A stretch of 64,000 nt of DNA. It comes from Synechococcus sp. WH 8016 (lineage in GTDB: Bacteria; Cyanobacteriota; Cyanobacteriia; PCC-6307; Cyanobiaceae). How positions within the stretch are numbered: position 1 is the stretch's first letter; each line of letters starts with the position of its first letter. The stretch is taken from positions 496,001-560,000 of the forward strand of contig NZ_AGIK01000001.1 of assembly GCF_000230675.1 (NCBI RefSeq), in the 5' to 3' direction. Both the position numbers and the translations under genes were made by a program. Below the pieces are notes generated by a model. It worked only from the letters and a program-made list of their open reading frames with translations, searched no databases and was not told where the DNA came from. Positions 1 to 64,000 of this stretch are shown one piece after another.

Positions 1-182
1 GCCGCGATGAAACCGGCGGAAGCATTCGCCCAAACGCCTTGAGAAAACAGGTCAACAATTGCAAGGGGGTCGGTTAGGCCTAAAGCTTCCGTTTCTTGAA
101 TAAACTGGTAGATGCAATACCAAGGCCAAGCCACTCCAGCGAATGCGGTGGCGGCATAAATGAACAGGCGTAGCTTGGCCAT
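1..182 (-). CDS. DUF2834-type small membrane protein (C-terminus outside window)
   Basis: The minus-strand frame opens with ATG at 182 and runs off the left edge without a stop. The visible 60 residues begin MAKLRLFIYAATAFAGVAWP, a hydrophobic first helix with a Pro-Trp-Tyr turn, then a short amphipathic stretch and a second hydrophobic start (VWANASAGFIA). This layout fits the DUF2834 family of small two- or three-helix membrane proteins of unknown function. No operon partner is visible on this side; the P450 upstream is on the same strand about 120 bases away. The family assignment is by pattern only. Confidence 0.55.
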   Translation of the reverse strand, partial: MAKLRLFIYAATAFAGVAWPWYCIYQFIQETEALGLTDPLAIVDLFSQGVWANASAGFIA

Positions 183-303
183 ACTCACAATGAGACAACA
201 TCTAATCTCTCATAGGCCAAGAATTTAATCAGTACATACGCTACAAAATATTCTGGTATCAAACAAACAAAACCATTCAACAAGAGTCTCTGAATGACAA
301 CGG

Positions 304-1680
304 CTAGCGTGAAGATACAACGTTCAAGCGATAGGCATCTGTGGGAATTCGAATCGGAACAAGGGTGTAAGGAATCGCTGCGGTCTGCTCTGAAGCACCC
401 TCCCAATTCTGAATCGTTTGCATCCAGCGCACCAAAAACACCCTCACGCTGAGCTCAGCCAATGGCAAGCCTGGGCAACCATGTTTGCCGATCCCCCCAG
501 GGAACCAACCCTCTTTGGGCAGGCGCAGGGCACTGCCTGCAAAAGGGCATCCACGGGTCGGATTGAGGTTGTTGTTGACGTCGAGGTCACGCATCCAGCG
601 TTCTGGAGTGAACGACTGAGGCTCCGGAAACAGTGCCGACATGCTGTTTCCGATCCGCGGGTCGGCCGTCACGACGGTGCCAGCAGGAATCCTGTAACCG
701 GAAACCTCAATGTCCTCAGAGGTCAACCTGAAACCACCTCCGGCCGGAGGGATTAATCGAAGCGATTCGCGCAGCACTCCCTGAACGAAGGGAAGATCCC
801 ATGCAGCGAGGTGGCTAGAGCTGGCAGGGTTCTCCAAATTGTGAATCGCGGCTTCCTTGAGAATCCGATCTCTCACATCAGGACGCTGTCTTGTTTGAAT
901 CAAACAACTGGCCATAAGGGAGGCAACTTCGATGTAGGCCCCCCAAACCATCAACACCGTGGCGGTCGCTATGCGCTCGTCGCTCCATGGCTGGCCATGT
1001 TCATCGAGATTGTCAGTAAAAATCCTGAAACAAGCCCCATCCAGTTCACCGCGTCGATGTTTTTCCAGGCGCCCGTGCATGCTCTGTTGAAGCTCAGCTA
1101 GCGCCTTCTCTCCCCGACGAAAGGATGGAAGCTGCTTGCTCAGACTTAAAAGTGCATCGTTGTAAGAAATAAAGGCTTCGATCTCCTTTGTTGTTAACGA
1201 TTCACCAGCAAAGAGTTCGGCATAGAGATTGAGACAAAGATGCTTTGCCTCCAGGGCTATGGAGGTGCTTCCTCGCTGAGCAATGTCGGCAGTGAACCGC
1301 ACCATGCTGCGGTTGATCCCAGGGAGGTACGACTCCAGATTGCTTGGGCTGAAAAGGGCGGCATAACCACGCCGCGTGGAACGATGTTTCTCACCAGCCT
1401 GATTTAAGGCACCATCGGCGGTATGCAGTGCGGTGAAGGCAGGAGGTAAGGCGCTTTCACTGATGCTGCTCTCGAGACGAATGAATTGCTCCACCGCTTC
1501 AGGACCACCCAACACAGCCGTCGGTCGAAAGAAGAGGGTTGTTCCAAACACAGGACCAAATTGTTGATGGCGTTCAGCGATAAACCCATCAGGATCCCTC
1601 AGGTAGGCGATGGATTCGCGCACCCCGATCAACGGACCCGTTCTGCAGGGAAGCGGACGCAAGCCATTGGTGGTGCTCAT
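304..1680 (-). CDS. Cytochrome P450
   Basis: A 458-residue P450, normal length for a soluble bacterial or cyanobacterial CYP. From the ATG at 1680 (a TTG lies three codons upstream) it shows the ExxR pair of the K helix (ESLR, about residue 305) and the heme-thiolate loop FPGGIGKHGCPG with the ligand Cys near residue 402. The I helix reads VWGAYIEVAS around residue 247: the acidic residue is present but the usual oxygen-activating Thr after it is Val. That is uncommon and could mean a peroxide-driven or otherwise atypical enzyme. No ferredoxin or reductase is adjacent. No N-terminal membrane anchor is seen. The substrate cannot be inferred. Confidence 0.93.
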   Translation of the reverse strand: MSTTNGLRPLPCRTGPLIGVRESIAYLRDPDGFIAERHQQFGPVFGTTLFFRPTAVLGGPEAVEQFIRLESSISESALPPAFTALHTADGALNQAGEKHRSTRRGYAALFSPSNLESYLPGINRSMVRFTADIAQRGSTSIALEAKHLCLNLYAELFAGESLTTKEIEAFISYNDALLSLSKQLPSFRRGEKALAELQQSMHGRLEKHRRGELDGACFRIFTDNLDEHGQPWSDERIATATVLMVWGAYIEVASLMASCLIQTRQRPDVRDRILKEAAIHNLENPASSSHLAAWDLPFVQGVLRESLRLIPPAGGGFRLTSEDIEVSGYRIPAGTVVTADPRIGNSMSALFPEPQSFTPERWMRDLDVNNNLNPTRGCPFAGSALRLPKEGWFPGGIGKHGCPGLPLAELSVRVFLVRWMQTIQNWEGASEQTAAIPYTLVPIRIPTDAYRLNVVSSR

Positions 1681-1756
1681 TCGCTTCAATCGCTTACCAG
1701 AGGATCATCAGTAGCAGATCGACTGCAACTGGGACTCGGTTCCTGGAGGAAATGAA

Positions 1757-2320
1757 TCAATCCAACTTCAGGCTGATGGGAGCAGCAAGAGCATGAAAAT
1801 TATGATCGGTGAGATTGGTATCTCCCAGCTCCAGGTTGTAAAACAAGGCCGTTGGCGCCTGAAAAAATGGCCCAGCATGCCAAGTGCCCAGATGAAGCTG
1901 CACAGCTTCACCCGGAAGGACCTCCACCAATTGCACGGATGCAGCACAGAGCTGTTCAGGTTGGAGCGCTGGAGCGGCTACGGCCAACCACCAAGGCTGA
2001 GCATCGGCTGAACCTAAACACTGGGTGGCCCGCTGATGGCGGGTCATGCTCGCCAACACCGCCGGTCGTTGACGTACACGCATGACGTAATAGCGCAGGT
2101 CAGACCCCTCAAATTTGAGCTTGGCGTCGGTGTCGCGATGGGGTGTCATGTCATCCACCGGGATGATCGCAGTGCCAAAACGCTCAAAACCGCAGCTCTG
2201 CAAGGGGAGTGAGGTCAGTGTCGCTGCAGTCATGACGCGTTGCTCTCTCCTCAGTAGCTCTAGCTCATCCTCGATCTTTTCTGATGGATTCAGCCAAAAA
2301 CCGTTGAGGAGGGCGGCCAT
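1757..2320 (-). CDS. Ureidoglycolate lyase-like (AllA family) protein
   Basis: A 187-residue cupin-like protein. The C-terminal half carries the features of the AllA family: MTRHQRATQCLG, then PWWLAVAAP, then LGTWHAGPFF followed by a D-x-N-x-T-D-H tail. The known enzyme splits ureidoglycolate to glyoxylate and urea in purine/allantoin breakdown. No other allantoin gene is nearby, so the true substrate is open. ATG start at 2320. The gene lies 77 bases upstream of the P450 on the same strand, so the two could share a transcript. Confidence 0.75.
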   Translation of the reverse strand: MAALLNGFWLNPSEKIEDELELLRREQRVMTAATLTSLPLQSCGFERFGTAIIPVDDMTPHRDTDAKLKFEGSDLRYYVMRVRQRPAVLASMTRHQRATQCLGSADAQPWWLAVAAPALQPEQLCAASVQLVEVLPGEAVQLHLGTWHAGPFFQAPTALFYNLELGDTNLTDHNFHALAAPISLKLD

Positions 2321-2619
2321 ACAGCCAAACCTAAAATGATTACAAATTTCTCAGATCTAAATATTCCAACAATCCAAATCAATCCTGATGCAGAGGAAGG
2401 ATCTTCCCTGTCATGAAACACAAACTTTCATCAAAACCTTGACAGTGAGGCTCCAAGAGTTGGTCCTACGAACTAGGTTTACGGCATCAAGATCCAAGTC
2501 TTGATCGCATTGTCTCCGCCTTGGATGGATTTGTCAGACATTGCAAACAAAATATTTCTGAAACATCAAGGCAAAGTCTGGGTTGATGCATTATTAATAA
2601 ATGATCTGACTGGTTTCAA

Positions 2620-3003
2620 GTGACCACAAAACAAGAGGCTCATTCCATTATCAAGGGCTGCCTAGAAACCAACAGTGCCTGGGTTGAAACCTTCAATGAA
2701 CTCGGCTGTGTACTGGCGTTTGATCTCGACCCAATGCTTGAAGGAACCGTTACGGTGGACTTCATCGTTAAAGACTTGTGGGACAAAGGAATTAGGGCCA
2801 CTCAAGACGAAGTTGTAAAAAGTATTTGTAGCTATGCCATTGAAAATGATTATATCTGGTCGGTAGAAACCATTTTTGATAACTATGACTATACGGCGAA
2901 GACCCTTGAAAATCTTGGTGAAGACAGCAAAGCACTGTTGACAGAGCTGGCCGATGAGTCGGGCAATGAGGCATTTAAAACGATGGTTACATCGGGCTCA
3001 TAA
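2620..3003 (+). CDS. Hypothetical acidic protein, 127 aa
   Basis: A 127-residue acidic soluble protein with a GTG start; no clear ribosome-binding site precedes it. It contains two short motifs with a similar WSVETIFDNYDY / WVETFNELG rhythm and no Cys pairs, signal peptide or membrane segment. I do not recognise a family. It stands alone between an AllA-like gene and the ligase, on the strand opposite to both. The amino-acid composition is typical of a real protein. Confidence 0.55.
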   Translation: MTTKQEAHSIIKGCLETNSAWVETFNELGCVLAFDLDPMLEGTVTVDFIVKDLWDKGIRATQDEVVKSICSYAIENDYIWSVETIFDNYDYTAKTLENLGEDSKALLTELADESGNEAFKTMVTSGS

Positions 3004-3172
3004 CAAATCCATTTCGAGAGCTCATGAAGGATAGGAGTGTTTTTATTTCTCCTTTATAGACTTAAGACACTCCTTACCAATCAATCTTAGAGAGCAGAAG
3101 ATATTTGACCCCTCTTATTGATTCCTTCAGACAGACGTTGAACCATTAAAGAATGGTTGCAAGGTCTGAGTC

Positions 3173-4717
3173 TTAATGCTTAGAGACAAGAGAATGAAGA
3201 GCCACGCGGTTGATTTTTCCCACAGAATTCAGGGGAAGGGAGGGAAGAACCTGCAAGACTTCCGGCGCCTTATACCCCACGCGATCACGGGCAAAGGAGA
3301 TTAAGTCTGGAATGGTGGGCACTGAACATCCTGTTTTGAAGGACACATAAGCATGCACATTTTGTCCATGCACGTCGTCTTCAATTCCGATCACACCTGC
3401 CTGATCCACAGCGGGATGCTCCATCAAGGCTTCCTCCACATCTTGGGGACAAATATTCGATCCATCGTGAACAATGATTTGTTTTCGGCGTCCGCAGAAC
3501 CAGAGGTAACCATCATCATCAAGACGCATGGCGTCACCAGTATTCAACCAACCCTCCTGAATGGTTTCTGCCGTAGCCGCAGGATTATTCCAATATCCGA
3601 CCGTCAAGGTGGGCGACTTCACCCAGAGAACCCCCTCCTCACCACTGCTCAGCTCTCGTCCATCGGCTGAGCGAATGCAACCTTCAAACCCAGGACACAT
3701 CTGACCAACAGACCCAATCCGATTTTCAGCTTCAATCGGGGAGAGGCTTGCAAAGCCAATCTCGCTCATGCCGTAGCACTCATCAATGCGCTGACCTGTG
3801 GCCTGTTCAAACTCCACATGCAACTGATGGTTCACCTTGTCTCCACCACTGATGCAAAGCCGAACCGATGAAAAGTCGCTGCGTTGGAGACGTTCATCGC
3901 GCACAAGGCTAAAGAGCGTGACAGGTAAGGCCATGACGACCTGGGGATGGTGCTGGCGAAGCAAGGTTTCAAGGCAGTGGCAACTGAGATTGTTCGGGAC
4001 CAACACAGAGGCACCACGGCACAACGCAGACAAGGCAAACGTCGATGAAGCGATATGGGATAACGAACTACCAGCAAGGAATTGCTCGCCAGGCTTCAAG
4101 CCCGTGACCTCTGCAACAGAAGAGAACATCCAGCCCAAGCTTTTGCGGGTGTGGGTGACACCCTTCGGTTTTCCAGTGCTTCCTGAGGTGAAAAACAGAA
4201 AGCAAGGCTGGTCAGGATCATGCTCTGTTTGGAAAGGGGGAAGGTCTCCCAAGTTTTCGCTCAGCTCAGCGCTGAGCTCTCCAAGAAATCCAGCGTCATT
4301 CGCCCTGATGCATCCAAGCTCACAAGCCCTTGGGGCATTGCTGGCATCAACATCACTCTGACGTTCGCAGTGATGCAAAAGACATCGAGCACCACTGACC
4401 TCAAGGGCATGGTTGATTTCAGGAACGGTATAGCGATAATTCAGGGGCGTTAAAACAAGACCACAGCGCAAGCCCGATAAATAGTGAATCAACAGCTCCA
4501 AACTATTAGGCATCAGGGAAGCAATTCGGTCACCCGGGCGAAGACCAAGGTTGAGATAACGCCTTGCCAGGGCATTGCAAGACTCCTCAAGGTCAACCCA
4601 GCTCATGCTGCGGTTGAGATCATGAACAGCCACTGCGGATGGATCACGGCTCAACCCCGCTCGCAGCGGGTGGTCGAGTTCAAACGGCTCAGCTAGAAAT
4701 CGACCGGATACTTGCAA
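3173..4717 (-). CDS. AMP-dependent acyl-CoA synthetase/ligase
   Basis: A 514-residue adenylate-forming enzyme of the ANL superfamily, expected to activate a carboxylic acid as acyl-AMP and transfer it to CoA or a carrier. Core motifs are intact: FTSGSTGKPKG (about 176-186), YGMSE, NTGD, GRRKQIIVHDGSNICP, and the catalytic Lys in SVGKINR near residue 501. Length fits medium- or long-chain acyl-CoA ligases. TTG is the most upstream start; a later Met would cut into the N-terminal fold. No polyketide or fatty-acid genes are adjacent, so the substrate is unknown. Confidence 0.9.
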   Translation of the reverse strand: MQVSGRFLAEPFELDHPLRAGLSRDPSAVAVHDLNRSMSWVDLEESCNALARRYLNLGLRPGDRIASLMPNSLELLIHYLSGLRCGLVLTPLNYRYTVPEINHALEVSGARCLLHHCERQSDVDASNAPRACELGCIRANDAGFLGELSAELSENLGDLPPFQTEHDPDQPCFLFFTSGSTGKPKGVTHTRKSLGWMFSSVAEVTGLKPGEQFLAGSSLSHIASSTFALSALCRGASVLVPNNLSCHCLETLLRQHHPQVVMALPVTLFSLVRDERLQRSDFSSVRLCISGGDKVNHQLHVEFEQATGQRIDECYGMSEIGFASLSPIEAENRIGSVGQMCPGFEGCIRSADGRELSSGEEGVLWVKSPTLTVGYWNNPAATAETIQEGWLNTGDAMRLDDDGYLWFCGRRKQIIVHDGSNICPQDVEEALMEHPAVDQAGVIGIEDDVHGQNVHAYVSFKTGCSVPTIPDLISFARDRVGYKAPEVLQVLPSLPLNSVGKINRVALHSLVSKH

Positions 4718-5119
4718 AGCAACAGCTCAAGATCCTTCTTTGTTAGCACGCATCAAGCAATTGAATTCTGTAAGCACCTGCTTACATCGTGGGGCGTGTT
4801 CAGCATGAAGTTGTAAGCAGCCGTCGCTAGGACTGGATGGCCACTTCTGATTGGGTGGCTGTTCTTGCAATTGGAGAAAGTGGGCTCGTCGTTAGCCAAG
4901 CAAAAACTAAGGATAGAAAAAGCCTACCGTCAGGCTTGCGGGGGTCGGTTCTATGCCCCACCACATGCCAAGGATGGAGAAACAGAGGGTTGCCGCCGCA
5001 AAAGGCCGTGATGCGTGCAATTCTTGAGGCTCAATAAATGAGCAGATATCTCTACAGACATCGGTTTGATTGGTTGCCAGCTTAAGAACAAGGCGATTCA
5101 CGACTGTGATCGCTGAAAA

Positions 5120-5152
5120 GAACAGTCAGCAGAGGTAGACTGTTCTTTTTTT
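5120..5152 (+). terminator. Rho-independent terminator (array family, copy 1)
   Basis: Perfect 8-bp stem GAACAGTC/GACTGTTC with a 10-base loop, followed by seven T then ATG. The upstream flank TCGCTGAAAAG matches the flank of the hairpin at 11448, marking both as copies of one element. No protein gene ends just upstream, so it probably ends a small RNA. Confidence 0.75.
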
Positions 5153-5250
5153 ATGAGAAAAATTGAGTATGTATCACTAGGGACAATTGCCGATTGTTTC
5201 GCCATCGTGGTTATGAAGCCAATGCTGGGGAGCCAACGCTTCACTAGAAA

Positions 5251-5283
5251 GGGACGGTCTGGAGAAATCGGCCGTTCTTTTTT
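5251..5283 (+). terminator. Rho-independent terminator (array family, copy 2)
   Basis: Stem around GACGGTC / GGCCGTTC with a GU pair, followed by six T and ATG. It lies 100 bases after copy 1 and shares the T-tract-ATG ending; no coding sequence separates them. Confidence 0.6.
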
Positions 5284-5629
5284 ATGATGCAGCGCTGTTC
5301 GGCTGAAGCTAGGACATTAGGTCCTTTAATTCTTCTCATTTAGATCAAGCACTTTTTTCAAGAATTAAAAATAAACGACAAGAATCTATTCGGCATCCAG
5401 AGAAAATATACCATCAATGAAAACATCAAGGATCGATTTATGAACGTGGCTGAAAGGTGGTGTTGCCTAATGAGCCGGAACACAAGAGCAGAATACAGGC
5501 AATTTTGCTACTCCAATATAATTTGTTAGAACCAAAGAAGAGATTGAGACAGTAAATTTTAATCAAAGAATGGTATTTAAAAATTTATTCAGGTATTCAT
5601 CGATTGCAGGAAAGCTAGAAGATCAGCAT

Positions 5630-5809
5630 CTACACCTTATCTTTTTTCTTTTTCTTGGCATGGGAATGCTTTGATGACAGATGAAGAAGATTTGAGGCCT
5701 TTGCCTGGTCCTCCGTTTTGGTTAGCTTTGTTACCAGATTCCAAGTGTCTTGTGGCGAAAGCTCACCTTCATCGCTCCACTTAAGGCTTGAGAGGTGATT
5801 GGATGACAT
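5630..5809 (-). CDS. Small lysine-tailed protein, 59 aa
   Basis: A 59-codon minus-strand frame starting ATG at 5809. The protein begins MSSNHLSSLKWSDEGELSPQ, has a helical middle (DTWNLVTKLTKTEDQAKASN) and ends in a His/Lys-rich tail with a run of five Lys (AKKKKKDKV). The composition and clear N-to-C polarity argue for a real gene. A basic tail suggests nucleic-acid or membrane-surface contact, but no function is known. No strong ribosome-binding site is visible. Confidence 0.5.
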   Translation of the reverse strand: MSSNHLSSLKWSDEGELSPQDTWNLVTKLTKTEDQAKASNLLHLSSKHSHAKKKKKDKV

Positions 5810-6037
5810 GAGAGGCTTTTAATTAATGAGAAGATAAGAGAGAAAGCACTGCTTCTGTCAGGAATCACACGCCTGTTAACGGTAGAAATAATTAAGAATG
5901 CACCTTTTGATACGGAATATCGTTTAAGGGTTCAATTTGTACTATTTAGATAAAACGAACATCCCCTTCAGCCCCAATCATGCTTACTAGCAGCACTCAT
6001 GCCATTACAAAAAAACCTCTAAACGTGCGTTAATACA

Positions 6038-6403
6038 TCATTGGGCGTATTTTAGTTTATTCCATCTCAGTGATACTGCGAATAAACCTTTTGCACGACC
6101 AGGGAAATTATCAATGGTGTATGAAAACATGGTCTCAATCATAGGTATAGAGTACGCATCATCCTCAAAATCTAGCTTGTTGATTTCATCGATCGACAAA
6201 CTCGTCTCAGCCATTCCAATCATCGTTCCCTTCTCAAACGATTCTTCAGCGGAACGACCAGAACAGTAGAGTTTTCCTGCCTGCATCCCAATATTATTGA
6301 CCAACTTCAAGCCCTGTTGGAGGCTTGATGCAGAGAGAGGACTTGAAACGGCGAGAGATAAAACAGTGGGAGTCAAGAGAATCAAGCTTTTCAAAAGCTT
6401 CAT
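6038..6403 (-). CDS. Exported hypothetical protein, 121 aa
   Basis: The 121-residue product starts with a clear Sec signal peptide (MKLLKSLILLTPTVLSLAVS, then PLSASS), so the mature part of about 95 residues should be periplasmic or lumenal. The mature chain has one Cys (LYCSGRSAEESF) and a long helical region. I do not recognise the family; the pattern resembles the many small exported proteins of marine picocyanobacteria. It is a lone gene with AT-rich flanks. Confidence 0.65.
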   Translation of the reverse strand: MKLLKSLILLTPTVLSLAVSSPLSASSLQQGLKLVNNIGMQAGKLYCSGRSAEESFEKGTMIGMAETSLSIDEINKLDFEDDAYSIPMIETMFSYTIDNFPGRAKGLFAVSLRWNKLKYAQ

Positions 6404-6721
6404 CGTGATCGCCAGGCATTAGAGATTTATTCTAACTTCCAACCGGATAGATAACACACTCTTTTGTGATTTTATTTACAGTAATACAGGCTCAATTCTA
6501 AAAAAATAATTCATGATCCAAGCTGATAACGATGATGACATCTGAAAACATCATTGAAGACAGAAGCTAAACCGTTAATCCTAGCGGCATCGTTCAAGGA
6601 TGTAGTTTGCGGTCTATAAGCAACTCAATGCGCCGATCAGAGTATGATTTAGATTGAGGATACAGTCCTAGCTATTATTTATCTCCCTTGCTATACCTGC
6701 AAGGTGCCTCGAATCTGAACA
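6404..6721. promoter_or_regulatory. Divergent intergenic region
   Basis: 318 AT-rich bases between the exported protein (minus) and the ABC ATPase (plus). It must hold both promoters. I see no hairpin or repeat and cannot place -10 boxes with certainty. Confidence 0.35.
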
Positions 6722-7507
6722 ATGAATGACATATGGTTTGACGCCAATCATGTAGAAGCCTTGCTCGGTGGTCGAGCTGTGATTCATGATCTCAGCTTAA
6801 AACTCAAATTAGGCGAATCAACAACACTATTAGGACCAAATGGTGCTGGCAAAAGCACACTCGTCAATCTAATCAATCGCAGTGTTTACCCGCTTGTCAA
6901 GCCAAGTTCACACCTTAAACTGTTTGGGAAAAGCACCATTAACATTTGGCAACTCCGCTCGTCCATCGGCATTGCAACGAGTGAATTAGAGCATCGATTT
7001 TTGCCGCATATTTGTGCGAAAGAGCTTATTTTAAGTGGTTTTTTTGGAGCCACACGTTTAGGGCGTGATCAGAACCCAAACCAATCACAACTCGCTAAAA
7101 GTCAATCCATCATGGAGCAACTTGATTTAGGAGCCTTTGCGGAGACACCCTTCGGACAATTATCAGATGGCCAACGACGACGGCTCATGATTGCTCGAGC
7201 ACTGGTGCATTCGCCCAAAGTGTTAGTTCTGGATGAACCCTGCAGAGCACTGGATCTCAAAGCATGTCATCAACTCCTCGCCACCATGAGAGACCTCTGC
7301 AATCAAGGCACAACACTCCTCGTGATTACGCATCGTATTGACACGATTATTCCAGAAATGAGCAGGATTTTATTCATCAAAGAGGGAAGAATCTGCGACG
7401 ATGGAACTCCAACCCAATTACTTTTAGACAGCAAACTGAGCAATCTATTCAAGACTCCTCTGAGAGTTCTTGAACACAAGGGGTACCGACAGGTCCTGCC
7501 AGGGTAA
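6722..7507 (+). CDS. ABC transporter ATP-binding protein (orphan)
   Basis: A 261-residue single nucleotide-binding domain. Walker A is LLGPNGAGKST, the signature is QLSDGQRRR, Walker B is VLVLDEP and the H-loop is VITH. The LSDGQ signature and the helical insert SSIGIATSELEHRFLP resemble the ModF/YlmA-like branch of ABC ATPases. No permease or binding protein is adjacent, so the partner must be elsewhere or the protein acts without one. ATG start at 6722. Confidence 0.88.
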   Translation: MNDIWFDANHVEALLGGRAVIHDLSLKLKLGESTTLLGPNGAGKSTLVNLINRSVYPLVKPSSHLKLFGKSTINIWQLRSSIGIATSELEHRFLPHICAKELILSGFFGATRLGRDQNPNQSQLAKSQSIMEQLDLGAFAETPFGQLSDGQRRRLMIARALVHSPKVLVLDEPCRALDLKACHQLLATMRDLCNQGTTLLVITHRIDTIIPEMSRILFIKEGRICDDGTPTQLLLDSKLSNLFKTPLRVLEHKGYRQVLPG

Positions 7508-7527
7508 GACCAATGGATTAACCAACA

Positions 7528-7572
7528 GAATCCTGTTCATCGGAATCCTGTTCATCGGAATCCTGTTCATTG
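7528..7572. repeat. Three tandem copies of a 15-bp unit
   Basis: The unit GAATCCTGTTCATCG occurs twice exactly and a third time with one change (CATTG). The array fills most of the gap between two converging genes, ending four bases before the stop of the minus-strand gene. Such an array probably grows by slippage; no function is apparent. Confidence 0.9.
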
Positions 7573-7575
7573 GAA

Positions 7576-8154
7576 TCAAGACAACGAACAGGCATGGATG
7601 GTGGTGCAAGCTGCAATGTCAGCAGAACTGCTGATGATGAGAGGGTGTTTGACCGCGCTGACGGCCTCAAACAGCAGTGGATCTTCTGGACGTGGTAATT
7701 CCCTAGCGAGCTCGCGCCTTAAGTCGAGAAAATCTTGGCAATACAGCAAACTGAGGTGCGGATCAAGCCGGTAGCCGAGCTCAGCAGGAGAGCTGAAACG
7801 CAACTGCAGAAAGTAGGGATACAAAATCTCCCTGGCCTCGGCGCTGAAGCGCAGCACAAGACTCTGCGTCAACATTGACGTTGCTTCAATGGCTTTGGGC
7901 CAAAGGCATACAGGTTTGCAGTCCTCGGCGAGCTGTTGAAGTCGAGCAATGACCTGCTCCTGGCTCACACCATGGTCTCCATCGAGATGCTCGCTGTAGA
8001 GCGTGATGTGCGGAGGCAACGTACAGACCTGGACCCCTGCCTGGATCCGTTTGCAAGCCAAAGAAGAAAGTTGATCCAACGCTGCCTGCGCTTCACGACC
8101 TGGGAGAAGCCAGTACGACACCGCTTGTGAAGCCATAGAAGAGGCAAGGGTCAA
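7576..8154 (-). CDS. 2H phosphoesterase (cyclic phosphodiesterase / 2'-5' RNA ligase-like)
   Basis: A 192-residue protein with the two H-x-(T/S) motifs of the 2H superfamily: PHITLY near residue 49 and PHLSLLY near residue 132. Each contributes one catalytic His and one Ser/Thr. Members open cyclic nucleotides or 2',3'-cyclic RNA ends. Length and spacing fit plant/cyanobacterial-type cyclic phosphodiesterases. ATG at 8154; a second Met eight codons in may be the true start. Nothing in the neighbourhood points to a substrate. Confidence 0.75.
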   Translation of the reverse strand: MTLASSMASQAVSYWLLPGREAQAALDQLSSLACKRIQAGVQVCTLPPHITLYSEHLDGDHGVSQEQVIARLQQLAEDCKPVCLWPKAIEATSMLTQSLVLRFSAEAREILYPYFLQLRFSSPAELGYRLDPHLSLLYCQDFLDLRRELARELPRPEDPLLFEAVSAVKHPLIISSSADIAACTTIHACSLS

Positions 8155-8321
8155 CAGATCTAAAGGGGAGTTTCGGGGATGCGTCGCAAAGATCTATTGG
8201 TCAGACAGCAAACGTCAGGCCCCGATCAGTGACCTTCGCTTGACTTCATTTTGGCTTGTAGTGAGGGGGCCAAGGGTGATAGCCATGCATCAGCATGACT
8301 CGATCGATCAAATGCACAACG

Positions 8322-8546
8322 ATGGGCCTGCAGCTCCAATCCGCCGATTTCTCGCATGAGGACGGCATCACCTACAGCATCCGCCGCGACACGCTCGAGC
8401 AAGACTTCACCATCTACGAGAAGCGCGATGGCGAGTGGGTGGATTGCGGACTCGATCAGGCGGTGAGCGAGCTGAACTTCGCCGAGTTCAAACGCCTGGG
8501 CTTGCTGATTAAAAAGATCATGGATGCCGATCAATGGCTGGCGTAG
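8322..8546 (+). CDS. Hypothetical protein, 74 aa
   Basis: A compact soluble protein from ATG 8322. It has a beta-rich first half (GITYSIRRDTLEQDFTIYEK) ending in GEWVDCGLD and a helical second half. The composition is convincingly protein-like, unlike the opposite-strand reading. I do not recognise a family. Starting nine codons earlier is possible, but those residues (MTRSIKCTT) look like untranslated leader. Confidence 0.6.
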   Translation: MGLQLQSADFSHEDGITYSIRRDTLEQDFTIYEKRDGEWVDCGLDQAVSELNFAEFKRLGLLIKKIMDADQWLA

Positions 8547-8741
8547 CGCTTCATAGGCCATTTGATCCTTGCCATGAGCAGGCATGGAAAAGGTCTTCTG
8601 ACAACTAACCGCACGAAAAATGGGCGGAGTTGTCGAACTCCGGCCCATCAATCGTTCTTGAACTTCTAGGGAGCTTTCCGTTCAATCGCACAGGAACGTT
8701 GAACACTCACACCGTTGAAGACGATGACCGCTCTCTGATCA

Positions 8742-8885
8742 TCAATTGCCAGAGAATGGGGTGAAAGAGTGATGCAGAACAATGCGCAAGGCGCCGTCAT
8801 CATCACGCACGTAGCCGAAGGTTTTGTCCACTTTGCTCACTAAGAAATTTCCGTTAGCGAAGAAGAATCTGATGATGCAACCCAT
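8742..8885 (-). CDS. Small hypothetical protein, 47 aa
   Basis: The 47-codon frame reads MGCIIRFFFANGNFLVSKVD, then KTFGYVRDDDGALRIVLHHS. Alternating hydrophobic and polar residues suggest a small beta protein. It lies in the gap between the 74-aa gene and the DUF305 gene, which is otherwise empty. There is no strong ribosome-binding site, so support is composition only. Confidence 0.35.
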   Translation of the reverse strand: MGCIIRFFFANGNFLVSKVDKTFGYVRDDDGALRIVLHHSFTPFSGN

Positions 8886-8928
8886 GATTTAATTTTCATA
8901 GGTTGCAGATGTGAGTTCCGCATGCTGG

Positions 8929-9672
8929 TCAAAGAGCAAAGAGAGCGTCGAACTGGTGGTAAGCGGGTTTATCAATCCCGCCACTTTGCAACATCTTTCG
9001 CAGCTCAATAATTTCCCTGCGTTGAGCCACGATAATTTCGCGAGCGAGTCGAAGGATCGTTGGATTCGTGGAGTTTTTGCGCGCTTCGTGGGCCATTTGA
9101 AGGGCACCACCGTGATGCTCGATCATCCCTTCAAGAAACCACTGCACTCTGTTCTTGCGTGTGGGCTTTGTGCCTGACATGCGCATAGCAGCGATCACCT
9201 CTGGGCTCATGCGCACCAGATCGCTCATCGCATTGGGATCGCCATTTAGGCGAAGCACAACTGGATAAATCGGAGCATCCGGATACCAAGCCTTGCGCCA
9301 CTGACGCATCGCTTTGATTTCACGGGCCTGTTCGTCCCAGATGCTGTTTGCTAAAGCGCCTACCCCAGGGGCGCCGATGTTGAAGACGTATTCGCTCATG
9401 CGCAGAGCGCCGGTGTGGTGTTCCACCATTCCGTCGATGAAGCGAAGGTCAAACGTGCTCCCCGCAGGGCCTATTCCATGGTTGTTGTGTGCATGGCTGT
9501 GATGGTCATGACCACTGGACGTCTGCCCTGGAGCATCCTCTTGTTTTGTGGGATCCGGTTGGTGCATCTCATGCCCGTGATGGCCATGGTGATGACGATG
9601 GTCTTGTGCGAGGACCGACGGTGTTGTGCAAACTGCGATTGCGGTCGACGCAAGAGCTAGGAAACGCATCAA
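8929..9672 (-). CDS. His-rich exported DUF305 protein (metal-associated)
   Basis: A 247-residue protein with a signal peptide (MMRFLALASTAIAVCTTPSV, cleavage near LAQ) and then a His-rich segment (HRHHHGHHGHEMH, HDHHSHAHNNH) that should bind Cu or Zn. The DUF305 domain has its duplicated four-helix pattern: FIDGMVEHHTGALRMSE around 80-95 and GMIEHHGGALQMAHEA around 190-205. The paired EHH motifs are the family hallmark. DUF305 proteins often sit with copper-resistance genes, which fits the copper block further right. Confidence 0.88.
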   Translation of the reverse strand: MMRFLALASTAIAVCTTPSVLAQDHRHHHGHHGHEMHQPDPTKQEDAPGQTSSGHDHHSHAHNNHGIGPAGSTFDLRFIDGMVEHHTGALRMSEYVFNIGAPGVGALANSIWDEQAREIKAMRQWRKAWYPDAPIYPVVLRLNGDPNAMSDLVRMSPEVIAAMRMSGTKPTRKNRVQWFLEGMIEHHGGALQMAHEARKNSTNPTILRLAREIIVAQRREIIELRKMLQSGGIDKPAYHQFDALFAL

Positions 9673-9837
9673 CGTTTGGAGTTGTCGTAGAGGTTGGGGA
9701 TGAAATTATCGGGCTTTTTCATCTTCGTTAGGGCTGGTTTCTGAAGCCCAGCAAATTCCCGTCAGCCAGGGCTGAATGCAAACTGAAGATTGGTCTTCAT
9801 GTTCAAGGCTCTCTATCGATAAGGACCGTTAGCGGCC

Positions 9838-10506
9838 TTGACCAGAAAACTCATCGTTGGCAGTGAGGAGTGGTGTGCCCTGCCCGAAATCGGACTCCCT
9901 GCAATCAAAGCGCGGGTTGATTCTGGTGCCGCTACGTCCTCCCTTCATGCCTTCAACATCGTGCCGTTTCAACGCGATGGGGAGTGCTGGATCAGTTTTG
10001 AAGTGCACCCCCTTCAAAACGACCGTTCGGTGGTGGTTCGCCATGAGGCTCCTGTGCTGGAGCAGCGCGGTGTCCGCAACACCAGTGGCATCACAGAAAC
10101 CCGCTATGTGATTCGCGAGCAATTGGTGCTCGGTGAACAGAGTTGGCCCATCGAATTAACCCTGTCCAACCGGGATGCCATGGGGTACCGGATGCTGCTG
10201 GGGCGTCAGGCCATGGTGGGGAGGGTCTTGGTGGATCCAGAGGGGAGCCTTCAACTCGGGGAGGTTCCGTCGGCTCAACTGGAAGAGATGTATCCCCGTT
10301 GCGAACCGAACGAAACGGTTTGCGCATTGCTCTCTTGGCTTCAGACCCGCAGCTGTACAGCAACCGTCGACTTCTGGAAGCCGGCGAGGAAAGGGGGCAT
10401 CGAATGGAATTCCTCAATATCAAACAGTGTTATGTGCGCCTCGATCCGCAGAATCCCGAGATTCACTATCGAGGCGGAAATGTCGTGGAGAGGATCGATG
10501 CAGTGA
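9838..10506 (+). CDS. RimB-like retropepsin-type protease, frame-broken into rimK
   Basis: The first 140 residues match the small RimB / 'ATP-dependent zinc protease' family (retropepsin fold): VDSGAATSSLHAF holds the catalytic-type DSGA motif, followed by VVVRHEAPV, IELTLSNRDAMGYRMLLGRQ and a VDP ending. RimB-type proteases act with RimK in trimming or adding glutamates on ribosomal protein S6. The family should end near 10260-10300, but this frame runs on to 10506 over the start of rimK and gives meaningless residues there. Adding one C to the CCCC run at 10294-10297 would join the two in frame, so this is either a broken fusion, a frameshift site, or a sequencing slip. Confidence 0.75.
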   Translation: MTRKLIVGSEEWCALPEIGLPAIKARVDSGAATSSLHAFNIVPFQRDGECWISFEVHPLQNDRSVVVRHEAPVLEQRGVRNTSGITETRYVIREQLVLGEQSWPIELTLSNRDAMGYRMLLGRQAMVGRVLVDPEGSLQLGEVPSAQLEEMYPRCEPNETVCALLSWLQTRSCTATVDFWKPARKGGIEWNSSISNSVMCASIRRIPRFTIEAEMSWRGSMQ

Positions 10507-11234
10507 TCCCACGCATTCGCCCCAGTGTCACTTTTTACGGCTGTGCGATTACCCGACAATTCGAGGCCATGGGCATCCGCGTGCTGAATGCCGCGGAACC
10601 GATCAAGCGCTCTCGCGACAAACTACGGGCGTCTCAGCTCTTCGTACGCCATGGCTTGAGCATGCCTGTGACTGGCTTTGCCAGTTCCCCCTTAGACACC
10701 AAAGATCTGATCAAGATGGTTGGTGGAGCACCACTGATCCTCAAGCTGTTGGAGGGAGCCCAGGGCCGTGGAGTCGTTCTTGCCGAGACACAAAAGGCAG
10801 CTGAGAGTGTGATCAATGCCATGAAAAGCCTCAACGCCAACCTGCTGGTGCAGGAATTCATCAAGGAGGCAGGAGGGAAGGATCTGCGCTGTTTTGTGAT
10901 CGGCGGCAAACTCATTTCGGCCATTGAGCGCACGGCTGCCGTTGGAGATTTTCGTTCGAACATCCATCAGGGGGGTTCGGCTCAAGCTGTGCGAGTCCGA
11001 CCTGAAGAGCGCAAGCTTGCCGTTGCAGCAACCAGGGCACTCGGTCTGGATGTCGCTGGGGTCGACATCATCCGCTCGGAACGAGGTCCCTTGTTGCTGG
11101 AGGTGAACTCCAGCCCTGGGTTGGAGGGCATCGAAACCGCTACTGAAAAGGATCTCGCCGGAGCGATGATCCAGGAGATTGAGCGGAAACTGGGTTGGAC
11201 GCGCTCGCTTCTGAGCGATTCTTTAGCGGCTTGA
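10320..11234 (+). CDS. rimK: RimK-type alpha-L-glutamate ligase (ATP-grasp)
   Basis: From the TTG at 10320 the 304-residue product aligns along its whole length with E. coli RimK, which adds glutamates to the C-terminus of ribosomal protein S6. Recognisable stretches are RIALLASDPQLYS at the N-terminus, VIPRIRPSVTFYG, VGGAPLILKLLEGAQGRGVV (ATP-grasp lysines), GDFRSNIHQGG and LLLEVNSSPGLEGIE (metal-binding end). The frame stays open upstream of 10320 inside the RimB-like gene, which is in another frame. Translation may therefore start internally or come from a once-fused reading frame. Confidence 0.9.
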   Translation: MRIALLASDPQLYSNRRLLEAGEERGHRMEFLNIKQCYVRLDPQNPEIHYRGGNVVERIDAVIPRIRPSVTFYGCAITRQFEAMGIRVLNAAEPIKRSRDKLRASQLFVRHGLSMPVTGFASSPLDTKDLIKMVGGAPLILKLLEGAQGRGVVLAETQKAAESVINAMKSLNANLLVQEFIKEAGGKDLRCFVIGGKLISAIERTAAVGDFRSNIHQGGSAQAVRVRPEERKLAVAATRALGLDVAGVDIIRSERGPLLLEVNSSPGLEGIETATEKDLAGAMIQEIERKLGWTRSLLSDSLAA

Positions 11235-11334
11235 TGGTGTTACGGCTGCCAGGGAGGAGAACCGCCCTTCCTCAAAAGAGAGACAACCATTACAGTTTGT
11301 AACGAGGGGCTTCGGTGGAACGGAGAGCCTTTAT

Positions 11335-11361
11335 GGGAGGGGTTAGACGCCCTCCTTTTTT
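11335..11361 (+). terminator. Hairpin array, copy A
   Basis: GGGAGGGG / GCCCTCC stem, six-base loop, then six T. First of four terminator-like hairpins spaced about 110-140 bases apart after rimK. It may also end the rimK transcript, 100 bases after its stop. Confidence 0.65.
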
Positions 11362-11447
11362 GTGTCCGCAAAGGGGCACAGCGTGAGGACAACAGCAAAC
11401 TCCGCCGCCATGATTAGGGAGGAAGCGGTGCTGGATGCTCGCTGAAA

Positions 11448-11477
11448 AGGGCAGTCGGGAGGACCGCTCTTTTTTTA
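11448..11477 (+). terminator. Hairpin array, copy B
   Basis: Stem AGGGCAGTC / GACCGCTCT (two GU pairs) then T7-ATG. The upstream flank CTCGCTGAAAAG is shared with the terminator at 5120, so the two sites are related by duplication. Confidence 0.65.
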
Positions 11478-11574
11478 TGCCTTCTAAATAAAAATGGGTA
11501 TGTATCTCTAGCGACATCAGTCCCGTCACTCGCTTGTATTGACACGGGTCGGGTGTTGGGGAACCCCTATCCGT

Positions 11575-11609
11575 AAGACGGTCGACGGAGAATACGACCG
11601 TCTTTTTTA
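11575..11609 (+). terminator. Hairpin array, copy C
   Basis: Perfect 10-bp stem AAGACGGTCG / CGACCGTCTT followed by more T and ATG. The preceding 80 bases contain GGGTATGTATCTCTAGCGAC, matching the leader before the terminator at 5251. No protein-coding frame fits between copies B and C. Confidence 0.75.
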
Positions 11610-11711
11610 TGGAGGCCTGGCCTCAGACACATTTGGAAGGAGTTTGCTGAAGCTTCAGTCGTATCTGCATGGCTTGTTGGGCCGATCATCAAGAGGTCAA
11701 AACAAGACACC

Positions 11712-11740
11712 ATGGGAGGAGTGAGAGACCTCCCATTTTT
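11712..11740 (+). terminator. Hairpin array, copy D
   Basis: Perfect 8-bp stem ATGGGAGG / CCTCCCAT, nine-base loop, T5 then ATG. Last of the four regularly spaced hairpins. Confidence 0.7.
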
Positions 11741-12012
11741 ATGCGCTTCGACCAATGAGCGCTGGTCTTTTGCCATGACCAAGATGATCACTCGCCAATC
11801 GCATTCAAAGCCAAGGGCTTCAAGCAGGCAATTTGAGAGATTCAGGCTCAGATGACGCTTCAAGCAACATTTAGGGCCCGGATTAAGCAGTAGGACCTCA
11901 AAGAACAGAGAAAGTAATCCACTAAGCACAAAGTCCTAGGAACTATTTATTTCGCAATCATTAACTTGCCATCAAATAAAAACCGTTGTAATCATTTCTC
12001 AGCCGGATTAAA

Positions 12013-12204
12013 ATGATGAGGGCATTTAAAAATGAACACGACTGTGAATCAATCACAGAACGATGGGAAGCGGTAGACGCTTACCTTGAATGCGTCACAA
12101 GTTGTGGGCTTTACGATGGCGTCTGCGTCACGACCTGCATCACCAAACATCTTGAACCGGGAACGGAATTAAAAGACGAAGTGAAATTCGAACGCAAGTA
12201 TTAA
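12013..12204 (+). CDS. Small four-Cys protein, 63 aa
   Basis: A 63-residue soluble protein whose centre carries two paired-Cys motifs: CVTSCGLYDGVC and TTCITKHLEPG. The spacing suggests a small metal site or two disulfides in a helical hairpin. I believe similar proteins are common in marine picocyanobacteria, but have no named family. It starts MMRAFKNEHDCESITERW; either Met could be used. Its TAA overlaps the stop codon of the converging small membrane protein. Confidence 0.65.
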   Translation: MMRAFKNEHDCESITERWEAVDAYLECVTSCGLYDGVCVTTCITKHLEPGTELKDEVKFERKY

Positions 12205-12320
12205 TGCTTATCGTGATTTCCCAGTTGGCAGGCTTGATGGGTCTCCGCGTAGGAAATCCATGTCATCCCAGCGATCAAGACGATTAGAGCAAACGTTCCA
12301 AACCAATTAACTGCAAGCAT
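12201..12320 (-). CDS. Single-pass membrane microprotein, 39 aa
   Basis: ATG at 12320 opens a 39-residue frame: MLAVNWFGTFALIVLIAGMT is one transmembrane helix, followed by WISYAETHQACQLGNHDKH with a Cys and three His. A GGTGAG ribosome-binding site stands six bases upstream. The stop overlaps the stop of the opposite gene. The size and one-helix design resemble the small membrane proteins of photosynthetic or respiratory complexes. No family is recognised. Confidence 0.55.
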   Translation of the reverse strand: MLAVNWFGTFALIVLIAGMTWISYAETHQACQLGNHDKH

Positions 12321-12602
12321 AATTACTCACCTTCTCCACTAAATTAATTAAAGCATAGGTTGGGCTTATTTTCAATGAATTCATAACAAATCAGTGTTCT
12401 TTTAAATAATCAAGACCGAAGCCACATGCCACCCTATTTTCATAAAAAGAGGATCGCCAACATTCCTTCTCGACCACGGCTGGTGTTTGGTGATGGGTGA
12501 TGGGGATCACAAGGCCAGGCTGCACGGCTGTCGCTGACAACAGCGCGATCGCATGTTCCCGATTGGTTTGATTCAAAGCGGGCTTCGCTATAAAGGAGTA
12601 CT
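12321..12602. other. Intergenic region upstream of the riboswitch
   Basis: About 280 bases containing the hupE promoter. A minus-strand frame (12391-12672) is open through here and reads partly protein-like, but its N-terminal third lies antisense to the cobalamin riboswitch. I do not count it as a gene. Confidence 0.35.
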
Positions 12603-12729
12603 CGGTTCCGGTGGTGATCAGCTGCTGGAGGAAACGGGGAAAGTCTGGTGAAAGTCCAGCACTGTCCCGCAACTGTGAAGCGACCCGTCCTGATTTTCAG
12701 GTTGGTCGTCAGTCAGAACGCCCGCCGTG
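12603..12729 (+). promoter_or_regulatory. Cobalamin riboswitch
   Basis: The conserved B12 elements appear in order: GGTTCCGGTGG at the 5' side, GGGGAAAGTCTGGTGAAAGT, CCAGCACTGTCCCGCAACTG, GTGAAGCGACCCG, and the closing GTCAGTCAGAACGCCCGCC. The element ends 22 bases before the TTG start of the HupE-type gene, so ligand binding probably masks translation initiation. It points to cobalt or cobalamin as what the downstream protein handles. Confidence 0.93.
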
Positions 12730-12751
12730 TTTGTTCGACGAGGATCGATTT

Positions 12752-13381
12752 TTGAATTCATCAATCAAACAGCTCAGACCAGCTCTTTCAGTGCTGCTAG
12801 GTGGTTTGACCTTGGCCATGGCTGGATCTCCAGCCCTGGCCCATCATCCCTTTGCCATGCCTGAAGGCGGCCAGATGACTTGGCTGCAGGGCTTGCTGAG
12901 TGGAATCGGTCACCCGCTTCTGGGCCCAGACCATCTGCTCTTTCTTGTGGCGATCGCCCTTGTGAGCTGGGAACGACCCCGTCGTTGGCTGCTGCCGATG
13001 TTGGCTCTTGGGCTGATCGGTAGCGGAGTGGCGCAAGTTGTGCCCCTCTCCGAGAGTCTTACGCCGTGGGCTGAGGCCGCTGTATCGCTAACCCTCGTGC
13101 TTGAAGGTCTTGTGATTTTGGGGAGGTTGCCCTTGATCACGCTGTTGCCGGCGATTGCTCTGCACGGCTACCTGCTGGGTGGAACCATCGTGGGGGCCGA
13201 ACCCACGCCTCTTCTGGCCTATGGCCTTGGTTTGCTGGTAGCTCAAGGGGCACTGCTCTTGGCTGCTACATCCTTGTCACGGGAGCTTCAAGGCTGGCTG
13301 GGAGAACGCAATCGCCAGCTCCTGGCAGCGGTCTGGATCGGAATTGGCTCAGCATTTGCCTGGTCCATTCTCATCCCCTGA
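12752..13381 (+). CDS. HupE/UreJ-family membrane protein, probable cobalt transporter
   Basis: TTG at 12752, preceded by GAGGA, starts a 209-residue protein. After a signal-like first segment (LRPALSVLLGGLTLAMAGSP, then ALAHHPF) it has the family's HPLLGPDHLLFL motif, whose His and Asp bind the metal, and five or six further helices. HupE/UreJ proteins move nickel or cobalt. The cobalamin riboswitch directly ahead argues for cobalt supply to B12 synthesis here. A hairpin terminator follows 15 bases after the stop, so the gene is monocistronic. Confidence 0.9.
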   Translation: MNSSIKQLRPALSVLLGGLTLAMAGSPALAHHPFAMPEGGQMTWLQGLLSGIGHPLLGPDHLLFLVAIALVSWERPRRWLLPMLALGLIGSGVAQVVPLSESLTPWAEAAVSLTLVLEGLVILGRLPLITLLPAIALHGYLLGGTIVGAEPTPLLAYGLGLLVAQGALLLAATSLSRELQGWLGERNRQLLAAVWIGIGSAFAWSILIP

Positions 13382-13395
13382 CCCTCACGCTCAAA

Positions 13396-13425
13396 AGCCA
13401 GCCTTGAAAGGCTGGTTGTTTGACC
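13396..13425 (+). terminator. Terminator-like hairpin after hupE
   Basis: Stem AGCCAGCC / GGCTGGTT with a six-base loop, then GTTTG. It is likely to end the riboswitch-hupE transcript; the T-tract is short. Confidence 0.55.
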
Positions 13426-13435
13426 GTTGCTTTCA

Positions 13436-13469
13436 AGAGGCTGGAGACGAGATCTCCGGACTCTTTTTA
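13436..13469 (+). terminator. Second hairpin with T-tract
   Basis: Stem CTGGAGA / TCTCCGG extended by GAG/CTC, followed by T5-ATG. The T-tract-ATG ending is the same as in the hairpin arrays at 5.1 and 11.4 kb. Confidence 0.55.
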
Positions 13470-13611
13470 TGTGTGAGCGTCTCTGAGACTGTCCAAACAA
13501 GCAGAAAAACTCAGAGACAATGTATTGAGTGCTCTTTAGAATTAACAGATATTAATTAGGCACAAAGGGTTATTTAAAGGAATTCATCATCAACCCATAG
13601 GTTTAAACAAC

Positions 13612-14607
13612 ATGGTGATTCACCCCAGCCGACAGCTGCCACAGGATCTGCGAATCTGCCTGGCGAAGGCTGGATTGCCTGCCCTCATGACCGTGGCCAG
13701 GCTGCATGGCAAGCCATCAGAGCGAGCCCTTGCCGGTATCCGGGGAATCCGCGATCACCTGCTCAACGTTGACCTCGATCTAACCTCACTGCCAAGCCTG
13801 GAACCGGAGGCGATCGCCGCCGCCATTCGTTGCTGCGATTCGGATCCTGAATGGAGAGAACGAATCCTGCGGGGCATGACGCTAATTGCGATGTTCGACG
13901 GTCCCCCCAGCCCAGAGGCTCTTGAGCTGTTGGAGCAGACAGCCACGGCCTTCCAAGTGGATCCCAGGCCCGTGAACAGCTATCGCAACGTGATGGAGGG
14001 GCATCTTCTGGCGCTGCGCTTCGACATCATGCGCCGGGGCTTCATACGGCAAGCCCTTGAGGCCACGATTAAGGCCGGTGGCTTCTCGGTTTTGACGGCA
14101 ACACTCAAGGTGTTGAGTGGCCATGAGGACCGGGCCATGCGCGAACGGTTTGAAGGTCTGAAGAGCTATCCAGCAGGCAGCTTCGGCAAGGCCTATGCCG
14201 ACTTCATCGAGATCAACCAATTCGATTTTCCGGGAACACCGGGGGGACCACCTCCCCCGGTGTTCAGGCACGACTGTTGCCATGTGCTCGGCGGATACGG
14301 CACCACGGCTGCGGAGGAAGGCGCTGTGGTGGGCTTCCAGGCGGGATTTGAAGGGCTCGATCCTTTCGACGTCATCCTGTTCGTGATGGCGGAATTCGAA
14401 CTGGGGATTGGTGTTTCACCGTTCATTCCTGGTGAATGGCATCAGCTGGATCCGGACCGGATCTTTGCCGGCCTCGACCATGGCAGCCATGTCTCCTGCA
14501 ATTTGATTAAGGACATCAATCCATGGACTCACTTCGCCGACCCGCTCGAAGACGTGCGGCAACGGTTTTCGATCCCTGCTCGCGGACGAGCGCCCGAATA
14601 TCCCTAG
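13612..14607 (+). CDS. Protein with COQ4-like metal motif and TerB-like front
   Basis: A 331-residue soluble protein. The N-terminal third resembles a helical TerB-like domain (EWRERILRGMTLIAMFDGPP). The C-terminal part has RHDCCHVLGGYGTTAAEEG, fitting the H-D-x-x-H-(11)-E zinc motif of COQ4, the ubiquinone-pathway factor, followed by a FQAGFEGL segment. Cyanobacteria make plastoquinone rather than ubiquinone, so a lipid or quinone role is only a guess. A long leader separates it from hupE, and phoH follows 170 bases later on the same strand. Confidence 0.6.
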   Translation: MVIHPSRQLPQDLRICLAKAGLPALMTVARLHGKPSERALAGIRGIRDHLLNVDLDLTSLPSLEPEAIAAAIRCCDSDPEWRERILRGMTLIAMFDGPPSPEALELLEQTATAFQVDPRPVNSYRNVMEGHLLALRFDIMRRGFIRQALEATIKAGGFSVLTATLKVLSGHEDRAMRERFEGLKSYPAGSFGKAYADFIEINQFDFPGTPGGPPPPVFRHDCCHVLGGYGTTAAEEGAVVGFQAGFEGLDPFDVILFVMAEFELGIGVSPFIPGEWHQLDPDRIFAGLDHGSHVSCNLIKDINPWTHFADPLEDVRQRFSIPARGRAPEYP

Positions 14608-14778
14608 GGGGAACAGGAGCAGCGTGTTTTCTAGACCTATCAAATGAACAGAGTTAATCAACAGAATTCGATCTGGATATGACGCATCAAAACCTTGTGA
14701 AGGGATCCATTAATTGCAACCGGTGAAGTCCTGGTAAGCAAAGCGTTCCCTCTGTTTTTTGCGATCTAGGTTGAAAAC

Positions 14779-16188
14779 ATGGAAGGGAAGAGGTTTGTCG
14801 TGAACAAAAAAGTCGTTGTCCTCGATACCAATGTTCTCCTGCATGATCCAGAGGCGCCCAAGAGCTTTGGGGCCGATCGCATCGTGCTGCCGATTCAGGT
14901 GATCGAGGAAATTGATCGGTTCAAGCGTGATCCCTCTGAAAAGGGGCGGAATTCCCGTCGTGTAGCTCGACTGCTCGATGGTCTGCGTGAGCGGGGCAAC
15001 CTCGCTGATGGTGTTCCATTAACGCCGGACGGTGAAGGAACCCTGGAAGTGGCCTTTTGTCGGGCTGAAACCTTGGCTCAGTTGCCACCGGAATTGCGGG
15101 GTGGCGGGGGTGACAACAACATCCTGGCTGTGGCGTTGGAACAGATGCGGGCGAAGGGCTTGAGCGAGCCACCCGAGGTGGTGTTGATCACCAAAGACAC
15201 CAATCTGCGCATCAAGGCGGATGCCGTGGGTCTGGCCGCCCAGGATTACTCCAACGACAAGGTGGCGATCTCCGATCTCTATCCAGGGGCCAGGGGCGTC
15301 AAGGTCTCCGCTGATGTGATCGATGAGCTGCACCAAAAGGGTCGCCTTTCGGTGAAAGCGCTGCCAGCGGATGTGGTGGCGTCTTTGCAACCCAATGAGG
15401 GCCTCACCCTGATCGATCGCGACAGCGCAGACCACACCTTTTTGGCACGTCATCGCGGCAATTCAGGAGACGTGGAACCACTGGTTTGGCTCAAACGCGC
15501 CCGTCTTGGTCGCCTAAAGCCGCGGAATCGCGAACAGAATTTCGCCCTCGACTTGCTTCTGGATCCCTCCGTTGAGCTGGTCACGCTTGTCGGTAAGGCC
15601 GGCACCGGTAAAACCCTGCTGGCGATCGCTGCTGGCTTGCATCAGGTTGCTGATCAACATCTTTATGCCCGCCTATTGGTGACCCGTCCCCCGATCTCCT
15701 TAGGCAAAGAGATTGGCTTTTTGCCAGGTTCCCTGGAAGAAAAACTTGCTCCTTGGATGCAACCCATCGTGGACAACCTTGATTTCCTTACGGGGGATGC
15801 GATGAGCAATGAGCCGAAGGATGATCGCCGCCGCCATGGTGGTGGGCCGAAAAGCTCCTGGGCTGACCTTCGCGAGATGGGGCTTCTAGAAGTGGAAGCA
15901 ATCAATTACATCCGCGGTCGCTCGATTCCCCATCAATTCATGGTGGTGGATGAAGCGCAAAATCTCACCCCGCATGAGGTGAAAACGATCGTGACGCGTG
16001 TTGGGGAAGGAACCAAGATCGTGTTCACCGGTGACCCGTATCAAATTGACAATCCCTACGTGGATGCCGAGAGCAACGGCCTTACTTGGCTCGCTGAACG
16101 CTTAAAAGGTCAGACCCTCGTGGGCCACATGACCCTGACGCGGGGAGAACGCAGTGCCCTTGCTGAATTGGCAGCAAATATGTTGTAA
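14779..16188 (+). CDS. PhoH-family protein: PIN domain plus P-loop ATPase
   Basis: The 469-residue product begins with a PIN nuclease domain (VVVLDTNVLLHDP, with later conserved acids in GGGGDNNI and ITKDTNLR) and ends with a PhoH ATPase. The ATPase has Walker A VGKAGTGKTLLA, Walker B FMVVDEAQN and VFTGDPYQID. PIN-PhoH proteins combine RNase and helicase activity. A GTG at 14800, with a good GGAAGAGG-type site just upstream, gives MNKKVVVLDTN and may be the true start. The LOG-family gene follows 14 bases after the stop, likely in one operon. Confidence 0.92.
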   Translation: MEGKRFVVNKKVVVLDTNVLLHDPEAPKSFGADRIVLPIQVIEEIDRFKRDPSEKGRNSRRVARLLDGLRERGNLADGVPLTPDGEGTLEVAFCRAETLAQLPPELRGGGGDNNILAVALEQMRAKGLSEPPEVVLITKDTNLRIKADAVGLAAQDYSNDKVAISDLYPGARGVKVSADVIDELHQKGRLSVKALPADVVASLQPNEGLTLIDRDSADHTFLARHRGNSGDVEPLVWLKRARLGRLKPRNREQNFALDLLLDPSVELVTLVGKAGTGKTLLAIAAGLHQVADQHLYARLLVTRPPISLGKEIGFLPGSLEEKLAPWMQPIVDNLDFLTGDAMSNEPKDDRRRHGGGPKSSWADLREMGLLEVEAINYIRGRSIPHQFMVVDEAQNLTPHEVKTIVTRVGEGTKIVFTGDPYQIDNPYVDAESNGLTWLAERLKGQTLVGHMTLTRGERSALAELAANML

Positions 16189-16202
16189 CGCCCGTACCAA
16201 GC

Positions 16203-17108
16203 ATGAAATCAGACGCGATTGATTCCACGTGGCCCAGTGATGATCCAACCCGGGTGGCTGACAACCTTCAGCAAATCATCCACTCGGACACCTATCGGCT
16301 CGCGCATCAGGATCTTGCTCTTCTCAACACGTCCTCAATGCGTGGCGTGAGGATGTTGCTTGAAATCAGCAAGCCTGAGCTTCACTTTGAAGAGATTGGC
16401 ATCTCCTCCACCATCATCGTCTTTGGGGGCGCACGCCTCAAGGAACGATCAGCAGCAGAAGCCCATCTTGAGAAGGCAATCAGGGAGCTTGATACGGATC
16501 CAAACTCCAAACAATTGCAGCGAAAAGTGAGCCGTGCCAAAAATCTTTTGGAGCTGTCGCCCTTTTACGATGCGGCGAGGGAATTCGCTTTTTTAGCCTC
16601 ACGTTTTGGTCAATCAGACACCAGCACAAGGCCTTGCTGTTCCTCCCATGTGATTGTGACCGGCGGCGGTCCTGGCATCATGGAAGCCGCTAATCGTGGA
16701 GCCTTTGATGCGGGTTGCCGCTCGATTGGACTCAACATTGAACTCCCACACGAACAAAATCCCAATCCCTATATCACTCCTGAGCTCTGCTTTAAATTTA
16801 ATTATTTTGCACTGCGCAAATTTCACTTTGTAATGCGTGCCGTTGGCGCTGTGTTATTCCCAGGTGGGTACGGAACACTCGATGAACTTTTTGAGGTCTT
16901 AACGCTGCGTCAGGTAGGAACTCAACATGCCATGCCGATCATTCTGTTTGGAAAAGATTATTGGACGCGCCTGATCGACTTTGAATACATGGCTGATTCA
17001 GGGCTGATTGATGATCAGGATCTTGACTTAATCCAGTTTGCAGACACAGCGACGGAAGCTTGGGATCTCCTGCGAAATCATCCTCCTCAACCGTCATCAA
17101 CGGCCTAG
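16203..17108 (+). CDS. LOG-family (TIGR00730) protein
   Basis: A 301-residue protein of the Lonely Guy family, annotated historically as lysine decarboxylase and including cytokinin-nucleotide phosphoribohydrolases. Defining motifs are GGGPGIMEAANRGAFDAG and PGGYGTLDELFEVLT. The N-terminal 130 residues contain a helical extension before the Rossmann core, as in the longer bacterial (type II) members. It is coupled to phoH. Confidence 0.9.
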   Translation: MKSDAIDSTWPSDDPTRVADNLQQIIHSDTYRLAHQDLALLNTSSMRGVRMLLEISKPELHFEEIGISSTIIVFGGARLKERSAAEAHLEKAIRELDTDPNSKQLQRKVSRAKNLLELSPFYDAAREFAFLASRFGQSDTSTRPCCSSHVIVTGGGPGIMEAANRGAFDAGCRSIGLNIELPHEQNPNPYITPELCFKFNYFALRKFHFVMRAVGAVLFPGGYGTLDELFEVLTLRQVGTQHAMPIILFGKDYWTRLIDFEYMADSGLIDDQDLDLIQFADTATEAWDLLRNHPPQPSSTA

Positions 17109-17167
17109 CTAGCAAGCACCGTTGTGGTCAAACCGGCAGACAGCGCGTGGCGCGTAAAAAATCCTGC

Positions 17168-17407
17168 TCACCTCAGGCCGCGACGATGGGCTTGCAGAGA
17201 GAGAAACAGCGTTTGAGGATCCTCGTATCGCTTGGGCAGGGCTTGATGGAGCGTGTAAAGGCGCCGCCAACACACGCTTTTGCGTGCTTCTTTCTCCTTT
17301 ACCCCATCAGCCACCAGATAGTGCATGGCTCGGGTGTAAACCGCTTCCGTTTCACAGAGTTCGGCAATGGAAGGGTCATGGGTGAAGGTGATTGCGGCCA
17401 TCTCCAC
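17168..17407 (-). CDS. DUF3136-like small protein, 79 aa
   Basis: The 79-residue product shares a pattern with the protein at 18631: A-x-x-x-LV-x-x-G, then a helix, then CWRRLYTLHQALPKRYEDP against CWDRLRLLNRSLPRQYKSP. I assign both to DUF3136, a cyanobacterial family of unknown function. ATG at 17407. A near-palindromic motif sits 49 bases upstream (17456-17471), the same motif found before the sister gene, so both are probably under one regulator. Confidence 0.75.
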   Translation of the reverse strand: MEMAAITFTHDPSIAELCETEAVYTRAMHYLVADGVKEKEARKSVCWRRLYTLHQALPKRYEDPQTLFLSLQAHRRGLR

Positions 17408-17455
17408 AGTCTCAATTCGTGCAAATCATTAAGCCGCAGCTGGTGCATGGAGCAC

Positions 17456-17471
17456 TACCCCCATTTGGGGT
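17456..17471. promoter_or_regulatory. Operator-like inverted repeat, site 1
   Basis: TACCCCCATTTGGGGT, with CCCC/GGGG arms around an AT-rich centre and a CAC flank. It lies just upstream of the minus-strand DUF3136-like gene and near the end of the NarL-type regulator. One of five such sites in the window. Confidence 0.6.
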
Positions 17472-17516
17472 GAATCCCGCTTGGAGCCAAGTTTGTGGCT
17501 CTAGACAGCGCTCTGA

Positions 17517-18203
17517 TTAGATCTGAACCATTCCACAACGCATGCCCTTGAGGACCGCTTGAACCCTGTTATTCACTTCGAGCGTGCGCAGCAATCGCTT
17601 GGTGTAGGTACGGGCTGTTTCTTCGGACACAATCAGGTCTTCAGCAATTTCGCGATCCGTCCTGCCGCGGGCGAGGCGATCCAAGACCTCATATTCCCGA
17701 GGGGTGAGCCTCGGACAACTGAGATAGGGCAGTTCGTCGGAGCGCAGGGATGGGCTGCGATAGGAGTGATGCCCCATCACCGCCAGCACCGCCGCTTCCA
17801 ACGGCTTGCGGTCTTCAATGATGTCGGCTTCCGCCACAACGGCTTCTAGCCAGGGCGCATTGTCGTATTCAATGGGAATGGCATCGCTCAGCGATAAAAC
17901 AACCACCTTCAGGCTTTCATCGAGCTCACGCGCCTTGCGAGCCAGTTCGAAACCATTGCCTTTCTCAAGCAAATCGGTGCAGAGCAGGAGCTCAAATGAC
18001 TCCTGCTTCAGATAATGCAAACAGGTTTGTTCATCGGTTACGGCGCAACCGATTCGTCCTCTTTCGCTGAAGCTATCGCAGAAACAACGAAGGAAGAATC
18101 GGCCTTTCATGGCAAGCGCGATCCGGCCGTTGATGGCAACGGAAAGCAGAGGTTCCTCATCAGCCGACTTCGGCTGGTTTTGGAGATATGGGGTGAGATC
18201 CAC
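17517..18203 (-). CDS. NarL/LuxR-type response regulator
   Basis: A 228-residue protein with a receiver-like N-terminal domain (about 20-150) and a LuxR/GerE helix-turn-helix from residue 166: LTPREYEVLDRLARG, TDREIAEDLIVSEETARTY. The receiver domain is weakly conserved; a phosphorylatable Asp pattern (LLCTDLLEKGNG) is possible but not certain. No histidine kinase is adjacent, so it may be an orphan regulator. It sits amid the small genes carrying the CCCC-AT-TGGGG motif and is the natural candidate to bind it. Confidence 0.85.
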   Translation of the reverse strand: MDLTPYLQNQPKSADEEPLLSVAINGRIALAMKGRFFLRCFCDSFSERGRIGCAVTDEQTCLHYLKQESFELLLCTDLLEKGNGFELARKARELDESLKVVVLSLSDAIPIEYDNAPWLEAVVAEADIIEDRKPLEAAVLAVMGHHSYRSPSLRSDELPYLSCPRLTPREYEVLDRLARGRTDREIAEDLIVSEETARTYTKRLLRTLEVNNRVQAVLKGMRCGMVQI

Positions 18204-18266
18204 GCAAGGCCCTGCTCCTAGCAGCCATCTTTGCTAAGCGACCCCTCCGATCCTTTTCGGTCGTTG

Positions 18267-18485
18267 TCAGTCGTCATAGATACGGCATTCCGGCGCCTCT
18301 GGATTCAGATCACAATGGAGCTCTAGAGAGGTGGGATCCTTGTGCTCACCTGGGTGGTGGCTGCGATACGACTCCAGCTCTTCGAGCTCGGTTGCGTAGT
18401 GACGAACCTTGGCCCGATCGCCGCTGGTTGCGGCCTTGGCCAGTTCCTCACGGTCCTTGGCAATGTGCGTTTCGATTGAATCCAT
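18267..18485 (-). CDS. CP12-like protein lacking the N-terminal Cys pair
   Basis: The 72-residue protein ends in a near-perfect CP12 C-terminus: SLELHCDLNPEAPECRIYDD, with Cys58 and Cys67 and the GAPDH-inserting tail. The middle ATELEELESY echoes the usual AWDxVEEL core. The N-terminal half has no Cys, so the first redox switch, which normally governs phosphoribulokinase binding, is absent. Such variants could hold GAPDH only or have another role. It reads away from the shared motif region at 18536-18575, divergent to the DUF3136-like gene. Confidence 0.85.
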   Translation of the reverse strand: MDSIETHIAKDREELAKAATSGDRAKVRHYATELEELESYRSHHPGEHKDPTSLELHCDLNPEAPECRIYDD

Positions 18486-18535
18486 GGAGACATGTGCAAC
18501 GGCAGGGATTCAACGTTCCGACCGCATGCATCCAC

Positions 18536-18551
18536 TACCCCAATCTGGGGA
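18536..18551. promoter_or_regulatory. Operator-like inverted repeat, site 2
   Basis: TACCCCAATCTGGGGA preceded by CCAC, 51 bases upstream of the CP12-like start. Same arms and spacing as site 1. Confidence 0.6.
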
Positions 18552-18558
18552 CAGCGAG

Positions 18559-18575
18559 GTTGTCCCCAAATGGGA
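18559..18575. promoter_or_regulatory. Operator-like inverted repeat, site 3
   Basis: GTTGTCCCCAAATGGGA, the motif in the opposite orientation, 56 bases before the DUF3136-like ATG at 18631. Sites 2 and 3 are about two helical turns apart in a divergent promoter. Confidence 0.55.
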
Positions 18576-18630
18576 GGAGATGCCATAGCCCTGCTGGGTG
18601 CAAAGTTCGGATCTATCGAGCTGCCAATCC

Positions 18631-18858
18631 ATGGCTCCACCCAAGATCAGCATCGGTGAACTCGAAGCCAAGCATCCGATGTACTGCAAGGCCTTGAAGA
18701 TCCTTGTCAGACAAGGCACAAGCAGCGCCAAACTTCAACGCACTCTTTGCTGGGATCGTCTGCGGTTGTTGAACCGTTCCCTGCCCCGTCAATACAAATC
18801 ACCGGAGCAATTGATGCGAATCATTCAGGCCGAAATCTCTATGAATCAAAAACACTGA
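18631..18858 (+). CDS. DUF3136-like small protein, 75 aa
   Basis: ATG at 18631 gives MAPPKISIGELEAKHPMYCK, then ALKILVRQGTSSAKLQRTLC and WDRLRLLNRSLPRQYKSPEQ. This is the clearest DUF3136-type member in the window and a paralogue of the gene at 17168-17407. It is soluble, helical, and carries a conserved Cys-Trp. A 56-aa gene follows nine bases later and is probably co-transcribed. Confidence 0.78.
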   Translation: MAPPKISIGELEAKHPMYCKALKILVRQGTSSAKLQRTLCWDRLRLLNRSLPRQYKSPEQLMRIIQAEISMNQKH

Positions 18859-18867
18859 GGTCTTGTC

Positions 18868-19038
18868 ATGTCTACCCATACCAATTCCGTGAAAGCACAA
18901 ATCACCAGCAGCGTGATGCAACGGATTGCGATTCTCGATCAATTGGAGCGCTATGAAGACAGCTATGCGATGACACAGGAATTCAAAGAATGGCTGCTGG
19001 ATCCCAAGCTGACCAGCCAGATGAGCACCCAGTCGTGA
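18868..19038 (+). CDS. Small hypothetical protein, 56 aa
   Basis: ATG at 18868 opens a helical 56-residue protein: VKAQITSSVMQRIAILDQLE, RYEDSYAMTQEFKEWLLDPK, ending QMSTQS. A coiled-coil-like heptad runs through the middle. It follows the DUF3136-like gene within nine bases, implying one operon under the site-2/3 promoter. Family unknown. Confidence 0.6.
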   Translation: MSTHTNSVKAQITSSVMQRIAILDQLERYEDSYAMTQEFKEWLLDPKLTSQMSTQS

Positions 19039-19098
19039 TGATCGCTTGATCACGTCATTCATCGCGTGATGAATGACGCCCGCCAATGCCTTTGGAAA

Positions 19099-19115
19099 GC
19101 CCCTATCTGGGGGTA
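19099..19115. promoter_or_regulatory. Operator-like inverted repeat, site 4
   Basis: AGCCCCTATCTGGGGGT lies 52 bases before the start of the small Cys protein at 19167, at a distance similar to sites 1-3. Confidence 0.5.
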
Positions 19116-19166
19116 TTGCAGCCTTGGATCGGAAGCAGAGAGTGAACATCAGCCGAACCAATCGAT

Positions 19167-19355
19167 ATGACCTCGTTAACACCGTCTCGATCCAACAACT
19201 GTCTTGGAAGGACCTGCTTGAAATGGATGCCCGACGGATCCCTCTCCGCTGTGGATCACGACGCGCTCATGCGCCGGCTCTGTGAAGCGGATCCCACCCT
19301 GGCGGGCTCCGAGATCTGTTCGCTGGATTCCAACCACAGCCAGCAGGGGTCTTGA
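19167..19355 (+). CDS. Small Cys-containing protein, 62 aa (paralogue of 58639 gene)
   Basis: The core CLGRTCLKWMPDGSLSAVDH, ALMRRLCEADPTLAGSEIC matches CLDSTCLKWASDGSLSELDQ, LLLRLCNSDPEIKKSGLC at 58639-58890. Four Cys are conserved (CxxxxC...C...C), suggesting a metal site or disulfides. An unnamed family, but two divergent copies in one window show it is a real gene. Site 4 of the repeated operator is upstream. Confidence 0.7.
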   Translation: MTSLTPSRSNNCLGRTCLKWMPDGSLSAVDHDALMRRLCEADPTLAGSEICSLDSNHSQQGS

Positions 19356-19387
19356 TGGCATAGCGCTCAGCGGTTCGCTGAGATCAG

Positions 19388-19412
19388 CTCTATAAGGAGA
19401 TCTCTACAGAGA
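19388..19412. promoter_or_regulatory. Palindrome spanning the DUF411 ribosome-binding site
   Basis: AAGGAGATCTCTACAGAGATCC just before the ATG at 19416 forms a stem (GGAGATCTC against GAGATCC) that includes the AAGGAG Shine-Dalgarno. It could be a protein operator or an RNA switch hiding the ribosome-binding site. Confidence 0.4.
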
Positions 19413-19415
19413 TCC

Positions 19416-19949
19416 ATGAAGACGTCTCGATTCCAAGCTTGGGTTCCCTCCGTGGCTCGTCTGAGCTTGGTGGGGGCGTCAACGGTTCTTTCTTTGATGG
19501 GGGCCCTAGACCCCGCTCAAGCCCATGGCGATGCCAAGGGACATGGGCTGATGCCCAATACCAAGGGAGCGCTTGGCCCGGAGTTGACGATCTATCGATC
19601 GGCGAGCTGCGGTTGTTGTACGCAATGGGGAGCGCATATCGCAGCGGCGGGGTTCCGGATCGATGATCAGATCAGGGAAGACATGAACTTGTTGAAACAA
19701 CAGCGGGGCATTCGCTCCGAGTTGGCTTCCTGTCACACCGCTGTCGTGGAGGGCTATGTGATCGAAGGGCATGTTCCTGCTTCCGCGATTCAACGGCTGT
19801 TGGCTGAACGGCCCAACATTCGAGGCCTCGCTGTTCCAGGGATGCCCGTTGGTTCTCCGGGCATGGAAGTGAAAGGGGTTCAGGCTGAGAGCTTTGAGGT
19901 GTTAGCGATCGGGCATGACGGCAGCTCATCCGTCTTCGCTCGCTACTGA
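19416..19949 (+). CDS. Exported DUF411 copper-resistance-type protein
   Basis: A 177-residue protein with a Sec signal peptide (LSLVGASTVLSLMGALDPAQ, then AHG) and a DUF411 domain: LTIYRSASCGCCTQWGAHI gives the Cys-x-Cys-Cys metal motif, and later come ELASCHTAVVEGYVIEGHVP and VPGMPVGSPGME. DUF411 proteins are periplasmic and linked to copper or silver tolerance. It opens the metal block that continues to 24.5 kb. The ribosome-binding site AAGGAG lies in a palindrome. Confidence 0.9.
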   Translation: MKTSRFQAWVPSVARLSLVGASTVLSLMGALDPAQAHGDAKGHGLMPNTKGALGPELTIYRSASCGCCTQWGAHIAAAGFRIDDQIREDMNLLKQQRGIRSELASCHTAVVEGYVIEGHVPASAIQRLLAERPNIRGLAVPGMPVGSPGMEVKGVQAESFEVLAIGHDGSSSVFARY

Positions 19950-19970
19950 TCCAATCTCAAAGGGAAGGGA

Positions 19971-20243
19971 TCACCTGGACGGCCTTAACAGCATGACCAC
20001 ACCCGAGCCTGTGACGACGATGGTGAGCACGCCGAGCAGCAGCGGATAAAAGGGTTGGAGATTGAGCCAGCCGAAGTGTCCGGTGTGGATTTTGAGCAAC
20101 CAGAAAGCATCAATGCCTTGCTCCAAGAGCAGGCTATAAAGCGAGCCTGTGCCCGCTGTGAGCAAAAGCGGCGCAGCAGCGATCGGCACGAACCAGCGGT
20201 GAATGCGACGGGCCTGGCGTTGCGTTTTCACGGGCGAGTTCAT
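19971..20243 (-). CDS. PepSY-associated membrane protein, 90 aa
   Basis: Two transmembrane helices separated by a short loop: RRIHRWFVPIAAAPLLLTAG near residues 13-32 and LLLGVLTIVVTGSGVVMLL near the C-terminus, with LLKIHTGHFGW between. The R-x-x-H-R-W entry and H-T-G-H loop are typical of the PepSY-TM family that sits with metal uptake or resistance genes. Its start overlaps the stop of the DUF3721 gene by four bases, so they are co-translated. Confidence 0.75.
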   Translation of the reverse strand: MNSPVKTQRQARRIHRWFVPIAAAPLLLTAGTGSLYSLLLEQGIDAFWLLKIHTGHFGWLNLQPFYPLLLGVLTIVVTGSGVVMLLRPSR

Positions 20244-20461
20244 TGCTTGCGCAATTGTTTGTGGAGCTCTCGTTCATCCGAACAAGGCATCCAGCGGCCG
20301 TTGTTTTGATGACTGGTGCTGCAACCAATCTCCTGGGCTCGTTTCTGAGCCTCGGCTTTTGAGGCATACATGCCCTTGCCATGGGCAAACGCTGGGCTGA
20401 TGCCTAATAAAACAGTCATCAGCGCAAGGGAGATCGTCTTCAACGTTCTGATCGCAAGCAT
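20240..20461 (-). CDS. DUF3721 exported protein, 73 aa
   Basis: From ATG 20461: signal peptide (TISLALMTVLLGISPAFAHG), then MYASKAEAQKRAQEIGCSTS and GRWMPCSDE, the G-C...W-M-P-C signature of DUF3721. The two Cys are the likely metal or redox site. The reading frame is open further upstream, but those residues lie over the next gene. Middle member of a three-gene minus-strand operon. Confidence 0.8.
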   Translation of the reverse strand: MLAIRTLKTISLALMTVLLGISPAFAHGKGMYASKAEAQKRAQEIGCSTSHQNNGRWMPCSDERELHKQLRKQ

Positions 20462-20466
20462 TGACC

Positions 20467-20775
20467 TCAGCGGCCTTCGCAGTGTTCGACGGCTTTGAGG
20501 TAATTCAGTTTGCCTGGTGTGGTGAGACCGTTGGGGTTGACCGCGACACGCATCGCGATTTGCACATCGATGCATCTGTTGTAGCGATGGGTTTTCACGG
20601 CTTGGGGAATCAGCAAAAGGGTGATGCCCAGCAAGCTGAGACAGCTGAGCGCAGCCAGGGTTGGATAGGTGTGCGCCCTGACCATTTCACGAGCCGTGAG
20701 CTTTTGTTCGGCGTGATCGTTCACAGATGCTGCGTTCGGGCCCCCAGCATGGCGATTTGATTGCACAAAACCCAC
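20467..20775 (-). CDS. Small membrane protein in metal operon, about 85-102 aa
   Basis: One strong transmembrane helix (LAALSCLSLLGITLLLIPQ) preceded by a charged N-terminus and followed by a 45-residue domain with two Cys (NRCIDVQIAMRV and AVEHCEGR). GTG starts are possible at 20775 or at 20724; the later one avoids the odd Gly/Pro-rich start. It precedes the DUF3721 gene by five bases. No family recognised. Confidence 0.6.
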   Translation of the reverse strand: MGFVQSNRHAGGPNAASVNDHAEQKLTAREMVRAHTYPTLAALSCLSLLGITLLLIPQAVKTHRYNRCIDVQIAMRVAVNPNGLTTPGKLNYLKAVEHCEGR

Positions 20776-20811
20776 GCGGGGTTGAAACTTCTATGGCTTC
20801 GGTCGCTAGAG

Positions 20812-21369
20812 ATGCGTGCACTGGTTCTCACTTGCGCTTTGCTCAGCGGCGGGCTTCAAGGGTTTGTTTTGCCCGCAGCCCTAGCCCATTCGGGCCACGG
20901 AGATGCGTTCGTCCAGAACGATTCCGTGGATCAGGTGAATGCCAGCCCCACCCAGGACCAGCTGCTGGGCATCAGCACGGATCAACCCCAGGTTTCCGCT
21001 GAAGGGCAAATACTGATTCCAACTTCGGCCATCCTTGATATGGATGGACAGCCACTGGTGTTCGTTCGCAGCGGCGACACCTACGACCCCGTGTTGATCA
21101 AAGTGGGCCCCGTTGTGGCTGATCGCACGGTGGTGCTTGAGGGGGTCACGGCCGATGAGCAGGTGGTGGTCTCTGGTGGCCTGTCGTTGTTTGCGGAGTC
21201 TCAGAAAAAAGATCGTCAACCGGTGGTTGTGGAGGAGCTCTCCACACCCGATCCCTCGGGGAACACCCCCTCCTGGATGGTTCCCGGCGGCATCGCAGTG
21301 GCGGTCATTGTGGTGATAGCAGCAGGGTTCGGCCTCCGCGGCCGCGGTTCTGGACGCAACGACAGCTGA
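20812..21369 (+). CDS. Shortened RND periplasmic adaptor subunit
   Basis: From ATG 20812: signal peptide (MRALVLTCALLSGGLQGFVL), a short His-containing stretch (AHSGHGDAF), then only the C-terminal beta-barrel/membrane-proximal part of a CusB/HlyD-type adaptor: ILIPTSAILDMDGQPLVFVR, VLEGVTADEQVVVSGGLSLF. The lipoyl and coiled-coil hairpin domains found in 350-450-residue adaptors are missing. A C-terminal transmembrane helix (GGIAVAVIVVIAAGFGL) follows. It is 10 bases upstream of the pump gene. Confidence 0.75.
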   Translation: MRALVLTCALLSGGLQGFVLPAALAHSGHGDAFVQNDSVDQVNASPTQDQLLGISTDQPQVSAEGQILIPTSAILDMDGQPLVFVRSGDTYDPVLIKVGPVVADRTVVLEGVTADEQVVVSGGLSLFAESQKKDRQPVVVEELSTPDPSGNTPSWMVPGGIAVAVIVVIAAGFGLRGRGSGRNDS

Positions 21370-21379
21370 TCATTGCCTG

Positions 21380-24300
21380 ATGCTCAACAAGCTGCTCAAC
21401 GCGATCTTGCGCGGCGCGATCGCCCGCCGCTGGCTCGTTGTTGTTTGTTCATTGCTGATCAGTCTCTGGGGTGTGCTGAACGCCCTGGAGATGCCGATGG
21501 ATGTGTTTCCAGCCTTTGCTCCGCCGCAGGTGGAGATTCAGACCGCAGCCCCTGGGCTGTCTCCTGAACAGGTCGAGCGGCAGATCAGTGAACCGATTGA
21601 AGCGGCGGTGACTGGGCTCACCGGAGTGGATGTGGTTCGCTCCGCCTCCAAACCCGGCCTTTCGATGGTTCAGGTGGTGTTCATGGACGCGTCGCAGCTG
21701 GAGGAGGCCCGCCAGTTGGTGGCGGGACGCCTGCAGCAGGTGCGCGCCCAGCTGCCTGAGTCGGCAGAGGCACCGGTGATTTCTCCACCGCTCTCGCCTC
21801 TCGGCACCATTCTTCAGTACGCCTTCACCCTTCCCGAGACCGCCAGCGCAGAGCAGGTGTTGGCGCTTCGCTCGCAGATTGAGAGCAGCTACGAGAACGC
21901 GTTGCTTGCCATTCCTGGGGTTGCCCAGGTGACGATCTACGGGGGGGATCTCGCTCAAACCCAGATCCAACTCAACCTCGAGGCGCTCCAGCAACACAAC
22001 GTGGCTCTGAAGGAGGTGTTGGACGCGGCCTCTGATGCCCAGTTCAGTGGACGGGGCGGAATTCAGATTGCCGGCGGGCAAGAACGGTTGATCCTCACCG
22101 ACAACAGCAGCGCAGACGCGAACGATCTCAGCAGCGCGGCCGTGGTGGGAAGGGATGGGCAGGTTGTCTCGTTGGGAGAGTTGGCGGCTATCAAAAATGC
22201 TGCTGGCTTGCGCCGGGGCGAGGCCAGCTTCAACGGCAGGTCGGCGGTGGTCTTGATGATCAACAAGAAGCCGGATGTGGACACCCCTCAACTGACGCGG
22301 GCTGTGGAACAACGGGTTCAGCAACTACATGGATTGCTGCCAGCCGATGTGTCGGTGACACGCACGTTTCGGCAGGCCCATTTCATCGAGATCGCCATCC
22401 GCCATGTGAGCGAATCCCTGCTGTTGGGAGTGGTGATTGTGGCTGCGGTGCTGGGGCTGTTTTTGATGAATTGGCGCACAGCCTGCATTGCTCTAAGTGC
22501 CATTCCTCTATCGCTGCTGGTGGGACTGCTGTTGATGCGTGGGGTGGGCCTGCAGCTCAACACGATGACCTTGGGGGGCCTGGTGGTAGCGATTGGTTCG
22601 GTGGTTGATGACGCCATCGTTGATATGGAGAACTGCTACCGCGGACTTCGCCGCAACAGGCAGGTGGAGCAACCTCTGGATCCTCTGGAGGTGGTCTTCC
22701 GCACCTCGGTGGAGGTCCGGCAGCCGGTGCTGTTCTCCACCTTGATCATCGTGGTGGTGTTTGCACCGATCTTCACGCTGACGGGCGTGGAAGGGCGCAT
22801 CTTCATGCCGATGGGGATCGCCTATGTGCTCTCGATTTTGGCCTCCACGCTCGTGGCACTCACGCTCTCGCCAGCCCTGTGCGCCCTGCTGCTCAGTCGC
22901 GCACCGCTGCCGCAGGAGGATTCTTGGGTGGAGCGCGGCGCCCACCGTTGTTACAAGCCGCTGCTCGATGCGTCCCTGCAATCGCCCAGACGGGTTCTGG
23001 CCTTGGCCCTGACGGGGGTGGTGGCGGCAGGGCTGGTGCTTCCCTCGCTCGGGCGTGTGTTCCTGCCCGAGTTTCGCGAGCAGTCGCTGGTGAATTCGTT
23101 GGTGCTTTACCCCGGCGTCTCCCTGGAGATGACCAGCCGTGCCGGCCAGGTGCTCTCCGAACGACTTCAATCCAGCAAGGACGTCAGCTGGGTGCAGGTG
23201 CGAGCCGGTCGCGCGCCGGGGGATGCCGATGGAGCTGGGGTGAACACGGCCCATGTGGATGTGGAGCTCAGCGCGGAGGCCATGGATGATCGCCCCGCTG
23301 CGATTGGTCGCATCCGCTCAGCGTTTCTGGCCCTGCCCGGCGTTGCCCCGAATGTGGGCGGCTACATCTCCCATCGAATGGATGAGGTGCTCTCCGGCGT
23401 TCGCAGCGCCATCGCGATCAAAATTTCGGGCCCAGATCTCAACGAACTGCGCCGCCTGGGCAAACGGGTGCAAGAGGTGGTGGCAACAACGCCAGGGGTG
23501 GTGGATCTGCAGCTGGAACCGCAACTGCCCGTGCCCCAATTTCAGGTGAACATCAACCGGGATGTGGCCTTGGAGGAGGGGGTGAGCGTGGCGGCTGTCG
23601 CCAAGGCCGTGGAGGTGGCTTTGCACGGTGAGGAGGTCGCCGCAGCGCAACCGGCCTCAGGCCGGATGCCGGTGGTGGTGGCGTTGCCGCCGGATCAACG
23701 CGGTGACCTGGAAGCCCTGCGCCAGGTGCCCATCCGGGTGGCCTCCGGGGCGCTCAAACCGCTCGGTGCGTTCGTGACGATCGCGTCGGTGCGCGGACCG
23801 AACGAGATCAAGCGCGAAGACGTGAGCCGCAGGATCGTGGTCTCAGCGAATGTGGCCGGTCGGGCTTTGGGCCCTGTCGTCGATGAGATCCGCAGCCAGG
23901 TGGCCAAGTCGGTGACCCTTCCCTCGGGTTACAGCATCCGCTACGGAGGCCAATTCGAAGCGGAGCAGAGAGCCAGCCGCTCCTTGCTGACTTACAGCGT
24001 GCTGGCGGCTGTGGTGATCGCGCTGTTGATGGTGGTAGCCGTGCGCTCATGGCCAGCAACGATTGCGATTCTGCTCAACCTGCCCCTGGCCCTTGTGGGC
24101 GGTTTGATCGCCGTTCTGCTCAGCGGCGGGGTGCTGTCGATTGCTTCCTTGATTGGCTTCATCACCTTGTTTGGTGTCGCCGTGCGCAACGGTCTGTTGC
24201 TAGTGGATAACTTCAACCGGCGGCATCAAAACGGAGAAGCGCAGATGGCGTTAATCCGCAACGGCAGCCTGGAGCGGCTCAACGCCATTCTGATGACAGC

Positions 24301-24508
24301 GCTCACCTCCTCATTGGGGATGCTGCCGCTGGCGCTGGCCTTTGGCGCTGGCAACGAAATTCTCCAGCCGCTGGCGATTGTGGTGCTGGGTGGTTTGATC
24401 ACCTCCACCTTGCTCACGTTGCTGGTGATTCCTGCCTTGTACGCGCGCTACGGGCGATGGCTGCTGCCGGAACCGCCTGCTCAACCTTGCGGATCGATCA
24501 AGCCGTAG
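21380..24508 (+). CDS. CusA/CzcA-type heavy-metal RND efflux pump
   Basis: A full-length 1042-residue RND permease. Features seen: N-terminal helix then EMPMDVFPAFAPPQVEIQT, paired periplasmic domains, LNTMTLGGLVVAIGSVVDDA IVDMEN (the TM4 proton-relay region), and a C-terminal half with GVAVRNGLLLVDNFNRR. The acidic TM4 residues and overall form place it with the heavy-metal subfamily rather than drug pumps. Together with the shortened adaptor, DUF411, DUF3721 and DUF305 proteins it suggests copper or silver export. No outer-membrane channel is present. Confidence 0.93.
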   Translation: MLNKLLNAILRGAIARRWLVVVCSLLISLWGVLNALEMPMDVFPAFAPPQVEIQTAAPGLSPEQVERQISEPIEAAVTGLTGVDVVRSASKPGLSMVQVVFMDASQLEEARQLVAGRLQQVRAQLPESAEAPVISPPLSPLGTILQYAFTLPETASAEQVLALRSQIESSYENALLAIPGVAQVTIYGGDLAQTQIQLNLEALQQHNVALKEVLDAASDAQFSGRGGIQIAGGQERLILTDNSSADANDLSSAAVVGRDGQVVSLGELAAIKNAAGLRRGEASFNGRSAVVLMINKKPDVDTPQLTRAVEQRVQQLHGLLPADVSVTRTFRQAHFIEIAIRHVSESLLLGVVIVAAVLGLFLMNWRTACIALSAIPLSLLVGLLLMRGVGLQLNTMTLGGLVVAIGSVVDDAIVDMENCYRGLRRNRQVEQPLDPLEVVFRTSVEVRQPVLFSTLIIVVVFAPIFTLTGVEGRIFMPMGIAYVLSILASTLVALTLSPALCALLLSRAPLPQEDSWVERGAHRCYKPLLDASLQSPRRVLALALTGVVAAGLVLPSLGRVFLPEFREQSLVNSLVLYPGVSLEMTSRAGQVLSERLQSSKDVSWVQVRAGRAPGDADGAGVNTAHVDVELSAEAMDDRPAAIGRIRSAFLALPGVAPNVGGYISHRMDEVLSGVRSAIAIKISGPDLNELRRLGKRVQEVVATTPGVVDLQLEPQLPVPQFQVNINRDVALEEGVSVAAVAKAVEVALHGEEVAAAQPASGRMPVVVALPPDQRGDLEALRQVPIRVASGALKPLGAFVTIASVRGPNEIKREDVSRRIVVSANVAGRALGPVVDEIRSQVAKSVTLPSGYSIRYGGQFEAEQRASRSLLTYSVLAAVVIALLMVVAVRSWPATIAILLNLPLALVGGLIAVLLSGGVLSIASLIGFITLFGVAVRNGLLLVDNFNRRHQNGEAQMALIRNGSLERLNAILMTALTSSLGMLPLALAFGAGNEILQPLAIVVLGGLITSTLLTLLVIPALYARYGRWLLPEPPAQPCGSIKP

Positions 24509-25188
24509 ACAATCGCTTTCACCACCAGTTGGGTGCGCCCTTGGGCTCCGAGCTTTCCGGTGGCATTCATCACATGGGTTTTCACGGTTTCCAGGGAAAT
24601 GTTCAATTGATTGGCCACGCCTTGGTTACTGAGCCCGAGAGCCACGGCCGACACCACTTCAATTTCGCGCCTGGAAAGCTCCTCCACCAAGGGGGGAAGA
24701 TCGGGCCTCGGCGCTTGCGCGCCCAGGCGACGAATCTCCTCGGGGTAATACACCTGTCCTTCGGCGAGGGTTTGAAGCGCCTGGATGAAATCCCCCTGCC
24801 CCGTCCCGAAGCTGGATTTGAACATCACGCCATCGGCATAGGCGTCCATGGCTTCTCGAACCACGGCCTGGGTTTCGCGCACCAACACAATCAAGCGTTG
24901 GCAGGAGGGGGAAACGGCATGCACACGCTTGATCAGGTTGATGCCATAGCCCGTTTCAAGATCGGAGCTGCAGATCAATAAATCCGGGTTGAGGCGCTGC
25001 ACCAGGGCAAAGCCTTCGTCTTCGGTGGTGGCTGCTCCCAGCATCACCGGCCTGATCGGTTCGGTGAGGCACAGGCAAATCAAGGCCATGCGATCACCCA
25101 TGCAGGCCACAACCCGCCGCTGTTGAAGCAAAACCCTCGCTTGATCAATCGCTCCTTTGATTGCGCGCGACTCCAGGCGCAGCTCCAT
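24481..25188 (-). CDS. NarL/LuxR-type response regulator
   Basis: A 235-residue regulator; receiver-like domain at about 20-155 (LVQRLNPDLLICSSDLETGY holds the likely phospho-acceptor Asp) and LuxR helix-turn-helix from residue 171 (LSRREIEVVSAVALGLSNQG, ISLETVKTHV). It overlaps the 3' end of the RND gene by 28 bases on the other strand. A decayed copy of the same gene lies at 48.83-49.15 kb. No kinase is adjacent. Confidence 0.88.
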   Translation of the reverse strand: MELRLESRAIKGAIDQARVLLQQRRVVACMGDRMALICLCLTEPIRPVMLGAATTEDEGFALVQRLNPDLLICSSDLETGYGINLIKRVHAVSPSCQRLIVLVRETQAVVREAMDAYADGVMFKSSFGTGQGDFIQALQTLAEGQVYYPEEIRRLGAQAPRPDLPPLVEELSRREIEVVSAVALGLSNQGVANQLNISLETVKTHVMNATGKLGAQGRTQLVVKAIVYGLIDPQG

Positions 25189-25214
25189 AACGAGCGTTCG
25201 ATGGTGATCTTGTC

Positions 25215-25388
25215 TTAGCTGGATTCCGCTGATTGAGCTTCGCTGCGTTCATGGCGAACCACACCACGGATGCAGTTTGGGTGAAGCTCACGCCCCAGGC
25301 GCCATGCCTCATCAGCGTTGGAGACCTGCACAGTTTTGATTTGCAGACGCCCCTTTTTCATCAGGATCAAGTCATAGGAGGGGGGCAT
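25215..25388 (-). CDS. Small hypothetical protein, 57 aa
   Basis: ATG 25388, with GGTGGAG just upstream, gives MPPSYDLILMKKGRLQIKTV, QVSNADEAWRLGRELHPNCI and a charged tail. Strand-helix pattern, one Cys. The frame extends to 25565 but the upstream part is low-quality. It lies directly upstream of the LuxR regulator (27 bases), so the two may be co-transcribed. Confidence 0.6.
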   Translation of the reverse strand: MPPSYDLILMKKGRLQIKTVQVSNADEAWRLGRELHPNCIRGVVRHERSEAQSAESS

Positions 25389-25507
25389 CACGGCTCCACC
25401 GCACGCAACCCCATTGAGCCTGAAATCAAGACCGCTTACATCCCCTAGTTGAGGGATGGATGAGCTCTCCATGCTCCCTGGGATGTGGGATGTAAGGAAC
25501 AGACAAA

Positions 25508-25538
25508 GCAACGAGGGTTGGGCTGTTGCTCTTTTTTT
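25508..25538 (+). terminator. Hairpin with T7 tract
   Basis: AGCAAC / GTTGCT stem around a G-rich loop, then T7 running straight into ATG. It is the same terminator-ATG layout as the arrays at 5.1 and 11.4 kb. Here the ATG opens a real reading frame. Confidence 0.5.
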
Positions 25539-26018
25539 ATGCCTGCACTGCTGCCAACAGGTCACTTTCCTGTGGATCCCGTTGCTTTAGATCGAGAGGA
25601 GTTAAACGACACCTACTGCACGCTGAGACACAGCTACAAATCCGTGATGATTAGCCGCGGGGTGTATCGCAGCAAGGCAGACCAAAATCGTGCGGCGATG
25701 AAAGAACTGGAAGCCAAGATCCGAGCGATTGCCGAACGGGAAGCCAACGTGCGCCAAGAGGCCTACGAAATGCTCGAGATCGTGACCAATGTGGTGGGGG
25801 AACTGGAAGACGCTGGTGATGACCTGGTGAATGAATTTGGTGCGTATCAGCTGGGCAAGCGCAGCTATCAAGGGGGCGGCTATCTCGGTGGTTTGATCAA
25901 AGCCATCGCTCGCTTCATCCGGCGTTGGACCTCCACGAAGCAGAAGCTCCATACCATCGTGGAGAAGCAACAAGCGGTGCAACTCAGCCTGGAGGGAACC
26001 GATGGGCAAGATCGCTGA
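25539..26018 (+). CDS. Hypothetical helical protein, about 149-160 aa
   Basis: The product is strongly helical: KADQNRAAMKELEAKIRAIA, EREANVRQEAYEMLEIVTNV are coiled-coil-like, followed by a Gly-rich turn (KRSYQGGGYLGGLIKAI) that may be an amphipathic membrane-contact helix. The ATG at 25539 sits in a terminator T-tract with no ribosome-binding site; the in-frame GTG at 25572 is an alternative start. It overlaps the next gene by 17 bases, implying an operon of three. Confidence 0.6.
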   Translation: MPALLPTGHFPVDPVALDREELNDTYCTLRHSYKSVMISRGVYRSKADQNRAAMKELEAKIRAIAEREANVRQEAYEMLEIVTNVVGELEDAGDDLVNEFGAYQLGKRSYQGGGYLGGLIKAIARFIRRWTSTKQKLHTIVEKQQAVQLSLEGTDGQDR

Positions 26019-26370
26019 AGCGCTGCGCGCCAATCTGAGATCGGTTGCCGCATCGGATGCGAGGGCTCTGCGGGCGATCGACCAGGAGCTGAAGGCTGCA
26101 ACCGCTGGCCTAGAAGCGGCGAGCGCTCCCCTCAGCGGGCGGGTGGATCGCAAGGCACTGCTTGGAAAGGGAACGTTCAAGCAGCAGACAGTGGGCACGC
26201 TCAAGCGTTTGTGCAAGGAGAACGGCATCAGGGGTTATTCCAAACTCAAGAAGGCAGACCTATGCCAAGCCCTGAATGATCAGGGGGTTCAAGCACCACC
26301 ACCGCCTCTGGACAGTTTCAGCAAAAAGGAGCTGGTGGCGATGCTCAAAACACTCTTAGAGCTGCCATGA
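26002..26370 (+). CDS. Rho-N/SAP-like domain protein, 122 aa
   Basis: The C-terminal half carries two short helix-extended-helix units: TVGTLKRLCKENGIRGYSKL followed by KKADLCQAL, and FSKKELVAMLKTLLELP. These match the Rho N-terminal/SAP-like fold that binds nucleic acid. The N-terminal half is an Ala-rich helix. It overlaps both neighbours (17 bases before, 4 after), so it is part of a coupled operon with the HD hydrolase. Confidence 0.6.
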   Translation: MGKIAEALRANLRSVAASDARALRAIDQELKAATAGLEAASAPLSGRVDRKALLGKGTFKQQTVGTLKRLCKENGIRGYSKLKKADLCQALNDQGVQAPPPPLDSFSKKELVAMLKTLLELP

Positions 26371-27011
26371 CGATCACTCCCCGCTATGGACAAGCCCTGC
26401 TCTGGGCTGAGGAATTGCATCGTCAGCAACGGCGCAAAGCAAAAATGGTGCCCTACATCTCCCATCTGATCAGCGTCAGCGCCCTGGTGTGGGAAGACGG
26501 AGGCGATGAAGATCAGGCGATCGCGGCGCTGCTGCACGACGCGATCGAAGACGCTGGCCAAAGCCATGAATCGATCGCCGCACGCTTCGGGGGAGCGGTG
26601 GCCGACATCGTGCGCGACTGCACCGACACAAGCCCTGATGCTGCCGTTGGGGAAAAGGAACCCTGGATGCTGCGGAAGACCCGCTATCTCAACTCCCTGG
26701 CAACCAAACCACTGAGCTCGTTGCTGGTAAGCGCCGCGGACAAGGCCCACAATGCCGGCGACATGGTGCTGGATGCCCGGCGCGATCCAAGCATGTGGAG
26801 CAAGTTCAATGCCGGGCTCGATGGCAGCGCCTGGTATCTGCGGCGGATGCATCAAGAGCTGGTCGGGGCCCTACCCAGCAGCCGATCCGTGGAGCGCCTG
26901 GGGGAAGCCGTGGACGAAATCCTCAACAGCAGCGCCTATCAACAGCTCATCCCAGCGGGATCAACCACCGAGACATGGGCGAACACCTACCCCGAACGCC
27001 ATCACGACTAA
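26367..27011 (+). CDS. Small HD-domain hydrolase ((p)ppGpp hydrolase-like)
   Basis: A 214-residue HD phosphohydrolase resembling the hydrolase half of RelA/SpoT and the small MESH1-type enzymes: YISHLISVSALVWEDGGDED, LLHDAIEDAGQ (the HD pair), and VSAADKAHNAGDMV (the later Asp). A (p)ppGpp or nucleotide substrate is likely. The start overlaps the Rho-N-like gene by four bases. Confidence 0.78.
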   Translation: MTITPRYGQALLWAEELHRQQRRKAKMVPYISHLISVSALVWEDGGDEDQAIAALLHDAIEDAGQSHESIAARFGGAVADIVRDCTDTSPDAAVGEKEPWMLRKTRYLNSLATKPLSSLLVSAADKAHNAGDMVLDARRDPSMWSKFNAGLDGSAWYLRRMHQELVGALPSSRSVERLGEAVDEILNSSAYQQLIPAGSTTETWANTYPERHHD

Positions 27012-27019
27012 CCGCACGA

Positions 27020-28000
27020 TCACAACGATGGCCTACGGCTACCAGACCGAGCCATTGCTGCGACGTAGGCCTGTAGGTGCCCCGCCAGGGTGTGCACCAA
27101 GCGACAACGGGCCTGGCGAGAACTCCAGCCCATGTGGGGACTAATCAACAGGTTTGGCGTTTCAAGCAACCGTTCCAATTCAGGCCCAGGCGGTTCCACA
27201 GGCAACACGTCGAGGGCGGCGCCAGCCAGCTGACCATGGCGCAAGGCCGCGCAGAGATCCTCCAGATTCACCAGGCCGCCGCGGGCCATGTTGACGAGCA
27301 GGGCGCTGGGTTTCATCCAGCTGAGCCGCAGGGCATTGATCAGGTTCTGCGTGTGCGGCGTCAGCGGCGCGTGAAGGCTGAGCACATCGGCCTTGCGCAG
27401 GGCTGCTTCCAGCTCAGCGCTGCTGCTGCGGCTGGTGAGGGCGATGCACTCCATCCCAAAGGCTGCACCAATCGCCAGAACCCCACGGCCGATATCACCG
27501 GCGCCGAGCACCACCAGGGTCTGGCCCTCCAGTTCATCAAACTCAGGTTCGATCAGCGAAAACACCGGGCTGCGCTGCCAGCTGCCAGCGATCAGATCCC
27601 GGCGGCGCTGATCCATCGCGCAGCAGAGCTCGAGGATCAATGCCCAGGTGATCTGCACCACCGAGGCGCGGCTGTAGCGCCCGGCGTTGTGCACCCGGAT
27701 GCCCTGCTCTGCGCAAACGGCATGGTCGATCTGATCGGTACCGGTGGCAGCCACGCAGATCAGGCGCAACTTGGGCAGCTGGCGAAGCAACAGGCCATCC
27801 AAGGGAATCTTGTTGGTGATGGCGATCTCGGCATTTTGTAAGCGCTCCATGCGCTCATCGAGGGAAGTGGAGGGCCAGGCCTGCAGATCACACCATTGCT
27901 GCATGGGCGCCAGATCAACGGGCCCAAGGCTGAGGGCATCGAGAAACACCGCAGGGGGAAGCGGTGTTCCTTCTGCCGTTTGGCTTCGATCCCCCGCCAT
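27020..28000 (-). CDS. D-2-hydroxyacid dehydrogenase
   Basis: A 326-residue NAD(P)-dependent enzyme of the D-isomer family. It has VVLGAGDIGRGVLAIGAAFG (the nucleotide fold), NMARGGLVN with the substrate Arg, DVLPVEPP with the Glu, and ISPHMGWSS with the catalytic His. Members reduce glyoxylate, hydroxypyruvate or pyruvate; hydroxypyruvate or glycerate is plausible in a photorespiring cell. The C-terminus meets the plus-strand HD gene end-to-end. Confidence 0.88.
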   Translation of the reverse strand: MAGDRSQTAEGTPLPPAVFLDALSLGPVDLAPMQQWCDLQAWPSTSLDERMERLQNAEIAITNKIPLDGLLLRQLPKLRLICVAATGTDQIDHAVCAEQGIRVHNAGRYSRASVVQITWALILELCCAMDQRRRDLIAGSWQRSPVFSLIEPEFDELEGQTLVVLGAGDIGRGVLAIGAAFGMECIALTSRSSSAELEAALRKADVLSLHAPLTPHTQNLINALRLSWMKPSALLVNMARGGLVNLEDLCAALRHGQLAGAALDVLPVEPPGPELERLLETPNLLISPHMGWSSRQARCRLVHTLAGHLQAYVAAMARSGSRRPSL

Positions 28001-28054
28001 GCGTTTGACCTGGAAGAGCCCTCAGTTTGCGGGGTTCCGCCCCATCGCTCCAAA

Positions 28055-28073
28055 TTGTCCCCAGATGGGGATT
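28055..28073. promoter_or_regulatory. Operator-like inverted repeat, site 5
   Basis: TTGTCCCCAGATGGGGATT. Read on the other strand it gives CCCCATCTGGGGACA, one base shorter than the CCCCAATCTGGGGACA at site 2. It lies 50 bases before a small plus-strand gene and 55 bases before the dehydrogenase start. Confidence 0.55.
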
Positions 28074-28122
28074 GGAGGCCCGCTTTCAGGCGCAGTAAGA
28101 CGGTTGCATTCGAGGCAAAGCC

Positions 28123-28257
28123 ATGAAGCTCGACCTTGCTCAAGCTCAACCCATGGGAAGCCTCATTGTTGAGGGAACCCACCGACCATTCCACGCCCTG
28201 GCCTGTGCCCTACGGCCAGCCAGCTTGCGGATCGCCCTCAAGGTCACAAACCGATGA
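28123..28257 (+). CDS. Small hypothetical protein, 44 aa
   Basis: ATG 28123 gives MKLDLAQAQPMGSLIVEGTH, then RPFHALACALRPASLRIALK. Its TGA overlaps the ATG of the next small gene (ATGA), a typical coupled arrangement, and operator-like site 5 lies 50 bases upstream. No family is known. Confidence 0.4.
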   Translation: MKLDLAQAQPMGSLIVEGTHRPFHALACALRPASLRIALKVTNR

Positions 28258-28427
28258 GTTCCGCAGCACAACCATTCGTTGTTCATTACAAGAAAAACGA
28301 CGGCAGCCGGCACACGCTGCAACTCCTTGCGACCAATCGCAAGGAAGCACGGATCGTCGCCATGGAAACCAACGCCTACGTGCGTCGTTATCCCACCAGT
28401 GTGGATTCAATTCTCCATGCCGCCTGA
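28254..28427 (+). CDS. Small hypothetical protein, 57 aa
   Basis: A 57-residue frame in ATGA overlap with the gene before: MSSAAQPFVVHYKKNDGSRH, TLQLLATNRKEARIVAMETN, ending SILHAA. Two strands then a helix; basic. Good protein-like composition, and the ATGA coupling supports it. Unknown function; 17 bases ahead of the GNAT gene, so probably one transcript. Confidence 0.6.
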   Translation: MSSAAQPFVVHYKKNDGSRHTLQLLATNRKEARIVAMETNAYVRRYPTSVDSILHAA

Positions 28428-28443
28428 CGCCGCCTGAGGGTTG

Positions 28444-29331
28444 ATGCTGGAGATCAAACCGTTCACGCCTTCCGACCTAGACGTGGTCACAAGGTTGGCT
28501 CGTGAACAGGATTTCGCTCCAGGAGTGGGCGACATCGAGATCTATGCCAACACCGATCGCCAAGGGATCTGGTTGGCATGGCTCGACAACGAGCCTGTGG
28601 GTTGCATCGCCGCGGTGACATACAACCCCGGCTATGCCTTCATCGGCCTGTTTGCGGTGAAGTCGGAGTATCAGGGCCAGGGGGTGGGGCGTCGCTTGTG
28701 GGAACACGCGCTGGAAACGCTGAGCAACGTGGATTGCGTCGGTTTGGAAGCTGCGGTCCAGATGGTGAGCTTCTACGAGAAGGCCGGTTTCGAGAAGGAC
28801 TGCGTGACCACGCGCCGGCAGAAGATGTGCCTCAGCGATCAATCAGAACACCCAAACACCAGCCTGCTGCGCCGCAGCGACATCAGCGTTGTGCCGTTGC
28901 GCGACGTCTCGCTCGAGGCGATTCAGCGTTACGACGAACGCCATGAGATCAGCCCGCGGCCCCATTTCCTTGAACAGTGGCTGCGCCATAAGGCCGGGGA
29001 GGTGTTTGTGGCCATGGATGGCAAGGGGGAATGCCATGGATACGTGCGCATTCGCCCCTGTCTGCTCCCCATTGGCGAAGGCTGGCGGGTGGGTCCGTTG
29101 CTGGCAGAAGAAGAGGCCATGGCATCGCTGTTGCTGAACAACGCCATGGACCGCCACAAGGGAGTGGTGCTGATCGACACCCCCGGCTTCAACCTTGCAG
29201 CCAAGACGATCACCAAGGCGAAAGGCTTCAAACCGATGGCCACAACGGTGCGCATGTACAAGGGCGTAATGCCGCAACCGCAAGGCCACGATGGCAACGT
29301 CTATGGCCTGGCCTGCCTCGAGCTGGGCTGA
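28444..29331 (+). CDS. GNAT acetyltransferase with C-terminal Acetyltransf_18-like domain
   Basis: The N-terminal domain (1-140) is a GNAT fold: IGLFAVKSEYQGQGVGRRLW is the acetyl-CoA loop (Q-G-x-G-x-G/R). The C-terminal 150 residues (HEISPRPHFLEQWLRHKAGE, GPLLAEEEAMASLLL, FKPMATTVRMYKG) resemble the second domain seen in YitH/HolE-type proteins. The substrate is unknown. ATG at 28444 follows an in-frame TTG. Confidence 0.85.
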   Translation: MLEIKPFTPSDLDVVTRLAREQDFAPGVGDIEIYANTDRQGIWLAWLDNEPVGCIAAVTYNPGYAFIGLFAVKSEYQGQGVGRRLWEHALETLSNVDCVGLEAAVQMVSFYEKAGFEKDCVTTRRQKMCLSDQSEHPNTSLLRRSDISVVPLRDVSLEAIQRYDERHEISPRPHFLEQWLRHKAGEVFVAMDGKGECHGYVRIRPCLLPIGEGWRVGPLLAEEEAMASLLLNNAMDRHKGVVLIDTPGFNLAAKTITKAKGFKPMATTVRMYKGVMPQPQGHDGNVYGLACLELG

Positions 29332-29452
29332 TCTCTTCGATCAGAGCTAACGGCAGCGCTGCAGAAGATTCCAACCGAACAACAACGCAGACCCATCGTG
29401 GTTGGTGAAGCGAGACAGAGCTGCGCATAGGCAAGGCGTTCGCAAGCAAAGC

Positions 29453-29760
29453 TCAATCCAGTTGCCTGCTTTCCACCTTCTGCCGAATCGCCCGTAGCAA
29501 TTGCTGGATGGTTTCATCATTGGTGGAGATACCAACGCTGTGGCGATGCGGCGCGCTTCAAAGAACAAGGCGCAGCGAAGCTCCGTGGTTGTTTTAGCTT
29601 CTCCACCGTTGACTAAATCCGCACAGGGTTTAAATCCACCTTGAACCTCGTAGCCATTCATTGTGTGGGCAAAGCGACCCCATGCATACCAATCGCCATC
29701 CGGATTCGGGATGTCATCCAATTGCAAATCCTGATTACTGATCGGGTTAATGGATGACAT
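29453..29760 (-). pseudogene. Small conserved protein with one-base frameshift
   Basis: From ATG 29760 the first 70 residues read well: SSINPISNQDLQLDDIPNPD, WYAWGRFAHTMNGYEVQGGF, ELRCALFFEARR. After that the same frame turns unlikely and runs to 29347. Shifting by one base at about 29545-29556, a GCGCGCCGC run, restores a coherent end, RRHRHSVGISTNDETIQQLL, then RAIRQKVESRQLD with a stop at 29453. One lost base therefore breaks the gene (or is a sequence error). The family is unnamed. Confidence 0.65.
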
Positions 29761-29809
29761 TCTTCGATGTGCTCTTGTCTGATGAGTTTGGGTCGAATGA
29801 CAAATAACT

Positions 29810-29834
29810 GAATCCCCCATATGAGTGGTCTTTA
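29810..29834. promoter_or_regulatory. 25-bp promoter-like element, copy 1
   Basis: GAATCCCCCATATGAGTGGT followed by CTTTA. A second copy (21 of 25 identical) lies at 31835-31859. Both stand 50-85 bases upstream of a minus-strand gene start, suggesting a shared promoter or operator. Confidence 0.45.
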
Positions 29835-30020
29835 AGGCCGACTTATCCGCCAATCGAGATAAAGGCACAAACCCAGCGACCAAGCCATCGGCCTGACCCT
29901 CTCCAGATCATCCAATAAGGGCACCATCCATTCGGATTCAAGCTCAACTGCTACATCCCTTCCAAGCCCTTTATTGCCGACCTCGTGACCCCTATCCATC
30001 GGAAGACTCCAGAGCAATGA

Positions 30021-30734
30021 TCAGAATCCACAATCAGTTGGCATCACTGCGATATCTCGGATACAGATGTGTTGTGGCTGCTGCCAGCAGAAAAGGACAA
30101 TTTTGGCGAGTTCTACAGGTTCAATGAAAGTGGGATTGCCAAGCACTTCGCTGTATTCCTCAAAGCTAATCCCCATCTTTAGATGAATCTCTGTTCGGAT
30201 CAGCCCAGGCGCAAGGTTAATCACACGGACGTTGTGCTCAGCCTCGGACATGTTCAGGCTCTCGCCCAATGAGCGCACGGCGTGTTTGCAAGCGTGATAC
30301 ACAGGTGCTCCTGGAGCAGGCTTGCGATCGCCAATGGAGCTGATATTGATGATTGTTCCGCATTTACGTTCACGCATTCCTTTCAAAACGTGGTGAATAC
30401 CATTTGTCACCCCTTTGATCATGGTGTCGAGTTCCTCATTGATCTGCTCGAGGCTGAGACTGTCCAGTCCGCCGATGTGGATCATCCCTGCGTTATTAAT
30501 CAGACAGCCAGTGGGCCCGTACTGACTCTCTGCTGATGCAATGGCATCCCCCAGCGCTTGGGCATCGGAGACATCGAGCTGCCGGTAAAGCACTGGCTTA
30601 TTGGCCAATGCGGGATCCACCTCCTGGTTTCTCGATATCAACAAACAGGGGTGACCAGCTGCAGTAAAAGCATGTGCCAAAGCCTTTCCGATCCCTGCGC
30701 CCGCTCCCGTAATCACCACCAGTTGTTCTGTCAT
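30021..30734 (-). CDS. Short-chain dehydrogenase/reductase
   Basis: A 237-residue classical SDR: TGAGAGIGKALAHAF (cofactor loop), NNAGMIH (NNAG), INISSIGD (catalytic Ser) and YHACKHAV (catalytic Tyr-x-x-x-Lys). Residues after the first strand (SRNQEVD) suggest an NADP-preferring pocket, though not firmly. The substrate is unknown. It stands between an empty stretch and the 36-aa gene on the same strand. Confidence 0.9.
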   Translation of the reverse strand: MTEQLVVITGAGAGIGKALAHAFTAAGHPCLLISRNQEVDPALANKPVLYRQLDVSDAQALGDAIASAESQYGPTGCLINNAGMIHIGGLDSLSLEQINEELDTMIKGVTNGIHHVLKGMRERKCGTIINISSIGDRKPAPGAPVYHACKHAVRSLGESLNMSEAEHNVRVINLAPGLIRTEIHLKMGISFEEYSEVLGNPTFIEPVELAKIVLFCWQQPQHICIRDIAVMPTDCGF

Positions 30735-30836
30735 GGCCTCGATCGACTGCCGAATTGCTCACAGCTTGGCAAGAGACCCTTCACTTCGTAACGACCAAGC
30801 CCTGATAAGCCACATCCTGCAGAAGACTGCAGGGCA

Positions 30837-30860
30837 ATAAAAACCCCGCTCGTGGCGGGG
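30837..30860 (-). terminator. Intrinsic terminator of the 36-aa gene
   Basis: Reading on the minus strand: GCCCCGCCACGAGCGGGG then TTTTTATT, starting right after the stop of the small gene at 30861. Perfect six-bp GC arms. A degenerate copy is at 33135-33155. Confidence 0.8.
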
Positions 30861-30971
30861 CTAGTGAATCTTCAGTCGGGAGACCGATAGCGACACATCA
30901 CGCTCCCTGCTATTCCCTAGCCGATTGACGTCAACGAGCAGCGTGTCGTTTAAAGCAATTGGTTTAGCCAT
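30861..30971 (-). CDS. Microprotein, 36 aa
   Basis: ATG 30971 gives MAKPIALNDTLLVDVNRLGN, then SRERDVSLSVSRLKIH. The stop is followed at once by a strong intrinsic terminator, so this is a complete transcription unit, which supports it being translated. A degenerate relative of its 3' end, with terminator, lies at 33.13-33.2 kb. Function unknown. Confidence 0.55.
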   Translation of the reverse strand: MAKPIALNDTLLVDVNRLGNSRERDVSLSVSRLKIH

Positions 30972-31010
30972 GGTTATTTATATGCTTAAGTTTTGAAAGA
31001 AAAGCAGAGA

Positions 31011-31751
31011 TTAGTATTGAAACATCGATGCAGGTTTGAAGCCAGCATTTAGATTGCAAGGAACCGCAATATCCATCAGTTTTGGACGGGGAAGGTTAAG
31101 GTTATTCATGATCTCGACAAAATCAATCTTTCGCGTTTCGGACCTGATTCGTTTATTAAAACGTTTTTGTTCGCCAACAGTTGTTTGAGTCTGTCCGTTA
31201 TAATCATGACCTGGAAAAATAATACAGTCGTCAGGCAATGCATAGATAACCTCGGTAATAGAAGTATAAAGATCTTGCGAGCTACCATTTTGAAAATCTG
31301 TCCTACCACAGGCACCTATAAGCATGGTGTCTCCAGTGAAGACTACAGACTTATCGTGATTAACAAAAACCATACTGTCGAGAGTATGACCAGGTGTCTC
31401 AAGAGCAACTAAGTATTCAGAACAGAGGTGAACCTCGTCACCATTTTTGAGATGCCAATCAACATGTTTACCTTCAGCCTTAGCAGACAAGCCATAACTA
31501 ACTCCAGTTCGAGCAGCAAGCAACCCACCCCCCGTAATGTGGTCGGCATGGACGTGAGTGTCAAGAATTTGGTCTAGGATCAAACTCTCATTGTAGATGA
31601 GCTTTAAATACTCATCAACTTTTGACTTTACTGGATCGATAACAATAGTCTTTCTAGAGCACGCGTTCGCTATAAAGTAAGTGAATGTGGAGCTTTCTTC
31701 ATCGAAAAGTTGGTGAAAGATCATGTAAGGAAATTCGCTTGTGTTTCTCAT
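31011..31751 (-). CDS. Persulfide dioxygenase (ETHE1-like metallo-beta-lactamase fold)
   Basis: A 246-residue protein from ATG 31751 with the iron-binding motifs THVHADHITGG, TPGHTLDS and FTGDTMLIGACGRTDF, and FPGHDYNG. Near the end, LNLPRPKLMDIAVPCNLNAG is diagnostic of the ETHE1/PDO branch, which oxidises glutathione persulfide to sulfite. The DNA is visibly AT-richer than the nearby housekeeping genes, hinting at later acquisition. The 25-bp element copy 2 lies upstream. Confidence 0.9.
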   Translation of the reverse strand: MRNTSEFPYMIFHQLFDEESSTFTYFIANACSRKTIVIDPVKSKVDEYLKLIYNESLILDQILDTHVHADHITGGGLLAARTGVSYGLSAKAEGKHVDWHLKNGDEVHLCSEYLVALETPGHTLDSMVFVNHDKSVVFTGDTMLIGACGRTDFQNGSSQDLYTSITEVIYALPDDCIIFPGHDYNGQTQTTVGEQKRFNKRIRSETRKIDFVEIMNNLNLPRPKLMDIAVPCNLNAGFKPASMFQY

Positions 31752-31834
31752 GGTCTTACGCTCTTTATTAAGGTTGAGTTGCGCGGAGGCCACTCTCCTG
31801 GGCCTCTTCACGATCGCTGAAACGAACTGAATCC

Positions 31835-31859
31835 GAATCCCCTATTCGAGTGGTCTTTG
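31835..31859. promoter_or_regulatory. 25-bp promoter-like element, copy 2
   Basis: GAATCCCCTATTCGAGTGGT followed by CTTTG, 84 bases upstream of the ETHE1-like start. Paired with copy 1 at 29810. Confidence 0.45.
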
Positions 31860-31904
31860 CTGGTGCCCGATCCCCCAAAAGGACTAGAGACTCACACCCA
31901 GCTG

Positions 31905-32024
31905 TCACGCCATAAGCCTGTCCCGCTCAGCTTCAACCAGGTTGAACTCTTCTAGTCCTCGGTTTAATGCCTCACAGGAACTCGCCAATACTGCAAATAT
32001 AAAGTCATTGTGCTCAATAAACAT
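31905..32024 (-). CDS. Microprotein, 39 aa
   Basis: ATG 32024 with GGTGGGG six bases upstream. The chain MFIEHNDFIFAVLASSCEAL, NRGLEEFNLVEAERDRLMA is an amphipathic helix pair. The frame is open 12 codons further upstream (ending CVGYKAGGE before the Met) without a start, so an N-terminal part may have been lost. It follows the 73-aa acidic gene on the same strand. Confidence 0.4.
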   Translation of the reverse strand: MFIEHNDFIFAVLASSCEALNRGLEEFNLVEAERDRLMA

Positions 32025-32064
32025 TTCCCCACCAGCTTTATAGCCGACACAGTAGGCTTAAGGA

Positions 32065-32286
32065 TTAGTCAATGACTATCCACTCTCGTTGAGCATCAAT
32101 GATTTCATAGTCCTCTATAACTTCATCATCCTTATAAAGAACTAGCTCCATGTCAATCTTGCTGAACTTGTCCTGCTCATATTTCTCTTCCTCCCAGCAT
32201 TTCATGATCTCATCGTAGGATTCAGATGTATGTTCAACTTGAGATTCTCCCGTTGTTTGATTAAGGATAATTTTGTAGGTGGTCAT
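32065..32286 (-). CDS. Acidic hypothetical protein, 73 aa
   Basis: MTTYKIILNQTTGESQVEHT then EEEKYEQDKFSKIDMELVLY and a strongly acidic end (DDEVIEDYEIIDAQREW). A beta-rich small soluble protein. ATG at 32286. Codon and base use are AT-rich like the flanking ETHE1-like gene. No family recognised. Confidence 0.6.
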   Translation of the reverse strand: MTTYKIILNQTTGESQVEHTSESYDEIMKCWEEEKYEQDKFSKIDMELVLYKDDEVIEDYEIIDAQREWIVID

Positions 32287-32608
32287 TGTGAAAACTCTGC
32301 GAACTTATAAAGGATATAGAAGAATAAGGCATAACCACCAAGTGCCATCAATAGCTCCTGAAACACAGCCAGCGTCATTGGAGTGCCGAGGGGCATAGGT
32401 TAGGGGCAACTTCCTAAAGCATTCCCCACCTCAGAAAGCCCCATCCATATCAGGATGCAATGTCCCCAGCTGGCACCCTTATTTTAGCGATCTCATTTTA
32501 TCTGATTTCTGTTCAATCGTGCCAGGCATCGGAGGCTGGAGCATTGATTGCGATCAGAAGGTTCCTGAGGAGGTGAGATGCAAATTGATAGGGCATTACT
32601 TTTATTAA
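32287..32608. other. Intergenic stretch
   Basis: About 320 bases. Only a weak relative of the CCCC-AT-GGGG theme (TGTCCCCAGCTGGCA near 32461) is visible. No gene supported. Confidence 0.35.
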
Positions 32609-33052
32609 TCAATAACGCCTGCAAACACCTTCGGCTGTCTCTGAAAACTTTGGGAATACCCTGCTCTGATTTGTCGCGTAATAAAACTTCCCGCTCTTTC
32701 TGAGTATCAACAGCTCTACTTGTGTGTGCAGTATCTGCTGATAAAATTCAACTGCTACCCAACGTCCGGATGCATCCCGGTCAAAGATGGCTGCACCCCA
32801 AGGATCCATCTCTTGAGAGTAAGGCTGATTAATCCGTACATTTCCGTTTGGCTCATCGATTTCGACCTTCAACGCAACGGTGATCTCCTCTGATACGGGT
32901 TGAAAACCTTCCTCCTCAGTCATTGTGATGGTGCCTGCCGCTTTGCATTGGAACTGCTCAAGCCCGGCCTCCCCAGCATTTGCAGTTAATAGAGGATTCG
33001 TAAGAGCTATTGCCAGGAGAGAGGCTGCAGACGTAATCGCGGAACGGAGCAT
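32609..33052 (-). CDS. Exported hypothetical protein, 147 aa
   Basis: Signal peptide MLRSAITSAASLLAIALTNP (cleavage near TANA), then a beta-rich mature domain with two Cys bracketing it (FQCKAAGTITMTEEEG and EGVCRRY at the end), which probably pair. The layout, a small periplasmic beta-sandwich with a terminal disulfide, is common among unnamed picocyanobacterial secreted proteins. Gene alone on the minus strand. Confidence 0.65.
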   Translation of the reverse strand: MLRSAITSAASLLAIALTNPLLTANAGEAGLEQFQCKAAGTITMTEEEGFQPVSEEITVALKVEIDEPNGNVRINQPYSQEMDPWGAAIFDRDASGRWVAVEFYQQILHTQVELLILRKSGKFYYATNQSRVFPKFSETAEGVCRRY

Positions 33053-33542
33053 TGGGATGGCGTCAGTCCGCGCATGATGCCGATCTTTGCTTGGTTGCGC
33101 TCTTCGCAGTAATCGATCTCATGAATTGCCAATGAAAACCCCGCTCGTGGCGAGGCAATAGAAATCACCTCACTCTTGATAGCGATTTGGCCATTGAAAA
33201 TTGCTCAACGTCACTGATTCCACGAAGGAGCATCAGCTGATCACCTGAATTAAAAGACATGCTCAATGCGCTGATCTACGCCTGGGTCAGCACCGCTAGA
33301 AGACCTATGCCAAGTTTTAGATGGCACTCAAAAGTGAGAGACACCACAGGCGATAAACCCCTTCAACAAGGACCAGTCACCCCCTCAACCATTCGGATCA
33401 GCTGATAAGGAGGTTGACTATTCTCAGATCTTTTGCCATCAGTGGTGTGTGGGACACGCTCTTGGTGGGGCGCCCACGTCATGAGGACGGTGGCGGCTTT
33501 TGTCGCCCCCCTCTTCATGCCCTCAGCTTTTACGTCAGATAC
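33053..33542. other. Intergenic stretch with degenerate hairpin copy
   Basis: Contains at 33135-33155 CCCCGCTCGTGGCGAGG, a mismatched copy of the terminator at 30837, preceded (minus strand) by sequence resembling the end of the 36-aa gene. A GC-rich hairpin near 33468-33510 may be another terminator. No intact gene seen. Confidence 0.4.
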
Positions 33543-33674
33543 TCAGGAAGCTTTGCTCTGCTCAGCCTCTTCTGCTTCAGCGCGAAGGAAACGCTTGCGC
33601 TGAGCGGATTCGTATCCGGACAATTCGACTGGTTTCTTCTCGTTGGTTTGGGTTTTGGGCTTGTCTAACCCCAT
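33543..33674 (-). CDS. Small basic-acidic hypothetical protein, 43 aa
   Basis: From ATG 33674: MGLDKPKTQTNEKKPVELSG, then YESAQRKRFLRAEAEEAEQS. A charged single-helix protein. Two further Met codons upstream keep the frame open (33704, 33689), so the start is uncertain. Composition is protein-like, unlike the overlapping plus-strand frame. Confidence 0.4.
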   Translation of the reverse strand: MGLDKPKTQTNEKKPVELSGYESAQRKRFLRAEAEEAEQSKAS

Positions 33675-33963
33675 CAACAAAGGATGCATTCCTCTTCGGC
33701 TCATTTGACTTGTCCGTTTATTTGGATTCCGCGTCTTGGTCAGCTTGACCTGTACACGTCTGTAGATGATGACGTCTTTAAAGCAAACATGCGGTGTGAT
33801 TGGACACAATTGACATGAAGTGTTGATGACAACTGCGTCATCGCTTTCAGGCTGCGGAACTGGATGGCGTTGAGATATTGGCCAGACAACCAGTTCTTCA
33901 GCGGCTCAAATCCCAGTGGTGGGGTGTGTTCGCAGCCAGACTGCATTCAGCCATCCCCACTCC

Positions 33964-34470
33964 ATGATCCTGCCGCTGCTGACCAGCTTGATCGCCATGG
34001 CGACACCAGCAAACTCAGGCCCCTGCCCTGCTGGGGTGGTACATCAACTCGATGGGCTCTACCGCTGGCAGGTTCAGCGAATGGAGAAGCGCACTGACCC
34101 GGTGAAGGATCTCTCCAGCCAGCGTCAGCGCTTCACACCATCACTGTTTGAGTTGCTGATTGAGGCCAGGGCTCTCACACCCGTCCGTGATGGCCGCTAT
34201 CTCGACTTCGACGTGTTCAGCAATACCCAGAGCGAAACGTTCGGAGCCCAGGTGAAAAGCTGCAGCGCAGGGAAGAAAAACAGCCTCCAGGCTGAGGTGG
34301 AAGTGGAGGTGGGTCTGAGCGGCAGATCCAGTGGGATTCCACGCCGTTTGCTCTACGAGATGAACCAAGACAGCAAGGGCAGCTGGCGCATCAACGACAT
34401 CACCTATGGCGATGAACAGGGCTTTCAGCTAAGGCCGTTTCTCAAGGAGCTATTGAATCCAAGCTCCTAA
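33964..34470 (+). CDS. Exported hypothetical protein, 168 aa
   Basis: ATG 33964 begins a signal peptide (MILPLLTSLIAMATPANSGP). The mature domain has WQVQRMEKRTDPVKDLSSQR, a helical part, then a beta part (LQAEVEVEVGLSG) ending WRINDITYGDEQGFQLRPFL. The layout recalls DUF3828-like secreted proteins, but I cannot confirm it. The stop overlaps the converging 51-aa gene. Confidence 0.65.
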   Translation: MILPLLTSLIAMATPANSGPCPAGVVHQLDGLYRWQVQRMEKRTDPVKDLSSQRQRFTPSLFELLIEARALTPVRDGRYLDFDVFSNTQSETFGAQVKSCSAGKKNSLQAEVEVEVGLSGRSSGIPRRLLYEMNQDSKGSWRINDITYGDEQGFQLRPFLKELLNPSS

Positions 34471-34622
34471 TCCGCAGCGATATCGGTGACCTCATCGAGG
34501 GCCATCAACACCATCGCTTTGAAGTCGTCATCACTGAGTTCGCCATAGGCAGCGCGCAGCTGTTGAAACAAGAACTGCACCACCTCGCCGCCGGCATCGG
34601 CAAGAAGTTGCTCTGCTGCCAT
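34467..34622 (-). CDS. Small acidic helical protein, 51 aa
   Basis: ATG 34622: MAAEQLLADAGGEVVQFLFQ, QLRAAYGELSDDDFKAMVLM, ALDEVTDIAAD. Two or three amphipathic helices, strongly acidic. It converges on the exported protein with the two stops overlapping. Unknown family; composition strongly protein-like. Confidence 0.6.
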   Translation of the reverse strand: MAAEQLLADAGGEVVQFLFQQLRAAYGELSDDDFKAMVLMALDEVTDIAAD

Positions 34623-35186
34623 CTAGGCCGGAGTCGCTTGATACACGCGCAGGACTTAGACGATCAGGCAAGATTCATCGGTTGAAATAATTAGCAAAAG
34701 TCTCAGAAAGATAACGCCAATAGTTTCATCTCTAGAACAACGAACAAAATGGGAGAAATTGAACCTAATTATCCAAGCAATATGTGGCAAAAACAAAACT
34801 AAACATACAATCCGAGATCTTCATGAAATAAGTAGCACCAGCAAGACATAAGGGGGCAAAGAGTGGTCGATGCTTCTAAGCGTGAGAGTGTCATGCGATC
34901 TATTGATTCCAGCAAAAGAACAATTCGTTCCAATCCAGCGCTGTAAGAGACAAAAACTCGGCTCTATCAAGGACAACATTAGTAAGCAACTGCCTCCGGA
35001 TCACTCACAACCATGACTCAGGCTCCTGAAAGCCAAGGAGCACAAAGCATCGCGACCCTGGCAGAGAATTGATCAGAATTGGAGAAGCACATTTTCCTAC
35101 AAAGACTGATGTCAAAAAGATGACAAGCCTTTCATACCTAACTAGAAGTAGAATGAGTGCATTAACCAGCCTTTCGGGGGTTACCT
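34623..35186. promoter_or_regulatory. AT-rich region before the propeller operon
   Basis: 560 bases without a supported gene. It is visibly AT-rich and should hold the promoter of the propeller-permease-ATPase operon. A 19-codon frame from about 35013 (MTQAPESQGAQ) is open but too short to judge. Confidence 0.4.
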
Positions 35187-36857
35187 ATGACGAAATCCTC
35201 TTCGCAGTCTGCAGGCTTCAGCCGGCGCGAAAGCCTCCAACTCGGCGCATTTTCAGTGCTTGGCCTACTTACAGCCAGTAACGCCAAGCCTGCTGATGCA
35301 GCAATGCCAGATTCCTCGACAGGACTTGCAGCAAAAAAAGGAGATGGTCATAAGTTGGTACCGGATCAAGGTGTTCGCTTAACCGACAAACCAGACAACT
35401 ATAAAACGTCGAAGTCGTTAAAGATCGACAGAGAAATCATAAACATTGGTGATATCAAGTTCAATCTCAACGGCTACGATCTTGGCAATCATATCCTCGT
35501 AATGCCTCAAAAAATGGGTGGAGGCGTCAATCTATTAGACCTGGGAACTGGCAGGGCACTGGCATCATTGTGGTATTGGAATTATGGTGATTACAATCCG
35601 ATTAGCCACCACATTCAAGCCTTTCCAAGCAATAATCCATATCAGGAATTTGAGTTTATCAATAGCTGTCAGGGAGGAATGAATTCATTGATTTACGGTA
35701 TGCCAACCTCCGTAACAGATCCACCTCCAGGATTCAATATGTACCGCGTTCGTTTCAATGGCGACGTGATGGAGCTAGAAGAAAACATCTCTGAAACAAC
35801 AGGTCTTGGGCTCGGAGTACATACAACAATTCGGCCATCAGATGCAAAAAGCTATTGCATTTCAGATGGACAAAAAGACATATTCGCCTGGTTTGATCGA
35901 GCTTCAACACGGGTCTTACAGGCTTTCCGGTATGACTGGGAAGGAAATTCCTCCGATTTAAAAGATTGCTGGACTGGTGGTGGTGTACTCAAAATCACAA
36001 GAATAAAACCCAACTCATCCACTGGATTGTTTGATCTACGTGGCACAAAAGGCATCAAAATCAATTGGGAAATGGTGCCTATGGGTGAGCTTTTTGTTCC
36101 AGAAGGAAAGATTCCTGGACCTAATGTAAAAGCCCTCACAGGAGCTGATGCTTTTGTTTGGCATCCCAGTGGAAAATGGGGAGCTGAAATTATTCGCATG
36201 CTCGGTGGTTGTGTGATTCACGATGCGGAAAATGAAATGGCTCCGGTTTCTTACTGTGCTTTCCCGAGTGAGTCTCCTGACACTTACCCTGTGACGCGAA
36301 TAGATGAAGACACATGGCAGGTTGTCATCGATCGTATTTATTCACCAGGGCATGAGCTTGGCTTTACTCCCGATGGAAATCATTTAGTAATGATGAATAA
36401 TGGTCTAGAAAATAGCGTGGGAATTTTTGATAGCTCCAATCCTGACCCTAGAGAGTGGACAAAGATCAAGCAAATTATTGATCCAACTTGGGGAAAGCGC
36501 TACCCAAGTCCGTTCCATATGGCTTTTACCCCTGACAGCAAAAAAATGTATCTTGTTGTCCTAAATCCAGCACCAGGACGAAGCGGAATCATGGTAGTTG
36601 ATACAGAAACTTGGACGCCAATTAAAGAGCTACAAAACATCACACAGGATATGCAGTCCTGCACAGTGACACCAGATGGAAAGTTTTTACTCGTTGCCGT
36701 AGGTGGCTTCCAGCGATATGCCTCCGGAGTATTTGTTCTTGATGTAGAGAAAGACGAACCCGTCGGGTTTGTCCCTAATCCTGGAGGTCATCATGACCTT
36801 ACTTTGGTGCCAACGAACGTTGATCAACTTCGTTTCTCCAGGTCCTGCGCAATGTGA
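35187..36857 (+). CDS. Tat-exported NosZ-like beta-propeller protein
   Basis: A 556-residue protein with a twin-arginine signal (FSRRESLQLGAFSVLGLLTA). The rest is a seven-bladed propeller with repeated D-G-x-x-L/Y blades: HHIQAFPSNN (141-142), VHTTIRPSD (212), GHELGFTPDGNHLVMMNNG (389), SPFHMAFTPDSKKMY (444), and GGHHDLTLVP (535-536). Spacing and context resemble the CuZ-binding propeller of nitrous oxide reductase, including a 55-residue gap between two His. One expected His position holds Ser-Cys (491-492), and the C-terminal CuA domain is missing. So it is a NosZ relative or look-alike, probably copper-binding. The stop overlaps the permease start by four bases. Confidence 0.65.
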   Translation: MTKSSSQSAGFSRRESLQLGAFSVLGLLTASNAKPADAAMPDSSTGLAAKKGDGHKLVPDQGVRLTDKPDNYKTSKSLKIDREIINIGDIKFNLNGYDLGNHILVMPQKMGGGVNLLDLGTGRALASLWYWNYGDYNPISHHIQAFPSNNPYQEFEFINSCQGGMNSLIYGMPTSVTDPPPGFNMYRVRFNGDVMELEENISETTGLGLGVHTTIRPSDAKSYCISDGQKDIFAWFDRASTRVLQAFRYDWEGNSSDLKDCWTGGGVLKITRIKPNSSTGLFDLRGTKGIKINWEMVPMGELFVPEGKIPGPNVKALTGADAFVWHPSGKWGAEIIRMLGGCVIHDAENEMAPVSYCAFPSESPDTYPVTRIDEDTWQVVIDRIYSPGHELGFTPDGNHLVMMNNGLENSVGIFDSSNPDPREWTKIKQIIDPTWGKRYPSPFHMAFTPDSKKMYLVVLNPAPGRSGIMVVDTETWTPIKELQNITQDMQSCTVTPDGKFLLVAVGGFQRYASGVFVLDVEKDEPVGFVPNPGGHHDLTLVPTNVDQLRFSRSCAM

Positions 36858-38065
36858 GCAGCATGCAAACGGCTTTAGCCGGTCTCGTTGTCAGCAATAT
36901 TTGGCGACGTCGATTTCGCTCGAGTTTATTAATGACTGCTGTAGGTCTTGTTGCGGCAATGGGCTACCTCGGCTTTATTTTGCTCGGCCAGTTGCAGCAG
37001 TCACTGGAAGTTGCTTTTGAAAGACTTGGCGCAGATTTATTAGTTGTGGACAATTCGGCTCGTGTCAATCTCACTCAAGCGCTATTGACGGTTGAGCCTG
37101 AGGCACCGCCCCTTTCAAAAGCAACCCTTGATGCGGTCCAACATCTCCCACCCTCCTTTGTTATTAGTCCACAACGCGCTGTCTTCAGTAGTACCCAGTT
37201 GGGGATGGATCTTGGCCTTAGCCATGGATCAACAGTTCCTCTGTACGGAATTGATCCCGTAAACGACACCTCCGTTCAGTCATGGCTCGAAGACCACCGC
37301 GGCATTGATTTTCAAGATGGTCAAGTCATCCTTGGGCATCGCATACGCGGTCGCCTTGGTGATCGAGTGAGACTCCAAGGACACACCTTTCAAGTGTTTG
37401 GTCGGCTGGCACCTACTGGTATCACGTCTCATGAGAACGGTGTGTTCTTCACCTTGAGCGATCTCCAGGAAATCATGCCGACGCCACAATCAAATGGTCA
37501 GGGGGTGAATGGGTTGCTTGTCCAAGCCCCTGCCAACCGCTCCATTGATGAACTGCGATTCAACCTGCTAGCTGAGCTTGACGGTGTGAAGGTTGTAGGT
37601 GGTCGAACACTCTTGTCCAAAGTTCGTCAGGGTGGGAATCTATCGCTCAAGATCATTGCCACATTCACTCTCAGCTTGTTGATCAGTGTCTTGCTGCTGA
37701 TCGGTCTTTATAGCTTTGGAATGGCATCAGAACGTCGCCAGGAACTTGGATTGCTTCTCAGCCTCGGAGCAACACCGACTCAGGTAACAGGCTTACTTTT
37801 TGGCGAAACAACTGTGCTTTGTGCCATGGGTAGTGGCATTGGTGTCAGTCTGGCCATGCTTTTGAGACCCAATCTCCAAGAATGGGTTGGCTGGAAGCTA
37901 CAAAGAGCTGATTTACCACTACTTGAACTATCCACGAAGCAACTTGTATGGCCAGCCGTTGCTGCAGCATTGATCATCACTGTGTTTGCTGCTTTTGCAT
38001 CGCTGCTCGCAACGGCAACGTTGCTGAGACGTGACCCCATATTGCTGGTGCAGAGCGATGACTGA
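36854..38065 (+). CDS. FtsX/MacB-type ABC permease
   Basis: A 403-residue permease with GTG start overlapping the propeller stop (GTGA). One N-terminal helix (LLMTAVGLVAAMGYLGFILL), a large periplasmic domain (about 60-260), then three C-terminal helices, with GMASERRQELGLLLSLGATP being the conserved FtsX cytoplasmic loop. Such permeases do mechanical work on periplasmic partners (lipoprotein release, peptide export) rather than simple import. It works with the next ATPase, overlapping it by eight bases. Confidence 0.85.
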   Translation: MSSMQTALAGLVVSNIWRRRFRSSLLMTAVGLVAAMGYLGFILLGQLQQSLEVAFERLGADLLVVDNSARVNLTQALLTVEPEAPPLSKATLDAVQHLPPSFVISPQRAVFSSTQLGMDLGLSHGSTVPLYGIDPVNDTSVQSWLEDHRGIDFQDGQVILGHRIRGRLGDRVRLQGHTFQVFGRLAPTGITSHENGVFFTLSDLQEIMPTPQSNGQGVNGLLVQAPANRSIDELRFNLLAELDGVKVVGGRTLLSKVRQGGNLSLKIIATFTLSLLISVLLLIGLYSFGMASERRQELGLLLSLGATPTQVTGLLFGETTVLCAMGSGIGVSLAMLLRPNLQEWVGWKLQRADLPLLELSTKQLVWPAVAAALIITVFAAFASLLATATLLRRDPILLVQSDD

Positions 38066-39416
38066 GTGGGTTCTACAGGCAAGTGGCCTACAACGCTTTT
38101 ACGGTCCCTCCTCAGCTCCCGTAGGTGTGATCGACGCCACAACACAAATTTGTGCCGCTGAATCAGTTGCTGTAGTAGGGCGGTCAGGGTCAGGAAAATC
38201 AACACTGATAGGGATGCTGGCTGGTCTCTGTGAGCCCCAAGCTGGCCAAGTGCTGATGATGCTCGATCGCCCCACCGATCTCTGGGCAGATCTCAACACC
38301 GGGGATCGCTGTCGCCTACGTCGTGGTCCAATCGGATTGATTAGTCAATTCACAAGCCTTCTCCCTTCATTAACAACCCTTGAAAATGTCTTGCTGCCAG
38401 CACGATTGGCAGGCCAAAGCAACGATGCCGCTCTCTTAACAACAGCACGTTATTGGCTGAATGCTGTGAGTTTGTCACATCGGCAGGACGCCTTCGCCTG
38501 TCATCTATCCGGTGGTGAGCAACGTCGCGCGATTGTGGCACGGGCTCTCATGATGACTCCTTCGCTGTTATTTGCGGATGAGCCAACCAGCAATCTTGAC
38601 GCTGAAAGTCAGGCTGAGGTTTCTAGTCTGCTCCTACAGCTTTGTAAAAGCTCTGGCACCGCCTTGGTCATCGTGACTCACAGTGATTCGCTCGCAGATT
38701 GCTGTGATCGTCGTCTCACACTTCAACAAGGCATCCTTCGTGAAGCACAGGAATCAGCAGAACGATCATCCAATCTGCAACTCCCCACTGGAATTTCACA
38801 AGAGCCCCCAGTCGCCAATCCTCAACGTCGACGTCTTCTTATCGCCACTGGTTTAGCTCTGGGATCACTTGTGATCGGAGTGGTTCAAAAATCACGCCAA
38901 CATCAACAAAATAGAAGCGAAAGACAGCTTCATGATGAGCGGATGAAAGGTCTCGCCTTTAGTGGTTTGTCAGCAGAACTCACTCACATAGAGCGAGATA
39001 ATGCAACAACATATTGCGTCACGATTGTTGTAGAGAATCTGCAGCAAGATCAATCACTATTCTTGCTTCCTTTAGATGTACAGGTATACGTGCAGCAGGA
39101 ATCGAGATGGCAACCATTCAACGCCACTTGGAATGATCGCAACCGAGGCGTGATGGAGTTGCAACATCCTGAACAACTCCAACTACAGCTTCTCGAACTT
39201 CCAGCAAGCTTCACTGAACTCGTGCCGGGATATATGCACATGCGCATCGACGTGACTTATGCAATCGCCGACCAACCAGATCCAAGAATTCCACCCGTCG
39301 AGCGTCGCGACTCCTTTTTTGTTTATCTACAACCACCCAATCCAGACGTTGAAAAGATTGCTCTCAATAATTTTCCAGAAAAAGCACCACTATTCATTCC
39401 GATGCCACCCCATTAA
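38058..39416 (+). CDS. ABC ATPase with C-terminal membrane anchor and external domain
   Basis: The first 235 residues are a LolD/MacB-like ATPase: VVGRSGSGKSTLIG, LSGGEQRRAIVARALM, LLFADEPTSNLD, VIVTHSD. A transmembrane helix (LLIATGLALGSLVIGVVQ, about 256-275) and a 170-residue mostly beta domain follow, which would lie outside the membrane. ABC ATPases rarely carry such an extension, and it would tie ATP hydrolysis directly to a periplasmic element. ATG at 38058 overlaps the permease stop. Confidence 0.82.
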   Translation: MTEWVLQASGLQRFYGPSSAPVGVIDATTQICAAESVAVVGRSGSGKSTLIGMLAGLCEPQAGQVLMMLDRPTDLWADLNTGDRCRLRRGPIGLISQFTSLLPSLTTLENVLLPARLAGQSNDAALLTTARYWLNAVSLSHRQDAFACHLSGGEQRRAIVARALMMTPSLLFADEPTSNLDAESQAEVSSLLLQLCKSSGTALVIVTHSDSLADCCDRRLTLQQGILREAQESAERSSNLQLPTGISQEPPVANPQRRRLLIATGLALGSLVIGVVQKSRQHQQNRSERQLHDERMKGLAFSGLSAELTHIERDNATTYCVTIVVENLQQDQSLFLLPLDVQVYVQQESRWQPFNATWNDRNRGVMELQHPEQLQLQLLELPASFTELVPGYMHMRIDVTYAIADQPDPRIPPVERRDSFFVYLQPPNPDVEKIALNNFPEKAPLFIPMPPH

Positions 39417-39475
39417 TTCAAACCAAAATAATTCAGGTCCGATGAATCACATCTGAGCAAGTTGGAACATCAGCG

Positions 39476-39745
39476 ATGAAAGCCTCAGGGGGATTTTCCT
39501 CGCTTGGGCTTACGGTCATAGCGGCAACAGGTTATATCTTTTCACTGATCTTTTTTGGAAGGAGTATGCGTATCTTGCCAATGGGATTTGCCTATGCACT
39601 TTGGGTTGGCCTTGGCATGATCACCTCATCAATTGTAGGTATTCTGATCTTCAAAGAATTACTTAGCTTATCCGTAATCCTAGGCCTATTGATGATCGCA
39701 TCCGGCATTGTTGTCCTGAACGCTGCACAAGGAGAGACACTCTAA
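39476..39745 (+). CDS. SMR transporter subunit lacking helix 1
   Basis: An 89-residue small multidrug resistance protein starting at what is residue 22 of a normal SMR. Helices 2-4 are good (FAYALWVGLGMITSSIVGIL). Just upstream in frame, GAG CAA GTT GGA ACA TCA GCG encodes the conserved EQVGTSA of helix 1 with the essential Glu, but a TGA six codons before it and a missing stretch break the frame. ATGAATCACATC further up may be the old start. A small deletion seems to have removed helix 1. The TAA overlaps the next gene's ATG. Confidence 0.7.
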   Translation: MKASGGFSSLGLTVIAATGYIFSLIFFGRSMRILPMGFAYALWVGLGMITSSIVGILIFKELLSLSVILGLLMIASGIVVLNAAQGETL

Positions 39746-40062
39746 TGGGGCTTGGATATCTAATTCTTCTCTTGGCCATTATTTGCGAAAACATTGGAAC
39801 AACTGCTCTCAAGGGCTCTCATGGCCTAACACGCCCACTGTTTGCAGCAGCTGCATTAGCAGGATACGGCTTGAATTTTTTCTTGATGGGGCAGGCACTC
39901 AACCGCATCCCCCTCGCCATTGCCTATGGCATTTGGTCCGGCCTCGGCATGGCGATCGTAACGATCCTGGGGGTTGTCATTTACAAAGAATCGTTTAATT
40001 GGAAAATGGCGATCGGGCTAGGTCTGGTCATTGCTGGCTTAATCAGCATGAACGTTGCTTAG
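39745..40062 (+). CDS. SMR family transporter, intact subunit
   Basis: A 105-residue four-helix SMR protein: LLLAIICENIGTTALKGSHG with the membrane Glu, IAYGIWSGLGMAIVTILGVV, and a final helix LGLVIAGLISMNVA. Normal length. Paired SMR genes usually form a heterodimer exporting cations or guanidinium; here the partner is truncated, so this subunit may act alone. Start overlaps the partner's stop. Confidence 0.9.
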   Translation: MGLGYLILLLAIICENIGTTALKGSHGLTRPLFAAAALAGYGLNFFLMGQALNRIPLAIAYGIWSGLGMAIVTILGVVIYKESFNWKMAIGLGLVIAGLISMNVA

Positions 40063-40334
40063 ACCGAAAAAAATCCCTGGAGCCGATCAGCAACACACAA
40101 GGCTTCGTCGACGATCAACGGACGCAACAAGCTTTTGAAGCTCAGATCTAGGCAATCGCAAAGCCAATTAACTACCAAAAAAAAACAAACATCAGCTAAG
40201 ACCACCTCCGCTGTCGCGATCCAGACATGGAGGGCCGGAGGGCCAGCCGGGTGCCAGCAATGTTGAAAAGAGACAGCTTTATGACCTTCCAGCCAGAGAG
40301 CGTGACTAAACCGTGAGCACTGGCTTAGAGATTC

Positions 40335-41933
40335 GTGCTTCGTCGATCCTTTTTGCAGTTAAGTGTGCTGGGCGCTCTCCTCGGCAGCAGCAGCCTGGAG
40401 CTGTTCAGGAAAACCCGTGCCAAAGCGCAGTCCTCCTGGGAACGGTTCATCAGCCAACCCACGTTTCAGAGGCCCCGCAATCAAGACACGGTGGTCCTGG
40501 AAATTGCAACAGCACCGATCACTGTTTTGGGGCAAACCGTGGATCGTGGCTGCATTCGCCAGCTGAATGGCCAGCGGGGGTACACCACGACGCAAGCCAA
40601 AGGCATCAATCTCGAGCTGATCAACCAATTACCGGTGCCCACAACGGTGCATTGGCATGGCTTGATTCTTCCCAATGCCATGGATGGCGTGCCATTCGTC
40701 ACGCAACCCCCGATTCCCCCAGGGAAACGCCAACGCATCCACTACCCGCTAGTGCAAAACGGCACCTTCTGGATGCATTCGCACTACGGCCTGCAAACCC
40801 AAAGCTATGTCGCTGAGCCGTTTGTGATTCTCGATGAGAAACAAGAGCCTTGGGCTGATCGCACGATCAGCGTGATGCTTCGGGACTTCAGCTTCACGCC
40901 CGCCAGCCAAATCCTCAACAACGTGGTGGCTGGAGAGCGCGGTGGTGGCACGGCCATGGCCAAAAGCTTGGCTGATTTCGCTTGGCATCAACCTCGAACG
41001 CTGCTCACCCAGCAATGGGATCCAGCGACGCAACGCTTCGGGAGGAAACAAGAAAAGGGGGTTTTGATGATGGCCCCCGATGTTGTGTACGACGCGCTGC
41101 TGGCGAATGAACGCAGCCTCGATGCTCCAGAGATCATTGATGTAGAGCCTGGCGAAACCGTGGCGATCCGCTGGGTTGCCGGCAGCGCCTTCATGAGCTT
41201 TTTCCTTGACCTTGGCGATCTCGAAGGAGAGCTGCTGCGCACCGATGCCAATCCCGTGGAGCCGATCCGCGGCTCCCTGTTTCAACTCGCTCTGGCTCAA
41301 CGTTTAACGCTGCGCATCAAGGTTCCAGAAGAACCTGGGGTGTTTCCATTGTTGGCCTTAGGGGAACGCAGCAACCAGCGCTGTGGCGTGGTGCTGCGCA
41401 GCAACCCGAAGCTCAGCGTGCCCGATTTGGCGCCGCAAACCGATCAGTGGACCGGAAGCCTCGATTTCACCCAGGACAAGCAACTGCGGGCAACAAATCC
41501 CCTCGCTGCTCGTGCTGCTGACAACACAATCCCCGTGGCCCTCACCGGCCCTGCTCCCAAATACACCTGGGGACTGAACGATCGTTTTTACCCTTACTGC
41601 GATCCCTACTGGGTGGAGCAGGGCCAACGGGTGGAGATGGTGTTTTCCAATCCCACCCCGATGGGGCATCCCATGCATCTGCATGGCCATGAATTCCAAA
41701 TCCTCGAAATCGATGGCAAGCCCTTGGACGGCCCCATGCGCGACACCGTCTACGTCCCCAAAGGGAGCACCTGCCGCATTGCCTTTGATGCCAACAACCC
41801 AGGCATTTGGGCCTTCCACTGCCATATCGCTTATCACCATGTGCGCGGCATGTTCAATGTGGTGGCTTACCGCTCAGCTGATCTGAGCTGGTGGGATCCA
41901 AGTGGCTTTGGCCATGAATACCTGCCGTTCTGA
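40335..41933 (+). CDS. Multicopper oxidase, CueO-like
   Basis: A 532-residue laccase-type oxidase with Tat-like start (GTG; LRRSFLQLSVLGALLGSSSL). All copper motifs are present: HWHG (106-109), HSHYG (148-152), a HPMHLHGHEF motif near residue 445, and FHCHIAYHHVRGM (495-506) with Cys and axial Met for the type-1 copper. It oxidises Cu(I) or organic substrates in the periplasm. No Met-rich copper loop is seen. Near the SMR pair and the propeller operon; part of the window's copper theme. Confidence 0.92.
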   Translation: MLRRSFLQLSVLGALLGSSSLELFRKTRAKAQSSWERFISQPTFQRPRNQDTVVLEIATAPITVLGQTVDRGCIRQLNGQRGYTTTQAKGINLELINQLPVPTTVHWHGLILPNAMDGVPFVTQPPIPPGKRQRIHYPLVQNGTFWMHSHYGLQTQSYVAEPFVILDEKQEPWADRTISVMLRDFSFTPASQILNNVVAGERGGGTAMAKSLADFAWHQPRTLLTQQWDPATQRFGRKQEKGVLMMAPDVVYDALLANERSLDAPEIIDVEPGETVAIRWVAGSAFMSFFLDLGDLEGELLRTDANPVEPIRGSLFQLALAQRLTLRIKVPEEPGVFPLLALGERSNQRCGVVLRSNPKLSVPDLAPQTDQWTGSLDFTQDKQLRATNPLAARAADNTIPVALTGPAPKYTWGLNDRFYPYCDPYWVEQGQRVEMVFSNPTPMGHPMHLHGHEFQILEIDGKPLDGPMRDTVYVPKGSTCRIAFDANNPGIWAFHCHIAYHHVRGMFNVVAYRSADLSWWDPSGFGHEYLPF

Positions 41934-42032
41934 CACTCTCCCTTGAAACGAAGGCTTGGTCGTCATGGGGTGAGGAGTGATGAGCCGCTCGAAGGGATCC
42001 GACATAATGGAAATCAAAGGCATCACACGACC

Positions 42033-42743
42033 ATGGGCCTGTCTTGGTTGAAACCTTCAGCTGCCCTGCTGTTGAGCACAGCGTTGATGGGAGCGGGATT
42101 TCCGCAGCCAGATGCCAAACGGATGGTGGGCACCTGGGTGCTCACGGATAACGACAACGTTCCCTTCAACCTGATCCTTCGATCCGACGGCAGCTCACTC
42201 ACGGTGATCGGCAAACGCCACCCCGATCTGGGCAAGCCACAAAGGATGACACGTAACCAACTGCTAGAGACCGGAAGCTGGCAGCGCTGGGGAAATGGCA
42301 TCCGCTCCACCTACCCGGATGGCTGGACCGACACGATCCAGATCGGACCGGCCGGACCGGTTCAATGGTCGTGGAAGCCTGGCTCCTCACTCAATGGGGC
42401 ACCCAGCAACCACGGCAAGGCCGTTCAACTCAACAGCCTGGAAATGGGTTGGGTTGGGGCCTACAAGCTCGCACCAACGCAGAAGGAAAAAACCGCTTAT
42501 CTGGCTGTGCTCACCTCGAATGGACTGGCCTTCAACAACATCGATCAAGTCGCTGATGGCTCCTGGTCGTTGCGGACCAATGGCAGTGTGCTGATTAAGT
42601 GGACCAGTGGTTGGCGAAGCCTGCTTCAACGTCCGTCCACCGGCATCCCATCACCAGGACAGCGCTTTGCAGTGCAGCACTGGCGCCCAGGGGTGTCACT
42701 GGACGCGCCAGCTAGTGCCAACCGCAGCGGTCAAAGGCTCTGA
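42033..42743 (+). CDS. Exported hypothetical protein, 236 aa (copy 1 of a duplicated gene)
   Basis: From ATG 42033: signal peptide MGLSWLKPSAALLLSTALMG, then a beta-rich protein (VGTWVLTDNDNVPFNLILRS, WGNGIRSTYPDGWTDTIQIG, WTSGWRSLL). It is about 80% identical to the gene at 49876-50586, which lies on the other strand across the phosphoketolase cluster. Repeated GTW / GSW / DGW phrases suggest a lipocalin- or beta-barrel-like binding fold. No family recognised. Confidence 0.8.
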   Translation: MGLSWLKPSAALLLSTALMGAGFPQPDAKRMVGTWVLTDNDNVPFNLILRSDGSSLTVIGKRHPDLGKPQRMTRNQLLETGSWQRWGNGIRSTYPDGWTDTIQIGPAGPVQWSWKPGSSLNGAPSNHGKAVQLNSLEMGWVGAYKLAPTQKEKTAYLAVLTSNGLAFNNIDQVADGSWSLRTNGSVLIKWTSGWRSLLQRPSTGIPSPGQRFAVQHWRPGVSLDAPASANRSGQRL

Positions 42744-42775
42744 AACGCAATCACTCTGATTAGAAGCTGCAATCC

Positions 42776-42937
42776 CTACTGATCTGATTCAGCCAACGGC
42801 ACCATCACATCAACACCTCCTTTGGTCAGATCATTGATCTCTTTGGGTCCATGCAGCTCATTCAGGAGCGCGTCTGAGACGAAATGCTCAGAGATCACTG
42901 AACTGCAGATCAACATTTGAACACCAACAAGCATCAT
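42776..42937 (-). CDS. Small hypothetical protein, 53 aa
   Basis: ATG 42937: MMLVGVQMLICSSVISEHFV, SDALLNELHGPKEINDLTKG, GVDVMVPLAESDQ. A hydrophobic start then a charged helix, one Cys. Located in the otherwise empty gap before the decarboxylase; composition is convincing. Function unknown. Confidence 0.5.
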   Translation of the reverse strand: MMLVGVQMLICSSVISEHFVSDALLNELHGPKEINDLTKGGVDVMVPLAESDQ

Positions 42938-43092
42938 GTCGATTCTCGTCAGTTTGAAATCTGGCTGGTGTTTTGACTGACCCTTGATGAAATAAACAAG
43001 GGCTTTACAGCTGCATCACAGCTGCAGCGAACGGACGGAATCACACCGCTCTTTCCCCGTTGCCTCCTCAGGCTGACCCAGAAGAGAATCTC

Positions 43093-44799
43093 TTAGGAAG
43101 GGGAAGTTGAATGGGGTGTTGCTGTCTTGTGGATGGTTTCAATCACCTCCTCCGCCAGGGGCTGACTTTCCTCCGCAGGAATCAGCACCTCGAGGTAGGC
43201 AGCCCCCTGATGGGCATTGATCTCGGCAAAGGCCTGTTCCAGTTCCGCCAGGGTGCTCACCCGCCCGCACCACCAGCCATCGCATCCAAGAGCAGCCGGA
43301 AGATCTGCGTAGCGCCAGGCGGGCAAATTGTTGTAGGCGTGCCCCGTTTCACTGATCAACGCCTCCACCCCGAACAGGCCATTGTTCAAAACGATCACCA
43401 CCGGATTCACCCCCGTGTATCCCATCACCCCGATCTCCTGCATCGTGAGCTGGTGAGCGCCATCACCTGTCACCAGAACAACGCGGCGCTCCGGGTCCGC
43501 CAAGGCGCACCCCAAGGCCGCCGGGGTGCCCCATCCAATCGATCCCCAGAGGGTTTGGCTTTCCATCGCCACGCCAGCGGGTAGTCGTAGGGCATTGAGC
43601 TTGAGCAGGCATGTGCCGGTATCCGACACCAAGAGGTCGCTAGAGCGCAGGAATTGCTGCAAGCGGGGGTAAAAGCTCGCTGAACTTGTGGGCTGATCAA
43701 CGGTTCCGCTCAGGGGAAGTAGCGAAGCGGGCTGGGTTGGACGATGCTCACCCGCATAGGACAAGCGCTTCGAGGCATCCTGAAAACGCCTGGTTAACCC
43801 CGCCAAGACATCGCTGATGCTCACACTCGTGAACACCTGGTCACCGGCCTGCACCCAGTCGGCATGCAACGCAACGATCCGGCGGGGATCAAGGGAGCCA
43901 CTCCAAAGTCCTGTGTTGAGATCTTCGAGCACCAATCCCCCCAGATCGATCAGCAGATCGGCGTCTTCCACCACGCTGCGCAAAGCCGCAGGCGTTGACC
44001 GTGCGCCGTTGTACATCCCAAGGAAAGCGGGGTGCTCCTCACTCAGAAGCGCCTTGTCCATCGGCGTGGTGGCATAGGCCAGACCGGAAGACTTGAGGAA
44101 AGCCTCGAATGCATGGATCAGACCGAAACGCTTCAAGGTGACGGTGGGAAGAACCACGGGTCTGGATGCGGCGGCAATCCGTGCCATTAGGAGATCAAGC
44201 ACAGCCTCCAGTTCGCCAGCAACACTGTCGTGTTGATCGATCACACCAAGCGGTGATCCCTGGATCGGCGTACCGGTGATCGGCATCAGAGCCAGATCCA
44301 TCGGAAAGGTGAGATAAGCAGGCCTGGATTCCTCCAGCGCCTTATCAATCACGCGCTCCAGTTCAATCACGGCATTTTCGGGCGTGAGCCTGGCGCTCAC
44401 ACAACTTGCCGAGGCGGAGATGGCCTCAAAGCGGTCGTAGTTGCGATCGCCAAGGGTGTGATGACAGATCAGTCCCTGGCGCACGATCCGCAGACTTGGC
44501 GTACCCACCAGATGAAACACGGGCAGCCGCTCAGCCATCGCTCCCATCAGGCCATTGAGCGCACTGAGTTCACCCACGCCATAGGTGGTGCAAACGATGC
44601 CAGCCCCACCGCGGCGAGCGTAGCCATCGGCTGCATAGGCCGCATTCAGTTCATTCGCTGAGGGCACCCACTGCAGCCGCGGGTGCACTTCCACTGCATC
44701 GTTGATGGGAAAGGCGTAGTCACCCGGCACACCAAACACATGGCCGATCCCGAGATCGGCAAGACGATCCAGGGCATAAGTCACAACGGAAGGAGTCAT
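43093..44799 (-). CDS. Pyruvate/indolepyruvate decarboxylase-like ThDP enzyme
   Basis: From ATG 44799 (GVPGDYAFPINDAV follows the usual start) the enzyme has about 568 residues. The catalytic Glu lies in ANELNAAYAADGYAR, and the ThDP-Mg motif is GDGAHQLTMQEIGVMGYTG, ending LNNGLFG. The length and order match pyruvate decarboxylase and indolepyruvate decarboxylase: 2-oxoacid to aldehyde plus CO2. Earlier in-frame starts at 44856 and 44901 exist. It overlaps or abuts ackA, suggesting a route from sugar phosphate and pyruvate to acetate and aldehyde. Confidence 0.88.
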   Translation of the reverse strand: MTPSVVTYALDRLADLGIGHVFGVPGDYAFPINDAVEVHPRLQWVPSANELNAAYAADGYARRGGAGIVCTTYGVGELSALNGLMGAMAERLPVFHLVGTPSLRIVRQGLICHHTLGDRNYDRFEAISASASCVSARLTPENAVIELERVIDKALEESRPAYLTFPMDLALMPITGTPIQGSPLGVIDQHDSVAGELEAVLDLLMARIAAASRPVVLPTVTLKRFGLIHAFEAFLKSSGLAYATTPMDKALLSEEHPAFLGMYNGARSTPAALRSVVEDADLLIDLGGLVLEDLNTGLWSGSLDPRRIVALHADWVQAGDQVFTSVSISDVLAGLTRRFQDASKRLSYAGEHRPTQPASLLPLSGTVDQPTSSASFYPRLQQFLRSSDLLVSDTGTCLLKLNALRLPAGVAMESQTLWGSIGWGTPAALGCALADPERRVVLVTGDGAHQLTMQEIGVMGYTGVNPVVIVLNNGLFGVEALISETGHAYNNLPAWRYADLPAALGCDGWWCGRVSTLAELEQAFAEINAHQGAAYLEVLIPAEESQPLAEEVIETIHKTATPHSTSPS

Positions 44800-44897
44800 C
44801 AAACCGGGATTGCAGATTAATAGCTGATTTTGATCGCAATCATCACCTGAAGCCATACGACACCCAGAGATCTGCAGCGAACGGTGCCTTGAGTTCC

Positions 44898-45968
44898 TCA
44901 ATCAGTCGCTGTCAACGAAAACTGGTGGCGCAAGCAGAGGCGAGCAATCATCCCTTCTTCGTCTGCTGGTACCACAACAGTTTCAAACGCTCCCCACCAA
45001 TTAAGTGATTCATGCAGCTCAATGCGAAGAGCTTCGTCGTGTTCACCGATGCCACCGGTGAGGGCGAGAACATCCACTCCTTGCAGGCTTGCAGCCATGG
45101 CTCCGAGCTGTTGCAATAGCCGGTGTCGAAACACGGCAAGGGCCAGTAGAGCACCGGGATGGGCTTCCAGGGCCAACTCACGGATTTCGCGCATGTCTCC
45201 GCTGAGACCGGATAGTCCCTTGAGCCCTGACTCGTTCTGCAGTGAGTGGCTGAGTTCTGTTGCGCCATATCCTTGTCGGATCAATTCGAGGATCAGTCCG
45301 GGATCAACACTCCCTGAACGCGTTTCCATAACGAGTCCCTCCATTGGAGTGAAGCCCATAGTGGTGTCGATGCAGATGCCACCCTTTACCGCTGCAAGCG
45401 ACGCTCCTGCACCAAGATGAGCACTGATCAACCGAAGCTGAGACGGGTCACATCCCTTAGTACGCCAGTAATCGGCAACATATTCGGAGACGTACTGATG
45501 GTTGATGCCATGGAAGCCGTAGCGATGAAGTCCCTTGTCGCGAAGCTTCTGCGGGATCGCATAGGTGCTTGCAGCCGTAGGTAATGTGCGGTGGAAAGCT
45601 GTGTCAAAGCATGCCCATTGCGGGCAATCAGGCACCAAGCGCTGGGTCCAGGCAAGTCCAGCAAGAGCCGGTGGCTGATGCAAGGGGGCCAGAGGGATGA
45701 GCATCTGGAGTGCATGCTCTAACTGCGGTGTGATCAGCGTTGGAGAAGTGAAGTCCTCACCGCCATGCACCACCCTGTGACCGATGAGCTGAATCTGATG
45801 GCGATGACGCTCAACAACTGGAGTCAGCCACTGATTCAAGACTGTGCTGACGGACTCCCCTGTACTTCGCTTGCGATTGCAACACCAAACTTTAGCTCCC
45901 GTGGAATCCACCAGGGAAACCTTGAAACTGGAACTACCGAGATTGATCACAAGGACGAGGCCTGTCAT
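44898..45968 (-). CDS. ackA: Acetate kinase
   Basis: A 356-residue acetate kinase, shorter than the usual 390-400. Motifs: VINLGSSSFKVSL (phosphate loop), GHRVVHGG, WACFDTAFHRTLP, YGFHGINHQYV, HLGAGASLAAV, DTTMGFTPMEGLVMETRSGS and LTGGIGEHD. It turns acetyl phosphate plus ADP into acetate plus ATP. Immediately downstream of phosphoketolase on the same strand (108 bases), it completes the phosphoketolase-acetate bypass. Confidence 0.93.
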   Translation of the reverse strand: MTGLVLVINLGSSSFKVSLVDSTGAKVWCCNRKRSTGESVSTVLNQWLTPVVERHRHQIQLIGHRVVHGGEDFTSPTLITPQLEHALQMLIPLAPLHQPPALAGLAWTQRLVPDCPQWACFDTAFHRTLPTAASTYAIPQKLRDKGLHRYGFHGINHQYVSEYVADYWRTKGCDPSQLRLISAHLGAGASLAAVKGGICIDTTMGFTPMEGLVMETRSGSVDPGLILELIRQGYGATELSHSLQNESGLKGLSGLSGDMREIRELALEAHPGALLALAVFRHRLLQQLGAMAASLQGVDVLALTGGIGEHDEALRIELHESLNWWGAFETVVVPADEEGMIARLCLRHQFSLTATD

Positions 45969-46075
45969 CAGCGGTCCATCCAGTTGATCTCAATATAGAG
46001 AGGAAAGATGTTCAAAATGTTGTCATCCTGCCCGAGGAAGATCGGAGCCCATTGGGCCTGTCATGTTGCTGTCGC

Positions 46076-48487
46076 TCAAGGAAGGGTTGTCCACCGCCAG
46101 TTGTTGATTTCCGGAGAATCTATGCCATGAGTATGGGCATAGACGCGATGCTTTTGGATCTCATCCTTCATTTTTTCCTTCACATGAGCGGCTCGCGAGC
46201 CAAGACATTCGACGCGATCGATCACATCGATCACGAGGTTGAAGCGGTCGATCTGGTTGATGATGGCCAGTTCGAGAGGTGTGTTGATATTTCCATTTTC
46301 TTTATAGCCGCGAACATGGAAGCGTGATTGCCGATCCCAGCGATAAACCAACCGATGAATTAACCACGGATAGCCATGGAAATTGAAAATGACGGGCTTA
46401 TTTGATGGGAACAGGCTGTTGAAGTCGCGCTCACTTAAACCATGGGGGTGTTCAGTAGCCGGAGCCAACGCAAACAGTTTCACTACGTTGATATAACGTA
46501 CCTTCACCTGGGGGATTTGATCTCTCAGGATTTCAATAGCAGCCAAACATTCTTTCGTTGGGATGTCACCAGCAGAAGCAAGAACAACATCTGGTTCATC
46601 GAGATCAGTTCCGCAATCGTCGTTACAAGCCCAATCCCAGATCCCCAAACCTTTAGCCACATGGCGCCGAGCCTGCTCCAGCGTTAGGTACTGAAGATGT
46701 TTTTGCTTATCCGAAACAATGATGTTGGAGACGTTGGTTTCTGTAAGGGCATGTTCGGCAACAGCGAGCAAGCTGTTGGCATCGGCAGGTAAGTAAACGC
46801 GGGTAATCGAGCCTTTTTTGTTGCCGGCAAGGTCCATGAAACCTGGATCCTGATGGGTGAAACCGTTGTGATCCTGGCGCCAAACAGTGGAAGAGATCAA
46901 GCAGTTCCAAGGACCGATCGGAGCCCTCCAGGGAATCTGCTCACAGTGTTCCAGCCATTTGCAGTGCTGGTTATACATCGAAGAGATCACGTGGGCGAAT
47001 GCCTCATAGGTATGGAAAAAGCCATTACGACCCGTGAGGAGATAACCCTCCATCATTCCCACCAGCGTGTGCTCAGACAGCATCTCAATGACCGAGCCAT
47101 CTTTGGAGAGTTCGCCGCCTTCAAGATCCTCAGGCAGATCATTCGCCATCCAAACTTTCTTTGTGGCTTGATAAACGGCTTGAAGCCGATTGGAGTGGGT
47201 TTCATCTGGGCCGAACAAGCGATAACCACCTGGGTTATCTCGGATCAAGTCACGAATGAGCTCGCCTAATGGATAAGTGTTCTCCGCTTCTGTGGTTCCC
47301 GGGTTCTGAACCTCCACGGCATGCTGCTCAATTGCGGAGAACAACAGCTCCTTGCGAAGCACACCTCCGTTGGTATGGGGATTGCTGCCCATACGACGAT
47401 CACCGCTCGGTGATAACTGACGAATATGCTCCATGACAGCTCCGTTCTCATCGAACAATTCCCACGGCCGGTAGCTCTTCATCCAATCTTCAAGAAGCCG
47501 TAGGTGGCTCTCATTGGTTTTCACATCAGCAACCGGAACCTGATGCGATCTCCAGAAGTTCTCGACTTTTTTACCATCAACTTCGCTTGGGCCTGTCCAG
47601 CCCTTCGGAGAGCGAAGAACGATCATGGGCCAGTGAGGCCGGAAAGCTTTGCCGCTACTGCGAGCCTGTTGTTGATGCTGCTGTATTTCAAGAACGGCCT
47701 GTTCCATGGCGATCGCCATGGAACGATGCATCGTCATCGGGTCGGAGCCTTCAACGAAGATCGGTGTCCAGCCATAGCCCTTGAACAAGGATTCAAGCTC
47801 CTCATGATCGATCCGACTGAGGATGCTCGGATTAGCAATCTTGTAGCCGTTCAGATGCAGGACGGGTAGGACCGCACCATCGCGAATGGGGTTGAGGAAC
47901 TTATTGATATGCCAACTTGTCGCCAAGGGGCCGGTTTCCGCTTCGCCATCGCCCACACAGGCGATGGTGATCAACCCTGGGTTGTCTAAAACCGAACCGC
48001 AGGCATGGGAGAGGACATAGCCGAGCTCACCGCCCTCGTGGATCGAACCAGGCATCTCGGCAGTGCAGTGACTGCCGACATGTCCTGGAAAAGAAAACAT
48101 CTTGAAGAACTTTCTGAGCCCTTCTGCATCGATTGATTTATCTGGGTAGCGCTCGGTATAGCTTCCATCGAGATAGACCGGGCCACGGACTCCTGGGGCC
48201 CCATGCCCCGGTCCAGACATGTAAATCATGTCCAGGTTGTATTGATTAATCAGCCGGTTGGCGTGGGTCCAGATAAAGGCCTGACCTGGACTACTTCCCC
48301 AGTGACCGAGCAGACGGTTTTTGATGTGCTCGGGGCGAAGCTGCTCCTTGAGCAGGGGATTGTCCTGCAAATAAATCATGCCGACGGCGAGGTAATTCGC
48401 TGCTCGCCAGTAAGCGTCAAGTGCCAGAAGCACCTCGACATCAGGTGCAGAGATTTCGATGGTCGTCTGACGGAGTGAGGTCGACAT
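46076..48487 (-). CDS. xfp: Xylulose-5-phosphate/fructose-6-phosphate phosphoketolase
   Basis: An 803-residue ThDP enzyme from ATG 48487 (a Met 12 codons earlier is possible). Diagnostic stretches: GHWGSSPGQAFIWTHANRLI, YMSGPGHGAPG, SFPGHVGSHCTAEMPGSIHE, VGDGEAETGPLATSWHINKF, and the C-terminal FHGYPWLIHRLVYRW. It splits xylulose-5-P or fructose-6-P to acetyl-P plus a smaller sugar-P. First gene of the cluster with ackA and the decarboxylase. An empty 230-base region upstream should hold the promoter. Confidence 0.95.
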   Translation of the reverse strand: MSTSLRQTTIEISAPDVEVLLALDAYWRAANYLAVGMIYLQDNPLLKEQLRPEHIKNRLLGHWGSSPGQAFIWTHANRLINQYNLDMIYMSGPGHGAPGVRGPVYLDGSYTERYPDKSIDAEGLRKFFKMFSFPGHVGSHCTAEMPGSIHEGGELGYVLSHACGSVLDNPGLITIACVGDGEAETGPLATSWHINKFLNPIRDGAVLPVLHLNGYKIANPSILSRIDHEELESLFKGYGWTPIFVEGSDPMTMHRSMAIAMEQAVLEIQQHQQQARSSGKAFRPHWPMIVLRSPKGWTGPSEVDGKKVENFWRSHQVPVADVKTNESHLRLLEDWMKSYRPWELFDENGAVMEHIRQLSPSGDRRMGSNPHTNGGVLRKELLFSAIEQHAVEVQNPGTTEAENTYPLGELIRDLIRDNPGGYRLFGPDETHSNRLQAVYQATKKVWMANDLPEDLEGGELSKDGSVIEMLSEHTLVGMMEGYLLTGRNGFFHTYEAFAHVISSMYNQHCKWLEHCEQIPWRAPIGPWNCLISSTVWRQDHNGFTHQDPGFMDLAGNKKGSITRVYLPADANSLLAVAEHALTETNVSNIIVSDKQKHLQYLTLEQARRHVAKGLGIWDWACNDDCGTDLDEPDVVLASAGDIPTKECLAAIEILRDQIPQVKVRYINVVKLFALAPATEHPHGLSERDFNSLFPSNKPVIFNFHGYPWLIHRLVYRWDRQSRFHVRGYKENGNINTPLELAIINQIDRFNLVIDVIDRVECLGSRAAHVKEKMKDEIQKHRVYAHTHGIDSPEINNWRWTTLP

Positions 48488-48829
48488 GGATTGCAATTCA
48501 ACGATGGTTTGTGGGATGAGCACACACCATCGCGTTGTTTTTAGCGCTCAGAATATGTGAATGCATGCACCATAGACATCATTTTCTGTTTGAGCCGAAT
48601 CTGCAACACTCTCGCGAGAAGAGGATCAAGTTGAGAATGGAAGCGCCAGCAAGCGCTTAATCAACCAGGTTGTCACTTTCTGCGACAGACGCATCACAAC
48701 TTTTAAACTTCTATCAAGCACTGTAAGTTAAGAAGACAACATCCAAGAACTTACGATTCATTCTATTGCCTGAAAACTTCTCGGACAATTCAACCAAGGT
48801 GAAACTTTTGACAATCGGAGGCGTGCAGA
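48488..48829. promoter_or_regulatory. Region upstream of phosphoketolase
   Basis: 340 bases, AT-rich, holding the xfp promoter. No gene, hairpin or repeat that I can support. Confidence 0.3.
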
Positions 48830-49145
48830 GCATATCCGCTGTTCGAGAGGAGTAAACCGTGGAGACCGACCAACCCGTAAGCAATCGCTTTCAACACAAG
48901 TTGGGTGCAGCCCTTGGCACCAATGACATTGGCAAGATGCATTTTCACTGTTTCCAGTGAAATCAACAATTGGTTGGCAACCGCTTAGTTGCTCAAGCCA
49001 AAACCAGGGCTGACACCACTTTGATTTCTCGCTTCGATAGCTGCTCCACAAAAGGCGGAACATCCTGCCTGGGAAATTGGACTCTCAAACGATATGTCTC
49101 GCGCCCAAGCTGCCGAGGCAAAGCTACCCAAGACATCTGTATAAC
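48830..49145 (-). pseudogene. Decayed LuxR-type regulator gene
   Basis: On the minus strand the translation PPFVEQLSKREIKVVSALVL, then (after a frameshift and an in-frame TAA) AVANQLLISLETVKMHLANV, GAKGCTQLVLKAIAYGL, is a clear match to the regulator at 24481-25188 (PPLVEELSRREIEVVSAVAL; GVANQLNISLETVKTHVMNA; TQLVVKAIVYGL). The receiver part and start are gone. It is a dead paralogue of that regulator. Confidence 0.85.
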
Positions 49146-49178
49146 AGCAGCAAAGACGATCACTGAGGCATAGAGGGA

Positions 49179-49802
49179 TCAATCGTCAACCAGACCATGC
49201 AATTTGGCGAAAGGATCCCAGCTCGGATCGCGATGCCAGACGTACTCCGCAAAATTGGCGGCTTGCTCTGCCGCTTGCTGGCTGACCAGCTTGGCAATGA
49301 CAGCGAGCGACATATCAATTCCAGCGGACACGCCCGATGAGGTGAAGAACTTGCCATCTTCCACCCAGCGCGCTTGTTTCTGCCACTGCACCTTCTCGCT
49401 CTGGGACGTCACCCAATCGAAGGCCATCTTGTTGGTGGTGGCACGTACCCCATCCAGCACGCCGGATTTGGCCAGTAGGGCACTGCCAGTACAGACGGAG
49501 GTCACGAGAGTGGCTCGCTGCGACTGATCCTTCAACCAATCCAACAGCACCTGATTGCCAACCTCATGCCGTGTACCTGGCCCGCCCGGAACCAACAGCA
49601 GATCAAACGCTTGTGCATTGCAAAAAGAACAATCCACGATGCTCTCGGGCCCCTGGTGGCTGGCGATCACGCCGCCATGCTCACAGATCAGGCGGATGTC
49701 GAAATGGTCTGCTGCCATTCCATACATTTCCAGTGGACCAAAGACATCAAGAAGTTCAAACCCTTCAAAGAGAAGAACTCCGATGCTTCGTTTGTTGGAC
49801 AT
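49179..49802 (-). CDS. DJ-1/PfpI-family protein
   Basis: A 207-residue single-domain member: IGVLLFEGFELLDVFGPLEM, LLLVPGGPGTRHEV, TSVCTGSALLAKSGVLDG with the nucleophile Cys, and SSGVSAGIDMSLAVIAKL. This matches the branch containing isonitrile hydratase and the front domain of AraC-type regulators. A glyoxalase-like or amidohydrolase role is possible. It abuts the dead LuxR gene. Confidence 0.88.
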   Translation of the reverse strand: MSNKRSIGVLLFEGFELLDVFGPLEMYGMAADHFDIRLICEHGGVIASHQGPESIVDCSFCNAQAFDLLLVPGGPGTRHEVGNQVLLDWLKDQSQRATLVTSVCTGSALLAKSGVLDGVRATTNKMAFDWVTSQSEKVQWQKQARWVEDGKFFTSSGVSAGIDMSLAVIAKLVSQQAAEQAANFAEYVWHRDPSWDPFAKLHGLVDD

Positions 49803-49875
49803 TGGCTAGTCCTCACGCGTGGATGACGCCCATAGCTGGTGCAAGCGGCCGTTGCCAAGGCTGCTGGCTTCGAGA

Positions 49876-50586
49876 TCAGAGCCGCGTACCGCTGCGAATA
49901 GCACTAGCGGGTTCGCTGATCGGCACTCCTGGCCTCCAGTGCTGCACAGAGATCGTTTGCTTTGGGGCCGGGATGCCGCTTGCTGGTGGCTTGATCAGAC
50001 TGCGCCAACCGCTGGTCCACTTGATCATCACGCTGCCATTGTCCCGCAGCGACCAGGAGCCATCGGCCACTTGATCGATGTTGTTAAAAGCCATTCCCGA
50101 GGAGGTGAGCACCGCGAGATAGGGGGGTTTCTCGGGCTGGGTTGGCTGCAGTTTGTACGCTCCCACCCAAGCCGAGACCGGACGCGTGAGTTGCACCGCC
50201 TTGCCGTGATTGCTGGGGCCTCCATTCAGTGAGGCTCCTGGTTTCCATGACCACTGGACCAGACCAGCCGGGCCGAGTTGAATCGTGTCGGTCCAACCGT
50301 CACGGTAGGTCGAGCGGATGCCGTTCCCCCAGGGCTGCCAGCTGCCGGTCTCCAACAGCTGATTACGCGTCATGCGCTGCGGCACTCCAAGATCGGGATG
50401 ACGTTTGCCGATCACTGTGAGCGAAGAACCATCGGCTCGCAGGATCAGATTGAATGGCACATTGTCATTATCGGTCAGCACCCAGGTACCCAGCATGCGT
50501 TTGGCATCGGGCTGAGGAAAACCAGCCCCGAGAAGCGCGCCACACAGCAAAACTGCAGCAGGGGCTTTCAACCAGACAAGGCCCAT
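49876..50586 (-). CDS. Exported hypothetical protein, 236 aa (copy 2 of a duplicated gene)
   Basis: Starting MGLVWLKAPAAVLLCGALLG, this runs in parallel with copy 1 at 42033-42743 over the whole length (VGTWVLTDNDNVPFNLILR versus LGTWVLTDNDNVPFNLILR; GSWQPWGNGIRSTYRDGW). An AAAGG stands 12-16 bases before the start in both copies. An in-frame ATG five codons earlier at 50601 could also be used. Inverted duplication across the phosphoketolase cluster. Confidence 0.8.
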   Translation of the reverse strand: MGLVWLKAPAAVLLCGALLGAGFPQPDAKRMLGTWVLTDNDNVPFNLILRADGSSLTVIGKRHPDLGVPQRMTRNQLLETGSWQPWGNGIRSTYRDGWTDTIQLGPAGLVQWSWKPGASLNGGPSNHGKAVQLTRPVSAWVGAYKLQPTQPEKPPYLAVLTSSGMAFNNIDQVADGSWSLRDNGSVMIKWTSGWRSLIKPPASGIPAPKQTISVQHWRPGVPISEPASAIRSGTRL

Positions 50587-50821
50587 GTCAGTTCGGTTCA
50601 TTCCTTTGGTTTAGCAGCAGTGCACACAAGCCACCGCAGGCTGCAGGCTCAGGAAACACAAATAAGGCAAGTGAGTGGTTCTACTCAAGTGCTTGAAATG
50701 GTGATCAACAGCACGATCAGACTGGAGCAGCAAAGAGCACATTGAGAGTACTGGGGCATCAAATGGTGATCATCACCATGGTGACGCCAGCATTGAAAAC
50801 AGACACCGAAATGCTGCTGTT

Positions 50822-51253
50822 ATGGACTCGCTGACCGCCTTTGCTGCCATTGGATTGACAGCTGTTGCTTGGGATGGCTCGCTCACTCCAGCGGGGGGAC
50901 GGGCCTTTCGCCATGCGCTCGATTACCGCGAGCCCTACTGCAACATGCGTGAGCAATCCATGATTGATCTGATCGATTGCCTCCTGACACGCCGCCGGGA
51001 AATCGGTAACAACGCGCTCATGCTTGAAGCGGCTCAGGCGCTGAGCAGCAGCCAATCACTCACCGCTTACGCCATGGCATCAGAGTTGATGCGATCTGAC
51101 GGTCCTTACGAGCCAGAAGAACGCCGGCATCTGGATCATCTGGCTCTGATTCTCTCGATTGCCAAACCGGAATCCGATCGTATCGATTCGGTGTTTGATG
51201 TCTTGCACAATCAACTGAAGCTCTGGTCTGAACTGCAAACTCAACCAGCCTAA
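50822..51253 (+). CDS. TerB-like helical protein, 143 aa
   Basis: ATG 50822. All-helical protein with VAWDGSLTPAGGRAFRHALD, AYAMASELMRSDGPYEPEER and HLDHLALIL, fitting the TerB/tellurite-resistance-associated fold whose paired acids bind metal. TerB-like proteins are linked to membrane stress. No other ter genes are close. Unidirectional, alone. Confidence 0.75.
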   Translation: MDSLTAFAAIGLTAVAWDGSLTPAGGRAFRHALDYREPYCNMREQSMIDLIDCLLTRRREIGNNALMLEAAQALSSSQSLTAYAMASELMRSDGPYEPEERRHLDHLALILSIAKPESDRIDSVFDVLHNQLKLWSELQTQPA

Positions 51254-51316
51254 AGATCCTGAATCTTCAGGACGATGACATCAACGACAGCGCCTCGATA
51301 AGGGTACAAAATTGAT

Positions 51317-51800
51317 ATGTGCGGAACTGAGGATCAAGCGTGGATGCAGATAGCGATCCCGCTGATCAGCGCTGGCCCTGGTGGTCGCTGCTGCCAATTT
51401 GCTCTTAGTTGCAGCAATAGGTCTAAGGAGCTTGTCCCTGAGTTGTCCCTGGCATTTTGTGCAACTGGGCTGAATTATGAGCAACTGCTTCGGCATCTCA
51501 GAGCCATTAGATCGGCTTTTGCGAGTCATCTGTTCTTCCCTAAAGGGCTCGCGAATCAGGAGGCCTGGAATGATGCAAAGCAATTCCTTCTTGATCAGCT
51601 GAGAGAAGTCCTCTCGAAAGCGTCGTGGGATGTGGCTCGCTTGAGACGGCGGAATGATCAACATTGACATCGTGGGTTCATCCTCGCGACATCCCACTGG
51701 ACAAGTCCCGCCGGTGCCGATGCCAGCCTCAAGCAGGCTCTGCAGCAGTTGAGGGCGAACATTCCCGCAGTGCACTGCCTGTCACTGGAGCCGGTTAACA
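51317..51800 (+). pseudogene. Decayed gene, copy 1 (DUF4336-like remnant)
   Basis: In one frame DPADQRWPWWSLLPI, a phrase typical of the cyanobacterial DUF4336 family, is followed by stops. A second frame gives KELVPELSLAFCATGLNYEQ, and near 51660-51790 HRGFILATSHWTSPAGADAS, LKQALQQL resembles the C-terminal DUF4336 end. The same phrases recur at 55.19-55.37 kb. The gene is therefore broken by frameshifts and deletions. The DUF4336 name is from memory and less certain than the duplication. Confidence 0.55.
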
Positions 51801-51923
51801 AATCGTCGCCACGGGTTGGCTGAAATTGCGATCTCGTGGTCCGGAATGGATTTTTGGAGGTGTTTCTGTCGTCGCCTTCTAAATCAAGCGATGGCATCAG
51901 GCACCTCCATCAAGCAATCCCCA

Positions 51924-53030
51924 TCATCGGCAACGGGCGGATGGAGCGATAATGGAACCATCTACCAAGCAACGGTCCACGAAGGGAGAAGTCATTGCTC
52001 GGAGCAGGGCGCTGTAACTGAGCTCGTAGCGCTGTTCATCACCCACAGCCAAAAGCTGCCCAGGGCTTTCCACCACCAAGTGGTCGCTGGAGGCGCCCCG
52101 GATCACAGTGCCCCGGGGGGGGATGAGGCCAGCCGGATCCACATCCTGTTCTCCCAACGCCAGCAGGGCACGCTGAACACGCTGGGACGATCCCTCGCGA
52201 CGCGGAGCACTCGGCGATCCCTCGAAGCTTGTGCGGCCGCGCTCGCCCCAGGGTTGGCTGGGCTTGTGTGTGGCTTCAATTACCTCGGCCACCAGGCTGA
52301 TGGCATCGGTGTGCAGGCCAGGGATCGCCGTGCGATGGAGGGGTTCGCGGCCCAGCAGCAGGGCCTCCCCCAAGCGAAGGTGATTGATCCGCGCTGGATC
52401 ACCGCCAGCGGCCAGCCAGGGGAGATTGGCGGAATTGCCGCCGGAGCACCAGGGCAAGGTCAGATGGAAGCGTTGCTCCAGGGCCGTCGTGAGCCTGGAG
52501 AGATCCCCCATATTCTGCGCATCGGGTGCGATGCCGTTCTGGCAGCCAAGGTTGGTGCCGATGCCCATCAGCTGCAGATTGGCCATGGCCAGGATCTGCT
52601 GAGCCACCGATTCCAGGTCTGCCGGCAGAATTCCCTCCCGCAGATCGCCGAGTTCCACCATCAGCAGCACCCCGTGGCGTCGACCCTGCTGCTTCGCTGC
52701 GGCGGCCAGGGCGTTGAGCACGCCGAGGTCTGTGTTGCAACTGATCGATGCACTGGCCACCACCCGTTCCACCTGGCTAAGCATCGGCGAGCGCACCAAC
52801 AGCAGCGGCACGGTGATGCCGCTGCGCACCAGGGCTTCGATGGTTTCAATGCGCGATTCGCCGATGGAGCCCACGCCTGCGCCCAGCCAGGTGTGCACGA
52901 TTTCAAACATTCCGAGCGTGGCCTTGCTCACGCCGGTCACCGCGATCCCCTGGCCGGCCAGTCGCTTAACCAGGGTTCGGGCGTTGTGATGCAGTTTTTG
53001 GAGGTTGATCTCGAGGCGAGGGGCACTCAA
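51924..53030 (-). CDS. Alanine/ornithine racemase-like PLP enzyme
   Basis: A 368-residue protein of the alanine racemase N-terminal fold. The PLP Lys lies in VTGVSKATLGMFEI; later VELGDLREGI, LMGIGTNLGCQNG and WCSGGNSANLPWLA match the YhfX/ornithine racemase branch. It should interconvert L and D forms of an amino acid. It overlaps the DUF1611 gene by four bases (ATGA), so the two are translated together. A long antisense frame crosses it but is not coding. Confidence 0.78.
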   Translation of the reverse strand: MSAPRLEINLQKLHHNARTLVKRLAGQGIAVTGVSKATLGMFEIVHTWLGAGVGSIGESRIETIEALVRSGITVPLLLVRSPMLSQVERVVASASISCNTDLGVLNALAAAAKQQGRRHGVLLMVELGDLREGILPADLESVAQQILAMANLQLMGIGTNLGCQNGIAPDAQNMGDLSRLTTALEQRFHLTLPWCSGGNSANLPWLAAGGDPARINHLRLGEALLLGREPLHRTAIPGLHTDAISLVAEVIEATHKPSQPWGERGRTSFEGSPSAPRREGSSQRVQRALLALGEQDVDPAGLIPPRGTVIRGASSDHLVVESPGQLLAVGDEQRYELSYSALLRAMTSPFVDRCLVDGSIIAPSARCR

Positions 53031-54175
53031 AGGCCCACCGGCTGCCGTACGCCACTGAGTTCAGGGAAGGCGCGCACCACCATGGCCACCAGATTCGCCG
53101 CGGGCCGGCTGATGGCATCGGTCACCGGGATGGAGAGTTCAGCCTCACAGAGGGCGATCGCCGCGGTGAGCTGGGCTTCATTCATGCCTTCGTGGTTGAT
53201 CGTGAGACCGATCACCCGCGTTGGGGCGAAGGACTCGATCAGCCGAATCTCACTGGCTGGGGTGGGGATCGGCGCAAAGGGAAAATCACTCAGACAACGC
53301 CGTGCCGGCGCATGCTGCAGGATCACGGCCTGGGGCTGGCTCCCTCGCAGAATGAAACTCGAGGAGAGGTAGGCCGGATGGCTGAGGGCTCCTTGGCCTT
53401 CAATCACGATCACCTGCGGATGTTCGGCCTCGTAGGCCGCGACCACTGCGGCCTCCACCTCTCCGGAGCCGAACTGGGAGGGGATTGCATCGAGAGGCAC
53501 CCCGAATCGGCCCCCCTGGATCAGGCCGGTCTGGCCCGTGCTCACCAACACAGCCCTGATGCCATGGCCCCGTAGGGCCTGAACCAGCAGTGTGGCTGTG
53601 GTGCGCTTGCCGATGGCACCGTCCGTGCCGAGCACGGCGATGCGGGCGCAGCGAACACGGCTGATGCTGCCGCTGAACAGCTTGAGATCCTTGAGGGCTG
53701 AGGGACGACGCACGTCGCGGATCGTCACGCCATGGTGTTTCGCAGCAGCCTGGAAGGCGGCCTCCTTACCGAGGAATTCGCGCATCCCGCTCACCAGATT
53801 GAGCCCGGCGGCCATCGCCGTCAGCAGCATGTGGCGGTCCTCATCGCTGAACAGCCCGCTGGCTGGAGCCATGCCGTAGATCAGAGTTGCCTTCGATCCT
53901 CCCAGCAAAGCCATGGCTGCTGCCAGGTCGGCCACGATGGGGATTCCGTTGGCGATGCCATCGAGCACGAATCCTGCGTCGAGGCCTGCACATTGGCTGT
54001 CGATCACAGCGCGGATGCTGTACACGTCGCAGGACCGCACTAAACCGTGGGCCGTCTTGCCATCGAGTCCGGAGAAGTGACCTTCGCAGTAAACAACTGC
54101 TGGTGTTGTGCTGTCTGAAATGGCCTCGTTGGTGGCGAGGGTCCGATTGGAGTGTTGTACGGGTTGTGGAATCAA
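53027..54175 (-). CDS. DUF1611 (DgcN-like) protein
   Basis: A 382-residue protein of the DUF1611 family: VYCEGHFSGLDGKTAHGLVR near the start, VADLAAAMALLGGSKATLIY, and a P-loop-like VLGTDGAIGKRTTATLLVQA with an ATPase-type fold, then VIEGQGALSHPAYLSSS. Characterised relatives (DgcN) act in D-glutamate catabolism as N-acetyltransferases, normally beside an epimerase. Here a racemase-like gene takes that place, so a D-amino-acid pathway is likely. Confidence 0.82.
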   Translation of the reverse strand: MIPQPVQHSNRTLATNEAISDSTTPAVVYCEGHFSGLDGKTAHGLVRSCDVYSIRAVIDSQCAGLDAGFVLDGIANGIPIVADLAAAMALLGGSKATLIYGMAPASGLFSDEDRHMLLTAMAAGLNLVSGMREFLGKEAAFQAAAKHHGVTIRDVRRPSALKDLKLFSGSISRVRCARIAVLGTDGAIGKRTTATLLVQALRGHGIRAVLVSTGQTGLIQGGRFGVPLDAIPSQFGSGEVEAAVVAAYEAEHPQVIVIEGQGALSHPAYLSSSFILRGSQPQAVILQHAPARRCLSDFPFAPIPTPASEIRLIESFAPTRVIGLTINHEGMNEAQLTAAIALCEAELSIPVTDAISRPAANLVAMVVRAFPELSGVRQPVGL

Positions 54176-54994
54176 AGTAGCCAGGCCATGCCTGCTGCGC
54201 GCTTCAAAAGCGCAAGCCGGGTGGTCGCAGAGGTGGCGGCACGGAGGTGGCCGCCTGGTGGCGTGGAGATCTTCACTCTAGGTGGGTTTGACGCTCGCTC
54301 TGCTCAATGCACCGCCACCACCGTCATCCCAACTGGCGCCATAGCGATCAATCCAGCAGGTTTGCCGGCACCCAGATGGCAGCGGTGGCATCACCGAGCC
54401 CAGTGGGGCAGCCTTCGCACCAGGGCATGTGATCGGCTTCGTGTTGGTTCTATCTATTTCGCAATAGGTTCCTCGCTGCTAAGTGGCCTGAATCGTCATG
54501 AGATCCACCCTTCGAGTGGGCTTATTGAAGATATTATCCATACTAACGCAACTGTTAATTCTGGTAATTCGAGGGTTCCTTTGGACTCGGCAGATGTGAA
54601 TGGGATTGGCATGAATGCAATGGGTAACAATAATTTTTCTGTTTCTACTGCGATCATCAATCATCCCGTTTCTGGTATTGCTGGATTTGGTTCAATTGCG
54701 CGTGCAGTCTTGGGATTGTCTTTATGGAACATCCTATTGGTGCTGAAGCCAAGGGTGATTCTGTTTTGTCCTGTCGAAATAAGAATGACTTGCTAGGGTT
54801 TGGTCGTATAATTTCAGGCTTAAATACTAAGGAAAGCTTGCAAAAAGCTTGAATTAATGAGATGCTTAAGCAGGTCTACTATTGATGCTGCTGCTCGCTT
54901 GGTTGTTTGCGAAATGGTGAAAAGCTATCAGTTGATATGATTCCGTCCGAAAGAAGTTGGATTCGGTTGCTATTTTTATGTACTCCTATGCAAC
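54176..54994. other. Region without a supported gene
   Basis: About 0.8 kb. A plus-strand frame (54152-54796) is open but its first half is GC-rich, low-complexity and antisense-like. Its second half (LIEDIIHTNATVNSGNSRVP) reads more protein-like and may be a fragment. AT-rich from 54.5 kb on: the accessory region begins about here. Confidence 0.4.
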
Positions 54995-55279
54995 ATGAGT
55001 CGTGCTCAGTTGGGCATCAATGGTTTGGTAGTGGGTATCCTTTGGTGTCTTTTTTCAACCCGACTGGCACAAACGGGAATCCGGGGCGGCTCTGAGTTCA
55101 GTCTGACATTAGTCGCCTTTGTGCTGTTGGTGGTTTCCCCCTTCCCTGATCCATTCCTCTGCAGAATCACTGCAGTGATGGGGAGTGTGGTGGCTGGAGA
55201 TGGTGTGAATCCTGCTGATCAACGCTGGCCCTGGTGGCCGTTGCTGCCTCTTTCGCCCAAGTTTTTGCAATTAATTTGA
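54995..55279 (+). CDS. Two-helix membrane ORF fused to a remnant phrase
   Basis: MSRAQLGINGLVVGILWCLF and FSLTLVAFVLLVVSPFPDPF are two hydrophobic helices. The end NPADQRWPWWPLLPLSP belongs to the same DUF4336-like phrase as the 51.3 kb remnant. Probably a small membrane protein whose 3' end merges with decayed sequence; not clearly functional. Confidence 0.4.
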   Translation: MSRAQLGINGLVVGILWCLFSTRLAQTGIRGGSEFSLTLVAFVLLVVSPFPDPFLCRITAVMGSVVAGDGVNPADQRWPWWPLLPLSPKFLQLI

Positions 55280-55370
55280 AGGGCAAAACCCTGAGTTGCC
55301 CCTGGAATTTTGTGTGATCGAGGTCAACGTTGAGCAATTGAGCAGCATCCTCGTCTCTCTCCTTTGTAGT
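55185..55370 (+). pseudogene. Decayed gene, copy 2 (DUF4336-like remnant)
   Basis: Nucleotide and protein similarity to 51.33-51.52 kb: CCTGCTGATCAACGCTGGCC, then, in another frame, PELPLEFCVIEVNVEQLSS against PELSLAFCATGLNYEQLLR. Only the first part of the gene survives. Confidence 0.5.
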
Positions 55371-55461
55371 CATTTGCTCGGTTCCAGCGTTGGTTCGTCT
55401 ATCTCAAGAAGATGAATGGGCTAAGCCGTATGGGGTTCCGTTCCGTAGACAACGCCTCCGT

Positions 55462-55782
55462 ATGAGCTACAGATCAATGCTGATTGAGGTTGAAAGCTCT
55501 TGCGTCGTTGTCATGGGGTCATCCAACGGCAATGGTGACCCTCGTTATGAGTTCTTTCATCTTTATGGACATGGCGGTCCGATTCGCGAGGCCCTGGATG
55601 AGATGTACTGCCAAGGGATAAATTGCGCCGGCGGCGACCAGGTTCGTGACATGGTCTTCGCCATGAGTCGTGTGGCTGAGAAACTCGGCTATGAGCTTGT
55701 GATTCCGGGGGCGACACAAGTGAGGGTGGAGAAAGAGGCCAAGTTTGATCTTGAGCAGTTGCCTGATGGCGCAGTGTTTTGA
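55462..55782 (+). CDS. Hypothetical protein, 106 aa
   Basis: From ATG 55462: MSYRSMLIEVESSCVVVMGS, a Gly-rich part, HGGPIREALDEMYCQGINCA and a closing KLGYELVIPGATQVRVEKEA. An alpha/beta protein with two Cys (CQGINC). Clear strand/helix alternation makes it a solid gene. No family recognised. The accessory region around it is otherwise decayed. Confidence 0.65.
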   Translation: MSYRSMLIEVESSCVVVMGSSNGNGDPRYEFFHLYGHGGPIREALDEMYCQGINCAGGDQVRDMVFAMSRVAEKLGYELVIPGATQVRVEKEAKFDLEQLPDGAVF

Positions 55783-55885
55783 CTGCGTTAGCGGCCGAGG
55801 CCGCCACTAAGGCGACTCTGTCAAAACGTAAGTATCTGACTCTCGAGGTTTTTTGTCTGACTTCGGCGTCGTGGCCAAATTCGCG

Positions 55886-56032
55886 ATGAACGAAAACCAT
55901 GCTCTGACTGAATTCATGCCTGCAATGCCTTCAGGAGGTGGGGTGTTCGTGCCTTCGGGCTCTCGTTGTCAGCCGCAAAGGCTGATCAAGGTCAATGCTC
56001 AAGATCTTGAAGTCTGGGAGGTCACTCTTTAG
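55886..56032 (+). CDS. Small hypothetical protein, 48 aa
   Basis: ATG 55886: MNENHALTEFMPAMPSGGGV, FVPSGSRCQPQRLIKVNAQD, ending LEVWEVTL. Short, with a Pro/Gly-rich middle. Its 3' end overlaps the 60-aa gene on the other strand. Protein-like composition; unknown. Confidence 0.45.
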   Translation: MNENHALTEFMPAMPSGGGVFVPSGSRCQPQRLIKVNAQDLEVWEVTL

Positions 56033-56204
56033 GCCTGATCATCTCACCTTCGATCACCAACTCGAAGCCCTTCTTCCTGGCGAGAGCTTCTAGAAAGCCA
56101 GGGTCGCTAGGAAACAGTTCGCAACCCTGGGCATCTTTCACTGTCCCTGCCTCCTCAGGAGTGACAGGGTCGAAAGCAAATCGTTTAGAGCGATCTTCCT
56201 TCAT
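56022..56204 (-). CDS. Small hypothetical protein, 60 aa
   Basis: MKEDRSKRFAFDPVTPEEAG, TVKDAQGCELFPSDPGFLEA, LARKKGFELVIEGEMIRPKE. The last part (A-x-K-K-G-F-x-L) echoes the Nif11-type leader at 57646, but the whole is not a standard leader. ATG at 56204. Probably a real small protein. Confidence 0.5.
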   Translation of the reverse strand: MKEDRSKRFAFDPVTPEEAGTVKDAQGCELFPSDPGFLEALARKKGFELVIEGEMIRPKE

Positions 56205-56316
56205 AAAATTGTCTTAGCTCTGCTCTGTCGCTTTGCTCAAGCTATAGCCAGGAGAGTGCTTAGCCTGAGCTACGACAGCCATTGCGGCAATCTTCCGTTC
56301 AAGATTACTGATGACC

Positions 56317-56541
56317 TCAGAATGCCTTTTTGATGCTTGCAGTTTTAGAGATTGATTTGATTTTGTGTCCAGGTTGTGTTCGTGTCGGAGCGATGTAAAA
56401 GGGCTGTGATCGAAGTTCTTCTTTTAGTTCTTGGGCATTGTCTTGCATCGCGATATCAATGGCTGATCTGACTGGTAATCCTGCCAAATTCGGTTTGACC
56501 TGCTGAGCCTCGCGTGTCCAGCCTGAATTGAGTTGGGGCAT
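56317..56541 (-). CDS. Possible hypothetical protein, 74 aa
   Basis: ATG 56541; MPQLNSGWTREAQQVKPNLA, then AIDIAMQDNAQELKEELRSQ and a basic end (KSISKTASIKKAF). No ribosome-binding site is visible. Composition is acceptable but the region is decayed, so confidence is low. Confidence 0.3.
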   Translation of the reverse strand: MPQLNSGWTREAQQVKPNLAGLPVRSAIDIAMQDNAQELKEELRSQPFYIAPTRTQPGHKIKSISKTASIKKAF

Positions 56542-56599
56542 TGATCAGAATTTGACTGCCCGAGTGTTCCGAAACTTGAGTCCGTGGACTTAGCTTTTC

Positions 56600-56980
56600 A
56601 ACGTTGTTCCTGAATTACTGGTCGCTCCTGTGTCTTGTTGCGGCTCAGTTGTATTCATTTTCTTCTGGTTACTACAGGGATTGTTGGTGTCTCGGATTCT
56701 CCAGCAATGGCCTCAAGCGGTACCTAGTGGGATGCAGCTCAACTCTTGGCTGCAACAGGTCAGGCCTGTGTGAGTTGTCGGTGGTGACTTGATTCAGCAT
56801 GTCTAAACTTGCCTGTTTCTAAAGTGTCCCTAACGGATTCATGGGTTAGTGCAGAGGGAAACCAGTGAGTTTCCGCGGCCTGTCTTCCCCCCAGAGGTCG
56901 GTGCTGGTCTCCAAAGGATCGCTCCCTCCCGTTCATCAGAGCTGGGATTGAATATTGATCAAGAGATTCAGATGGTCAAC
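56600..56980. other. Featureless accessory stretch
   Basis: About 380 bases with no supported gene, repeat or terminator. Confidence 0.3.
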
Positions 56981-57021
56981 GATCTGACATGACGGGGGTA
57001 TAGAACTCCATGCCAGATCGA
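56981..57021. repeat. 41-bp direct repeat, copy 1
   Basis: Identical over 41 bases to 59786-59826. It begins GATCTGACATGACGGGGGTA and contains an inner inverted repeat (GATCTGACATG against CATGCCAGATC), so it may be the terminator of the primase gene. The copy marks the duplicated 3' end. Confidence 0.9.
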
Positions 57022-57033
57022 TGACGGTGATCG

Positions 57034-57455
57034 CTAGCTGAGGTCGATTGGTTCAATCGTCCAGATGTTGCCGTCGTGTCTAGTTTGGCCTGTCCTTCGT
57101 TCTCTGAAACCCACTCTTCTTATCAAGGGCCAGATCCTGCGTACGTCGATGCTTTCCATGGGGCCTGGAAGACGGTCTGCTCTGCAGCCCAGTGCTCGTC
57201 CAACTCGCTTTGTTTCTCGGCGATTCAACGTTTGCAGTTGGTTCCAAACCGCGCTGATCTCTGGGCTATTTCTCGAGATTGTTTTCGACTTGATGAGTTC
57301 GTCGAGCTTTAACTCCTGGGTGACTGCCCAGGTCTCGCTCACATCGACTTCCGCAAGATCAAGAAACGACCCTCCCGCAATCAATCATTTGGGTTCACGT
57401 TGTGTGCTGGTAAGGTGCGAGGTTCCTAGTGCTAAATGCTGCAGAGCTTCCAAAT
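57034..57455 (-). pseudogene. Duplicated 3' fragment of the primase-helicase gene
   Basis: The 116-residue frame (57034-57384) IAGGSFLDLAEVDVSETWAV, RALGCRADRLPGPMESIDVR and IWTIEPIDLS matches the C-terminal 118 residues of the 913-aa primase-helicase. Nucleotide similarity continues upstream to about 57455 and downstream through the 41-bp repeat. A partial duplicate, with no start of its own likely to be used. Confidence 0.85.
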
Positions 57456-57645
57456 TGTTCTGGATAAGCCTTATAAAAAACAATGTTGGTAGAATGCAAT
57501 ATTACTAAATTCAATACTTCGTGCTGACTTTACTCGTATGCGTATCAATTGATGCGACCAAGATCATGGATTGACGATGGCAATGATTAGGCAAGGTTAT
57601 AATAATTGTTTTATAATATTATCCGCAAAGTTGATTTCGCGCCTA

Positions 57646-57852
57646 TTACTCTAGCCACCACCCACGTCCTCCATTTTTTCCAAGTTCAGATACTGATTGT
57701 GCGTTTTTGATTAAGTCAATAGAGATGCTAAATCCTTCCTTTTTTGCAATATTAGCAATAGCATCGGCATTCGCTTCTGCTATAAGCATCTCTTGAAGTC
57801 TGGCATCGCTTTGGACTTTTTCCAGGAAGGCCTTGAGTTGCTCTTCTGACAT
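57646..57852 (-). CDS. Nif11-like leader protein with a short tail
   Basis: The 68-residue product is a textbook Nif11 leader: MSEEQLKAFLEKVQSDARLQ, EMLIAEANADAIANIAKKEG, FSISIDLIKNAQ. Nif11 leaders precede modified peptides, for example prochlorosins. Here the end is SVSELGKNGGRGWWLE: a Gly-Gly cleavage-like site and only RGWWLE after it, with no Cys, Ser or Thr for lanthionine rings. So either the core is reduced, or it is a different modified-peptide type. No modifying enzyme is adjacent. Confidence 0.8.
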   Translation of the reverse strand: MSEEQLKAFLEKVQSDARLQEMLIAEANADAIANIAKKEGFSISIDLIKNAQSVSELGKNGGRGWWLE

Positions 57853-58362
57853 CGGCTAACGGCAGTTCTTGACTATCTAGCACCGATTTCATTGAAAATG
57901 CCTCTCAATGAGATGGGCTAGGTTGTTCTTGTTGACGGGTAGGAAATCACTACCACTGCTTTAACTACTGTTCTTCCCTGTTCAAGCTGGTCTGCAACTA
58001 AGTCATATTGTCGTTAACCCCTTTCCTGAACATGTTGTAAGCGGCCTATGCGACCTCAAATGCTATGGCTCTTCTGGTGACTGCATCCCAGCAGATCAGT
58101 AGGCATTCCATCAGGGCTGACATTTGTACAAGGCCCACACCCTGGTCAACTGATTTCTACAACGCATTAAGTTAAAAATCTGTGCTCAGAGCAGGTGGTG
58201 TAGGGTAAATATCATAGCTCTTTGACTGAAAGCAAGTTGCAAGTTGTCTGAGTTTTGTCTGAGAAACCGTGAGCAGCTGTTTTATTCATGCGATACTTAT
58301 TTATACCGATGCAAGGTGAATCTTCAGTTGTTTATTTAGGTCTATTTTTTTAATTCGCCATC
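57853..58362. other. Region without a supported gene
   Basis: About 500 AT-rich bases; promoter sequence for the small genes on both sides presumably lies here. No hairpin or repeat identified. Confidence 0.3.
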
Positions 58363-58542
58363 ATGATCATGGAAAGACTGCAAGCATCATCAGCTGCAAG
58401 AATTTGCGATCTCGAGATTGCGGAAGATCAAATTCTGAGGTCCCTTTCAGTTTGTCGCGCTCAACTAGATATGCTTCGGCAATCATCCTCTCCTGATACG
58501 CCAACATATCACTATACACACCACCGCGCTATTTCCAAGTAA
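58363..58542 (+). CDS. Small hypothetical protein, 59 aa
   Basis: ATG 58363 (or 58369): MERLQASSAARICDLEIAED, QILRSLSVCRAQLDMLRQSS, and a Pro/Thr/His-rich end (SPDTPTYHYTHHRAISK). Helical first half with two Cys. Protein-like, unknown family; in the accessory region. Confidence 0.5.
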   Translation: MIMERLQASSAARICDLEIAEDQILRSLSVCRAQLDMLRQSSSPDTPTYHYTHHRAISK

Positions 58543-58638
58543 TGCCCTTGAATTTCTTTTTTCAAAGATGCTCCGTCTGCGATTTCTAGTTGCTAGTTTT
58601 TCTTTAAATCATCTCTTTTTTAGACGACTTTTCTCCGA

Positions 58639-58890
58639 ATGGGGGTTTGCTGTTCAAAATATTGTTTGATAATTGTTTCTATACAACTGGTGATTTCAGT
58701 GACTCGTTTAGCCACCAGAATCCCAAGAGAAAACTGCCTTGATTCCACTTGCCTCAAGTGGGCGTCAGATGGCTCTTTGTCCGAGCTTGATCAAAGAACT
58801 CTTCTACTTCGTCTCTGTAACTCTGATCCTGAAATCAAGAAATCAGGGTTATGCGTTGTACCTGAACTTATCGAGATTGAGACGTTATGA
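58639..58890 (+). CDS. Small Cys-rich protein, 83 aa (paralogue of 19167 gene)
   Basis: The C-terminal 60 residues match the gene at 19167-19355: CLDSTCLKWASDGSLSELDQ, LLLRLCNSDPEIKKSGLC. A hydrophobic N-terminus (YCLIIVSIQLVISVTRL) may be a start artefact, or an added membrane anchor in this copy. Copies in both the core and accessory parts of the window suggest movement or duplication. Confidence 0.6.
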   Translation: MGVCCSKYCLIIVSIQLVISVTRLATRIPRENCLDSTCLKWASDGSLSELDQRTLLLRLCNSDPEIKKSGLCVVPELIEIETL

Positions 58891-59040
58891 GTCTCATCCG
58901 TCAGCCTAAGTACGGTGTTGTCATTATTAGCCTCGTATTTAAAAATCATGATTGACTTTGTTGATGATTAAAGACTAAGATTATACGTAGGCATGATTAC
59001 GCATCTTCATTTGCTCAATCACTAAAGGAGATTTAAGAGT

Positions 59041-59217
59041 ATGAATCACGTTAACGCTAGGTCTTATCTTCTGGATCTGCTTTTAGATCCATTGAAAGGT
59101 TGCAATGGCCTAAGCTCTTATCGAGATGAGTTGATCTGTCGTATCGATTCTATGTCGGAACATTATGTGCAAGAGCGCTTGGAGTATCTAGTACGGAGTC
59201 ATTATCCTGGCACCTGA
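59041..59217 (+). CDS. Small hypothetical protein, 58 aa
   Basis: ATG 59041 with AAAGGAG 10 bases before: MNHVNARSYLLDLLLDPLKG, CNGLSSYRDELICRIDSMSE, HYVQERLEYLVRSHYPGT. Helical, two Cys. The good ribosome-binding site and composition support it. Family unknown. Confidence 0.6.
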   Translation: MNHVNARSYLLDLLLDPLKGCNGLSSYRDELICRIDSMSEHYVQERLEYLVRSHYPGT

Positions 59218-59454
59218 TTTGAGTCGTATGTGTGGATGGTCTTTCTAATTTGACCTCAAATTTGACTATCGTTAGATATTCTTCTTTGTCGAATTTTTGA
59301 AGACCATTTATTGGCTATGCAAAAATATCATGCCAATTTTCATTTGCTTTCTGTTTTGAGGAAAGCTGAAAATGTTCTTATTTACTGGTCGATTCGTAAT
59401 TGTGGCGACTGTTAATGTAGCACTGCTGTTCGCTGGACGATGTAGTCCCTCATA

Positions 59455-59480
59455 AAAAAGACCCCCAGGTGGGGATCTTT
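59455..59480. terminator. Bidirectional terminator
   Basis: AAAAAAGACCCCCAGGTGGG GATCTTTAT: GACCCCCAGG arms with A-run on the left and T-run on the right, so it can work from either side. It ends the minus-strand units after 59527. Confidence 0.7.
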
Positions 59481-59526
59481 ATGGTGTGAAGTGGAGGTCG
59501 TTGTGTACGACTCCTATCGATCGCGC

Positions 59527-59628
59527 TTAAGTCCAACGTAATTCTTTTTCGATCAGGCGTCGTAGTACTTGGTGAATTTCAACCCTTGTGCTCTGATGGC
59601 CCAGATCAACTGCAATGACTGAAGACAT
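59527..59628 (-). CDS. Possible microprotein, 33 aa
   Basis: ATG 59628: MSSVIAVDLGHQSTRVEIHQ, VLRRLIEKELRWT. The frame stays open upstream through the 12-bp repeat array, reading CPQ-type repeats, so this may be the end of a decayed longer protein. A terminator lies downstream. Confidence 0.3.
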   Translation of the reverse strand: MSSVIAVDLGHQSTRVEIHQVLRRLIEKELRWT

Positions 59629-59647
59629 GGGTGAGTTGTGGTTTTGT

Positions 59648-59683
59648 TTTTGGGGACACTTTTGGGGACGGCTTTGGGGACAG
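59648..59683. repeat. Three tandem 12-bp units
   Basis: TTTTGGGGACAC, TTTTGGGGACGG and CTTTGGGGACAG in a row. The half-unit TGGGGACA also occurs in operator-like sites 2 and 5, but here as direct, not inverted, repeats. Read on the minus strand they encode CPQ(S/K)-like triplets ahead of the 33-aa frame. Confidence 0.75.
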
Positions 59684-59785
59684 TTCTGTAAGTCGCTCGT
59701 CTGATTAGGTATGAGATGAACGTGTGATCGCTTTATAAAAGCTCTTGGAGATTCTGCATTTGAGAATCTTTTGCTGATGGTCTGC

Positions 59786-59826
59786 GATCTGACATGACGG
59801 GGGTATAGAACTCCATGCCAGATCGA
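59786..59826. repeat. 41-bp direct repeat, copy 2
   Basis: The original of the pair with 56981-57021, immediately after the primase-helicase stop on that gene's strand. Its inner inverted repeat fits a transcription terminator. Confidence 0.9.
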
Positions 59827-59832
59827 CGACGG

Positions 59833-62574
59833 TCACTTTGAGTTGATGTCTATTGGCTCAATCATCCAGATCTTGCCATTGGCTCTTGTTTCTCCTGTCT
59901 TTTTCACTTGAAATCCCAGGACCTTGATCAAGGGCCAGATCTTGCGAACGTCTATGAAGTCCATCGGGCCTGGAAGTCGGTCTGGTCTGCATCCAAGTGC
60001 TCGTGCAACCCGCTTCACTCCTGAGCGATCCAAAGCTTGAAGTTGCCTCCAGACCGTGATGAGTTCTGGGCTGTTTCTAAAGACTGTTGTCGCCTTGATC
60101 AGATCGTCGAGTTGTAGCTCCTGTGCCACTTTCCAAGTCTCGCTCACATCGACTTCCGCAAGATCAAGAAACGACCCTCCCGCAATCAATCGTCTGGCCT
60201 CACGTCGCTCGCTGGCAAGATCCGAGGTTCCCAGCGCTAGGCGCTGCAGAGCTTCCATGCGAAAAGCATCTGCTGCTTCCAGCGATCGTTCTCTTCGGTC
60301 ACTTTGTTTTGTCTGGGGTGATTCATTCACTTCCCCTTGCTGTCTTTCAAGTGCCTCGAGGTCACGAATGCGATAGCCCTCTTCCTGGAGCAGGCCATGA
60401 AGGCACCAACTGTTGTTGAAGCACTCGAAGTTGTTGCGGGCTTCGAGTTCGGCAACGGCTCTTTTGGTTGCTGGATGCCGATCTGCGAGTAACGCTGCGT
60501 AGTCATCAAGAGCCCCTGCCCTCATTCGTTCTTCCAGGGCCTTGGAGGCCTCTTTCGCAGTGGTTTCTTTGGTGATTCCGGCGGCCTCTGGCACGACCTT
60601 TGGTGCAAGCAGGATGCGTTGGCTGCTGTTTCGTGCTCGGTTCAGAGCCTGGATCACATCCTCTGCCTTCCAGCAATAGGCCTGAACGATTGCTGTCAGT
60701 GCTACTGGCGTTGCTGCCATGGAGATCCCGCATGACACCGCGGGGCTGAAGCCAATGCGTTTGTATTGCGGGCCTTCGCCTTCTGCATTGGCCATCAGAC
60801 GAGGTACCCAAGGGTCGTCTCGACTCTCCTTCTCTCCGGTGATCCTTAGCTCCTCTGATGGTTGCGAGTCAGGAAGTGCATCAAGGCATCGGTGCAAGCC
60901 GGCGACTGTTCCATGCCCTAGCCAGAACCGTTGTTGGGCTTGAATCACATCGTTTAAGCGCAAGTTCAGGGTCCGTTCGTTGGTGGAGTTCGGAAGCCCC
61001 ATGAACAGGTCGCGTTCACGGGTGAATGTGCTGTGGATCAGCAGCGGATCACAGCCTGTGATGCTTTTCAGCCAATTCAGCTCAATGTCGCCAACGAGGG
61101 CATCGGCCGCCCAGACATGAATGCAGTCCAGGGCGAGTAATCCCTCCAAGGCGTTCAGAGCCTTCGAGCGGATGCTGCGAAGCGCATCGGTGCCTCCCAT
61201 GGTCCAGTTCGCGAGAACTTGGCTGATTTCATCAAGGACCAGCAGCGTCGGTCGTGGGTTGTCACGGAGTTCCCTGAGCCATTTCCAAAGGGTTTGTTCG
61301 CTCGAATCCTTGAAAGCGCTTTCACCGCAGCAGAACAAGCCATCCCGCATGGTTAGCCCTTCATGGAGGCCAGCCCTTTCTGCCGATTTGGGGGGCGCGC
61401 TGAGGTTCTTGACCCCGAACTCATGGGCTCCTTTATGCACCAATGAAGAACGGTGGTAGGCACCAAGGACGGTGAACTTGGTCTGAGCGTGGTCTTCTAA
61501 AGATTCAAGGGCCGCCAACATGGCCTTGGACTTCCCTGTTCCGGTCGCACCTTTCAAGACGATCACGCGATGCGTCTCGGCGACCTTCAACAGGTCATCA
61601 GCGTTGAACTCATCTTTGGTCTGATGGGTGGTCCAAGTGCCCTTGATGCGCCGGTAGTTGCTGTTGGTGGCGGATGTGGTGACGTAGGCATCCAGCCAAC
61701 CCCGCAGCTCGCGCTTCGTTTCAGCGTCCGCCTTGATTAGGGCTGCGACGAAGTCATCGGTCTTGCCAGGTTTGTCCGGCAGCCAGCACCACCATCCGCC
61801 GTTGCGGGCTCCTTCACGCTCCATGCGCCGTGCCAGCTTCCTGGCTTGATGGATGGATTGGCTTTTGCTGGAGCCTGGGCAGTCGAAGCGAACAACGATC
61901 TTGCGGCCCTTCTTGGCAAGAAGCTTCAGAGCAGGCATGAGTCGGTCACTACGGCCTTTCTGATGCCAGCCATTGATGCCATTCACTCCCACTGCGAGCT
62001 GGCCGATCGAGCAAGCCGCCATCGCCTTCAGTGCTGATTCCTCAATCCAGACAGGCACCTCTGGTGTCTTGAAGATGAACAGCCAGGCTTGTTCGGGTGT
62101 GTAGGTCTCCGGTGTTGATGAGAATCCGTGCTCTCCAAGAAGAACTTGGGCGCCCTCAAAGCTCAAGGGCGGGAGCATGAGTCCTCGGTTGACTTCATCC
62201 CATCCCGTGGCATCAAGTTTCAAGCCTCTTGGTCCCGGCGTGCGCCGTGATGGATGAATTCGGTGGCCAACAAAAGCTGGAAAGTTCGTTGGCCAGCCTT
62301 GGCGATTTACTCCGACAGAAAACAGTGACCAACCCCCCTCAGCCTGATCAGTTCTTTTTCTCCAGAGTGAACAGTTGTTGGAGCGCGTTACACATTGCCC
62401 ATGGGATGTTTCAGCATTCTTTCCTACCAACCATTGGTCGAGCCCAGTGGTGTAGACGTCTGCAGGTCCTATCTCAATCGCGTTTGTATGAAAGATCATT
62501 GGATCAATGCCATGATTTCTTAGGAGCTCCCCAACCGTTGGAAGAGGAAGGGCATTGGTGAGATTTTCCTTCAA
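59833..62574 (-). CDS. DUF3854 primase-helicase of an integrated element
   Basis: A 913-residue replication protein. Residues about 90-300 form the DUF3854/Toprim-like part: VPVWIEESALKAMAACSIGQ and GRKIVVRFDCPGSS. Next come an ATPase/helicase with Walker A VLKGATGTGKSK (339-350) and Walker B LLVLDE (444-449), a late QALNRARNSS motif, and a C-terminal domain duplicated at 57.0-57.5 kb. Such proteins replicate plasmid-like or satellite elements. It diverges from the terminase-like gene over 128 bases. Confidence 0.82.
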   Translation of the reverse strand: MKENLTNALPLPTVGELLRNHGIDPMIFHTNAIEIGPADVYTTGLDQWLVGKNAETSHGQCVTRSNNCSLWRKRTDQAEGGWSLFSVGVNRQGWPTNFPAFVGHRIHPSRRTPGPRGLKLDATGWDEVNRGLMLPPLSFEGAQVLLGEHGFSSTPETYTPEQAWLFIFKTPEVPVWIEESALKAMAACSIGQLAVGVNGINGWHQKGRSDRLMPALKLLAKKGRKIVVRFDCPGSSKSQSIHQARKLARRMEREGARNGGWWCWLPDKPGKTDDFVAALIKADAETKRELRGWLDAYVTTSATNSNYRRIKGTWTTHQTKDEFNADDLLKVAETHRVIVLKGATGTGKSKAMLAALESLEDHAQTKFTVLGAYHRSSLVHKGAHEFGVKNLSAPPKSAERAGLHEGLTMRDGLFCCGESAFKDSSEQTLWKWLRELRDNPRPTLLVLDEISQVLANWTMGGTDALRSIRSKALNALEGLLALDCIHVWAADALVGDIELNWLKSITGCDPLLIHSTFTRERDLFMGLPNSTNERTLNLRLNDVIQAQQRFWLGHGTVAGLHRCLDALPDSQPSEELRITGEKESRDDPWVPRLMANAEGEGPQYKRIGFSPAVSCGISMAATPVALTAIVQAYCWKAEDVIQALNRARNSSQRILLAPKVVPEAAGITKETTAKEASKALEERMRAGALDDYAALLADRHPATKRAVAELEARNNFECFNNSWCLHGLLQEEGYRIRDLEALERQQGEVNESPQTKQSDRRERSLEAADAFRMEALQRLALGTSDLASERREARRLIAGGSFLDLAEVDVSETWKVAQELQLDDLIKATTVFRNSPELITVWRQLQALDRSGVKRVARALGCRPDRLPGPMDFIDVRKIWPLIKVLGFQVKKTGETRANGKIWMIEPIDINSK

Positions 62575-62702
62575 GCGAGATCTAGCGACAACTACAAACT
62601 ATCGGCGTTTATTATTAACTTCTTCTCGTTCTGCCGCAGGGTTGAAGTCACCTGCATCTAATTGCGATTCCTTGGAAGCCTGATGGAAAAGGCAATTGCA
62701 CA

Positions 62703-63212
62703 ATGACATCTTTTTCTCAGCTTCCTGGCGAACCATCAGAAGCTTTTGAGCAGCTTGTCCTCCATCGTGCCTTCGGACCGAGCCGACAGTTAAGTCAGAC
62801 AGCGGATGTTGTGGGCTGTTCCGAATCGACCTTGCGCCGACGAGCAGAACAGTGGCAATGGGCTGAGCGGCTAGAGGCATATGACTCAAGCGTTTTGAAG
62901 AAGGTATCCGAAGCGCGAACCACTGAAGATCTCGCTCGCTACGCGCTGCGGCTCGAAACCTTCCGCCAGGAGCAGTTAGCACGGGCACGTTCGGTAGCAG
63001 AACGAGCGGACGAGCTGCTTGCCCTCGTCGAACGCAGCCTGAAACACCACCTCGAAGCCGGCACCGTCCTTCAGGGACGAGAGCTTCCTTCAGTAATGGC
63101 CGCTGCCTGCAAAGCCTTGGAAGGAGCCATGAACATTGAGGCAGCTGCTCTTGGTGTGGCAGCTTTTCTCGAGAATGAAGCATTGTCTATCAGCACAAAA
63201 AAGAGGCTTTAG
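62703..63212 (+). CDS. HTH protein, terminase-small-subunit-like
   Basis: A 169-residue protein with an N-terminal helix-turn-helix (LVLHRAFGPSRQLSQTADVV, GCSESTLRRRAEQWQWAERL) followed by a coiled-coil body (RYALRLETFRQEQLARARSV). This matches DNA-binding small-terminase and phage HTH proteins. In this position, opposite the primase, it fits the cargo of phage satellites or prophage remnants. The function is inferred from the fold. Confidence 0.6.
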   Translation: MTSFSQLPGEPSEAFEQLVLHRAFGPSRQLSQTADVVGCSESTLRRRAEQWQWAERLEAYDSSVLKKVSEARTTEDLARYALRLETFRQEQLARARSVAERADELLALVERSLKHHLEAGTVLQGRELPSVMAAACKALEGAMNIEAAALGVAAFLENEALSISTKKRL

Positions 63213-63259
63213 AGGTACTGAATTCAACGCCGGTAGATTGACGTAGTGACTTAACTCAG

Positions 63260-63460
63260 ATGTCTGAAACGCCTATTACCTGGATGCGCACTCGAGAATT
63301 AGCTTCTTATCTCGGAGTTCATCGCAACACCCTGGGGAACATGCTTCGGGAAGGTCTATTGCGCGAAGGTATACATCGCCGAAAGATCAATCCACTGGCT
63401 CCACGGGGTGAATTTCTCTGGAATCAAGAAGCCGTTTTGATGACTCTCGGCCGTCTTTGA
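63260..63460 (+). CDS. AlpA/excisionase-like HTH protein, 66 aa
   Basis: MSETPITWMRTRELASYLGV, HRNTLGNMLREGLLREGIHR, then PRGEFLWNQEAVLMTLGRL. This is the winged-HTH layout of AlpA/MerR-type excisionases (R-T-R-E-L-A-x-x-L-G, turn, then W-N-x-x-A). It probably controls excision or transcription of the element. No integrase is visible in the window. Confidence 0.72.
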   Translation: MSETPITWMRTRELASYLGVHRNTLGNMLREGLLREGIHRRKINPLAPRGEFLWNQEAVLMTLGRL

Positions 63461-63526
63461 CTTCTCGAGTACTCACATAGGGATCAGATGTTCAGAAGCT
63501 TAGTTATGCCAGTGACTCTTATTGGC

Positions 63527-64000
63527 TTACACAGCCTCTCTTGTTTTGACCTCTTTTGGTATCCATATCGTGGCGGTGTCATCCCCCAAGCCGAAGGTTC
63601 GATCTGAGAGGTGTTCGATGCCGATCCAGGCGCAGATCAGGCCATTGAGCATGTTTTCCACGGGCTTGAGTGAAGCCAGTGTTGTCACCTCGGATGGCGC
63701 GGGGATGAAGTCCGGTATGCCGCTGATATGGGCCTCAAGTCCAGTTCTGATGGCCTGGAATTGACCCTGTAACCGTTCAATTCGCTCGGTGCGTGTCAGT
63801 TTTTCCGCTTTCCAGTACTGGCCTGAGCGGCTCACCTTGTAGGGCACGCGGTAGTCCCGCTTGAGCAAGGCCAGCAGGGCAACGTGGGGATAACACTCGA
63901 TCAGGGCAGGGGCGGCCTGTTCGTTGCCGTTGGTGTGAAGGGGGTAGCCAAGGGCAGCGAAGTCGGCGCGCAGTTGATCGGCAATGGCGCCGGGGCGTTT
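63527..64000 (-). CDS. DUF429 family protein (N-terminus outside window)
   Basis: The minus-strand frame enters from the right edge and stops at 63527; 157 residues are visible. Diagnostic: ECYPHVALLALLKRDYRVPY, GQYWKAEKLTRTERIERLQG, and the end NGLICAWIGIEHLSDRTFGL, matching the DUF429 (RNase-H-like fold) C-terminus. Function unknown; ancestral core gene rather than element cargo, so the element border probably lies between 63.46 and 63.53 kb. Confidence 0.82.
   Translation of the reverse strand, partial: KRPGAIADQLRADFAALGYPLHTNGNEQAAPALIECYPHVALLALLKRDYRVPYKVSRSGQYWKAEKLTRTERIERLQGQFQAIRTGLEAHISGIPDFIPAPSEVTTLASLKPVENMLNGLICAWIGIEHLSDRTFGLGDDTATIWIPKEVKTREAV

Follow-up and report, generated by a model that had tools for sequence, protein, structure and literature searches.

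Thiocyanate dehydrogenase (TcDH; EC 1.8.2.7) contains three copper ions and oxidizes thiocyanate to cyanate and sulfur. The Tat-exported copper propeller NosZ is served by NosDFY/NosL, an ABC machine together with a periplasmic copper protein; the accessible text of PMC6530538 describes NosL as an assembly factor of CuZ. According to the accessible passages of PMC5328954 and PMC5744179, two permease/ATPase pairs lie downstream of the TcDH gene in Thioalkalivibrio, along with a hypothetical protein anchored by one helix. The available text of PMC5744179 adds that TcDH, the ABC genes, and the anchored protein all rise on thiocyanate; copper uptake was suggested there for the ABC genes, no copper motifs were found, and the role of these genes was left open. 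How TcDH acquires its copper was unsolved in 2017 (PMC5744179, available text), and a later answer was not found in the open literature. This gene plan is not universal in TcDH: for Thiohalobacter and Guyparkeria, the accessible part of PMC6504805 places Cus copper genes in the TcDH neighborhoods and names no such ABC pair.

We analyzed a 64,000-nucleotide stretch of the Synechococcus sp. WH 8016 genome (contig NZ_AGIK01000001.1, positions 496,001 to 560,000; here, the window) that carries three adjacent genes on its forward strand. The ORF list places a gene for a Tat-exported seven-bladed propeller at 35187 to 36857. The FtsX/MacB-type ABC permease gene (36854 to 38065) has a GTG start and overlaps the propeller gene by 4 bases, and it is overlapped in turn by 8 bases by a gene with an ATG start (38058 to 39416) that encodes, as one fusion protein, a LolD/MacB-type ATPase, a membrane anchor, and a periplasmic beta-sandwich domain, hereafter the C-domain. 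These ORFs and overlaps agree with the tightly coupled operon described in the first-pass annotation. The source genome comprises 2.69 Mb in 16 contigs, and its nearest named relatives are the MAG TMED88, Synechococcus sp. CS-1325, and a Cyanobium. The propeller gene has a GC3 of 0.40, against 0.65 to 0.70 in four of the six measured neighbors and 0.48 and 0.55 in the others, and among 200 genomes of the order, five carry the propeller, the source genome counted in; together, the base composition and the sparse occurrence suggest that the gene was gained horizontally. A multicopper oxidase gene at 40335 to 41933 was considered as a part of the system and rejected, since such a gene lies near the operon at one (L068) of five other cyanobacterial loci and was not found there at the remaining four (L006, L007, L008, and L069).

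Single-sequence family scans of the propeller matched almost nothing. A profile built from 24 of its relatives (A1) matched TcDH along the full propeller length (E values of 1e-174 to 1e-190), and the window protein is 44% and 46% identical to the enzymes of Thioalkalivibrio paradoxus and Pelomicrobium methylotrophicum. Structures were predicted for the propeller and the C-domain. The AlphaFold2 model of the propeller (mean pLDDT of 74.6) superposes on TcDH structures with Z scores of 49 to 51 and 2.3 to 2.5 Å across 442 to 447 residues at 40 to 45% identity, with the second-best fold at a Z score of 32.6, and Foldseek returned TcDH with E values of 9e-55 to 5e-49 and a TM score of 0.90 by target length. 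Like TcDH, the window protein is a seven-bladed propeller with a Tat signal, as the first-pass annotation had proposed: Ser-Arg-Arg is read at residues 12 to 14 (35220 to 35228), and R13 and R14 are present in 96% of 50 aligned rows. The histidines that had been singled out at positions 141, 142, 212, 389, 444, 535, and 536 are all present, and every one of 50 full-length rows retains them (L047, L048, L051, and L053 were dropped, and two genomes are counted twice). By active-site mapping, this seven-His pattern is that of TcDH; the protein does not fall in an ordinary nonmetal WD/YVTN family, and its histidines are not scattered. Profile and fold searches point to a propeller of copper-enzyme type, as had been suggested.

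The Fig. 4 legend of PMC6504805, within the accessible part of that paper, names 13 residues in the active site of T. paradoxus TcDH. Twelve of them are identical in the window propeller (Lys109, His141, His142, Gln162, His212, Glu295, Asp321, His389, His444, His536, Asp537, and Arg552), so that in TcDH numbering His135, 136, 206, 381, 437, and 528 as well as Lys103, Gln156, Glu288, Asp314, Asp529, and Arg544 are all retained. The thirteenth, the copper ligand His482, is Gln490 in the window (CAG codon at 36654 to 36656), and the full set of active-site histidines is thus incomplete. At three extra mapped positions, Lys281 and Phe436 are identical and Thr169 is replaced by Ser. The substitution is not peculiar to this genome. 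Among 57 rows with a residue at the His482 position, 54 (two repeats included) have Gln and 3 have His, with a gap in 1 further row; His is found in three Nitrospirota rows and in both TcDH proteins of the PDB.

A maximum-likelihood tree of 37 rows, from which rows at least 97% alike had been dropped, separates 32 Gln rows from 5 His rows by one branch with support of 100/100, in a topology with several long branches and joins that the tool flagged. Sequence, fold, and tree show that the propeller belongs to a sister clade of TcDH. At nine TcDH positions (V153N, L289M, G292M, A312G, Q382E, W452L, N459S, H482Q, and K/N502R), the residues of 49 Gln rows and those of 5 His rows do not overlap (L047, L048, L051, L053, and the repeats L004 and L005 were dropped); all nine are invariant among the Gln rows, and 153 and 502 vary among the His rows. 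Position Q382 adjoins His381 of TcDH. Unlike TcDH, the window propeller thus combines a natural Gln at the His482 position with Met296, Met299, and Glu390, among other residues fixed in the Gln clade. With H482Q as one of the nine fixed changes, the loss of the ligand was accompanied by a gain of Met and Glu residues; confidence in the model is low across residues 292 to 310, the region containing Met299. Purifying selection on the propeller is strong: dN/dS between G034 and G075 is 0.031 for the propeller, 0.143 for the permease, and 0.181 for the ATPase, whereas synonymous sites are saturated in comparisons with the window sequence.

The permease matches Pfam FtsX and MacB_PCD above their cutoffs and has four hydrophobic segments by hydropathy and a large periplasmic domain; it is FtsX/MacB-like rather than NosY-like, as had been stated. 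None of its positions conserved at 93% or more among 53 sequences is His, Met, or Cys, and on this ground we rejected the permease as a copper channel. In the fusion protein, Walker A, signature, Walker B, and H-loop motifs are followed by a hydrophobic segment at residues about 260 to 278 (38835 to 38891; a transmembrane segment predicted by a Kyte-Doolittle scan) and then by the folded C-domain, which agrees with the added anchor and outer domain of the first-pass annotation. The permease and ATPase families and the four hydrophobic segments resemble MacB/LolCDE, with an FtsX and MacB_PCD permease beside a LolD-like ATPase that scores 171 bits on the LolD equivalog, below its cutoff of 308. 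Unlike in MacB/LolCDE, the ATPase of the window bears its own anchor and periplasmic domain and is encoded beside a copper-type propeller.

The C-domain (38910 to 39413, by predicted model and alignments) had no Pfam match above cutoff and no sequence relative in the PDB. Its model is an Ig-like beta-sandwich (pLDDT of 93.7) whose structural matches are generic beta-sandwiches, the best with a Z score of 8.5; these did not identify it as a known copper protein, and it may still have a known copper fold. Two features of its sequence are constant. His394 is invariant in 45 of 45 untruncated C-domains, and all 45, truncated or undetected domains being left out, end directly at the stop codon in Met-Pro-x-His, where x is Pro in 39, Ala in 4, and Ser in 2. 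In the window, this tail is Met-Pro-Pro-His (39402 to 39413, from the C-domain alignment), which we propose as a candidate copper donor. The same ending occurs in Methylocella and in two more Nitrospirota sequences. In cyanobacteria, Verrucomicrobia, and L067 (11 of 40 distinct loci), the C-domain and the ATPase form a single polypeptide, and in alphaproteobacteria the C-domain is a separate, N-terminally anchored protein (e.g., L010, 11450 to 12316).

The first-pass annotation had called for a check on whether the three genes co-occur elsewhere. Among distinct Gln-clade loci with at least 3.6 kb of downstream sequence (L070 and L071, repeats of L007 and L008, were removed), permease and ATPase genes lie directly downstream in 40 of 41, with the order propeller, permease, ATPase, C-domain. 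The exception is L039 (genome G201), whose Gln-type propeller has no adjacent ABC genes and in whose genome the C-domain was not found. The clade spans Cyanobacteria, Pseudomonadota, Verrucomicrobia, and one Nitrospirota genome. In searches with the A1 profile at an E value of 1e-20, each count including a carrier centre genome, the propeller was found in 2 of 398 Pseudomonadota, 2 of 292 Cyanobacteria, 4 of 198 Nitrospirota, and 1 of 194 Verrucomicrobia genomes and in 1 of 240 genomes in the class of G391. Within the order, the C-domain is confined to the same 5 of 200 genomes as the propeller. In Nitrospirota, the propeller occurs in 4 and the C-domain in 3 of 198 genomes, with both in two. 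In G1187, the contig with the C-domain pair stops at the ATPase, so that the propeller may have been lost in assembly. G1241 yielded no C-domain match, and its propeller and permease lie at the end of a contig. Contig breaks could explain the mismatch in these two genomes, and do not clearly explain that in G201. Two Methylocella tundrae plasmid records also carry the propeller, as a "hypothetical protein" with an ABC permease, an ATPase, and a hypothetical protein as neighbors.

Like the window, the Thioalkalivibrio TcDH cluster has a permease and an ATPase gene directly downstream of the enzyme gene; it differs in having two permease/ATPase pairs and a separate anchored protein, where the window has one pair and an anchored domain fused to the ATPase. 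The His-type Nitrospirota clusters encode a pair of C-domain paralogues, of which one has the tail and the other lacks it. One of them, L066, resembles the Thioalkalivibrio plan and has an M-P-P-H tail; it is the sole case with a tailed C-domain, a tailless paralogue, and a His-type TcDH on one contig, and two more Nitrospirota genomes encode the tailed protein on contigs that break. Of the other genes of the Thioalkalivibrio cluster, CopCD, flavocytochrome c, and sigma-54 regulators were not met near the scanned Gln-type copies, in a scan that did not target them; a Methylocella sigma-54 regulator lies about 14 kb from the propeller locus. Cyanase was considered as a partner of the operon and rejected, because its presence does not track the operon: it occurs in 20 of 21 congeners, including 18 of 19 without the operon, and is absent from the operon carriers G119 and G164. 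By analogy, the locus also resembles NosDFY/NosL, in that an ABC machine and a periplasmic domain are encoded beside a Tat-exported copper-type propeller; it differs in the type of its permease and in the lack of a Pfam assignment for its periplasmic domain.

Several other readings of the propeller bear weighing. The first-pass annotation had likened it to NosZ, and a nitrous-oxide-reductase-type (CuZ-like) enzyme, possibly of the L-NosZ lactonase type, would be consistent with the seven invariant histidines and with a weak L-NosZ match at residues 394 to 542 that is seen in 8 of 24 A1 members, that of the window included. This family assignment did not stand, since L-NosZ (clade III, lactonase type; NF052460) gives 17.3 bits against a curated cutoff of 700 and NosZ (1fwx) aligns with the model at a TM score of about 0.42 and 11% identity, where TcDH reaches 0.90. 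Pfam gave no CuA domain, whose absence had been pointed out before, and no match to the NosZ family of clades I and II, and with an FtsX/MacB permease alongside, the locus is not a nos operon, as had also been recognized. We regard a NosZ-type enzyme as extremely improbable; NosZ, L-NosZ, lactonase, WD40, and hydrazine-synthase identities were all rejected as weak partial matches. A more realistic prospect, though one that we doubt, is an ordinary TcDH in which Gln490 or Met299/Glu390 replaces His482 in tri-copper chemistry on thiocyanate. The fold and the remaining 12 published residues would fit, as would the presence in some carriers, including the source genome, of cyanase, which is able to use cyanate; against this, the nine separating substitutions and the fully supported split look like a changed function, and the two cyanobacterial carriers named above lack cyanase. 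His-to-Gln changes at this residue have moreover been engineered in both solved TcDH proteins (by PDB titles, H482Q in 6sji and H447Q in 8yu5 and 8yu6), which indicates that His is the normal residue in these enzymes. The missing copper ligand and the patchy occurrence within the order could instead mean a catalytically dead propeller that binds or senses. That is improbable given that the other ligands and the catalytic Lys, Glu, and Asp are kept under strong purifying selection and that the operon with its ABC genes is maintained across phyla.

The ABC genes, for their part, might act in a Lol/Mac-like manner on the sulfur product or on some other ligand, for example by exporting it, with no part in copper loading. 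Their MacB/Lol-like families and the unsuccessful search for copper motifs in the ABC genes of Thioalkalivibrio (PMC5744179, available text) agree with such a role, but we think it rather unlikely, because the C-domain combines a Met-Pro-x-His tail and His394 in every untruncated copy beside a permease without such residues and, within the order, occurs only together with the propeller.

We therefore favor, as reasonably probable, a sister clade of TcDH whose copper site has been remodelled and which has an assembly machine of its own for the copper centre; the copper, the substrate, and the loading step are inferred from the comparisons above. The propeller would be the catalytic subunit, exported folded by Tat, and its tunnel would hold a multi-copper site, because all TcDH active-site histidines but one and the Lys, Glu, Asp, and Arg residues are conserved. 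Gln490, Met296, Met299, and Glu390 are candidate copper binders of the remodelled site. The enzyme would most likely oxidize thiocyanate or a closely related small sulfur/nitrogen anion by two electrons, with a periplasmic cytochrome c or plastocyanin as the probable acceptor. Maturation would be driven from the membrane by the permease and ATPase, acting as an ABC machine of the MacB/Lol type: the Ig-like domain, held by its anchor, may present Cu to the propeller through its Met-Pro-x-His tail and His394, with ATP hydrolysis moving the C-domain, much as NosDFY/NosL serve NosZ. The loading role is suggested by the co-occurrence, the fusion, a permease without conserved metal ligands, and the invariant tail; the maturation machine for a copper enzyme envisaged in the first-pass annotation is plausible.

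That annotation also took the system to be undescribed, which holds in part. TcDH with neighboring ABC genes has been published for Thioalkalivibrio (PMC5328954 and PMC5744179, as far as their accessible text goes), while neither the Gln clade nor the Met-Pro-x-His-tailed protein was found to be mentioned in the open literature, and the accessible passages on thiocyanate dehydrogenase and cyanobacteria say nothing of TcDH in cyanobacteria. A figure of PMC6504805 aligned TcDH homologues of more than 30% identity, and Gln rows may be among them. The tailed domain may supply the copper-binding part that was not found in the ABC genes of Thioalkalivibrio. More speculatively, and with considerable doubt, the Gln clade could be a distinct copper enzyme, found in soil bacteria and in picocyanobacteria of marine and fresh waters, with its own substrate and a new type of centre that lost His482 and gained Met/Glu ligands, and the ABC-plus-tail complex a new copper-centre assembly machine, shared with canonical TcDH, that pushes the Met-Pro-x-His tail into the propeller tunnel.

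The operon narrows the question of how TcDH is loaded with copper to a single ABC pair and a single tail motif, and it extends the TcDH-type fold to photosynthetic picocyanobacteria and soil bacteria. There, the naturally altered copper site matches mutants that structural biologists have built on purpose.

Alphaproteobacterial propellers (L010, L013, and L028) carry up to ∼90 additional residues upstream of the twin-arginine motif when the first in-frame start is taken, and this N-terminal stretch is perhaps an uncleaved anchor. A protein with a weak, sub-cutoff DnaJ match adjoins the propeller at L081 (13755-14477) and at 33 of 34 alphaproteobacterial loci; its gene is mostly divergent from that of the propeller and is codirectional at L022 and L081. 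At 10 loci, drawn from alphaproteobacteria and Verrucomicrobia and including L067, a family of ∼100-residue proteins is encoded close to the propeller (e.g., L010:6465-6773 and, on the minus strand, L043:2777-3163 and L067:9520-9831). Between-group identity in this family is 50 to 67%, and Pfam and NCBIfam scans of two copies returned no match.

An indolepyruvate-decarboxylase-like thiamine enzyme adjoins the propeller in the cyanobacterial genomes G034 (L068:11876-13735) and G075 (L069:5796-7550). The corresponding gene lies ∼6 kb from the propeller in the window (43093-44901, minus strand) and 5 kb away in the verrucomicrobial locus L052 (9729-11396).

Downstream of the operon, the window encodes a CopA/CueO-like multicopper oxidase with a twin-arginine start (40335-41933). 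A multicopper oxidase 82.5% identical to the window copy is likewise found close to the operon in G034; none was found at L006, L007, L008, or L069, where it was also sought. In G075, the operon is followed by an AcrB-type RND efflux gene present as two open frames (L069:13094-16198). In Verrucomicrobia, the gene directly 3′ of the ATPase fusion (L041:12036-12707) encodes a protein whose AhpC/TSA match is weak and falls short of the cutoff.

Within the operon itself (window 35187-39416), identity to five other cyanobacterial loci is 82 to 89% for the enzyme and 50 to 59% for the transporter. By these sequence identities, the transporter evolves far faster than the enzyme inside the same operon.
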